Virus record (IMG/VR): IMGVR_UViG_3300033233_000110
Coordinates: 1 to 34,045 of that record
Source: a virus
Length of the DNA: 34,045 nucleotides
Reading direction: 5' to 3' (one strand)
Below the pieces are notes generated by a model that was given only the letters and a program-made list of their open reading frames with translations, made no database searches and had not been told where the DNA came from. This document shows positions 1 through 34,045 of the stretch, piece after piece. Within the stretch, counting starts at the first letter, position 1. The number at the start of each line of letters is the position of its first letter. The translations under genes were made by a program, and so were the position numbers.

Positions 1-242
1 TAGAAATTCCTCCTAATGGTTCAATAAATTCTAATGAATTTTGGGGCACCGAAACTGGTGTTGCTTTTTTAGCTATTCGCCATAAAGAGGAATTAAAAGT
101 AATGGATGATTATGGTAATGAATTAACTGAATTAAAATGTCCTGCTTGTGGTGAAATAGTAAAAATTCCTTCTAAAGAAAAGAAGATTATTCAAGAAGAA
201 ATAGTGGAAGAAAAACCTAAAATTAAAAGGGTTAAAAAATAA
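1..242 (+). CDS. 3' part of small zinc-motif protein (second copy of the gene at 33650)
   Basis: The reading frame is open from the window edge and encodes the last 80 residues of a protein seen whole near the other end of the window (99 aa). It has one CPACG pair of cysteines, suggestive of half a zinc site, and a very charged Lys/Glu C-terminal tail. Compared with the full copy it differs by Ile/Val exchanges only, so the two are alleles of one gene, not paralogues. It lies directly downstream of the capsid gene on the closed circle and is probably a minor virion or capsid-associated protein. No function can be named. Confidence 0.8.
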   Translation, partial: EIPPNGSINSNEFWGTETGVAFLAIRHKEELKVMDDYGNELTELKCPACGEIVKIPSKEKKIIQEEIVEEKPKIKRVKK

Positions 243-338
243 AACATGATTACAGCCGATTTATTAAAAGATTATTACTCTTCTCTTACTGGTTCAACAG
301 GAGGAGCGAGTACAACTACTCAAATAGCTGATACTCAA
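1..338. repeat. Left copy of the 338-bp near-identical terminal overlap
   Basis: This stretch matches 33708-34045 base for base except at nine positions (128, 186, 204, 206, 272, 281, 290, 315, 318), about 97% identity. It covers the end of one gene and the start of the next, both continuing naturally across the junction. The contig therefore closes into a circle of 33,707 bp. Because the copies differ, this is more likely assembly around a circular or permuted genome with strain variation than an exact packaged terminal repeat. Confidence 0.9.
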
Positions 339-1217
339 TTATCAGCAGCAGCAAGTGCTGGGGCTACTTCAATTACTGTTTATGATGCTGGAGGTTTTTC
401 TGTTAATGATGAAATAGTAATTGATGATGGAACTAATAGAGAGAAAAAAGTAATCTCTGCTATTAGTACTAATACAATTACTCTTTCTACTGGTTTAGCT
501 AATTCTTATGCAGTGAATACTCCAGTTGGTAAAAAGAATAATTTATTCCCAGATGTAACAGCATCCCAAGCCAGTAGTGGTGTAACTTTATACAGAAAAT
601 TCTTTAGAAAAAATACTTCCTCTACTGATATTTGGTATAATGTAGTTTTATTCATTCAGAAACAACCAACCAATTCCGCTTTATCTATTGGATTAGGAAT
701 TGATAATAGTAATGATAGTGATCCTACGCAAGGTAATATGGTGGCAATGTCAGCCAATGCTCAAATTTCTTTAGTTTCAAGTGGAGCTGATACAAGAACA
801 GTAACCTTAGTAGGTTTAGATGCTAATGGTAATCCAATAAGTGAAACTGATACATTAAATGGTACAACAGCAGTTTTAAGCACTAATACTTTTTCTAAAC
901 TATATCTTGCTTATGCTAGTGCTACTAATGCATCTAATACTATAACAATAAAACAAGGAAGCGGTGGTTCTACTCTTGGAACAATTGGACCAAATGAAAT
1001 TAGTTCTTTCTTATGGTTTGGTAAAAAGGTAGATAATACTCAAACAATAGTTAATGCTGAAGGTGGTGATGTTCCAAGTTATTCTACTGGAATAAAAGTA
1101 GGTAATGTTGCAACAGGAGCTAATATTGGAATATGGTGCAGACTTATGGTTCCTGCTGGTGCAAGTGCTGTAGGTAATAATACAACCTTTGTACAAGCTC
1201 AAGGGGAAACTTGTTAA
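246..1217 (+). CDS. Beta-rich virion protein, unknown role
   Basis: This 323-residue protein is rich in Ser, Thr, Ala and Gly and has no Cys-rich or catalytic motif that I recognise. Residues about 27-97 form a small beta domain (pattern TSITV..GF.VNDEIVID...ISTNTITLSTGL) that recurs in the proteins at 1726, 3752 and, less exactly, inside the major capsid protein. The rest alternates hydrophobic and polar residues as in beta sandwiches. It lies between the capsid genes and the tail genes, four bases after the preceding stop, so a head decoration, head-fibre or tail role is likely. The start is ATG after an A-rich stretch with no Shine-Dalgarno site. The window end holds the first 31 codons of the same gene with two Thr-to-Ala changes. 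Confidence 0.8.
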   Translation: MITADLLKDYYSSLTGSTGGASTTTQIADTQLSAAASAGATSITVYDAGGFSVNDEIVIDDGTNREKKVISAISTNTITLSTGLANSYAVNTPVGKKNNLFPDVTASQASSGVTLYRKFFRKNTSSTDIWYNVVLFIQKQPTNSALSIGLGIDNSNDSDPTQGNMVAMSANAQISLVSSGADTRTVTLVGLDANGNPISETDTLNGTTAVLSTNTFSKLYLAYASATNASNTITIKQGSGGSTLGTIGPNEISSFLWFGKKVDNTQTIVNAEGGDVPSYSTGIKVGNVATGANIGIWCRLMVPAGASAVGNNTTFVQAQGETC

Positions 1218-1219
1218 TT

Positions 1220-1711
1220 ATGTTAAACGCTTATCAATTTAATGCTACGATATATAACGGTAGAGCTTCGGTATCACGAGGTGGATTATTCTCTAATGTA
1301 ATTAAAAATTTCATCTCAAAGATTGGATTGTTTGGATTCAATATTAGAAACTTCATCTCTAAAATTGGATTGTTTGGATTTAGCATTAGAAATTTTATTT
1401 CAAAGATTGGATTATTTGCTTTAAGTATTAGAAATTATATTTCAAAGATTAGTCTGCATGAATTCAACATTAGAACTTTTATTTCAAGAATTGGTTTATA
1501 TGCTTATAACTTATGGGGTTATATCTCAAAGATTGGATTATTTGGAGTCAGTATTAGAAACTTTATCGCTACTACTGAATTATTTACTTGGAATATTAGA
1601 AATTATATATCAAAGATTGGATTGTTTGATTATTTGTTAGAAGGAATAAAAAATGCTACTAAATCAATTTTTAATGAATTTAAAGTGAAATTTAGGGTTA
1701 AAATGAAATAA
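1220..1711 (+). CDS. Protein of eight 14-residue amphipathic repeats
   Basis: The protein has 163 residues. A 29-residue head is followed by eight tandem copies (residues 30-141) of a 14-residue unit with consensus NFISKIGLFGFNIR, then a basic C-terminal tail (KVKFRVKMK). The unit has hydrophobic residues in a repeated pattern with one Lys and one Arg, so it could form a beta-solenoid, stacked hairpins or membrane-active segments. The ATG at 1220 is preferred over an upstream TTG because it follows the previous stop by two bases and gives the same MLN...FN...YNG head as the gene at 3533, a probable short paralogue. The gene sits between two beta-rich virion genes and is probably structural. 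No known family is recognised. Confidence 0.8.
   Translation: MLNAYQFNATIYNGRASVSRGGLFSNVIKNFISKIGLFGFNIRNFISKIGLFGFSIRNFISKIGLFALSIRNYISKISLHEFNIRTFISRIGLYAYNLWGYISKIGLFGVSIRNFIATTELFTWNIRNYISKIGLFDYLLEGIKNATKSIFNEFKVKFRVKMK
1307..1642 (+). repeat. Eight tandem 42-bp coding repeats
   Basis: Units of exactly 42 bp begin at 1307, 1349, 1391, 1433, 1475, 1517, 1559 and 1601, each coding 14 residues. The first three are nearly identical in DNA (aatttcatctc/tcaaagattgga-like); units 4, 5 and 7 are more diverged. Preserved frame and a graded similarity point to expansion by unequal crossing-over or slippage under selection for the protein repeat. Confidence 0.9.
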
Positions 1712-1725
1712 ATTAAATTACTACA

Positions 1726-2331
1726 ATGGCGATTTTACAAGTTAAAAACAATGCGAGGTCAAATTTAGCAGCAGGTATTGGCGCATCTGATACTTCTTTA
1801 ACTGTTACAACTGGTGATGGTGCTAAATTTCCTTCTAATACTCCTTTTAGAATATCAATTGATAATGAGATAATAGAAGTGGGAGCAGTTTCTAGTGATA
1901 CTTTTTCTTCTCTTACAAGAGGGGTAGAAGGAACAACTGCTGCGGCTCATTCAGCAGGAGCAATAGTAGAATTAAGAATAACTGCTGATATTATTAATCA
2001 GTTTCAAACGAATAAAGGAGTAGCAACAGTTTATACTTCTACTACCAGTTTAACTCCTAATGCTGCTACTGATAAAGAGATTTATATTAATGCTTTAGCT
2101 GGCAATTTAACTGTTAATAATCCCACTGGTACTCCTAATGATGGACAGAGATTAATAATTAGAATTAAAGATAATGGTACAGCTCGAACAATTAGCTGGG
2201 GAACTGCTTATGCTTCAGTAGGAGCTACTTTACCTACAACTACAGTTGCTGGTAAATGGGTTTATATAGGATTAATTTATAATGCTTCTGCATCTCAATG
2301 GCATTGTATGGCAGTAGCACAACAAAGTTAA
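1726..2331 (+). CDS. Beta-rich virion protein with shared N-terminal domain
   Basis: This protein has 201 residues. Residues about 10-85 carry the domain also found in the proteins at 246 and 3752: a TSLTVTTGDGAKFP strand pair, an EIIEVGAVSSDTF segment, then a TRGVEGTTAAAHSAGAIVEL ending. The C-terminal half (about 100-201) is a second beta-rich part with NLTVNNPTGTPNDGQRLIIRIKDNG, a pattern seen in phage fibre and baseplate-associated proteins. No signal peptide, Cys or catalytic motif is present. The start ATG follows tactaca with no Shine-Dalgarno site. The context of virion genes on both sides supports a structural role, possibly head fibre or tail fibre. Confidence 0.78.
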   Translation: MAILQVKNNARSNLAAGIGASDTSLTVTTGDGAKFPSNTPFRISIDNEIIEVGAVSSDTFSSLTRGVEGTTAAAHSAGAIVELRITADIINQFQTNKGVATVYTSTTSLTPNAATDKEIYINALAGNLTVNNPTGTPNDGQRLIIRIKDNGTARTISWGTAYASVGATLPTTTVAGKWVYIGLIYNASASQWHCMAVAQQS

Positions 2332-2341
2332 TTAAATAACT

Positions 2342-3364
2342 ATGGCTTGGTATAATCCATCTTGGCAATATAGACAAAGCGTAACAATATCTGGTAGTAC
2401 AGGTGCTGGCACAAACTACCAAGTTCCTTTAAATATCGGCGAAAGTTCAGGTGCTACTGGTTATAATTTTCAATTAAATGGACATTCAGCAAAATTTCCT
2501 TCTGATAAAAATGATGGGGGCGATTTAAGATTTACTGCCTCAGATGGAACTACTTTATTAAATTTCTGGGTAGAAAGTGTTACAGGAACTTCTCCTAATA
2601 GAGTTGCTAAAGTATGGGTTCAAGTTAGTGCTGATTTGGGAAGTAATCAAACTATTTATTGCTATTATGGAAATGCTAATGCTATCAATGCAAGTAATGG
2701 TTTTAATACTTTTATTTTCTTTGATAATTTTGATGATTATACTACAACCTCTGTTACAGAAAAAGGAAGATGGGCAGTAGGAGTAGATAGTGTATTTTCT
2801 ATTGATACTACTAATCATAGATTATATATCAATAATCCATCAGGAAGTTTCGGTCATTGGATAAAAGCACAAAGTGGTGGTTCAGATGTAGTAATTACGA
2901 ATTGTGCTATAGAAACGAATATCTATAATAATGGAGGATATAATGAATGTGCAATAATGGCACGAGGACAAGCAGACCCTGTAGCAAATAGTTATGATTT
3001 TCACGAAACTACATGGGCAAGTCCATATTGGGTTATATCTAAAAGAAGTGGTTCAACAAGTTCTACTGTAGCATCCAGCACAACATCTGCTGTTACTGGT
3101 CAGTGGATGCACTGGACAATAAAATTAAACGGAAGCACTTTAAGTTGGGTATCTGATGTTGGTTTAACAACAGCAATATCTGTATCAGATTCCACGTTTT
3201 CATCTGGAATAGTTGGTGTATTCACCTGGGGTAATACAGTAAGTTATATAGATGATTATAGAATTCGTAAATATGTTTCCCCTGAACCAGCATTTAGTTC
3301 AGCTGGAAGTGAAGAAAATGCACAACAAGTTCTCACTTCTTTCTTTCTTTTCTTTAATAACTAA
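2342..3364 (+). CDS. DUF2341 / LamG-like adhesin or tail-fibre protein
   Basis: The N-terminal ~110 residues (WYNPSWQYRQSVTISGS, then LRFTASDGTTLLNFWVES and QTIYCYYGNAN) fit the DUF2341 family, a beta-sandwich domain found in surface and secreted proteins. Residues about 125-325 look like a concanavalin/LamG-type jelly roll: FFDNFDDY, RWAVG, then paired strands ending VGVFTWGNTVSYIDDYRIRK. In a phage this arrangement suggests carbohydrate or surface binding during host recognition. It has 340 residues and no signal peptide. It starts at an AACTATG context and is followed two bases after its stop by a small gene, in the same transcript as the other virion genes. Confidence 0.8.
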   Translation: MAWYNPSWQYRQSVTISGSTGAGTNYQVPLNIGESSGATGYNFQLNGHSAKFPSDKNDGGDLRFTASDGTTLLNFWVESVTGTSPNRVAKVWVQVSADLGSNQTIYCYYGNANAINASNGFNTFIFFDNFDDYTTTSVTEKGRWAVGVDSVFSIDTTNHRLYINNPSGSFGHWIKAQSGGSDVVITNCAIETNIYNNGGYNECAIMARGQADPVANSYDFHETTWASPYWVISKRSGSTSSTVASSTTSAVTGQWMHWTIKLNGSTLSWVSDVGLTTAISVSDSTFSSGIVGVFTWGNTVSYIDDYRIRKYVSPEPAFSSAGSEENAQQVLTSFFLFFNN

Positions 3365-3366
3365 CT

Positions 3367-3543
3367 ATGACTAAAACAAAAGGATTTATTAAAAAATATC
3401 AAAAATTATGTGATGAGTTTGGACTGGAATTAGTCCCTTATGTTGAGTGTCATAATAGATTATTAAGATGGATAATTAAATTATTTGGTAAGCATTCGGG
3501 TTTGGTAGCAGATTTAATGATACAAGAAAAATATGTTAAATAG
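3367..3543 (+). CDS. Small basic protein, 58 aa
   Basis: This short frame starts at ATG in the context actaactATG, shared by many genes here, two bases after the preceding stop, and ends at a TAG that overlaps the next gene by 11 bases. The product is basic, with a helical middle (RLLRWIIKLFGKHSG) that could contact membrane or the capsid. No family is recognised. Gap-filling position and start context are the reasons to believe it. Confidence 0.6.
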   Translation: MTKTKGFIKKYQKLCDEFGLELVPYVECHNRLLRWIIKLFGKHSGLVADLMIQEKYVK

Positions 3544-3748
3544 TGCTTTATTTAATGAAATACAATACAATGGAACAAGAACCAGTTTTCCGATTTATAA
3601 GTTAGGTAGTTTTTCTTTTAATCAATGGGGTTATGTATCTAAAGTTTTATCTGCTCCTTATAATTTAGCTGTTATCTTGTATCAGAAAATCAGGGTCTTT
3701 ATTACAACTCCTAAAACTAAATTTAGGACTAAACAAAAATTCTTTTAA
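3533..3748 (+). CDS. Short paralogue of the 14-residue-repeat protein
   Basis: This 71-residue product begins MLNSALFNEIQYNGTRTSF and ends in a basic TKFRTKQKFF tail. The head resembles the MLNAYQFNATIYNG head of the repeat protein at 1220, GYVSKV matches its GYISKI unit, and the basic tails are alike. It looks like the same architecture with the repeat array reduced to one or two units. Its ATG overlaps the end of the preceding small gene, implying coupled translation. The role is unknown, presumably virion-related. Confidence 0.65.
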   Translation: MLNSALFNEIQYNGTRTSFPIYKLGSFSFNQWGYVSKVLSAPYNLAVILYQKIRVFITTPKTKFRTKQKFF

Positions 3749-3751
3749 TTT

Positions 3752-4882
3752 ATGATTTATCTTTCAATTGAAAATCCCTCATTGCAGGATTTGGAATATA
3801 CAGCACTATCGCAAGCTGCTGCTTCTGGTGATACTGTATTAAATGTTTTATCTGGTCAATACTTTAATAAAGGTGATATTCTACTTATTGGTGATTATGG
3901 TGCTGAAAGTTCTGAAATAGTTTATGTTTCTTCTGCTACTGCTCCAACTACTACTCAAATAACATTGCAATCTGGTTTGAAATTTTCTCATTCAGCTAAT
4001 ACTCCTGTAAGATTAATGCCTTATGATAAGTTTAGAATTTATGTTTCTTATGATAATGGTAATTCTTATAATGTAGCAGATACAATACCAATTCAGGTTG
4101 ATGATATTAATACAGTTTATATCTCCTCGGCTTCTGGAACTGCTTTATTCAAGGTCGCTTCTTATAACTCAGTAACCACAGTAGAAGGTGCTTTATCAGA
4201 AGCATTACAAGGTTCAGGATTAGATTTTGATGCTGCGGGTGCAATAGTAGATAGAGTTTATGATATCTATAATGATCCGAATAAGCAATTTATCCCCGAT
4301 AGCCAAACAATAATGAATTATCTAAATGAAGGATATGCTGATTTATGGACACGATTAGCTGAAGTAAAAGGGAATTATTTAATGACTTACAAAGATATTC
4401 CTTTAATCGCTGGAACTGATACTTATGCTTTACCCAGTGATTTATTAAAATTAGAGGGAGTAGAAATCGTAGAAGATCAAACCTTTATTAGGTCTTATGA
4501 TTTATTAACAGAAAATGAAAATGATAATTCAGATCCATCTTATATTCTTATAGGTAATAACATTAAAATTAATCCTGCTCCTACTGTTAATAAAACATTA
4601 AGAATTTATTATACTCCTCAACCTACTTTACTGAGTTTAGCTACTGATAAAATACAATTACCTTCATCTTATAATGCTTCTAAATTATTAGTAGATTATT
4701 GTGTGGCTCGCATTTACGAAAAAGCTTATAAAACAGATAGAGCCAGTTATTTCTTACAGGCTTACGAAAATGGAGTTAGTGCTTGGTTAGCTTCCTTATC
4801 AAGAAGATCAACAGATTTTGATGATACAGTGCATCAAATGTTTGAGGGTCAAGAGGATTTTAATAATTTTAGATTTTTCTAA
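3752..4882 (+). CDS. Probable head-tail adaptor (connector) protein
   Basis: The protein has 376 residues. Residues about 10-95 are the shared beta domain also found at 246 and 1726. Residues about 170-376 are helical with the layout of podoviral head-tail adaptors (P22 gp4 / T7 gp11 type): DSQTIMNYLNEGYADLWTRL, then YALPSDLLKLEGVEI, INPAPTVNKTLRIYYTPQP, and a final helical LVDYCVARIYEKAYKTDRASYFLQAYENG. This second part is the usual content of such adaptors; the N-terminal beta domain is an addition. Its stop directly abuts the start of the next tail gene (TAA then ATG with no gap), which suits two proteins needed in similar amounts at the portal. Confidence 0.7.
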   Translation: MIYLSIENPSLQDLEYTALSQAAASGDTVLNVLSGQYFNKGDILLIGDYGAESSEIVYVSSATAPTTTQITLQSGLKFSHSANTPVRLMPYDKFRIYVSYDNGNSYNVADTIPIQVDDINTVYISSASGTALFKVASYNSVTTVEGALSEALQGSGLDFDAAGAIVDRVYDIYNDPNKQFIPDSQTIMNYLNEGYADLWTRLAEVKGNYLMTYKDIPLIAGTDTYALPSDLLKLEGVEIVEDQTFIRSYDLLTENENDNSDPSYILIGNNIKINPAPTVNKTLRIYYTPQPTLLSLATDKIQLPSSYNASKLLVDYCVARIYEKAYKTDRASYFLQAYENGVSAWLASLSRRSTDFDDTVHQMFEGQEDFNNFRFF

Positions 4883-6313
4883 ATGAATATATTGACTCTA
4901 CAATCTTTTGCTGGAGGAATGAATAGAAAGGTCTCACCTTTATTAGCCAGACCTGATGAGGCTTATACTGTAAGAAATATTAGATTAAATAAGATAGGTG
5001 CGATTCAGAAACGATTGGGATATAAACAAGTAGGCAATATACCAGATACTAATCCAGTTAGATTTCTTTATGCTTTTTATAAAACAGGTGCTTCGCCAGT
5101 AAATCAATTATTAAGAATTTCTGGTAATAAGTTTTATTATCTGAATGAAACAACTAATACTTGGGTAGATGCTACTGGTACAAATACTTTAAATTCTACT
5201 GGTAATATTGATGGTACAACTTATGCTAATTTAGCTATAATGGTTAATGCGGCAACTAATGTTTTGAAATGGGATGGTACAACTTTAAGTAATTTAGGCG
5301 GTAATCCTCCTAATGGAACAACAATAGCTACTTTTAAAGATAGAGTTTATATTGCTAAAGGAAGTTATGTATATTTCTCAGATGTAGCAAATGCTGAATC
5401 TTGGCCTGCTTTTAACAGTTTTTCAGTGGGATTAAATGATGGTGATGAAATTACAGCAATATCTCCTTACTTTGATAGTTTAATGATTTTCAAACATAAT
5501 TCTATTTGGGCTTTTAATGTAGATACGGATAATCAACCATTATCATTAAAGCCAGTAGCTTATGGTATTGGAACTGATTCCTTTAGAAGTGTTTGGATAG
5601 TAAATGGTGTTTTGTTCTTTGCTTCTCGCAAAGGTATTTATAGCTTCTCTGGTTCTAATCCAGAAAAGATTAGTTATCGTGTAGAGGATATATTTAATAA
5701 TGTTTCTAATTCCAATAACTTTGTAGCTTGGGAAGATGGTGATTTATATCACTTATATGTTGGGACAATAGATGGTTATTCAAATTGTGTTCTTTTATAT
5801 GATACCGTATTAGATTACTTTGCTTATGATTCTAATTTAGATGTTCAATCAGCTAGACCGTATATTAATTCTCAAAATGTTTTAAGACAATATTTTGGTG
5901 ATTCTAATGGAGTTGTTTGGCTTTTATGGGAAGGCAATGCGGATAAAGCTAATACTGATGGAAGCGGTGGTCAAGATATTGAATTAGAATATACCAGTTT
6001 GTTATATCAAGTAGGAGATCCATTAAAACCAATAGAATTAGAAAGTATTGGATGGAGAATGGCTTATTCAGCTTATACTCCAATTACAATTGAAATGTCA
6101 GTTGATAATTCTGATTGGCATCGGGTAGCTACAGCACAGAAAGCAATTTCAAAGGATAAAACAGTACAAAGTATATTCCCACAAGCAATGGATTTTAGTT
6201 TTAGGATTCACGAATATTCTAAAACTCCTGGTCCAACTATTTTAGAAATAGTAGTAGATGGGTCTGTTTCAGAAGATTCTAACTTAATGCCTCATAAATT
6301 TGCTAAACGCTAA
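4883..6313 (+). CDS. Tail stabilisation / tail-hub protein, P22 gp10-like
   Basis: The 476-residue protein begins with FAGGMNRKVSPLLARPDEA, followed by a VRNIRLNKIGAIQKRLGYKQV segment. This opening (GG, then N.R....G...KR.G) is typical of podoviral tail proteins that bind the adaptor ring, such as P22 gp10-like proteins. The rest is beta-propeller-like, with repeated W and G-D turns (YVYFSDVANAESWPAF, IFKHNSIWAFNVD, VLFFASRKGIYSFSG). No enzyme motif is seen. Position immediately after the adaptor supports the call. The exact family name would need a profile search. Confidence 0.7.
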   Translation: MNILTLQSFAGGMNRKVSPLLARPDEAYTVRNIRLNKIGAIQKRLGYKQVGNIPDTNPVRFLYAFYKTGASPVNQLLRISGNKFYYLNETTNTWVDATGTNTLNSTGNIDGTTYANLAIMVNAATNVLKWDGTTLSNLGGNPPNGTTIATFKDRVYIAKGSYVYFSDVANAESWPAFNSFSVGLNDGDEITAISPYFDSLMIFKHNSIWAFNVDTDNQPLSLKPVAYGIGTDSFRSVWIVNGVLFFASRKGIYSFSGSNPEKISYRVEDIFNNVSNSNNFVAWEDGDLYHLYVGTIDGYSNCVLLYDTVLDYFAYDSNLDVQSARPYINSQNVLRQYFGDSNGVVWLLWEGNADKANTDGSGGQDIELEYTSLLYQVGDPLKPIELESIGWRMAYSAYTPITIEMSVDNSDWHRVATAQKAISKDKTVQSIFPQAMDFSFRIHEYSKTPGPTILEIVVDGSVSEDSNLMPHKFAKR

Positions 6314-6314
6314 T

Positions 6315-7142
6315 ATGATTAATCAAGACGATCAACAAATTACTTATGAGAGTTTCGGCTATCAGAGAAACGGAACTAAACAAGATGCTCCTATTTTTAC
6401 TGAGGAACCTTTAACTTACAAGCAATTGATGTTTGGTAGAAATGTAATTAAAGCTACTTCCAATGTGGATGCTGGAGTTATCTCTCGTGGTTCATTGGCG
6501 GAGAAAGCTAAAGCTTCTCCTTATATAATTCATTTATCAGATGTACCTTATCAGGTATCTTCTGCTGTAAATAAAATGGCTACTAATTTAATTGTGGCCG
6601 AAAGTGGTACTACTCAACAATCACTTGATGGATTTGTAATGTATCAGGAGTTTCCTCTAAAAGATAGAAAAGCAACTTATAATTCTACTTATCAATCATC
6701 TGGTATTGCTCTGGATAATACTTATGTCTATTTTGGAGCTGGAACTAATTTATATAGAATGCCATTAGATTTTAGTTCTGTTACTCCTTTAACAGGTACC
6801 ATTACTGCTATTAATGGATTAGCTTCTGATGGTAATTATCTGTATACAGTTAATGGTACTAATTTTTATAAAATAACTATTTCGGGTACAAGCTTTACTG
6901 TTTCAACAACTACTTTATCATTTAATGTTTCAAAATTAGCTGCTTTTAATGGTAAATACTTTATTGGTTATGATAGCACCAGTAATGTATTAAGAATCTT
7001 TCAAAAAGATGGCACATTATGGAGAAATCTTCCTTATCTAGAACCAACATTTCTAGGAGGAATAACTTATAACGGTTTCTTCTATGTAGCTACTCAATTG
7101 GGTTCAACTAATGATGTGATTTTAACACCATTATTAATTTAG
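6315..7142 (+). CDS. Beta-propeller-like tail protein
   Basis: This 275-residue protein has a helical or mixed first third (EEPLTYKQLMFGRNVIKATSNVDAG) and then repeated short blades, such as TYVYFGAGTNLYRM, GNYLYTVNGTNFYKI, FNGKYFIGYDSTSNVLRIF and NGFFYVATQLGSTNDV. The repeats suggest a partial propeller or similar beta fold. The ATG at 6315 starts one base after the preceding stop and is preferred to an upstream TTG at 6300. It is linked to the gp10-like gene and is probably another component of the short tail. The role is inferred from position only. Confidence 0.65.
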   Translation: MINQDDQQITYESFGYQRNGTKQDAPIFTEEPLTYKQLMFGRNVIKATSNVDAGVISRGSLAEKAKASPYIIHLSDVPYQVSSAVNKMATNLIVAESGTTQQSLDGFVMYQEFPLKDRKATYNSTYQSSGIALDNTYVYFGAGTNLYRMPLDFSSVTPLTGTITAINGLASDGNYLYTVNGTNFYKITISGTSFTVSTTTLSFNVSKLAAFNGKYFIGYDSTSNVLRIFQKDGTLWRNLPYLEPTFLGGITYNGFFYVATQLGSTNDVILTPLLI

Positions 7143-7164
7143 GGTTTTAATAATAAAAAATATT

Positions 7165-8691
7165 ATGGCAACTTTAACTCCACAACAACAAAGTTTATTA
7201 AATCAGATAGCACAACAGGCTCAACAGATACAGAGTCAACTTGGTACTTTAGCAGCTGCTCAAAAGGCTGGAATGACCATTACTCCTCAAACATCTGTTC
7301 AACAAGCAGCATCTTATATATCGTCTAGACAACCTAGTACTAGTTCTGGTGGAGCATCTCAAACGATGTCTGCTTTAACTAGTGGAGGGAATAAGGGAGG
7401 ATCTTATATTAATTCGCAGACACAACAGCCTGTTTCTTATAAAGAGGGAAGTACTTATGATGATACATCAGCAGGCCTCAGATATAGATATACCAATGGT
7501 CAATGGCAACCAATCGCAAGTATTCCTAAAACTACAACATCGACAAAAGGACAATCTATTAGTTCTGGTTATAGTGGTGGTGGCACACAAAATACAAATT
7601 CATCGGGTGGAGGTGGTGGTACGCAAAATACAAATTCATCAAGTAATAGTCCTTCATCTGGTTCTCAACAATATTATTGGGTCCCATCACTAGGAGTATG
7701 GTTAAATGAGTATGGTGTACAAAAATCAGGGGCTAAAGATGCAATTCCTGTATCTGGTTTTGGTGTAATGCCAAATCAAACTCAAAATAATCAAAATAAT
7801 CAAAATAATCAAAATCCACTAAATAATCAACCACCAGATTGGCAAACTGCTTATAAACAATTATTAGACCAATATCAATCCTTATTACAAAAATATTCAA
7901 ATCCTCCTACTCCTGATACTTCTAATATTAGTAATATTTATTCTAAAGCTGCTTCTGATTTAACTGCTAAATATCAAAAAGTTTTAGCTGATTTACAAAA
8001 GAAACAACAGGAAGACCAACAGAGATTAGTTGGTAGATACGCTGCTGCTGGATTTAGTGAACCTGGTATTTTAGGTGGTTCTCCAGCAGGCATTCCTGGT
8101 GTGGCTACCAAGGGATTAAATGAATTAGAATCTCAACAAGCAAGTGATATTACTAATTTACAACAAGCACAAGCTGGTGATATGGATGCTTTAGCTGCTG
8201 CTCAAGCTTCTGCTGTTCAACAAGCGCAACAACAAGCAATAGATAATTATTATAAACAATTACAACTAATGCAAAGTGTTTTAGGTAATCAAGCTAATTT
8301 ATTAACTTATCAAACTCCTGCTCAACAATTAGCTCAGGAATTACAAAAAGAAGAATTATTTAAAGCTTTGGGATTAGGTTCTTATGCTAAATATGAGCAA
8401 CCGAAAGTAGAAACAATTAAAGAAAAAGATGGTAGTGTATGGGAAATAGTTCGTGATGATCAAGGTAATATTATTAGTAAGAGTGAAGTAATTCCTCCAC
8501 AATCTGATGATACTACAGAAAAACATACTTGGGAGTTAGTTCTTGATCCAACAACAAATAAACCACTGTATTTCTTTGATAAAAGTACAGGTAAATTAGT
8601 TCCTTATCAACCCCCATCATCTTCAACTTCATCAACCGATTCTCAACCTGGTTTGTGGGATACAATAAAAAATTTCTTTACAGATTACTAA
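7165..8691 (+). CDS. Gln/Ser-rich internal virion protein
   Basis: The 508-residue protein is low in complexity. It has an N-terminal coiled coil rich in Gln (about 1-35), a Ser/Gly/Asn linker with GGGGTQNTNSS-type repeats (about 85-225, including a run of QNN triplets), a long helical Ala/Gln section (about 228-380) and a C-terminal WELVLDPTTN...FFDKSTGK segment with a last amphipathic helix (WDTIKNFFTDY). It precedes a very large helical protein, an arrangement typical of podoviral ejection proteins that leave the capsid with DNA. No catalytic motif is seen. Confidence 0.65.
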   Translation: MATLTPQQQSLLNQIAQQAQQIQSQLGTLAAAQKAGMTITPQTSVQQAASYISSRQPSTSSGGASQTMSALTSGGNKGGSYINSQTQQPVSYKEGSTYDDTSAGLRYRYTNGQWQPIASIPKTTTSTKGQSISSGYSGGGTQNTNSSGGGGGTQNTNSSSNSPSSGSQQYYWVPSLGVWLNEYGVQKSGAKDAIPVSGFGVMPNQTQNNQNNQNNQNPLNNQPPDWQTAYKQLLDQYQSLLQKYSNPPTPDTSNISNIYSKAASDLTAKYQKVLADLQKKQQEDQQRLVGRYAAAGFSEPGILGGSPAGIPGVATKGLNELESQQASDITNLQQAQAGDMDALAAAQASAVQQAQQQAIDNYYKQLQLMQSVLGNQANLLTYQTPAQQLAQELQKEELFKALGLGSYAKYEQPKVETIKEKDGSVWEIVRDDQGNIISKSEVIPPQSDDTTEKHTWELVLDPTTNKPLYFFDKSTGKLVPYQPPSSSTSSTDSQPGLWDTIKNFFTDY

Positions 8692-8700
8692 AAAACTATT

Positions 8701-11700
8701 ATGGCATTCCTTGATGACTTAAAACAAAAAATAAAGCAATTTCAACAAAAAGGGTATTTACCGAATTTTTCTGATAATACCAGTTTTTCTTATGCTCCAA
8801 CTCAGAATCAATCTCCTAATGTATTTACTCCTTTATCTCAAACGATACAGAATATTCAACAACAGGCATCTCCTTATACTAAACAATTGCCTCAAGATGT
8901 TTATACCGCAATGAAAGATGTTGGTAATTATTTGGTTAATACCTATGCTCCAGCTATACCTCCAACTATACAAAAAATAAAACAAGGAAAAAATCCTATA
9001 CAAGCATATAAAGAAACATGGCAAGAATCAGAAGAAGCGGATAAGCAAAAAGAAGCAAAAATAAATGAAATACTTAAGAAAGCACAACAACAAAGAGCTT
9101 CTCTATGGGAACAATCTAAGATAGCTTCTCAAAAACCATCATTCCAAAGAGCAATGAATTTTGCTATGGGTTTTTCTAATCCTTTACAACCAGTATCTCC
9201 AGAAGAGGCTGAGTTAATGATTGCTAATGCTACTAAATTAACAAGAGAAGATTTACAAAAAATAACTGCTGGAGGTGAAGTTTCACCTGAAAAATTGGAA
9301 GCATATAAGATTTTAACCAGAAATCCAGAAACAGCTCAAAGATTAAAAGATATAGCAACTAATAAACAGATTCCATTAAAAGATAAAATATTGGATTATA
9401 TTAAAGATTTATTTACCCCTTCTCAAATTAATGATGTAACTCCTTCACGAGTAGTTGGTGAATTACCAGGAGAAGTAGAAAAAAATCCAACTCCTTCTGA
9501 ACAACCTATTAGTGAAGAGACAGGTATAAAAGAAATTAAACCAGAGGTTGGTTCTGTAGAAATACAGCCGCAGATTGCTCAAGAAACTAAACCAGAAGAG
9601 ATAATAAAAATATTAGAAAACAAACCATTAGATTTAAGTGAAAAATACATTAAGTTAAAAAATAGAGTTGATAATATACTAAATAATAAGGGTAGTCAGA
9701 ATAATATTCCTAAAGTTAAAGAAGAGATAAATCAATTACAGAGCATTATTAGTAATAGAGTTGATAATGAGTTGCCATTATTAGATAAATTACCAGATGA
9801 TTTAAGAAAACAATATATTGACCCAATAATAAAAGAGACAGTATCGCTTGCAGAGATGAAAGCAAGATTAAATGATATGGCTACTGATTTAGAAAATCAC
9901 CTTAATCCCCCAATTGAGCAAAATGCTATTGAAGTTAAACCTAAATTGCCTACACATTATACATTAGAAAATGTAGATTTTTCTAATCCTTCTAATTTAG
10001 AAAAAGGTCAGTTATATAAGGTTACACTTCGTAGTGGAAGAGTTAAATATGGTATTTATGATGGAGAAGGTGTAGCGATGGATGGAACGCATACTCACAC
10101 ATTCCGAACTAATAGAGGTCAATTTGAAGTATCACAAAGAGGTTCTTTAGTATTGAGTAAGCCACAAAAAATAGAAAGGGTTATACCTTTATCTAAAAAA
10201 TCACAAGAGATTAAACCAGAAGTTACATCAGAAACCAAGATTACTCCTGAGATTTTACAACAAAAAGCAAGAGAGGCATTAAAACAAGAAACACAACCAG
10301 AAACACAACCGCAGACAAGTCAAGAAGTGAAATCTATTCCTAAAGAACTTGAACCATTAGCAGAAGAAGCAAGAAAATATTCAAGTGCAGAAGAATTTGA
10401 GAATAAATTTAGAGAAGTGAATGATAAATTAAAAACATATAATCCTAAATTAACTAAAGAGGAACAAAATATAGCAAAATTAATTCAAAATAATAAACCT
10501 CTTTATACCTATGGATTTCAATCGCTTACCGATTTCTATAACCAAGTCACCAAGGGGGTTCAAAATATTCCATCAGAAACACAACTAAAAATACAACCGC
10601 AAACAAATCAAGAAACCACAGAAACCTCTATTCCTCAACCAGAAACCTCTCTAAACGCACAAAACAGCCCCTTAGAGTTATCAAATACACAAGAGAGTAT
10701 AAATATACCACCCATAGAAAATATTCCTGTCCAAACTCAATCAACAACATCCTTAAAAACTGTTTCAACTAAAAAAACATCTGTAAAATCACCAGAAGAT
10801 GTTAATGAAATAAAAGCTGAACTTGAAAAAATTAAATCAGGTAACGAAAGTGCTCACTATGGTGAAGTATTAAGAACTTATGTAGCTGGTGAAAGAGATG
10901 TAAGAATAGCAGAAACTAATCAATTAAGGGAGCAATTGGAAAGAATTCTTACTCCAAGAGAGCAAGAAGCTCTTACTTTTTACAGGGATTTCAAAGGTAA
11001 TGAAGCTGAATTAGCTAATCTATTAAACGATCCTGCTTTTGATAGATATAAACAGGTTATTAATTTAGCTTTGCATCCTACAGATGCAATGCTAAAAGCA
11101 GATGAAGCGATAACTCAGTATTATCATAAAACTCTTGATGAAGGACGAAAATTAGGATTTCTTGATAGTACTATTCCTGATGAAAAATATATAACACATT
11201 TACTTGCTCCATCAGATGAGGATTTAACTCCTAAAGATAGAATAATTAAAAGAGCAAAAATTAGTAGAACAACTCCTTTTGCTAAAACAAGAACCTATGA
11301 TACTGTTGCTGACGCTATTAAAGCAGGAGTAAAAGTGAAAACAATAAATGCCTTAGATGCTCTTACTATTTACGGACAAAAACATGCTATTGCGGCTTCA
11401 ACTAAATTATTCGTTAATCAACTCAAAGATAGTGCATTAGCAAAATGGGGTTTCTCTGGCTCAGATAATATACCATCTGATTGGGTGCCATTAGATCCAA
11501 GTAATAAATACTTTAGAAATATTATTCCGTTTATTAATTCAGAAGGAAAACCAAGTTTTGCTTATCAAGATTTATATGTTCCTAAAAAAATAGCTGAAGC
11601 TATAAAGCCACTTATTGAGACTAACTTTACAGGAGCAATACCTGGATTTACTAAAACAAGATTATATCAATCCTATCTTAAAACAGCTCAATTAGGTCTT

Positions 11701-12909
11701 TCAGCATTTCATATGAGAGCATTAAATATTACAGCCCTTAATAATGAAGGATTAACAGGATTGGTCAAGTCTTATGCTAAAGATATGAGCTCTCCTGAAT
11801 TTTTAGAAAATGAAAAAGATTTTATTCGCCATGGTGGACAAACATCAATATTAGGAAAAACCATTGAAGCATATAAAGGATTGCAAGATACATCAGTGCC
11901 TTCACGAGCTGATATACTTAAACATATTCCTTTGATAAAACAGGTTGATTCTTTTGCTAAAGAACTTAGCAAAGTGACTTTTGATATTATGCAAAGAAAA
12001 TTCAAGACTCAAGATTATGCACTTAAAGTTTCTCAATGGATTGCACAACATCCTAATGCTTCTAAAATTGAACTAGATGCGGCTAAAAGGTCTATAGCAA
12101 AAGAAATAAATGCTGCTTATGGAGGATTAAATTGGGAAGCTTTAGGATGGAGTCAAAATGCTGTTAATATAGCAAGATTTCTTATGCTTGCTCCTGATTG
12201 GACTTTTTCTAATTTCTTTAATGCTAAATACTCTTTTGAAGGTGGACCAGGAGGAACTGCAGCAAGAAAATTCTGGATTAGAAGCATTCTTACAGGAGCA
12301 ATTTTAACTTATTTAACAAGTACTCTTATTAATGGAAAAGCTCCAAAAGCAAGATTTCAAAACTTTACTAATGTTTATTTAGGTAAAGATAAGTACGGAA
12401 AAGATATTTTCCAAAATCTCTTCTTTGCGGGTGCACCACAGGATGCTATTAATTTAATAAATAATATAGCAGATTTTGGAGTAATAGAAGGATTTGCTCA
12501 AAGCCTTGCAGCAAAAGCATCTCCTTTTATTAGAACAGGTATTCAGATGTTAACTAATAGAAACTATTTAGGACAACAAATTGTTCCTCGTGGTATGGGA
12601 CCTATAGCTGGAACAGCCCGAGCTGCTTATGTTTATGGATCAAATGTACTTCCAATTCCTTTTTCTTTATCAACGATAGCTCAGATGTTTTTGGATCCCA
12701 AGAAACAATACACTATGCCTGAATATATATTATCCTTAATGGGAACAAGACCAAGACATTTAGTTCCACCTGGAATGAGAGAAATTACATCTGGAAAAAG
12801 AAAAGGACAATTGGTTCCAGCTACACCCAAAGTAGAACAACCATTATGGGAACAAATAACTACTGGTAAACAATACGAACCAATAAAAAGAAGAAAAACA
12901 ATTTATTAA
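8701..12909 (+). CDS. Very large internal/ejection-type virion protein (1402 aa)
   Basis: This is the longest gene in the window. The first ~650 residues are low in complexity and charged, with Pro/Glu/Thr/Gln-rich linkers (ETQPETQPQT) between helical blocks. The last ~700 residues are a well-ordered helical region: NITALNNEGLTGL, IPLIKQVDSFAKELSKVTFDIMQRKFK, AAYGGLNWEALGWSQNAVNIARFLMLAPDWTFSN and a hydrophobic ILTGAILTYLTSTLI. This resembles the C-terminal domains of large polyvalent phage proteins (LPD38-like) delivered into the host. No transglycosylase or protease motif was found. The size, position after the tail genes and absence of a tape-measure gene suggest DNA ejection or host takeover. 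Confidence 0.65.
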   Translation: MAFLDDLKQKIKQFQQKGYLPNFSDNTSFSYAPTQNQSPNVFTPLSQTIQNIQQQASPYTKQLPQDVYTAMKDVGNYLVNTYAPAIPPTIQKIKQGKNPIQAYKETWQESEEADKQKEAKINEILKKAQQQRASLWEQSKIASQKPSFQRAMNFAMGFSNPLQPVSPEEAELMIANATKLTREDLQKITAGGEVSPEKLEAYKILTRNPETAQRLKDIATNKQIPLKDKILDYIKDLFTPSQINDVTPSRVVGELPGEVEKNPTPSEQPISEETGIKEIKPEVGSVEIQPQIAQETKPEEIIKILENKPLDLSEKYIKLKNRVDNILNNKGSQNNIPKVKEEINQLQSIISNRVDNELPLLDKLPDDLRKQYIDPIIKETVSLAEMKARLNDMATDLENHLNPPIEQNAIEVKPKLPTHYTLENVDFSNPSNLEKGQLYKVTLRSGRVKYGIYDGEGVAMDGTHTHTFRTNRGQFEVSQRGSLVLSKPQKIERVIPLSKKSQEIKPEVTSETKITPEILQQKAREALKQETQPETQPQTSQEVKSIPKELEPLAEEARKYSSAEEFENKFREVNDKLKTYNPKLTKEEQNIAKLIQNNKPLYTYGFQSLTDFYNQVTKGVQNIPSETQLKIQPQTNQETTETSIPQPETSLNAQNSPLELSNTQESINIPPIENIPVQTQSTTSLKTVSTKKTSVKSPEDVNEIKAELEKIKSGNESAHYGEVLRTYVAGERDVRIAETNQLREQLERILTPREQEALTFYRDFKGNEAELANLLNDPAFDRYKQVINLALHPTDAMLKADEAITQYYHKTLDEGRKLGFLDSTIPDEKYITHLLAPSDEDLTPKDRIIKRAKISRTTPFAKTRTYDTVADAIKAGVKVKTINALDALTIYGQKHAIAASTKLFVNQLKDSALAKWGFSGSDNIPSDWVPLDPSNKYFRNIIPFINSEGKPSFAYQDLYVPKKIAEAIKPLIETNFTGAIPGFTKTRLYQSYLKTAQLGLSAFHMRALNITALNNEGLTGLVKSYAKDMSSPEFLENEKDFIRHGGQTSILGKTIEAYKGLQDTSVPSRADILKHIPLIKQVDSFAKELSKVTFDIMQRKFKTQDYALKVSQWIAQHPNASKIELDAAKRSIAKEINAAYGGLNWEALGWSQNAVNIARFLMLAPDWTFSNFFNAKYSFEGGPGGTAARKFWIRSILTGAILTYLTSTLINGKAPKARFQNFTNVYLGKDKYGKDIFQNLFFAGAPQDAINLINNIADFGVIEGFAQSLAAKASPFIRTGIQMLTNRNYLGQQIVPRGMGPIAGTARAAYVYGSNVLPIPFSLSTIAQMFLDPKKQYTMPEYILSLMGTRPRHLVPPGMREITSGKRKGQLVPATPKVEQPLWEQITTGKQYEPIKRRKTIY

Positions 12910-12931
12910 TTATCGGGTATAAAAAGATAAC

Positions 12932-14245
12932 ATGAAACAAACTAAACCAACTTCTTATGGAGGGTTAAAAAATAAACATATTTTCTTCGTTTATGATGGC
13001 GGAGGATTATTTTTACAATTAGCTCTTCAATTAGGTAGAGATGGACATAAAGTATATTATTATACTCCTTTCTATGATGAGGAATTATGTTTTAGGCGAT
13101 ATGTTTTAGGTTATGGATTAGAAGAAATTGAAAAGCCATTGTATTTCTGGCGAGCTTTAATGAAATATCCAAAAGAGGAAGTGACTATAATGTTTCCTGA
13201 TGTGGGTAATGGCGATATGGCTTCCTTCTTAAAGAAACAAGGATATGCTGTATTTGCTGCTGGTGAAGGAGATATATTAGAAAATCACAGAGAACTATTG
13301 AGACAAAAAATGAAAGAAGTTGGTTTACCTGTTAATAATTATGTTCAAATCACAGGGTTAAATAATTTAAGAAATTATTTAAAACAACATAATAATAAAG
13401 TTGTTAAATTAGATATCTTTAGAAACGATCAAGAGAGTTTTAAGGCTTTAACTTATTCTGATGCTGAACCAATTTTGGATAAATTACAACTAAAATTTGG
13501 TCAATTAGCTGATGAATTTCCCTTCATTGTTGAGGATTTAATTGACGGTGATGAACCAGGTTTTGATATTATCTTTAATAAGACTGGTTATTTAACTCCT
13601 TATTTGTGGGGCTTTGAGGTTCACAAAGGACCATATTGCGGAATGTTAAGTGATAAATTACCTGAACCGCTTCAGTTAGTAGCTGATAAATTAAAACCAT
13701 TATTAACCAAATATGATTGGCGAAGTTTTATTTCTACTGAAGCAATGGTAAAAGATGGTAAACCTTATCTCATTGATATTTGTTCTCGTTCTCCTTATCC
13801 ATTAGGAGTTGGTTTTACTTTCTTATACGAAAATTATTCTGAAATTATTTATAAAGTAGCACGGGGATTACCAGTAACAATTAAACCAAGGGGTAAATAT
13901 ATGATTGTTTTACCATTAGAACAGAGTCCTGATACCGATATTCCATTATGGAGTAATGTTAAAGCACCGTTTATTGGAATGGTTAAAAAAGATAATAATT
14001 ATTATGGCGTGGCGTTATCCAGAGTAGCTAAAACTAATGATAATCAATATGTAGGATTACCTGGTTATAAAAACTATCTTAATGTGGTGGGAGTTGGTAA
14101 TAATCCAGATGTATTAGCTAAAGAGATAATGGATATTGCTGATAAATGTACAATTAATGGCGGGTCATTTAGTTATGATAGAGAGAGTTTTCAGGAAGCT
14201 ATTCAAAATATATCTAAATTTGCTCAAAAATATCTAAAGAAATAA
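12932..14245 (+). CDS. ATP-grasp ligase, PurD-like fold
   Basis: This 437-residue protein has the order of an ATP-grasp enzyme. The N-terminal part (about 15-115) resembles a Rossmann-like preATP-grasp domain (HIFFVYDGGGLFLQLALQLGRDGHKV). A central part includes VVKLDIF and FIVEDLIDGDEPGFDI, resembling the E..i.G.E.s.d strand of phosphoribosylamine-glycine ligase. Then come STEAMVKDGKPYLIDICSRSPYP (expected metal/ATP site; PurD has a comparable E.N.R region) and a C-terminal domain. Such enzymes join a carboxylate to an amine using ATP. True purine synthesis is not implied by the context, since it sits between virion and lysis genes. Substrate unknown; peptide, glycine or nucleotide modification are all possible. 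Confidence 0.72.
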   Translation: MKQTKPTSYGGLKNKHIFFVYDGGGLFLQLALQLGRDGHKVYYYTPFYDEELCFRRYVLGYGLEEIEKPLYFWRALMKYPKEEVTIMFPDVGNGDMASFLKKQGYAVFAAGEGDILENHRELLRQKMKEVGLPVNNYVQITGLNNLRNYLKQHNNKVVKLDIFRNDQESFKALTYSDAEPILDKLQLKFGQLADEFPFIVEDLIDGDEPGFDIIFNKTGYLTPYLWGFEVHKGPYCGMLSDKLPEPLQLVADKLKPLLTKYDWRSFISTEAMVKDGKPYLIDICSRSPYPLGVGFTFLYENYSEIIYKVARGLPVTIKPRGKYMIVLPLEQSPDTDIPLWSNVKAPFIGMVKKDNNYYGVALSRVAKTNDNQYVGLPGYKNYLNVVGVGNNPDVLAKEIMDIADKCTINGGSFSYDRESFQEAIQNISKFAQKYLKK

Positions 14246-14249
14246 TAAT

Positions 14250-14567
14250 ATGGACATAGAGATTTATAGAGTATTAATACAATATGGAGGCGGGGTGGCA
14301 ATAATTGTAGCACTTATTTTCTTATTTAAGGAACTAAATAACTTATTAAAATCAAAAAATAATAATCATATCAATGAAAGAATTGCTGAATTAGATGAAA
14401 GATTAACTAATAGTTTAGAGAAATTAGAAACTAATGATTTGTATCACGCACAATTACAGATTAATGAATTAAGAGGTGAAGTGGATGGAATTAGAAAGGA
14501 TTTAAAAATAATAACCAATAAAGTTATTCAGATTGAAACAATATTAAAAATGAAAAATTTGATGTAA
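14250..14567 (+). CDS. Single-span membrane protein with coiled coil
   Basis: The 105-residue protein has one hydrophobic helix at residues about 10-27 (LIQYGGGVAIIVALIFLF), followed by a long charged coiled coil (residues about 40-100, heptads such as ERIAELDERLTNSLEKLE and QLQINELRGEVDGI). This layout fits phage membrane accessory proteins near lysis genes, such as spanin-like, rI-like or XhlA-like proteins, but no specific family can be named. The lysis genes lie 3 kb downstream. Its ATG follows the ATP-grasp stop by four bases, so it is in the same transcript. Confidence 0.65.
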   Translation: MDIEIYRVLIQYGGGVAIIVALIFLFKELNNLLKSKNNNHINERIAELDERLTNSLEKLETNDLYHAQLQINELRGEVDGIRKDLKIITNKVIQIETILKMKNLM

Positions 14568-14571
14568 ATAT

Positions 14572-14600
14572 TTGTATTTTTTACAAAAGTGTGCTATAAT
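14572..14600 (+). promoter_or_regulatory. Promoter with extended -10, apparently leaderless
   Basis: TTGTAT (14572-14577), a 17-bp spacer and a perfect TATAAT (14595-14600) preceded by TGC, an extended -10. The next ATG is at 14608, where transcription would be expected to begin, so the mRNA would have no 5' leader. The 15-mer AAGTGTGCTATAATA is also present at the promoter at 27696. Confidence 0.75.
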
Positions 14601-14607
14601 ATATTAT

Positions 14608-14892
14608 ATGAAACGATTACCTGCTTTTAACTGGCTAAATGTAAAAACAGCTAATGAAAAACAGGTTGATGGTTTATATGAAAATGACTATCAATTGATT
14701 TTAATTGACCCCAGATTAGGTGACAAGAGATTAGTCAAAACAATTATTCACGAAATACTTCATTATCTCTCTGATACTTATCCGTCAGTAGTTTTAAAAA
14801 TGAAAGAAAAAGATGTTCAATATTATACGAACATCTTTTTTAATTTAATAAAAAAAGGTCGAACAAATGTTAGCACCTTTAAAATTATATAA
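14608..14892 (+). CDS. Small HExxH putative metalloprotease
   Basis: This 94-residue protein has the zinc-protease signature HEILH at about residues 50-54, within VKTIIHEILHYLSDTYP. Upstream, QLILIDPRLGDKRL supplies the strand usual before the active-site helix. It is short, resembling phage mini-metallopeptidases of the SprT/ImmA type. The third zinc ligand cannot be assigned with certainty. The ATG at 14608 is chosen because a strong promoter ends eight bases upstream; a longer TTG-started frame would begin inside the -35 box. It is three bases from the next gene. Role unknown: possibly a regulator-cleaving protease or a catalytically simple binding protein. Confidence 0.68.
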   Translation: MKRLPAFNWLNVKTANEKQVDGLYENDYQLILIDPRLGDKRLVKTIIHEILHYLSDTYPSVVLKMKEKDVQYYTNIFFNLIKKGRTNVSTFKII

Positions 14893-14895
14893 CTT

Positions 14896-16035
14896 ATGGA
14901 TGTTGAAGAACTAAGGGAATATCTTAAACATAATCCCCCACAGACATCTGGTGATTACCATAAAATCGCTTTAGAAACTGGTTATTCCGATGAGGCAATA
15001 AGATATCATTGTCGTCAGTTAGGTATTACAATAAGTAAAAATCAAGGAAAGGAGGTGGGCGAGATGGCTCACAAAGAAATGATTGACTACGATAAGCTTT
15101 CAAAAAGCTTATTGGACGCTGTCAAAAAGGATAGACCAGAAATTCATCTGCCTAAACAAAAAGCTTTGAAAAATGGCAAGCTTACTGAACAAGCTGTATT
15201 AGTTCTCTCTGATATTCACTATGGTAAGGTTAATGAGTTCTATGATACCAATACTAACAAGAGGACTATAACTTACAGCCCAGAAATCTTTACTGCTGAA
15301 CTTAACAGATTATTAGATGGAGTTTCAACCATCAATGAGTTGCTTCTTGGCGGTTATAACCTTGAAACTCTTAACATTTTAGCTGTTGGAGATTTAGTTG
15401 ATAACGAACTAATCTACAAAGGACAAAAGAAATTTGTAGAGGAAGGAGTTATAGCACAGGTTCTTGACCTTGTTTCTTATCTGAAAAAGATGACTATTGA
15501 ACTTTTAACTCTCTTCCCAAAAATAAGATGGGTTATAGTTGGTGGTAATCACGCCAGACTAACTTCTGGGGTAGAAGCTGATTGGGACTACAATAACTTT
15601 GATTATCTGGTTGGCAGAATTCTTCAATTAAGTTTTGAAGGACAAGACAGAGTGGAAGTAATAGTACCAGAATCTTGGTATTATGTTCATAAGATTTACA
15701 AATGGAGATATCTGATGCATCACGGCAATTATATCTATTCTTGGATGTCGCTTCCTTATTACGGCATTGTAAGACAATCCAAAGCAAGAGCTCTTGAAGT
15801 GCCTTATGATATTGAGATTATTGGACATTTCCATCCATCTCAAATATTACAAATTCCTACCAGTTCTCATTCCTTAACTATTGTTAATGGTTCTTGGATT
15901 AACAAAGATGAGTTCGGTTGGAAAAGGTTCGCTTCATTAAGTTCTGCTAAACAATTCTATTTTGGCGTTTCAGCCAAAAGACCAATGAGTTGGGGATTTC
16001 CGTTAGACCTAAGTAAGGAGGTGTCAAATGAGTAA
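14896..16035 (+). CDS. Calcineurin-like metallophosphoesterase with N-terminal HTH
   Basis: The 379-residue product shows the full metallophosphoesterase set: D106-I-H108, G165-D166...D169, G217-N218-H219, H275/H276 and G310-H311-F312-H313. These residues bind two metal ions and hydrolyse phosphoesters, in phages usually on nucleic acids or nucleotides. Residues 1-56 form an added helix-turn-helix (TSGDYHKIALETGYSDEAIRYHCRQLGI). An in-frame ATG at 15064 has a strong Shine-Dalgarno site, so a shorter enzyme lacking the HTH is probably made as well or instead. Codon choice here favours AAC and CTT/CTC more than in neighbouring virion genes. It is first in a row of predicted metalloproteins and overlaps the next gene by eight bases. 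Confidence 0.88.
   Translation: MDVEELREYLKHNPPQTSGDYHKIALETGYSDEAIRYHCRQLGITISKNQGKEVGEMAHKEMIDYDKLSKSLLDAVKKDRPEIHLPKQKALKNGKLTEQAVLVLSDIHYGKVNEFYDTNTNKRTITYSPEIFTAELNRLLDGVSTINELLLGGYNLETLNILAVGDLVDNELIYKGQKKFVEEGVIAQVLDLVSYLKKMTIELLTLFPKIRWVIVGGNHARLTSGVEADWDYNNFDYLVGRILQLSFEGQDRVEVIVPESWYYVHKIYKWRYLMHHGNYIYSWMSLPYYGIVRQSKARALEVPYDIEIIGHFHPSQILQIPTSSHSLTIVNGSWINKDEFGWKRFASLSSAKQFYFGVSAKRPMSWGFPLDLSKEVSNE
15051..15066 (+). promoter_or_regulatory. Internal Shine-Dalgarno site and in-frame start inside the phosphoesterase gene
   Basis: GGAGG at 15051-15055 in the context AAAGGAGGTG, then eight bases, then ATG at 15064, in frame with codon 57. The same arrangement precedes the genes at 16028, 16191 and 16357, whereas the upstream start at 14896 has no such site. 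A 323-residue product consisting of the catalytic domain is expected. Confidence 0.75.
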
Positions 16036-16204
16036 AATCAAGATTACGGCACAGTGTCCTTATTGTAAAAAAGTATTCAAATGGAAATGGCATAAAGATG
16101 AAAAAACTGGTGAGTTATATATCAAATGTCCTTATTGTGGAAAAGAGATTTTGCGTAAAGTAAATCTCGGTAAGAAAGGAGGTGATAACAATGGTCATCA
16201 TTAA
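16028..16204 (+). CDS. Zinc-ribbon protein, 58 aa
   Basis: Two CPYC knuckles about 26 residues apart (AQCPYCKKVFKW...IKCPYCGKEIL) make a classic four-cysteine zinc ribbon. The Lys/Trp-rich strands between them suggest nucleic-acid or protein binding. GGAGG lies seven bases before the ATG, which overlaps the preceding stop (ATGAGTAA). The 3' end overlaps the next zinc ribbon by 14 bases, and the two resemble each other closely, indicating tandem duplication. Confidence 0.75.
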   Translation: MSKIKITAQCPYCKKVFKWKWHKDEKTGELYIKCPYCGKEILRKVNLGKKGGDNNGHH

Positions 16205-16391
16205 ATGTCCTTACTGCGGAACAAACTTTAAGATGGAATGGGAGTATGATGAAAAAGAACAGGAATTGGTTGTAAGATGCCCTACCTGTGAAAGAATAAT
16301 TTTAAGAACACAAGGCTTTAGTAAGTTAGAAACAAATAAGAAAGGAGGTGGACACGATGGTCACCAAAGAGATGGTGACGGCAATCGTTGA
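16191..16391 (+). CDS. Zinc-ribbon protein, paralogue of the preceding one
   Basis: The product (66 residues) starts MVIIKCPYCGTNFKMEWEYDEK and has a second pair CPTC, spaced as in the preceding zinc ribbon, so four Cys can bind one zinc. The ATG at 16191 is chosen because GGAGG lies eight bases upstream; a GTG at 16182 is inside that ribosome-binding site. The tail (GGGHDGHQRDGDGNR) overlaps the start of the next gene and is likely disordered; it ends with TGA. A binding or recruiting role with the neighbouring protease and nuclease genes is possible but unproven. Confidence 0.75.
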   Translation: MVIIKCPYCGTNFKMEWEYDEKEQELVVRCPTCERIILRTQGFSKLETNKKGGGHDGHQRDGDGNR

Positions 16392-16881
16392 GAAGTTCCA
16401 ACCACTAATGGGATTAAATGACTGGCTAATTACTGTTGACATTGTAGATGAACATTTTCTTCAAATCATTACTAAAACTAATAATTCTATTATCTTTGGA
16501 GCTAACAGGATTAATACTTCAACCAAGATTTCAAACATTTACATTTGGGAAAATGCTGATGTAAACATAATCAATACTTCTCTCGAATGGATAGTTCTCC
16601 ACGAGATGGCTCACATTATAATTCAACCATTAAAAGAACAGTTTGAGAAAACAATTGAAGGATTAGACAGAGATGACCCTTTAAGAATTCTATTAGAAGA
16701 AGATTTTGGAGACATTGAAGAACAAATAGTTAATGAAATTGCTAAAATCATTTTGAGATTAAGCCAACAAAAACTCCTATCTGATGCTGATAACTTTGCC
16801 CTATGGGCAGTTGTTCAATCATTAGGAGGGCAAAATGAGCCACAAGAGAAAGAAGAAAACGGCGAAGAAAAGAGTTCCTAA
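16357..16881 (+). CDS. HExxH zinc-metalloprotease-like protein
   Basis: The 174-residue product has HEMAH at about residue 86 (WIVLHEMAHIIIQPL) and a downstream EEQIVNEIAKIIL helix whose Glu could be the third zinc ligand, as in gluzincins. A beta-rich N-terminal half (LMGLNDWLITVDIVDEH, IFGANRINTSTKISNIYIWE) matches phage metallopeptidase-like proteins of unknown target. The start at ATG 16357 is supported by GGAGG eight bases upstream; the longer GTG start lies inside that site. The last 47 bases overlap the HNH gene. This is the second HExxH protein within 2 kb. Confidence 0.78.
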   Translation: MVTKEMVTAIVEKFQPLMGLNDWLITVDIVDEHFLQIITKTNNSIIFGANRINTSTKISNIYIWENADVNIINTSLEWIVLHEMAHIIIQPLKEQFEKTIEGLDRDDPLRILLEEDFGDIEEQIVNEIAKIILRLSQQKLLSDADNFALWAVVQSLGGQNEPQEKEENGEEKSS

Positions 16882-17086
16882 ACAAACCAAACAAGAAGTC
16901 CTTAATGAATATCATCACAAATGCTACTTTTGTGGTTCGGAAGAAAATGTGGAATTACACCATATAATTTTTAGACGAATTGGTGGAACAAATGAACCAG
17001 ATAATCTTATTCCTCTCTGTGATTCTTGTCATAAAAAATTTCATTCCCTTGTTGATCCAATTATTGATTTTCTAATCCATAAGTAA
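16835..17086 (+). CDS. HNH endonuclease
   Basis: The product has 83 residues. C30-x-x-C33, L41-H42-H43, N57 and C62-x-x-C65-H66...H70 form a complete HNH (beta-beta-alpha metal) nuclease with a zinc-binding pair on each side (CYFCG...ELHHI...NLIPLCDSCHKKFH). The N-terminal 20 residues are strongly basic and would contact DNA. HNH proteins often nick DNA during packaging or act as homing nucleases, but the packaging genes lie 9 kb downstream here. AGGAGG precedes the ATG. This is the last gene before a 480-base stretch without protein genes. Confidence 0.88.
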   Translation: MSHKRKKKTAKKRVPKQTKQEVLNEYHHKCYFCGSEENVELHHIIFRRIGGTNEPDNLIPLCDSCHKKFHSLVDPIIDFLIHK

Positions 17087-17097
17087 TAAGGGTTCTC

Positions 17098-17126
17098 GGT
17101 AGGTCTCCCGCTTCAAAAGACCTACC
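17098..17126 (+). other. Perfect 9-bp hairpin after the HNH gene
   Basis: GGTAGGTCT (17098-17106) pairs with AGACCTACC (17118-17126) across an 11-base loop. It begins 11 bases after the HNH stop. No T-run follows, so an intrinsic terminator is not clear; it may protect or process the 3' end of the upstream mRNA, or begin the structured RNA region. Confidence 0.6.
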
Positions 17127-17162
17127 ACACTTGTTAATCAGAATAAAAATGGTTAACATCTC

Positions 17163-17469
17163 GCTCTTTGTAGTTTATCAGGGGTGTAGTGCAACGGACA
17201 GCACACAGACCATCCTGCCTGTAATGAAGGTTCGAATCCTTCCACCCCTGTTATTGACTATAAAGAGCGGGGTGGAGTTATCTCCTGTCACGGCTTCAAG
17301 CTGTAACCCCGCAAGAAACCCTGTATCCGCACAGGAACACAAACGATTCCAGTCCAATGCTACTGGTGACTGGATAGCCACAACCTTGGCGATACCTGAA
17401 ATATGGATGGTAGCGGCAGGAGATGACTGCCTTTAATGGCAAGGACGAGTAGCAGTCCGTCATCTCCTG
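17163..17469 (+). ncRNA. Multi-domain structured RNA region containing a tRNA-like fold
   Basis: No convincing protein gene lies between 17087 and 17566. Instead a chain of helices is visible. A 12-bp helix (17163-17174 with 17257-17268, one G-U pair) encloses the tRNA-like domain. A three-way element follows, closed by GCGGGGT/ACCCCGC (17267-17273 with 17306-17312), holding GGAG/CTCC and ACGGC/GCTGT hairpins. Next come CCTGT/ACAGG (17320-17335) and TCCAGTC/GACTGGA (17348-17374). Last is an 11-bp helix CAGGAGATGAC/GTCATCTCCTG (17417-17469) enclosing two perfect 4-bp hairpins with only one unpaired linker base. This density is far above that of the coding DNA around it. Family unknown; bacterial Y RNAs also join a tRNA-like module to a long stem, a loose analogy only. 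Confidence 0.6.
17180..17250 (+). tRNA. tRNA-like sequence with a degenerate anticodon arm
   Basis: Acceptor AGGGGTG pairs perfectly with CACCCCT, followed by discriminator G (17250). The D-arm is GTGC/GCAC with an AACGGACA loop. The T-arm is GAAGG-TTCGAAT-CCTTC. The body resembles glutamine-type tRNAs (GGGGTGTAGTG start). The anticodon arm is abnormal: the best pairing is CAGAC with GCCTG, with an A-C mismatch and a 6-base loop CATCCT, so no standard anticodon can be assigned, and the total of 71 bases is short. CCA is not encoded. It could be a decayed tRNA, a tRNA mimic or an RNase P processing signal. Confidence 0.6.
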
Positions 17470-17496
17470 ATAATTCTTTTATGAGTAACGGGACAC

Positions 17497-17524
17497 TTGA
17501 TTTTTTTTCAAAGAGGAGTAAAAT
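17497..17524 (+). promoter_or_regulatory. Promoter of the shared GAGTAtAAT type, before the holin-like gene
   Basis: TTGATT (17497-17502), 16 bp, TAAAAT (17519-17524). The T-rich spacer and the GAG just before the -10 match the promoters at 18264, 19801 and 20031; this is the weakest match of the four. Confidence 0.5.
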
Positions 17525-17531
17525 AAATATA

Positions 17532-17545
17532 TAGTCGAAAGACTA
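17532..17545 (+). other. Small hairpin with GAAA tetraloop in the leader
   Basis: TAGTC-GAAA-GACTA: five base pairs closed by a GNRA-type loop, just downstream of the promoter and 21 bases before the holin-like ATG. It may stabilise the mRNA 5' end. Confidence 0.5.
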
Positions 17546-17566
17546 AAACATTAAACAAATAAAACT

Positions 17567-17791
17567 ATGGATATATTTGTTGGTGCCATCGTTTCATTAA
17601 TAGTTGAATTAATAAAGAAAATAACGGGTGCTGAAGATTGGTTGGCTACTTTGATTCTTATTATAGTATCAATAGTAGCTGCTGGATTATATAGCTATTT
17701 ATCAGCAGTTGGAGTATGGGATAAAGTAGTTCCCATCCTAGTTAGTGCTGCTGGTATATATAACTTATTTATCCAGAAATTCGAGAAATAA
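17567..17791 (+). CDS. Probable holin
   Basis: This 74-residue protein has two hydrophobic stretches, TLILIIVSIVAAGLYSYL (about 28-45) and VVPILVSAAGIYNLFI (about 54-69), after an amphipathic N-terminus (FVGAIVSLIVELIKKI), and ends with a short charged tail (QKFEK). Size and layout fit small phage holins, which permeabilise the inner membrane at lysis. The next gene is a lysozyme-like enzyme, supporting a lysis pair. The start context is AAAACTATG. The downstream frame is +1 relative to this gene and stays open across its 3' end. Confidence 0.7.
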   Translation: MDIFVGAIVSLIVELIKKITGAEDWLATLILIIVSIVAAGLYSYLSAVGVWDKVVPILVSAAGIYNLFIQKFEK

Positions 17792-17795
17792 AGCC

Positions 17796-18245
17796 TTGTT
17801 TACTAGATTCAGGAAGGCGTTGCTATGGGTGCTGGTAGGGGCTACTTCTGGATTATCTATTTTTATTCCTTGGAACCTCTCAACTCGGCTAACAACTGAG
17901 ACGAACCCAGGCCAGTATCAATACCAAAAGCCTTCTGACAATTTAGCTACTTGGATAGATAAACTGGAAGAATACGAATGTAAAGATTGTCCGATTGGTT
18001 TTAGCAGAATAGACAGTAATGGTCTGCGTTCTTATGGTTGCTTACAATTTCAAAAAGAAACCTTCTTACTTAACCTTAAAAAATACTATCCAGAAACTTA
18101 TAATAATATTCAAGGAAACGAGTGGCAGAACTTAATTTACGATTGCGATTTCCAAAAGCAATTAGCTTATAAAATGATTAAAGACAATCCAGATAATATT
18201 TGGCACTGGGCTCTGTCTATAAAAAGAGGACTGGGAAAACCGTAA
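17796..18245 (+). CDS. Membrane-anchored lysozyme/transglycosylase-like lysis enzyme
   Basis: About 149 residues. A basic N-terminus and a hydrophobic segment (ALLWVLVGATSGLSIFI) form a signal anchor. The remaining region has WIDKLEEYE, a candidate catalytic Glu, followed by SYGCLQFQKETF, like the S.G..Q motif of SLT-type transglycosylases, and a final WHWALSIKRGLGK. There are also paired Cys (CKDC). The start is uncertain: the frame has no ATG before the catalytic region. TTG at 17796, four bases after the holin stop, is my choice; GTG at 17745 inside the holin gene, or TTG at 17820, are alternatives. A +1 frameshift fusing it to the holin is also possible. Confidence 0.65.
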   Translation: MFTRFRKALLWVLVGATSGLSIFIPWNLSTRLTTETNPGQYQYQKPSDNLATWIDKLEEYECKDCPIGFSRIDSNGLRSYGCLQFQKETFLLNLKKYYPETYNNIQGNEWQNLIYDCDFQKQLAYKMIKDNPDNIWHWALSIKRGLGKP

Positions 18246-18246
18246 G

Positions 18247-18255
18247 TTATCCACA
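18247..18255 (+). promoter_or_regulatory. Perfect DnaA box
   Basis: TTATCCACA, the consensus binding site for host initiator DnaA, eight bases before the -35 of the next promoter. A second perfect box in opposite orientation lies at 20017-20025, also just before a promoter. Confidence 0.65.
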
Positions 18256-18263
18256 TAAAACTC

Positions 18264-18291
18264 TTGACTTTTTAAAAAATAAGAGTATAAT
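18264..18291 (+). promoter_or_regulatory. Promoter for the leader and initiator gene
   Basis: TTGACT (18264-18269), 16 bp, TATAAT (18286-18291), with GAG immediately before the -10 and a T-then-A-rich spacer as in the promoters at 19801 and 20031. Expected transcript start is about 18298. Confidence 0.8.
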
Positions 18292-18313
18292 GGTGATAAA
18301 ATAAAATACAACT

Positions 18314-18406
18314 ATGAACAAGGTTTCCAGATATATGTATAAACTTTTAAAAGATAAAAAACCGACTATCAGCTTTGGTTTTGTCTGGAAACCTGTTCAC
18401 TGGTAG
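18314..18406 (+). CDS. Possible 30-residue leader peptide
   Basis: This short frame, ATG in the context caactATG to TAG, encodes a basic aromatic peptide (MNKVSRYMYKLLKDKK, then a PTISFGFVWKPVHW part). It lies wholly within the leader RNA. Its start codon is in the 5' strand of one hairpin and its stop in the 3' strand of the competing terminator hairpin. This is the layout of a translated attenuator leader, but the frame could also be chance. Confidence 0.4.
   Translation: MNKVSRYMYKLLKDKKPTISFGFVWKPVHW
18316..18398 (+). promoter_or_regulatory. Competing (antiterminator-like) stem of the initiator leader
   Basis: GAACA plus GGTTTCCAGA (18316-18331, one bulged A at 18321) pairs perfectly with TCTGGAAACCTGTTC (18384-18398), 15 bp. 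Its 3' strand is the loop of the terminator hairpin, and the terminator's 5' strand lies in this stem's loop, so the two either exclude each other or form a pseudoknot. Confidence 0.7.
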
Positions 18407-18416
18407 TCGGTTTTTT
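18356..18416 (+). terminator. Intrinsic terminator upstream of the initiator gene
   Basis: AAAAAACCGACTA (18356-18368) pairs with TAGTCGGTTTTTT (18404-18416). Four further pairs inside (18369-18372 with 18400-18403, one G-U) make 17 bp, with a 27-base loop and a run of six U. It is 13 bases before the next ATG, so it would reduce transcription of the initiator gene unless the competing stem forms. Confidence 0.78.
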
Positions 18417-18429
18417 GTATTTTAAAACT

Positions 18430-19272
18430 ATGAACAATAATGAATTTGAGTTGGAGAAACAATTGGTTATTCTCTCAACTCCAACAATCAATAAATTATT
18501 ATCATTAGGAAAAGAAGGAGTAGATGCTTTGACTTTGTATGTTTTTTACTATCATACTGCTAAATGGCAAGACACAAATCAGCCAAAAGCCACTCCCACT
18601 TATTGCATGAAGGGATTAAGATGGGGAGATGAAAGATTTAAAAAAGCGGATAGAATTTTAAGAGATTTACAATTAGTAGAAAAGGTGCCCCAAAAGGATA
18701 AAAAAGGAAGAATTACTGGTTGGTATGTAAGACTAAATTATATCTGGACCACTAATAAAGTTAATGAATTAAATCCAGAAGGGGTTAAAACCACACGGGT
18801 GGAAAATCCACCTGGTGGACAATCTGGCACAAATGCTTTAAGTGTTAATAATATAAATGCTTTAAGTGTTAATACTAATATTGTTGGGGAACCCCAAAAC
18901 CCCAACGATGGCGTAAAAGAAATAAATAAAGAAGAAAAACCTTTCTCATTAGATGAATATATAAACTCTCTAATAAATAATTCTCGCCGAGACCTTCACA
19001 TTATTGGTATCTATTGGCAACGAAAGAGACCGATTGTAGATAATAAGAAAGCCGCCGAGAAGGAACTTAAAATGTTATTAAAAGCTGGTAATGAGTTAGT
19101 GGATTTCTCAGATGATAGAATTTATGAGACAATGAATTATTTAGAGGATTATGCGGACTTTAAGTGGAACTTGTATACTGTTAGAAAATATATAACCGAG
19201 GATTTAGATAATTTAATCTATAAAGCAAAATTAAAAGAAGGTCGAGATGAACCCCTCCGCCGAAAATTTTAA
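18430..19272 (+). CDS. Replication initiator / replisome-organiser-like protein
   Basis: The protein has 280 residues. The N-terminal ~110 residues look like a winged helix: VDALTLYVFYYHTAKWQ, then ATPTYCMKGLRWGDERFKKADRILRDLQLVEKVPQKDKKGRITGWYVRLNYIW. A low-complexity Asn/Gly/Pro linker (about 115-170) precedes a helical C-terminal domain (DLHIIGIYWQRKRPIVDNKKAAEKELKMLL...). This matches the two-domain layout of phage initiators such as lambda O-like and DnaD-like proteins. The linker DNA contains direct repeats and palindromes, as in phages whose origin lies inside the initiator gene. ATG 18430 (AAAACTATG) is preferred over a TTG at 18415 inside the terminator. Expression is probably controlled by the leader just upstream. 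Confidence 0.68.
   Translation: MNNNEFELEKQLVILSTPTINKLLSLGKEGVDALTLYVFYYHTAKWQDTNQPKATPTYCMKGLRWGDERFKKADRILRDLQLVEKVPQKDKKGRITGWYVRLNYIWTTNKVNELNPEGVKTTRVENPPGGQSGTNALSVNNINALSVNTNIVGEPQNPNDGVKEINKEEKPFSLDEYINSLINNSRRDLHIIGIYWQRKRPIVDNKKAAEKELKMLLKAGNELVDFSDDRIYETMNYLEDYADFKWNLYTVRKYITEDLDNLIYKAKLKEGRDEPLRRKF
18798..18906. repeat. Repeats and palindromes in the initiator linker: candidate origin
   Basis: GGTGGA/TCCACC (18798-18812) overlaps the palindrome CCACCTGGTGG (18808-18818). An 18-base direct repeat AATGCTTTAAGTGTTAAT occurs at 18832-18849 and 18856-18873, 24 bases apart. GTTGGGG/CCCCAAC (18883-18906) forms a 7-bp hairpin. AT-rich DNA lies between these. Iterons in an initiator linker are typical of lambdoid-type origins; function here is inferred. 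Confidence 0.5.
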
Positions 19273-19283
19273 ATTTTCAAACT

Positions 19284-19604
19284 ATGTTTGAACACATATT
19301 TTCAGATCCTCACCCACAAAAATTACCAGACGAGCTGGTAGAACAAATAAATACTTACAAAGAAGCAATTAAACCAAGAGCAATGTTCGTTAAGAAATCA
19401 GTTAATAAGAAGGATTGGGAAGATTTCTATCAATATAGTTCTTATTGTAGATTAGGCGAGACGCCAGATAAAAAAATATCAATTGGTTTTGTAGCAGCTA
19501 ATGAAATACCAGTGGGTTGTGATCCAATGAATGAAAGCGATTTAACTATTTTCCAAGCGTGGGCTAAATCTTATAATTATTATCCAAGACCTTTTACAAA
19601 TTAA
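19284..19604 (+). CDS. Hypothetical protein, 106 aa
   Basis: No family recognised. The protein opens with a short segment MFEHIFSDPHPQKLPDELVEQINTY, contains a Lys/Asp/Tyr-rich middle (KSVNKKDWEDFYQYSSYCRLGE) and ends ...FQAWAKSYNYYPRPFTN; there are two Cys and no membrane segment. The ATG in tcaaactATG follows the initiator stop by 11 bases, so it is co-transcribed with it. Location suggests a small replication-associated or host-modifying early protein. Confidence 0.65.
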   Translation: MFEHIFSDPHPQKLPDELVEQINTYKEAIKPRAMFVKKSVNKKDWEDFYQYSSYCRLGETPDKKISIGFVAANEIPVGCDPMNESDLTIFQAWAKSYNYYPRPFTN

Positions 19605-19609
19605 AAACT

Positions 19610-19804
19610 ATGGCTAAATATTATTCTCATATTAAAGGACAAGGTCCAGAAGCAAGTGAGAAACAAAAACGATTAATATATCAATATTATAAAATGGGTA
19701 AAACAGATAAAGAGGGATTTGAGATAGTAAGAAAGGTATTTGTTAGTTTTACTACTTACAGATTAAAACAGATAATTAAAGAAATGAAAGCATCAGGGAT
19801 TTGA
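19610..19804 (+). CDS. Small basic helical protein, possible DNA-binding
   Basis: The 64-residue protein is mostly helical and basic (QKRLIYQYYKMGKTDKEGFEIVRKVFVSFTTYRLKQIIKEMK). The YYKMGKTDKEGFEIVRK...TTYRLKQII pattern could be a helix-turn-helix of the resolvase/transposase type, but it is weak. It starts at AAAAACTATG, five bases after the preceding stop, and ends with TGA, of which the last bases form the -35 TTGACA of the next promoter. It closes the transcript started at 18264. Confidence 0.6.
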   Translation: MAKYYSHIKGQGPEASEKQKRLIYQYYKMGKTDKEGFEIVRKVFVSFTTYRLKQIIKEMKASGI

Positions 19805-19829
19805 CATTTTTTGAAAATAGGAGTATAAT
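19801..19829 (+). promoter_or_regulatory. Consensus sigma70-type promoter for the small HTH gene
   Basis: TTGACA (19801-19806), 17 bp, TATAAT (19824-19829), a perfect match to the bacterial housekeeping consensus. The spacer and GGAG before the -10 are almost the same as in the promoter at 20031. The -35 overlaps the stop of the preceding gene. Confidence 0.88.
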
Positions 19830-19853
19830 AGAGGTAATAATAAAATAACAAAT

Positions 19854-20006
19854 ATGAAACGAAGTATTTATCAAATTAGAAGACTTGAGCAATTAAAAAA
19901 GAAAGCAATTCAATTGTATAAGCAGGGTTATACATTAAGACAGGTTGGACAGTTAGTGGGCAGAAGCCATCAGTGGGTTGCGTTAGTGCTTAAAGAAAAA
20001 AGGTGA
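19854..20006 (+). CDS. 50-residue helix-turn-helix regulator
   Basis: Too short for usual gene finders, this frame runs from ATG to TGA 24 bases after a perfect promoter -10. Residues about 16-48 (KAIQLYKQGYTLRQVGQLVGRSHQWVALVLKEK) are a clear helix-turn-helix of the resolvase/sigma-like kind: a helix, a G-Y-T turn, then the recognition helix. Placed between two promoters of nearly identical sequence, it could bind and control one or both. It ends 24 bases before the next -35. No dimerisation domain is evident, so it would act as a small dimer through the HTH or as a monomer. Confidence 0.75.
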   Translation: MKRSIYQIRRLEQLKKKAIQLYKQGYTLRQVGQLVGRSHQWVALVLKEKR

Positions 20007-20016
20007 AATATTAAAA

Positions 20017-20025
20017 TGTGGATAA
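20017..20025 (-). promoter_or_regulatory. Perfect DnaA box, reverse orientation
   Basis: TGTGGATAA is the complement of TTATCCACA. It ends five bases before the -35 at 20031. With the box at 18247 it brackets the initiator and HTH genes. Confidence 0.65.
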
Positions 20026-20030
20026 CTTAC

Positions 20031-20058
20031 TTGACAATTTTTGAAATAGGAGTATAAT
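20031..20058 (+). promoter_or_regulatory. Promoter for the structured RNA and the early genes
   Basis: TTGACA (20031-20036), 16 bp, TATAAT (20053-20058), preceded by GAG and by a T/A-rich spacer like that at 19801. The expected start near 20065 lies just before the first strand of the structured RNA. Confidence 0.85.
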
Positions 20059-20084
20059 GATAGTAAGAGAAACTTAAAAAAGCA

Positions 20085-20259
20085 AATAAGGAAGATAGCT
20101 AGCAGCTGGCAATTATATAAGCCACAAGAGCTATAACTCTATCTCTCCTTATTAAAATGATGGACTTCCCTGTTCGAATATCCAGTTGAGACGATACCAC
20201 AGGGAGTATCGCAATTAAGCCAAGAGGCGAACATACTGGAAACGGCAGGGCAGTCCATC
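20085..20259 (+). ncRNA. Structured leader RNA or ncRNA with switchable helices
   Basis: Between 20007 and 20306 there is no protein gene. Domain 1: AATAAGGA plus AGATAG (20085-20098) pairs with CTATCT, a bulged C, and TCCTTATT (20139-20153), 14 bp, capped by TGGC/GCCA (20107-20124). Domain 2: GATGGACT/AGTCCATC (20159-20166 with 20252-20259) continues, after one mismatch, as CCCTG/CAGGG and then TCCAGT/ACTGGA (20181-20186 with 20235-20240), enclosing CGATAC/GTATCG (20192-20211). The loop of the last hairpin holds ACAGGGA, which can also pair with TCCCTGT at 20167-20173, giving an alternative fold or pseudoknot. It follows a strong promoter and precedes small early genes. A riboswitch-like leader or a free RNA are both possible; no known family recognised. 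Confidence 0.62.
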
Positions 20260-20279
20260 GCTCATTGTTTCTCTGCTCC

Positions 20280-20342
20280 ACCGCACAAACTTTAAAATAT
20301 AAAACTATGGATAAAATATATTGTATCTTAGACATGTGCGGT
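20280..20342 (+). promoter_or_regulatory. 8-bp inverted repeat around a start codon
   Basis: ACCGCACA (20280-20287) and TGTGCGGT (20335-20342) are perfect complements, 47 bases apart. The ATG at 20307 and its A-rich start region are in the loop, so pairing would leave the start exposed while tying the first ten codons to the leader. Confidence 0.45.
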
Positions 20343-20435
20343 ACAAAACAAGAATATTTTAATTTAATAATTGGTTTAGCTTTATTCTTCGTGATTCTTG
20401 GAATTGGAATTTATTTAAGAGATAAACAAAACTAA
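20307..20435 (+). CDS. Small membrane protein, 42 aa
   Basis: ATG in AAAACTATG context. The protein has a short polar head with two Cys (YCILDMCGT) and one transmembrane helix (FNLIIGLALFFVILGIGIYL), ending in a basic tail (RDKQN). Its stop is one base before the next ATG, typical of coupled genes. Small single-span proteins of this type are common among phage early genes, often acting on host membrane functions, but none can be assigned. It is the first gene of the transcript starting at the promoter at 20031. Confidence 0.68.
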   Translation: MDKIYCILDMCGTKQEYFNLIIGLALFFVILGIGIYLRDKQN

Positions 20436-20436
20436 T

Positions 20437-20658
20437 ATGACTAAAAAATCAAACAAAAAATCGATTAACTATTATGATACCCCACTACAGCGAAGGCAAT
20501 ATGGTAATTTATATGTAGATATTATGTCTGCTTTAACTGGTGTAATGGATGCACATAAAAACGATATTGCTGGAGCTGATGTAGATATTTATGTCTTTAT
20601 TAATAATAATCAACAAAACTATGGAGAAAATAACTTGGACAATCAAAACAATAAATAA
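20437..20658 (+). CDS. Hypothetical protein, 73 aa
   Basis: A basic head (TKKSNKKS) precedes a helical YGNLYVDIMSALTGVMDAHK segment and a strand VDIYVFI, then an Asn/Gln-rich tail. No family is recognised. It begins one base after the small membrane protein, and its last 38 bases overlap the next gene in another frame. Probably an early accessory protein. Confidence 0.6.
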   Translation: MTKKSNKKSINYYDTPLQRRQYGNLYVDIMSALTGVMDAHKNDIAGADVDIYVFINNNQQNYGENNLDNQNNK

Positions 20659-20845
20659 ACAAACTCAAGAACCAATTGAGTTTGAAATAACTACTTTGGG
20701 TTATCACCCAGAAATTGCTAGAGATAAAGCTATTATTCAATTAGCGAGACAATATCCTGATACAAACTATTATTCTGATGATTTGGTGATTACCCAAAAA
20801 GAAACTCAAAAAGTAGAAATTGGTACTACTTATGGTGGTGCCTAA
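20621..20845 (+). CDS. Hypothetical protein, 74 aa
   Basis: The ATG at 20621 is chosen because it has the AAAACTATG context; an in-frame ATG at 20591 lies further inside the upstream gene. The product (MEKITWTIKTINKQTQEP...GYHPEIARDKAIIQLARQYPDTNYYSDDLVITQ) reads as strand-strand-helix-strand, a small alpha/beta fold of the kind seen in many phage early proteins. Function unknown. Confidence 0.62.
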   Translation: MEKITWTIKTINKQTQEPIEFEITTLGYHPEIARDKAIIQLARQYPDTNYYSDDLVITQKETQKVEIGTTYGGA

Positions 20846-20876
20846 AAATAATAAACTTTAATTTAATAATAAAACT

Positions 20877-21338
20877 ATGGAAAAAATAATTCAGAAATGT
20901 CCTCAGTGCGGTGCAGAGATGAAATTTATCCCCGCTGGAGTAAGTAAAAAAGGTAATCCTTATAAAGCTTTCTTCTCTTGTCCTAGCTGTGGCTATACTT
21001 TAAATGCTCCTGATGATATAGCTAAAAGGTTTGCTAATCAAAAACCCGAAACAGAACAAGAGAGAATTGAAAGATTAGCACGAGAAAAACAAGAAAGAAT
21101 TCAACAACTTCACCAAGAAAAAACAGATAATATTAATTGGATTTCAGCAATGAAAGAGGCAATTGAATTAGTTGCCAATCACCCAATATTTAAGGATATT
21201 AAAGATGAAAATACTTTATGGATTAAGATATTAGCTTACAGAGATTTTATTTATAAGGAATATACTAAAGAAAACGATAAGATAGTTGAAGGTGAGGATT
21301 TATCAGTTTTAGAAGCTGATGATGAAAATAATCAATAA
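20877..21338 (+). CDS. Zinc-ribbon protein, topoisomerase-type knuckle
   Basis: The 153-residue protein opens with CPQCGAEM (about residues 8-15) and CPSCGYT (about 35-41), a four-Cys zinc ribbon like those at the C-terminus of type I topoisomerases, with a GNPYKAFFSCP strand pair typical of single-strand DNA contact. A charged helix (about 58-90, RIERLAREKQERIQQLHQEK) and a helical C-terminal domain follow. It may bind single-stranded DNA or RNA during replication or recombination. Start context AAAACTATG. Confidence 0.72.
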   Translation: MEKIIQKCPQCGAEMKFIPAGVSKKGNPYKAFFSCPSCGYTLNAPDDIAKRFANQKPETEQERIERLAREKQERIQQLHQEKTDNINWISAMKEAIELVANHPIFKDIKDENTLWIKILAYRDFIYKEYTKENDKIVEGEDLSVLEADDENNQ

Positions 21339-21343
21339 TAACT

Positions 21344-21736
21344 ATGACAGAAGAAAAACAAATTAAAGATTATGTTTTAAAAATTAAGGGTAAGGTTTCT
21401 TTACTGGAACCTGTTGAATTAGATAATAACTATCATCTGGAGATTGAGGGCTCTATTGAAAGCGTTAAAGATAAAAGCGAACACGATGGCACTTATATCA
21501 GATATTATGAGTTAGAACCGATTGTGGTTAATCTAATAACAAACATTGGCAAAACGATTAAAGCAAAAGACCCACGAAGTTGGTCGCAGAAATTCAGAGC
21601 CAAGATAAAATTCCAATACGATAATTCTAATGTTCCTTATGAGTTTGATTCAGTATACGAAACAATATATAAATATCTTATTGCTCACTCAGACGAATTA
21701 TTTAATTTAGCAATTAAAAAACTTCAAAATGATTAA
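21344..21736 (+). CDS. Beta-rich protein, possible OB-fold
   Basis: This 130-residue protein has alternating strands (YHLEIEGSIESVKDKSEHDG, YIRYYELEPIVVNLITNIG, FRAKIKFQYDN) followed by a C-terminal helix (VYETIYKYLIAHSDELFNLAIKKL). The pattern could be an OB-like nucleic-acid-binding domain, which would fit its place after a zinc-ribbon protein, but there is no diagnostic motif. The last eight bases overlap the next start. Call is tentative. Confidence 0.62.
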   Translation: MTEEKQIKDYVLKIKGKVSLLEPVELDNNYHLEIEGSIESVKDKSEHDGTYIRYYELEPIVVNLITNIGKTIKAKDPRSWSQKFRAKIKFQYDNSNVPYEFDSVYETIYKYLIAHSDELFNLAIKKLQND

Positions 21737-21986
21737 TAATAATCAACAATTTGAAGAAATAATATTTCACAAGCCGTTATACGATAATTATATTACTATT
21801 AGAGAAAGTATTTTAAGACGAGCTATTAAGAACCATCGGTTGTTAAAGATAACTATTCCGCAAGGCACAGCAATAGTTGATCCTGTGGAATGGTTAAAAA
21901 CAGGTAAGAGAATGGAAAAAGTATTTAAAATTCCTGATAAGCCAATGGTTCTAATAGGTAATTATGTGCCTATTAATAATACATAA
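21729..21986 (+). CDS. Hypothetical protein, 85 aa
   Basis: A small basic protein with strand-helix-strand features (KPLYDNYITIRESILRRAIKNHRLLKITIPQGTAIVDPVEWLKTGKRMEKVFKIPDKPMVLIGNYVPI). No motif identified. Its ATG overlaps the previous stop by eight bases, implying coupled translation with the possible OB protein. Confidence 0.62.
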   Translation: MINNNQQFEEIIFHKPLYDNYITIRESILRRAIKNHRLLKITIPQGTAIVDPVEWLKTGKRMEKVFKIPDKPMVLIGNYVPINNT

Positions 21987-21991
21987 AAATT

Positions 21992-22537
21992 ATGGATAAA
22001 AAATATAAATTAACAAATCAAACTCGAATAGTTAATGGACATACCCTTCACCGTATTCAAGCGTTAAAAGATTTTGAAAATGTTAAAAGAGGAGATTTAG
22101 GTGGTTGGATAGAGAGAGAAGATAATCTATCTCAAAAAGGTAATTGCTGGGTGTATGATAATGCTATAGTGTATGGGAATGCTCAGATTGATGATAATGC
22201 TTGGGTCTCTGGCAGTGCTCGAGTGTATGGTGATGCTCGAGTGTATGGCGATGCGTGGGTTTATCATTATGCTCAGATTTTTGATAATGCTAATATTGGC
22301 GGTAATGCTTGGGTATATGGTGATGCTTGGATTGGTGGTGATCTTAAACTCATTGGGGGGCGTTTTTATCATACTCACCTCAAATTAGAACCAATAGAGA
22401 AGATAAAAAATGATCAAATTTACGAAACTTTATGTAGTGATCCACAATTAGGCGAAGAAGAAAAACCAAAAGGTAAAAAAGTAAAAATTAAATTACCAGA
22501 AGGGACTATAATAGAAGGCGAGTTAATTGAAGATTAA
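21992..22537 (+). CDS. Left-handed beta-helix (YdcK-like) repeat protein
   Basis: The 181-residue product starts with a head (KYKLTNQTRIVNGHTLHRIQALKDFENVKRGDLGGWIE) and then has about ten hexapeptide-like coils with D/G-NA-x-V/I spacing (DNAIVYGNAQIDDNAWVSG...). The head plus NLSQKGNCWVYDNA is the signature of the YdcK-like family, whose members fold as a left-handed beta-helix and are of unknown biochemistry. A C-terminal segment (GKKVKIKLPEGTIIEGELIED) is a small beta tail. The following gene is a clear paralogue. An adhesion, scaffold or host-interaction role is possible. Confidence 0.75.
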   Translation: MDKKYKLTNQTRIVNGHTLHRIQALKDFENVKRGDLGGWIEREDNLSQKGNCWVYDNAIVYGNAQIDDNAWVSGSARVYGDARVYGDAWVYHYAQIFDNANIGGNAWVYGDAWIGGDLKLIGGRFYHTHLKLEPIEKIKNDQIYETLCSDPQLGEEEKPKGKKVKIKLPEGTIIEGELIED

Positions 22538-22549
22538 TTTTAATTAATT

Positions 22550-23164
22550 ATGTATATGAAATATAAATTAACAAAACAAACCCGAATAGTTGATGAACAT
22601 ATTCTTCATCGTGTTCAAGCATTGAAGAATTTTGGTGGTGTTAAGAAAGGAGATTTGGGTGGTTGGATAGAGACAGAAGATAATCTTTCGCAAGATGGTA
22701 ATGCGTGGGTTAGAGATAATGCTTGTGTGAGTGAGAATGCCCGTGTTTTTGGTGATGCTCAAATTTATGATAATGCACAAATTTCTGGTCACGCTTATAT
22801 TTGGGGTAATGCACAGGTGTGTGATAATGCTCGTGTTTTTGGTTATGCTCAAATTAGAGATGATGCTCAGGTGTTTGGTAGTGCTTGGGTTTTTGATACT
22901 GCTCGTGTCTATGATAATGCTCGTGTTTCTGGTAATGCCTGGGTTTTTGGCACTGCTCAAATTGGAGGCAATTTGAAAATTATTGGTGGAGAATTTTATC
23001 ATACTCAAGATAAGTCAGCAATTGTGGAAAAAATAAATAACGATAATGAGTTTGTAACTTTGTGTAGTAATCCTAAGTTTGCTGAAGAAGAGTCGAAAGG
23101 TAAAAAAGTAAAAATTAAATTAGCAGAAGGGATTATAATAGAGGGTGAGTTAATCGAAGATTAA
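22550..23164 (+). CDS. Left-handed beta-helix (YdcK-like) protein, tandem paralogue
   Basis: This 204-residue product shares the head (KYKLTKQTRIVDEHILHRVQALKNFGGVKKGDLGGWIE), the repeat helix and the C-terminal GKKVKIKLAEGIIIEGELIED with the previous gene but has more coils (roughly thirteen). DNA repeats of 18 bp (GATAATGCTCGTGTTTTTGG-like) are visible inside. Two in-frame ATGs occur six bases apart (22550 and 22556); comparison with the paralogue slightly favours the second. Tandem duplication with different coil numbers suggests active length change of the helix. Confidence 0.75.
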   Translation: MYMKYKLTKQTRIVDEHILHRVQALKNFGGVKKGDLGGWIETEDNLSQDGNAWVRDNACVSENARVFGDAQIYDNAQISGHAYIWGNAQVCDNARVFGYAQIRDDAQVFGSAWVFDTARVYDNARVSGNAWVFGTAQIGGNLKIIGGEFYHTQDKSAIVEKINNDNEFVTLCSNPKFAEEESKGKKVKIKLAEGIIIEGELIED

Positions 23165-23183
23165 AAATTAATTTTAAAAAACT

Positions 23184-24290
23184 ATGACCATATTCAATAT
23201 ATTCAAACCAAAACCTAATATAGCAGTTCTAAATGGTGTCTTACCTGATACTCGTCCTCCAGAAGAAAAAGCAAAAGATTATAGATTTGAGGAACTATTC
23301 ACGGCTGCTCCATTAAATTGGGTTGATTTTGATACTTGGAAACAAGACCCAAAGAATCAAAAGATGCTAAATGATATTCAGGTTAATAACCAATATCAAA
23401 GCTATTCTTGTGCTAGCCAATCTAGTTCATTGGCATTAGCAATTAATAATTACATTGAAACAGGAGTATTTAGAAAATTCTCTGCTAAACCAATTTATGC
23501 TCGTCGAAGAAATAATCCTGATATAGGAATGTTTATGGATGATGTTGGTAATATCTGCACCACTTACGGGACAGTTTATGATATACTGTATCCATCACCA
23601 AATATTGAAAATCAAATGAATGACTTAAATGGTTATACAGATGATTTTGAAGCAATTGGTAAAATCTTAAAAGCACAAAGTTATATCTGGGTAACAGGTA
23701 GTATTGATAATTATGCTCAAGTTGCCTCAATGGGAAAGCCAGTAGTTATCACTGTAACCTTTGGAGAAGATGAATGGGGCAATGAAATGGTTCCTCAAAT
23801 AAGAGATACTGTAACCAAATATGGGCACGCAATTACTATTTTACCGAATGGGTACTTTACTTATCAAGGTAAGAAAGCAGTTTTAATTCAAGACAGTTGG
23901 GGCACTGGAGTTGGGTGGAATGGTAGAAGAATTCTTACTGAAGATTGGTTTAATCAGCAACGAGTATTATTTGGTATTTGGTTTGAGGACTTAAATAATT
24001 TAGCAGTATTTAATAATAGTCCTGACCTTCCTAAAATTCATTATCAATGGACAAGAGATTTATCAGTAGGAATGAGTGGAAACGATGTAGCAATGCTTCA
24101 GGTGGCATTGGGAACAATCAAAGATAATAATGGTTATCTATTCCCATTAGTAAATGGACAAGCTCCAACAGGGTATTATGGCGGTCTTACTAGAGCTGGG
24201 GTCAAACGTCTGCAGGCAATGTATGGAATTCCAGTGGACGGAATATGCAATTTAGCTGTCAGAGTAAAACTTAATGATATGTTTTCGTAA
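23184..24290 (+). CDS. Papain-like cysteine peptidase with peptidoglycan-binding domain
   Basis: The 368-residue protein has a C1-type peptidase part: catalytic Cys76 in QSYSCASQS, His215 in KYGHAITIL, and D237 in QDSWGTG, in place of the usual Asn (NSWG), which many bacterial members tolerate. The C-terminal part (about 290-368: SVGMSGNDVAMLQVALGT...GYYGGLTRAGVKRLQAMYGIPVDG) is a PG_binding_1-type peptidoglycan-binding domain. It probably cuts cell-wall peptide or a surface protein: endolysin, virion-associated or secreted peptidase are all possible. No signal peptide is evident, so a holin or ejection would be needed. It is 5 kb away from the other lysis genes. Start AAAAAACTATG. Confidence 0.82.
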   Translation: MTIFNIFKPKPNIAVLNGVLPDTRPPEEKAKDYRFEELFTAAPLNWVDFDTWKQDPKNQKMLNDIQVNNQYQSYSCASQSSSLALAINNYIETGVFRKFSAKPIYARRRNNPDIGMFMDDVGNICTTYGTVYDILYPSPNIENQMNDLNGYTDDFEAIGKILKAQSYIWVTGSIDNYAQVASMGKPVVITVTFGEDEWGNEMVPQIRDTVTKYGHAITILPNGYFTYQGKKAVLIQDSWGTGVGWNGRRILTEDWFNQQRVLFGIWFEDLNNLAVFNNSPDLPKIHYQWTRDLSVGMSGNDVAMLQVALGTIKDNNGYLFPLVNGQAPTGYYGGLTRAGVKRLQAMYGIPVDGICNLAVRVKLNDMFS

Positions 24291-24311
24291 AAATCGATTA
24301 ACTTAAAAACT

Positions 24312-24692
24312 ATGAGAGAAATAAAATTTAGAGCGTGGGATAAAAAAGAGGGAGGTTTTATTACAAGCACACTAGTCGCATTGGAATCTGCATTTTATGA
24401 ACCAGATAAATATGTTTTGCAGCAATATACTGGCTTAAAAGATAAAAACGGAGAAGAGATTTATGAAGGAGATATAGTAGAATGGAAGCATAAAGGGGAT
24501 GCCTTTGAACCAGAGGTAAGAAAAATAGGAACAGTTCATTATGAAGGGATTTTTTTATGTTGCGGAATAGGTCAAGAATTTTACGAATTTGATCATTCTC
24601 CAGATACCTTAAAGGTTATCGGTAATATCTTTGAGAATGAAAATCTTATTAAAGATAAAGATGAAAAAGAATTAATAAAGACATTGAAATAG
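24312..24692 (+). CDS. YopX-like protein
   Basis: This 126-residue product opens REIKFRAWDKKEGGF and has LQQYTGLKDKNGEEIYEGDIVEWKH, then VIGNIFENENLI: the standard YopX family pattern (FRAWD, TGL.DKNG..IYEGDI, VIGNI.EN). YopX proteins are common in phages and prophages of many hosts; their biochemical role is unknown. Length is usual for the family. Start in AAAAACTATG. Confidence 0.93.
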   Translation: MREIKFRAWDKKEGGFITSTLVALESAFYEPDKYVLQQYTGLKDKNGEEIYEGDIVEWKHKGDAFEPEVRKIGTVHYEGIFLCCGIGQEFYEFDHSPDTLKVIGNIFENENLIKDKDEKELIKTLK

Positions 24693-24719
24693 AATTAATG
24701 CAATTCAAAAATCATTATT

Positions 24720-24824
24720 ATGATTCAAGAGTTTTATAATAACCACAAACTATTTTGTAAGAAGGTAATTATCTTGACTATTATATATTTTATCATTTGG
24801 ATTTTTTGGTATTTTATGATATAA
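24720..24824 (+). CDS. Possible 34-residue membrane peptide
   Basis: This very short frame starts at ATG in a tattATG context and encodes MIQEFYNNHKLFCKK followed by one hydrophobic helix (VIILTIIYFIIWIFWYFMI). It ends inside the -10 of the next promoter and before its ATG. Only the membrane helix supports it; chance AT-rich reading cannot be excluded. Confidence 0.4.
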   Translation: MIQEFYNNHKLFCKKVIILTIIYFIIWIFWYFMI

Positions 24825-24825
24825 T
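24797..24825 (+). promoter_or_regulatory. Promoter, apparently leaderless, before the nuclease gene
   Basis: TTGGAT (24797-24802), 17 bp, TATAAT (24820-24825). The ATG at 24832 lies seven bases after the -10, at the expected transcript start. Confidence 0.7.
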
Positions 24826-24831
24826 ATATTT

Positions 24832-25266
24832 ATGAATCCGAAATCAGCACACCAGAAAGGTAAAAGATTAGAACAATATGTATCAAAACTTATTGAAGAG
24901 ATGGGGTTGGGTTTAGCAACAAGAACACCAGGTAGTGGATCTGGATATAAAAAGGGTGATATATTTGCGAATATACCTTTCACACTTGAGTGTAAAAATG
25001 AAAAACAATGGCATTGGGAGAATATTGATCAGGCTATAAGAGAAGCACAACAAGGAAGTTATCACAAAGACAAATGGGCACTTATTGTGAGAGATCCAAG
25101 GAAGCCAGAATTTGAAGCGGTGTATGCTGTAATAGATTTAGGACAATTTTTAGAACTCTTAAAAAAGAATAGTGAACCATTAATAAAAGAACCAGATAGA
25201 GAATTATCTTATCAATTAAAACTCTTAAAAGAAAATATTAAGCGAGTACTAAATAAATTAGAATAA
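24832..25266 (+). CDS. PD-(D/E)XK nuclease, Holliday-junction-resolvase-like
   Basis: This 144-residue protein has KGKRLEQYVSKLI (E14 helix), then TRTPGSGSGYKKGDIFANIPFTLECKNEKQ: D43, E53 and K55 form the nuclease core. The downstream DQAIREAQQ helix includes the Gln often conserved in Hjc-like resolvases. It likely cuts branched DNA before packaging, or acts as a recombination nuclease. It lies upstream of the terminase genes, an ordinary place for such an enzyme. Its own leaderless promoter starts here. The stop is two bases from the next gene. Confidence 0.8.
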   Translation: MNPKSAHQKGKRLEQYVSKLIEEMGLGLATRTPGSGSGYKKGDIFANIPFTLECKNEKQWHWENIDQAIREAQQGSYHKDKWALIVRDPRKPEFEAVYAVIDLGQFLELLKKNSEPLIKEPDRELSYQLKLLKENIKRVLNKLE

Positions 25267-25267
25267 T

Positions 25268-25564
25268 ATGAATACAAATGAAGCAAAAGTATTAAAAAAT
25301 ATTATTAAGGAATTAAAAGAGCATTTATATGTGATGGATTCGAATCGTTTTCCAGGCGATGCTATAATAGGTTTTACCGATTATAATGATGGAAAACGTA
25401 GTTTTCGAATGCAAGCTTTACTAATGGAGAAAAAAGACTGGAAAATTCCAAGAAAATTTTGGAGTATGCTTTCTCAATATTTATACTTAAAATTATATAA
25501 ACCTGAAGAACTTAACAAATGGCTTAAAACATTACCCAACTTACAACCTCGTAAGAGACGTTAA
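25268..25564 (+). CDS. Hypothetical protein, 98 aa
   Basis: A small basic alpha/beta protein: an N-terminal helix (EAKVLKNIIKELKEHLYVMD), a strand pair (DAIIGFTDYNDGKRSFRMQALLM) and a helical end (KFWSMLSQYLYLKLYKPEELNKWLKTL) with a basic tail (RKRR). No family recognised. It is two bases after the nuclease stop and probably in the same transcript. Confidence 0.62.
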   Translation: MNTNEAKVLKNIIKELKEHLYVMDSNRFPGDAIIGFTDYNDGKRSFRMQALLMEKKDWKIPRKFWSMLSQYLYLKLYKPEELNKWLKTLPNLQPRKRR

Positions 25565-25575
25565 ATTAGAACAAT

Positions 25576-25875
25576 ATGGATAAAAATAAAAAATTAAGAA
25601 AAGTTTATTTTCGAGAAGTAGAATGGTATCCTGTATGGGTTGTAGAGAATTCTGATGGACTTCCACCAGTTGGAATAGAAGTAGAAGTAAGTGAAAAAGA
25701 TTATAAAGAAATAATGGATACTTTTAAAAAATTTAAGAAAACACAAGATAAGATAGAAAAGTTAGTAGCAAAGAGATTTTCTCCTTCGAATATAATCGTA
25801 GGATTAGATGAAGCAATGAAGAAATTTAAAGAGTTGCATGAAATAATGAAAGAAGTAGTTGATAAATTTAATTAG
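25576..25875 (+). CDS. Hypothetical helical protein, 99 aa
   Basis: The first 35 residues look like two strands (LRKVYFREVEWYPVWVVENSDG), followed by a long charged helix (EKDYKEIMDTFKKFKKTQDKIEKLVAKRF) and a second helix at the C-terminus (DEAMKKFKELHEIMKEVVDKFN). A coiled-coil adapter or oligomer is plausible. No family recognised; just upstream of terminase. Confidence 0.6.
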   Translation: MDKNKKLRKVYFREVEWYPVWVVENSDGLPPVGIEVEVSEKDYKEIMDTFKKFKKTQDKIEKLVAKRFSPSNIIVGLDEAMKKFKELHEIMKEVVDKFN

Positions 25876-25899
25876 AAACAACGCTAAAATTACGCTATT

Positions 25900-26235
25900 A
25901 TGGCTTATAAAAACCCACCTAAAGAATATCAGTTTAAGCCAGGTAATCCTGGTAGACCAAAAGGTTCCAAGAATTATTCAACTCTTTTTAGAGAGGCAAT
26001 GGTTGAAATTGCTAAGAAATTAGAATTAGGTGAAGAGCCAGATAAGATATGGGTAGAATTATTCAAAAAAGGATTAGACCATGCCTTTAAAGGTAATTAT
26101 TCTTTTTATAAGGATATCGTGGATAGAGAATTTGGTCCAGTAAAACAACAAACTGATGTTAATATAAATATGCAAGAATTTGAAAAGAAAGCTAGAGAAT
26201 TTTTTGAGCACTTAAATGACTCCTCAACAACTTAA
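25900..26235 (+). CDS. Probable small terminase subunit
   Basis: The 111-residue product has FKPGNPGRPKGSKNYSTLFREA at the N-terminus, the PGNPGRPKGSKN motif often seen in DNA-binding N-termini of small-terminase-like phage proteins (DUF5681-type). A helical middle (PDKIWVELFKKGLDHAFKGNYSFYKDIVDREFG) and a C-terminal helix follow. Small terminase recognises packaging sites. Its last 20 bases overlap the large-subunit gene in a different frame, supporting the pair. Confidence 0.75.
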   Translation: MAYKNPPKEYQFKPGNPGRPKGSKNYSTLFREAMVEIAKKLELGEEPDKIWVELFKKGLDHAFKGNYSFYKDIVDREFGPVKQQTDVNINMQEFEKKAREFFEHLNDSSTT

Positions 26236-27625
26236 AATTCAAAAATTTGTTTCAAGCTTTTATAAAAATGTAGATGGTTCTCCTTTAGTTTTAACTCCTA
26301 CTCAAGTAGAGCTCTTTGAAAATATCTTTTATAAAACACATCCGTTAAATATTACAATTGCTTTTACTCGCTATGGTAAATCATTAACTACAGCATTAGC
26401 GGTTTTAACTCGTTGTTTATTCTATCCCGAAAAATGGGCTATTATAGCACCAACCGAAAAACAGGCTAAGATTATAATGAATTATATTATTGAGCACTTG
26501 TTTGATAATGAGTTTATTTCTCCTAAATTACAATTAGAAGCAGGTGAGAGTTTAGAGAGATTAAGAAGAGAACGCAGCAAAAAAAGATTAACTTTTAAAA
26601 TTTTTGACAGCAATCAAGTTTCAGAAATATATATTTTATCAGCTCATTCAACAAAAGAAGATCCACTTAAAGGTTTACTTGGTTTTGGTGCTGAGAATAT
26701 TGTGTTAGATGAAAGTGCTCTTATTGATGATAAAGTGTATGTTGGTATTTTAAGAATGTTAGGTGATTCTCCAAATCCCTTTTTATTTGAATTAGGAAAT
26801 CCAATTAAACGCAATCATTTTTTTGACAGTTATAATAATCCGAAATATTACAAGATAATCATTGATTATCAAAAAGGATTAGAGGAAGGAAGAATAACAC
26901 AAGAACAGGTTGATTTAATGCGAGACAAACCATATTTTGATGTTTTATATGAGTGCAAATTCCCCGAAAGTTATGGTGTTATTGTTAATAAAGAAGAGCA
27001 ATTAATTTTTACTAATAAAGGAGCTGCTGATTGTGATTTATTTGCAATTGGAACTGATTTAGCAGTAAGTGAAAAAGAAGAAGCTGATTATTCTGCTATT
27101 GTCGTTACAGGCAGATTAAAAGGCACAAATAAGATGATTGTTATTTCTAGTAAGTTTGGTAGATGGGGAATGAACGAAATGATTAATTTGATTAAAAGCG
27201 ATTTTGATTTTTACAAGAGGTATGGTATAATATTAGTAGGTGTAGAGGATGTGGCATATCAGAGAGAGTTTGGAAAAGAATTAGAGCGTCGTTATTTATT
27301 AAGTCCGACATATGTTAAAAGAACAACTGATAAGAGAAGCCGATTATTAATGCTAAATCCTTACTTTGTTAATCATCAGATAGAATTCTTTGGCGATAAA
27401 ACTAAGTTTGAGGATTTGTTAGATCAATTAATTAATTTTGAAACAGTAGAACACGATGATTTGGCTGATGCTTTTGAGATGTCAATTTCATTAATTAAAG
27501 ATTATTTGTTAAAAGAGTCACCACAACCACAACCACTACCAGAAGAAAAACAAATGATTAAAGATGCTATTCAAGAACTTTTAGACCGCCAAAGAGGAGG
27601 ACCAACAGAAAGCTATAATTACTAA
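26216..27625 (+). CDS. Large terminase subunit
   Basis: The 469-residue protein shows a deviant Walker A (TRYGKS, residues 51-56, with the usual Gly-Lys-Ser), KWAIIAPTEKQAKII (about 73-87), Walker B NIVLDES (161-167) and a C-terminal RNase-H-like nuclease with D281 (GTDLAVSEKEEADYSAIV), E344-D345 (VGVEDVA) and H413-D414-D415...D418 (HDDLADAF). It drives ATP-powered DNA packaging and cuts the concatemer. Length and domain order are usual. The circular redundancy of the assembly fits headful cutting, but this cannot be shown from the protein. Confidence 0.93.
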   Translation: MTPQQLKIQKFVSSFYKNVDGSPLVLTPTQVELFENIFYKTHPLNITIAFTRYGKSLTTALAVLTRCLFYPEKWAIIAPTEKQAKIIMNYIIEHLFDNEFISPKLQLEAGESLERLRRERSKKRLTFKIFDSNQVSEIYILSAHSTKEDPLKGLLGFGAENIVLDESALIDDKVYVGILRMLGDSPNPFLFELGNPIKRNHFFDSYNNPKYYKIIIDYQKGLEEGRITQEQVDLMRDKPYFDVLYECKFPESYGVIVNKEEQLIFTNKGAADCDLFAIGTDLAVSEKEEADYSAIVVTGRLKGTNKMIVISSKFGRWGMNEMINLIKSDFDFYKRYGIILVGVEDVAYQREFGKELERRYLLSPTYVKRTTDKRSRLLMLNPYFVNHQIEFFGDKTKFEDLLDQLINFETVEHDDLADAFEMSISLIKDYLLKESPQPQPLPEEKQMIKDAIQELLDRQRGGPTESYNY

Positions 27626-27629
27626 GCGT

Positions 27630-27712
27630 TTAACCCCACCTTGGTCGAACCTCACTCCAAAAGAATAGTTGACCCGCTATTCTGAGGTGGTGGGGTTAAC
27701 AAATTTTTAATA
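27630..27712 (+). terminator. Three-helix terminator-like structure after terminase
   Basis: TTAACCCCACC (27630-27640) pairs with GGTGGGGTTAA (27689-27699). Inside are CCTCA/TGAGG (27650-27654 with 27683-27687) and GAATAG/CTATTC (27663-27668 with 27677-27682). AAATTTTTAAT follows. The last bases are also the -35 of the next promoter, so termination and re-initiation occur in the same short interval. Confidence 0.62.
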
Positions 27713-27725
27713 AGTGTGCTATAAT
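27696..27725 (+). promoter_or_regulatory. Promoter with extended -10, apparently leaderless, before the head genes
   Basis: TTAACA (27696-27701), 18 bp, TATAAT (27720-27725) with TGC just before it. The 15-mer AAGTGTGCTATAATA is identical to that at 14587-14601. ATG 27732 is seven bases after the -10. Confidence 0.7.
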
Positions 27726-27731
27726 AAAACT

Positions 27732-27881
27732 ATGACATACGATTTCTTTAAAAACTTGTTTTATAAAATCACTCATTCCGAATGGTTAGCCGAGATTTTA
27801 AGCTGGGCTTTACTGTTAGGAATTTTCGTTTTGCTCGTCTATATATTTAGTAGACAGCCATGTGTCTTAAAACTCGCATAA
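27732..27881 (+). CDS. Small membrane protein, 49 aa
   Basis: The ATG lies seven bases downstream of a good -10 and has the AAAACTATG context. The product has one transmembrane helix (ILSWALLLGIFVLLVYIF, about 22-39) after an amphipathic head (FFKNLFYKITHSEWLAE) and ends SRQPCVLKLA. Its stop is one base from the next ATG. This is the first gene of the portal-capsid transcript. No known family; a membrane-targeting or assembly function is possible. Confidence 0.68.
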   Translation: MTYDFFKNLFYKITHSEWLAEILSWALLLGIFVLLVYIFSRQPCVLKLA

Positions 27882-27882
27882 T

Positions 27883-28137
27883 ATGATTTATTTATTTATT
27901 CTTAATATTGCTTTAATTGGTTATATCTTTTGGCTAGAATATAAACACGCACAAACAATTCGTGAGATTTTAGCTTCCAAAATCTCACAAGAAACTTTTG
28001 AAAAAATAATTACTCCTAAAAAGGAGGAGGAAGCAACTCCACCGTTGAGTTCATTTGAACCTCTTATTGATGAGGTAGACGCAAATGAACTTTATAATAA
28101 ATTGCAAGAACAATTAAATCAGGGCCCAGAACAATAA
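27883..28137 (+). CDS. Membrane-anchored small protein, 84 aa
   Basis: An N-terminal hydrophobic helix (MIYLFILNIALIGYIFWLEY) precedes a charged helix and an acidic tail (PKKEEEATPP...LIDEVDANELYNKLQEQLNQ). It is one base after the preceding small membrane protein, and the two probably act as a pair. It is placed directly before the portal gene, five bases from it. Function unknown. Confidence 0.7.
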   Translation: MIYLFILNIALIGYIFWLEYKHAQTIREILASKISQETFEKIITPKKEEEATPPLSSFEPLIDEVDANELYNKLQEQLNQGPEQ

Positions 28138-28142
28138 AATAA

Positions 28143-29870
28143 ATGGACATTAACCCCACCGCTTCTTCTGAAGAACAGGAATTAACTCCATTAGAAGAAG
28201 CAAAAAAGTTAGATACTTTAGCAAGTGACCTTCGCAAGAAAAGGCTAAATTACGAAAAGCGTTGGTTAGTTACTGATCGTTTTATTGATGGTAAACATTT
28301 TGATACTTGGAATGCCGAAAAGAATACTTTCGGCACTATTAAATTTGCACAAGGCTTGAATGTCAGGCCTATTTTTTATGCTACAAAAATTGCTGAAGGT
28401 TTACTGAATAATATTTTAGGGTCAGATCCTAGATGGCAGGTTTATCCTGTAAAGGTAGTGGGTAACAGTGATGAGGATAAAAAGAACCAAGAATACGCTA
28501 GAAAGCTTCAAAAGTATTTTAGCAGTTTATGGGATATTGGTAATCTAACTACTCAAACTATTCAATTGATTTGGGATGGTTTAAAATATGGCTTTGGTGT
28601 ATTTGAGGTTTATTGGAATGATGCAGATAATAGACCCGAGATAACAACTATAAGTCCTTATAACATCTTATTTGATCCCACCGTTTCAGATATTCAAGAT
28701 TCACAATGGATAGTAAAAGAGACAAGTGTTCCTATCAGCCGCATTAAAAATAATCCCATTTATTCAGAATACAAAAACGATATTAAGGATGAAGGTGAAG
28801 TAGCTCCTTCTCCATTTCAAAAAGTAAGATTAATTGAAAAATATAGCAGTGGAACTCATCTAAATAAAACTGCTATTCTAAAAGAAGTTTGGCAGGCTAA
28901 TGATGATATTGGTGGTTGGGATGTTTGGCATATTTGCCAACAAAAACCATTATGGCACGCTCATTATGATTTCGCTAAACCTCCTTTTGCTTCTTGGAGT
29001 TATTTACCCGAACCGTTACTACAAACTTCTTTTATGGAGAAGTTAATTCCTCTTAATAGATCAATAGATTTAACATTGGCTCAGATTGAAATGTGGGTAA
29101 GAACAGTAGCAGTTGGTAGGATGTTAAAACAAGCAGGTGTTAACATTAAAAGAATTTCTGGGGAAGAAGGTGAAATCATTGAGGCAAATGCTCCATTAGA
29201 TAAAATTCAATGGTTGCCTGTTCCAGAAATTGGTTCTACTCCATTTAATTTTTTAAACGAATTAAAGGGATTATCTGGTGAAAGTGGTGCTGTATCAGTA
29301 ACTGCTGGTAAAGTTCCTTCCAAGAAAACTGGTTATAAAATGGTTGAATCCTTAAAAGCTGCTGAGATTTCAAGTATTCAACATTCCATTAGAAGATTAG
29401 AAACTACCTTAGAAACATTAGCAACTAATGTTTTAACTTATATCTATAACTTTGCTAAAACTCCAATTACTGTTATTGCTGGTAAATCTTCTGATGATAC
29501 TTTTGAAATTGTTTCTGCAATGCATAGTGGTGAATTTGTGAAAGCCGTGCCTGTATCTGATAGAGATTTTTCTGTTAATGTAGAAATTGAATCTGGATTA
29601 GCATACACTCCTGATGCTAAACGAGCATTAGCTATTGAATTAGCTAAAGGCGGTATGATACCTACTGAAGTAGCATTAGAATACTTAGAGCTTGGTGGTG
29701 ATGTTTCTGAAATTGCTGAAAAGGCAATATTAGAAACAGCACAAAGAGAACAGGCAAAACAAGGTACTGTTCCATCAATGGTAGATACTCCTGATTTCCA
29801 ATCATTACCTGATGAATTAAAACAACAAATACTTCAATATAAATTGGGTCAAACTAATCAACAACAATAA
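28143..29870 (+). CDS. Portal protein
   Basis: This 575-residue protein lies directly between terminase and capsid genes. The middle contains the large helical part of portals: QTIQLIWDGLKYGFGVFEVYWND, ISPYNILFDPTVSDIQDSQWIVKE and SFMEKLIPLNRSIDLTLAQIEMWVRTVAVG; a long stem helix follows (KMVESLKAAEISSIQHSIRRLETTLETLATNVLTYIYNF). Portals form the twelve-part ring through which DNA is packaged and to which the tail adaptor binds. The C-terminal tail is Gln-rich. Its size is within the podovirus/siphovirus range. Start is ATG with no Shine-Dalgarno site. Confidence 0.85.
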   Translation: MDINPTASSEEQELTPLEEAKKLDTLASDLRKKRLNYEKRWLVTDRFIDGKHFDTWNAEKNTFGTIKFAQGLNVRPIFYATKIAEGLLNNILGSDPRWQVYPVKVVGNSDEDKKNQEYARKLQKYFSSLWDIGNLTTQTIQLIWDGLKYGFGVFEVYWNDADNRPEITTISPYNILFDPTVSDIQDSQWIVKETSVPISRIKNNPIYSEYKNDIKDEGEVAPSPFQKVRLIEKYSSGTHLNKTAILKEVWQANDDIGGWDVWHICQQKPLWHAHYDFAKPPFASWSYLPEPLLQTSFMEKLIPLNRSIDLTLAQIEMWVRTVAVGRMLKQAGVNIKRISGEEGEIIEANAPLDKIQWLPVPEIGSTPFNFLNELKGLSGESGAVSVTAGKVPSKKTGYKMVESLKAAEISSIQHSIRRLETTLETLATNVLTYIYNFAKTPITVIAGKSSDDTFEIVSAMHSGEFVKAVPVSDRDFSVNVEIESGLAYTPDAKRALAIELAKGGMIPTEVALEYLELGGDVSEIAEKAILETAQREQAKQGTVPSMVDTPDFQSLPDELKQQILQYKLGQTNQQQ

Positions 29871-29872
29871 TT

Positions 29873-30109
29873 ATGAAAAATATTATTCAAGAAGGATTAG
29901 ATGATTCCGAAGAATTAGACACTCAAAACACAACCAATGAATCATCTAATGATGAAAAAGAAATATCATTAAAACCAGGTGATATTTTAAGAATTAGTGA
30001 TATTTCTGAAGGTGAAATAGTTTTATCTATTGAATCCAAACCTTCTAAAAAAACAAAAAAAGATATGGAAGAGGAAAGCGAGGGCAGTTATAAATGGCGA
30101 GGAGATTAA
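29873..30109 (+). CDS. Acidic small protein, 78 aa
   Basis: Strongly acidic and polar (ESSNDEKEISLKPGDILRISDISEGEIVLSIES), with a small strand-turn-strand in the middle and a charged end. It starts two bases after the portal stop. No family recognised; such genes after portals often make minor head or scaffold-associated proteins. Confidence 0.65.
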   Translation: MKNIIQEGLDDSEELDTQNTTNESSNDEKEISLKPGDILRISDISEGEIVLSIESKPSKKTKKDMEEESEGSYKWRGD

Positions 30110-30147
30110 TCATAAAATTTTATAAATAGGGTTTTTAAATATGTACT

Positions 30148-30333
30148 ATGCCTTACGCAATTAAAAAAATTAAAAATAAATTTCAAGTAATTAATAAGGA
30201 AACAGGGAAAGTGCATGGCACTCATCCTACTAAAGACAAAGCTTTGTCTCAACTAAGATTGTTAGAGGGAATCGAGAATGGTTGGCGTCCTACTTTCAGC
30301 AAGAACGCAATGAAATCTAAAATAAAATCATAG
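30148..30333 (+). CDS. Small conserved phage protein, 61 aa
   Basis: PYAIKKIKNKFQVINKETGKVHGTHPTKDKALSQLRLLEGIENG follows a pattern seen in small proteins of many phages and large viruses (a beta hairpin with NK.TGKV, then K..A..Q.RLL). It is probably a small DNA- or protein-binding fold; function is unknown. Basic throughout. It lies in the portal-capsid interval, in the gtactATG context. Confidence 0.65.
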   Translation: MPYAIKKIKNKFQVINKETGKVHGTHPTKDKALSQLRLLEGIENGWRPTFSKNAMKSKIKS

Positions 30334-30349
30334 GGTCAATTAAATTGAT

Positions 30350-31207
30350 ATGACATTTTCTTTGAATAGTTTAAATAATGCTTTAAATAGTTTAGCTGCT
30401 TCTTTAAGGAGTTTATATAGTATGCCTAGTTTGACTCCGTCAATGAGTCAATCTACTCCTTCAATGATTTTAAATCCTTCTCCTGTAAAAATCTTTGGAA
30501 AAACTCCTTCACAATCAGGGGGTTATTTCGGTCAAAATTCAGTATATTCTAAACAGGGATTAGGTGGTGTAGCTACTGCTTTTGTTAAAAATTTTCCAGT
30601 AATTAGTCAAGCACTTAATACAGGTGTTAAAGCTACTCCAGAAGGTCAAATAATAGAGAAAAATCCTTTAGGTGATACTGCTAACGCTTCAGAATATCCG
30701 TCTATGACAAGTACTGGTTTTCAATATTCTCCTTCTGTTTTTCGTGTAACTGATCAGTCAACTTCTACTGTTCCTGGTGCTGGTGTTCCTAGAAGCATGG
30801 GTGGTGCTGGACAAGGATTAGGTCCAGGTGGTGGTGCTGGTATTGGTTTATCTGGTCAAAATGCTCCTATGGCAGGCACTAATAATCCTCCTGGTAAAAC
30901 ATCTATTGGTGGTAGTACTGGTATTGGTTATGGTGGTGGTGTTGGCGGTGCTGGTTATTCTTCTGGTGCTGTAGGAATTAGTGGTCAAACTGCTCCTGTA
31001 GCAGGTACTAATTTACCTCCTCCTCCAACAAGCATTAATAATTCTAAACCAGTAGGACAATTTGAAGCAATGATTAGAGCATTACAAAAACTTAATCCTC
31101 AATCTGGTTATGTTCAAACTCCTTTAGAAGGTGGTTTTGGCCCAGGTTATGGCATGGGTAATGCTTTAAAGAGAATTCGTGAATATCAGACAATGTATAA
31201 CCAATAA
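30350..31207 (+). CDS. Gly/Ser-rich virion-associated protein
   Basis: The 285-residue product has an N-terminal SLNSLNNALNSLAASLRSLYS helix with repeated SLxxL, a disordered Ser/Pro part, and a Gly-rich middle (GGAGQGLGPGGGAGIG) with a recurrent GISGQ/LSGQ-APVAGTN/PMAGTN motif (two copies at about 167-184 and 205-222). The tail (QFEAMIRALQKLNPQSGY...NALKRIREYQTMYNQ) is helical. No catalytic motif. It could be a minor head protein. The repeated sections indicate internal duplication. Confidence 0.6.
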   Translation: MTFSLNSLNNALNSLAASLRSLYSMPSLTPSMSQSTPSMILNPSPVKIFGKTPSQSGGYFGQNSVYSKQGLGGVATAFVKNFPVISQALNTGVKATPEGQIIEKNPLGDTANASEYPSMTSTGFQYSPSVFRVTDQSTSTVPGAGVPRSMGGAGQGLGPGGGAGIGLSGQNAPMAGTNNPPGKTSIGGSTGIGYGGGVGGAGYSSGAVGISGQTAPVAGTNLPPPPTSINNSKPVGQFEAMIRALQKLNPQSGYVQTPLEGGFGPGYGMGNALKRIREYQTMYNQ

Positions 31208-31220
31208 AGATTTCTCTGTT

Positions 31221-31335
31221 AGCTCTCTTTCGTTTTTTAACTGAAAGAGAGCTTAAGAGAGACCTCTATTGGCGGTCTCTAACCAGGGCTCATCTTAACT
31301 GGGTACAGCCTTTACGGGTCAGGGCTTCAGTTAAG
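31221..31335 (+). other. Structured leader of the scaffold-capsid genes
   Basis: Three helices in 115 bases: AGCTCTCTTTC/GAAAGAGAGCT (31221-31253, 11 bp); AGAGACC/GGTCTCT (31258-31280, 7 bp); and CTTAACTG/CAGTTAAG (31294-31335, 8 bp) with an inner AGCC that can pair with either of two CAGGGCT copies (31284-31290 and 31320-31326). TGGGTACAG occurs twice (31300 and 31341). It may stabilise or process the mRNA of highly expressed genes. Confidence 0.6.
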
Positions 31336-31370
31336 GCAAATGGGTACAGTTAAACATTAACAATAAAAAT

Positions 31371-32141
31371 ATGAGTAAATTCGATGATGAATTAGAGTCC
31401 TCCGTTCAGGGACAGGAAGTAGAATCTGAAGAAAATACTTCTCAAGAAACTACTCCTGTTACAGACGAAGGTAGTGAAGCAACTACTGAGGAGCAAAAAG
31501 TTGCTTCCCCTGAAACAGTCGTTACTTTGTTAGGTCGTCAATACGACTTATCAAAGCCAGACCAGGTTCAGGAACTCGTTAAAGATTATGACCGTTTAGG
31601 TCGTCAATATGCTCCATTAGTTCAGCAAGTGCAAGAGCTTCAAGCAAGGCTGAATCAATTGCAGTCTAATCAAACCCCTCAACAGCAGGTAGCTGCACAA
31701 GATATCACAGATCCTGAAACACTTAATTATCTTAGACAATTAGGTTTTATCACCAAAGATGAAATGAACCAGATACTTCAGCAACAAAAAGAGGAAGAAC
31801 AGTTGGAAACTTATCTTACCTCTTTAGAAGCTGAATATGATGGTTCAGATGGTAGACCTAAATTCAATCGTCAAGAAGTGCTTCAATTCTGTGTCAATAA
31901 TGGCATTGCTGATCCTTTAGCTGGTTATAAACTCTTACATGAAAAAGAGCTTAATGAGTGGACTCTTAAGAATCTTTCTAAAGGTCCAACTCCTCCACCA
32001 GTTACTAAAGGAACCAGAGGTGCCAATATTCCTAAACCTAAAAAAATTACATTAGGTTCACCAAATAGTGAGGAAGAGGTTGATTTAAGAACTGCACTTG
32101 AAGCAGACCTTGAAAATGAAACTCCGCACATGTCTGATTAG
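31371..32141 (+). CDS. Scaffold-like protein
   Basis: A 256-residue, Glu/Gln-rich, acidic protein. The N-terminal 50 residues are disordered, and then comes LLGRQYDLSKPDQVQELVKDYDRLGRQYAPLVQQVQELQARLNQLQ, a long helix or coiled coil. A helical SLEAEYDGSDGRPKFNRQEVLQFCVNNGI domain follows, and a basic tail (GTRGANIPKPKKIT) may bind the capsid protein. This composition and its location just before the major capsid gene are typical of phage scaffolding proteins, which template the procapsid and then leave. No protease is present. Start AAAATATG. Confidence 0.78.
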   Translation: MSKFDDELESSVQGQEVESEENTSQETTPVTDEGSEATTEEQKVASPETVVTLLGRQYDLSKPDQVQELVKDYDRLGRQYAPLVQQVQELQARLNQLQSNQTPQQQVAAQDITDPETLNYLRQLGFITKDEMNQILQQQKEEEQLETYLTSLEAEYDGSDGRPKFNRQEVLQFCVNNGIADPLAGYKLLHEKELNEWTLKNLSKGPTPPPVTKGTRGANIPKPKKITLGSPNSEEEVDLRTALEADLENETPHMSD

Positions 32142-32176
32142 ATAAAAATTGGGTCTGGGTCAAATAAAACAAAAAT

Positions 32177-33355
32177 ATGGCAAATGTAGATATTAATGCT
32201 GTTTCGGCAGTATTAAAGAAAGATATTTATCCTGCATTAGTAGATGCTATTAAACAGGATACATTGATTTACCAAATTGCAAAGAAAAGCTTCAAACCAC
32301 AGAAATTAGTCAATAACAACTTCTATGTTCCTGTAAAAATTGGTTTACCTTCTGGTTTCACTTCTTGGGGAACCACTGGTACTCCTACAGTCAACAAAGG
32401 AGCTGTTACTCCTATTTCTGCTCAATATTCTCCAGTACAATCCACTGCTTCCTTTGCTATCGATAAAATTACTTTAGATGCTGGTAAAGGTGCAGTCATT
32501 GATACTTTAGAGATGCAATCTCAAGGTATTAAGGATTTAATGACGAGAATGTTGAACTTCACTCTTTGGTTTGGTAATGGAAGCAATCCTTTATTCTATG
32601 CTAACGGTGCTGGCACTTCTTCTACCACTTTAGTAATTGATACTAACAGAACAACTGATAACGGTGATATTGATTATTCCGTTTATGTTCCTGTTGGTTC
32701 TTCTATTAAAGTTGGTTCTAATAGTGCTGTAACCGTTGTTGCTAATCCTGCTAAGAATACTTTAACTTTAAGCACAGCTATTACTTGGGCAGATAATGAT
32801 CCCATCTATATATTAGATGCTGATGGCAATACACAAACCTATATGACTGGTTTGTTACAAGCTATTGGCACTGGTACTTATGCTGGTATCGATCCTACCA
32901 CTTATGCTCAGTGGAAATCCTATGTTGATAGCACTTCTGGTAGTTTAGCTTTAGCCGATATTGATAAAGCTCATATCAATGCTAATCAATTTGGTAAAGT
33001 GAAATATACTATTGCTAACAAGACTTTGTACAATAAGTTTATTTCACTCTTAACTGCTACCAGAATGATTCAAACCACTGAAAAACCAGTATTAAATGGT
33101 GGTTGGACTGGTGTCAGTTATATGGGACATGATTTCATCTTGGATTATGATGCTCCAAGTGATGCTGTCTTCCATATCACTCCAGATGAGTTAGCATTAG
33201 CTGAGTTATCACCGATTGATTTCTTACCTGGCAATGAAGGTACACTCTTCAAAGCTTATGGTAAAACTCAATGGGAAGCTATTCTTTACACTTCCTATCA
33301 GTTAGTTACTTTCAATCGTCGAGCTCATGCTGCTTTGACTAACAGAACTGCCTAA
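32177..33355 (+). CDS. Major capsid protein
   Basis: The 392-residue product lies just after the scaffold-like gene. The N-terminal arm and helix (VSAVLKKDIYPALVDAIKQDTLIYQIAKKSF) and VPVKIGLPSGFTSWGT fit an HK97-fold coat protein. Residues about 147-213 (SSTTLVIDTNRTT...NPAKNTLTLSTAITW) look like an inserted beta domain related to that of the proteins at 246, 1726 and 3752. The C-terminal part (VSYMGHDFILDYDAPSDAVFHITPDEL) fits the P-domain end. Codon use is richer in AAC, TTC and ACC than other genes, as expected for a highly expressed protein. A strong helical region follows the stop. Confidence 0.85.
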   Translation: MANVDINAVSAVLKKDIYPALVDAIKQDTLIYQIAKKSFKPQKLVNNNFYVPVKIGLPSGFTSWGTTGTPTVNKGAVTPISAQYSPVQSTASFAIDKITLDAGKGAVIDTLEMQSQGIKDLMTRMLNFTLWFGNGSNPLFYANGAGTSSTTLVIDTNRTTDNGDIDYSVYVPVGSSIKVGSNSAVTVVANPAKNTLTLSTAITWADNDPIYILDADGNTQTYMTGLLQAIGTGTYAGIDPTTYAQWKSYVDSTSGSLALADIDKAHINANQFGKVKYTIANKTLYNKFISLLTATRMIQTTEKPVLNGGWTGVSYMGHDFILDYDAPSDAVFHITPDELALAELSPIDFLPGNEGTLFKAYGKTQWEAILYTSYQLVTFNRRAHAALTNRTA

Positions 33356-33363
33356 TAGCAGTT

Positions 33364-33426
33364 AACCAAGGGAGTCATCCCTTGGTTCAAGGATATATCT
33401 AATGTATCTTTGAATCAGGGGATGAC
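33364..33426 (+). other. Strong hairpin and alternative pairing after the capsid gene
   Basis: AACCAAGGG/CCCTTGGTT (33364-33387, 9 bp, 6-base loop AGTCAT) starts nine bases after the stop. GTCATCCC (33374-33381) can instead pair with GGGATGAC (33419-33426), or the loop GTCAT can pair with ATGAC (33422-33426) as a pseudoknot. TTCAAgGATA/TATCtTTGAA lies between. It could protect the abundant capsid mRNA 3' end or reduce transcription into the downstream genes. Confidence 0.6.
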
Positions 33427-33453
33427 CCTATAAAACTTTAACTTAATAAAACT

Positions 33454-33645
33454 ATGGATCCAGAAAAAATTATTCGTGAAATAGAAAAATCAAAAGAAAA
33501 ACACACTCAAGAAGTAAATGAACAAATGCACGATAGGATTAAATATGGTGCTAAAGAAACATTAGATTATTTCAGTAGAAAAATGAATCAGGGTTATAGA
33601 TCAGATGAAATTTTAAAAGATATCGAAAAATCTAAATATAAATAA
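33454..33645 (+). CDS. Small helical charged protein, 63 aa
   Basis: Nearly all helix and charge (MDPEKIIREIEKSKEKHTQEVNEQMHDRIKYGAKETLDYFSRK...DEILKDIEKSKYK). The EKSKEK head and the DIEKSKYK tail resemble each other. It is probably a short coiled coil. In AAAACTATG context directly after the capsid gene region, it is likely a head accessory protein. Unknown family. Confidence 0.62.
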   Translation: MDPEKIIREIEKSKEKHTQEVNEQMHDRIKYGAKETLDYFSRKMNQGYRSDEILKDIEKSKYK

Positions 33646-33649
33646 AACT

Positions 33650-33949
33650 ATGCAAATAAAAAATATTAGTGATAAAACTATTAGTGAGGATTTATTAGGT
33701 CGTTTAATAGAAATTCCTCCTAATGGTTCAATAAATTCTAATGAATTTTGGGGCACCGAAACTGGTGTTGCTTTTTTAGCTATTCGCCATAAAGAGGAAT
33801 TAAAAGTAATGGATGATTATGGTAATGAATTAACCGAATTAAAATGTCCTGCTTGTGGTGAAATAGTAAAAATTCCTTCTAAAGAAAAGAAGGTTATTCA
33901 AGAAGAAATAATTGAAGAAAAACCTAAAATTAAAAGGGTTAAAAAATAA
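33650..33949 (+). CDS. Small protein with one CxxC and charged tail (complete copy)
   Basis: The product has 99 residues. Strands (IKNISDKTI, LGRLIEIPPNGSINS) precede EFWGTETGVAFLAIRHKEELKVMDDYGNELTELKCPACGEIVKIPSK and a Lys/Glu tail. The ELKCPACGE half-knuckle could bind a metal with a partner. It is the intact form of the partial gene at the window start. The AAAACTATG context and position between capsid and beta-rich genes suggest a head-joining or capsid accessory role. Confidence 0.75.
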   Translation: MQIKNISDKTISEDLLGRLIEIPPNGSINSNEFWGTETGVAFLAIRHKEELKVMDDYGNELTELKCPACGEIVKIPSKEKKVIQEEIIEEKPKIKRVKK

Positions 33950-34045
33950 AACATGATTACAGCCGATTTATTAAAAGACTATTACTCCTCTCTTACGGGT
34001 TCAACAGGAGGAGCGAGTACAGCTGCTCAAATAGCTGATACTCAA
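33708..34045. repeat. Right copy of the 338-bp near-identical terminal overlap
   Basis: Matches bases 1-338 with nine substitutions and no indels. Of the nine, four are synonymous and five give conservative changes (Ile/Val, Thr/Ala), as expected of strain variation rather than sequencing noise. Confidence 0.9.
33953..34045 (+). CDS. 5' part of the beta-rich virion protein (second copy of the gene at 246)
   Basis: The first 31 codons (MITADLLKDYYSSLTGSTGG and on) match the gene at 246 apart from two neighbouring Thr-to-Ala changes and three silent changes, then the window ends. It is the same gene reached again after one turn of the genome, not a second gene. Confidence 0.85.
   Translation, partial: MITADLLKDYYSSLTGSTGGASTAAQIADTQ

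Follow-up and report, generated by a model that had tools for sequence, protein, structure and literature searches.

The DNA analysed here, referred to as the window, is a whole IMG/VR virus record (IMGVR_UViG_3300033233_000110; 34,045 nt, 32.7% GC) that carries the portal, large terminase, major head protein and DnaD-like genes of a tailed phage. All of its main genes lie on the + strand, and described phages encode only distant relatives of its proteins. Between a small HNH endonuclease gene and two genes with presumed roles in lysis lies a stretch of about 390 nt that is predicted to fold into a large structured RNA. The same arrangement is found in a second IMG/VR contig, IMGVR_UViG_3300033233_000094 (L002), which we located through the metallophosphatase/exonuclease gene four genes upstream. 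The locus is laid out as follows.

16835..17086, + strand: small HNH endonuclease gene (Pfam HNH, 2.7e-10), upstream of the RNA and kept beside it in L002
17087..~17480, + strand: whole structured RNA, about 390 nt; the ends are approximate, from the first conserved base past the HNH stop to just beyond the 3' three-way junction
17567..17791, + strand: 74-aa hydrophobic membrane protein, presumed holin, downstream of the RNA; 91% identity in L002, in the same place
17745..18245, + strand: presumed endolysin with an N-terminal anchor, downstream of the RNA; 86% identity in L002 and in a further contig, L115

The 74-aa protein has no family match and is presumed to be a holin by its size and position; its neighbour has no Pfam match and probably acts as an endolysin. 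The latter seemingly starts at a TTG at ~17796, right after the holin stop (17789-17810), and L115 has a similar TTG context (TTGCGTACTAAATTCAGG); the GTG open reading frame listed from 17745 is a longer version that overlaps the holin. Elsewhere in the window, two paralogous proteins with short repeats (GNAWVYGDA-like) are encoded side by side at 21992-23164, the second of which matches phrog_5070. A 437-aa protein encoded at 12932-14245 resembles an ATP-grasp carboxylate ligase, which would be unusual in a small tailed phage, and has no PHROG or Pfam match.

The RNA region stands out from the rest of the phage in both stability and composition. The region 17150-17480 has a minimum free energy of -126.2 kcal/mol, compared with an average of -93.3 for its shuffled versions (z = -6.0), none of which, out of 100, folded as stably; the region is the most stable among all 330-nt tiles of the phage, and its GC content is 0.47 compared with 0.33 for the genome. 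A sequence-only reading had placed the element at 17163-17469, which proved too short: the conserved RNA runs from 17087 to ~17480, and the 5' addition brings in two hairpins and a closing helix (17090-17094/17305-17309). That reading had also described three further hairpin domains in tandem beyond a tRNA-like core; the extra domains are present, but their number was understated, the consensus fold having 14 helices. The parts of the RNA are listed below.

17090..17094 (GGGTT) with 17305-17309 (AACCC), + strand: closing helix of the 5' domain in the RNAalifold consensus, 5 pairs with one U-A/U-G change; it encloses H1, H2, P1 (with the tRNA-like domain), H3 and H4
17098..17126, + strand: hairpin H1, 9 bp (GGTAGGTCT/AGACCTACC), z -5.5, invariant in L002
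17133..17157, + strand: hairpin H2 of the consensus fold, GTTAA(TC)/(GG)TTAAC, invariant in L002
17158..17175, + strand: 5' strand of P1, the stem with the tRNA-like domain at its tip; 18 pairs, with two compensatory and two one-sided changes relative to L002
17179..17250, + strand: tRNA-like domain, found by both Rfam and ARAGORN, not in L002
17180-17186/17243-17249, + strand: acceptor stem, AGGGGTG/CACCCCT, 7/7 pairs
17189-17204, + strand: D arm, stem GTGC/GCAC, 4/4 pairs
17206-17221 (loop 17211-17216), + strand: defective anticodon arm, CAGAC/GCCTG
17226-17242, + strand: T arm, stem GAAGG/CCTTC, 5/5 pairs, with the canonical TTCGAAT loop
17256..17273, + strand: 3' strand of P1, pairing with 17158-17175; its end may pair elsewhere
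17275-17284, + strand: hairpin H3, one compensatory pair relative to L002
17290-17304, + strand: hairpin H4, ACGGCT-TCA-AGCTGT, invariant in L002
17327..17416, + strand: central domain, closed by CCGC/GCGG
17358..17364 (TGCTACT) with the T3 loop, 17448-17454 (AGTAGCA), + strand: kissing-loop candidate (inverted repeat I7), 7 bp in the window and 6 bp in L002
17417..17469, + strand: 3' three-way junction T1/T2/T3, 19/19 pairs kept in L002, z -6.1

The tRNA-like domain matches the Rfam tRNA model RF00005 at 17180-17250 (+) with 50.3 bits (E = 4.3e-8 over the whole window), above the gathering threshold of 29. ARAGORN also calls the element, as 'tRNA-???' with anticodon (tc) and no nameable anticodon, and finds no second tRNA in the phage, leaving this as the only tRNA-like element in the window. 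The perfect acceptor, D and T arms and the broken anticodon arm that had been read from the letters are confirmed. In the ARAGORN reading, the stem of the anticodon arm is interrupted by an A.C mismatch, and its loop, CATCCT, is 6 nt long and lacks U33; the arm falls short of the 5 bp, 7-nt loop and U33 of a decoding-competent arm, and the element is no normal tRNA. Its isotype gave partial matches only, to phage tRNA-Gln, -Trp and -Arg. Pairing of the anticodon loop (ACCATCC) with a conserved GGATGGT at 17405-17411 is possible over 7 bp, and we do not claim it, as 9% of shuffled loops do equally well. A copy of a host tRNA at an attP site is likewise disfavoured, with the D and acceptor arms whole and no integrase among the scanned open reading frames.

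Beneath this domain, P1 pairs 17158-17175 with 17256-17273 over at most 18 bp, of which the inner 11 bp (GCTCTTTGTAG/CTATAAAGAGC) are unambiguous, so that the 12-bp stem of the sequence-only reading was a fair description. The segment of P1 and tRNA folds with z = -5.65. P1 of L002 has no tRNA and forms a fully paired 20-bp hairpin capped by AAAC. The comparison shows P1 to be a peripheral stem whose tip accepts cargo, which is a short loop in L002 and a non-decoding tRNA-like domain in the window.

Apart from the tRNA, the RNA at L002:2963-3290 is ~85% identical to that of the window, and it occupies the same place between the HNH gene and the presumed holin/endolysin pair. Every non-tRNA helix is kept. 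Because L002 retains the stem and all other domains without the tRNA, we regard the tRNA as an accessory module rather than the defining domain, and the idea that a tRNA mimic forms the core of the element could not be upheld. The family has two known members, one of them with the tRNA, and two such sequences would fit a gain as well as a loss. The RNA belongs to a module (~14250-18245) common to both phages, with 79-95% protein identity in a tblastn search of the window open reading frames, that comprises a membrane protein, the exonuclease, a zinc ribbon protein, an HExxH protein, the HNH protein, the RNA and the presumed holin and endolysin. Outside it, the same search found two other genes shared with L002, and nearly everything else, the terminase included, had no match. 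Since the remaining genes are mostly unrelated between the two phages, we conclude that the module was kept as a unit; the RNA, as a component of this mosaic module, was either exchanged or retained with it, and its place before the presumed lysis genes is conserved.

To assess the fold, we aligned the two RNAs over 17087 to ~17480 with the tRNA removed. The consensus contains 89 pairs in 14 helices, all 89 of which form in both sequences, and 12 pairs are changed on both sides. Sliding the register by 1-3 columns reduced pairing to 34-49% with no double change, a control that is generous in that these two sequences also produced the consensus. The 3' junction has support of its own: each sequence folded separately gives the same three-way junction, and its 19 pairs survive 18 substitutions, with 8 double compensatory changes. 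None of 200,000 simulations matched this result, the maximum being 17 pairs kept. Read on the + strand, the one-sided changes go through G.U pairs, an indication that this strand is the RNA. The comparison of the two sequences shows a multidomain fold whose helices beyond the tRNA-like core are conserved in the one relative.

The most conserved stretch, ACAAACGATTCCAGyCCAATGCTACTGrTGACTGGATAGCCACAA, lies in the central domain. We propose that a loop-loop pseudoknot between 17358-17364 and 17448-17454 docks the 3' junction to the centre of the RNA. The chance of such a loop-loop complement over all loop pairs is 0.009, and the T3 loop is kept as GTAGCA in L002 although the T3 stem has changed. 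An RNAalifold helix uses the same central bases and would compete with the kissing loop. We also considered, and rejected, a protein-coding explanation for the conservation of the region. Gaps between the two RNAs are mostly of 1 or 2 bases, and the L002 RNA has stops in all forward frames; indels that are not multiples of three, together with these stops, mark the element as noncoding.

We searched for further members of the family. A blastn search against phages and plasmids gave no relative of the RNA, three patterns drawn from its sequence recovered only L002 in IMG/VR, and a tRNA-core pattern had no match there; the other ~100 loci in IMG/VR hit by a 16-mer pattern are chance matches, as are those of the second pattern. 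Scans with neighbouring proteins (exonuclease, TerL, endolysin and HExxH protein) yielded L003, L111 and L115, which are single-gene relatives without the RNA, and protein scans of genome collections gave no relative. The family would appear, from these patterns, to be either rare in IMG/VR or diverged past exact matching. In one of the single-gene relatives, the shared exonuclease gene is followed a few genes later by another very stable intergenic element (L003:4186-4302; ~-52 kcal/mol in 130 nt), whose outer helix is long (GCGGGCGGGAT/ATCCCGCC); we saw no resemblance to the window RNA.

Among tRNA, tmRNA, YrlA, GOLLD and ROOL, the Rfam search returned tRNA only, and no other Rfam family came near threshold in the window RNA or the L002 RNA, which supports its description as an unclassified structured RNA. 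YrlA RNAs carry a tRNA mimic whose acceptor stem continues into a long helix, and the window RNA is similar in that its tRNA-like acceptor runs into a long stem. Unlike YrlA, however, it has many extra domains and a dispensable mimic. No Y-RNA covariance model matched at E<=5 in 17000-17600, and the TROVE domain of Ro60/Rsr (PF05731) is absent from the 34-kb record in a search that detected its control, although the host could still encode one. The comparison with YrlA made on first inspection therefore fails, with no YrlA match, no TROVE protein in the record and no mimic in L002. In tmRNA, a partial tRNA mimic is joined to a pseudoknotted RNA, and a long helix takes the place of the anticodon arm. 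The long helix of the window RNA instead extends the acceptor end, and neither ARAGORN nor Rfam finds a tmRNA or a tRNA-like domain paired with a tag reading frame.

GOLLD is a large phage or prophage RNA of unknown function, with many examples >800 nt, that sometimes has a phage tRNA embedded in a linker (PMC12286853). Like GOLLD, the window RNA is phage-encoded, large and structured, with a covalently embedded tRNA-like piece. It differs in length (390 nt versus >800) and in that its tRNA is non-decoding and sits on a helix tip rather than in a disordered linker. ROOL is a structured phage or prophage RNA found near tRNAs, also of unknown function (PMC12286853); the window RNA has another size and structure and no tRNA island. 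Neither family matched at the gathering threshold or at E<=5 in the window, nor at E<=10 in L002. GOLLD is the nearest precedent, and the window RNA might work similarly without being a member. The tRNA-Other of Bacillus cereus is described as a pseudo-tRNA that does not serve translation and is linked to a mobile element (PMC3399842); in that account it is free-standing, whereas the tRNA-like piece here is embedded in a larger conserved RNA.

Our leading explanation, to which we give a probability of roughly 45%, is that the locus encodes a new family of free-standing phage noncoding RNAs of ~320-390 nt, in which the tRNA-like piece is a recognition or processing handle. It draws on the stability of the fold, the presence in L002 of the same flanks and helices, the compensatory pairs, the loop complement, the noncoding indels and the GOLLD precedent. 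The RNA lies within a mosaic gene module, with the HNH gene on one side and the presumed lysis genes on the other, and would fold into a 5' multibranch domain (H1, H2, P1, H3 and H4), a central domain of high conservation and the 3' three-way junction. It would be released as a discrete molecule and act as a scaffold or ribonucleoprotein RNA during infection. The tRNA-like domain on P1 may offer a handle to tRNA-recognizing host factors (RNase P/Z, the CCA enzyme or EF-Tu) that would process or stabilize the RNA, or may sequester such a factor. Weighing against this explanation, only two members were found, the position before the lysis genes would also fit a cis-acting leader, and the intact tRNA elbow could mean merely a recent insertion.

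The last point bears on a reading of the tRNA part alone, compatible with either view of the core RNA, in which a phage tRNA gene landed at the P1 tip by accident and is now degenerating, with no role in the RNA. We consider this doubtful, if still a serious contender. The tRNA is missing from the sole relative, its defects are restricted to the decoding arm, a tRNA in an apical loop would be structurally harmless, and short TTAT repeats flank it. Its acceptor, D and T arms have nevertheless stayed intact, as have the loop bases that are usually conserved, and a phage with no other tRNA offers no obvious local tRNA array as a source.

A somewhat less likely alternative is that the whole element is a cis-acting leader of the lysis cassette, a structured 5' untranslated region of the holin/endolysin mRNA that would time lysis by attenuation, antitermination or regulated cleavage. 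The 3' end of P1, GCGGGGT (17267-17273), can form an alternative 7-bp helix with ACCCCGC (17306-17312), as read directly in the sequence, and this helix is also present in L002 with one U-A to U-G change. Such a strand could switch between its two partners in a leader, with the tRNA-like piece as an RNase P/Z site and the 20-bp hairpin of L002 as an RNase III site. The conserved, mutually exclusive pairing of 17267-17273, the shared travel of the RNA and the presumed holin and endolysin in two otherwise different phages, and the placement of all main genes on one strand are consistent with this view. However, a U-rich tract follows the 3' junction (strong in L002, GTTTTTATTATTTTT; weak in the window) and is followed in both phages by a promoter-like site, of a kind no commoner than chance, which suggests that the RNA stops short of the lysis genes; the module also carries along the HNH and protease-like genes that lie upstream.

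We think it improbable, though worth stating, that the RNA is a modular phage ribonucleoprotein RNA with P1 as a plug-in site, where a decoding-dead tRNA would serve as bait for tRNA-recognizing host or defence enzymes (anticodon nucleases or RNase P, for example), in what would be nature's equivalent of the engineered 'tRNA scaffold'. Very unlikely is a genuine but odd tRNA (e.g., a frameshifting or suppressor tRNA) freed by RNase P and RNase Z: the Rfam score favours it, whereas the mismatched stem and short loop lacking U33, the pairing of C-1 (17179) with the discriminator G73 (17250), which extends the acceptor to 8 bp, the lack of an encoded CCA and the proximity of the P1 base to both cleavage sites argue against it. 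Least of all do we expect a bacterial Y RNA of the YrlA type, with a Ro-binding stem and a tRNA mimic, for which the shared topology is outweighed by the missing Rfam match and TROVE protein, the loss of the mimic in L002 and further domains that Y RNAs lack.

GOLLD and ROOL are widespread and unexplained phage RNAs, and the window RNA adds a compact, uncatalogued one. Its tRNA part is optional, and selection keeps the central and 3' domains. Two natural versions that differ by a tRNA at one tip make the purpose of an embedded tRNA testable by a tip swap.
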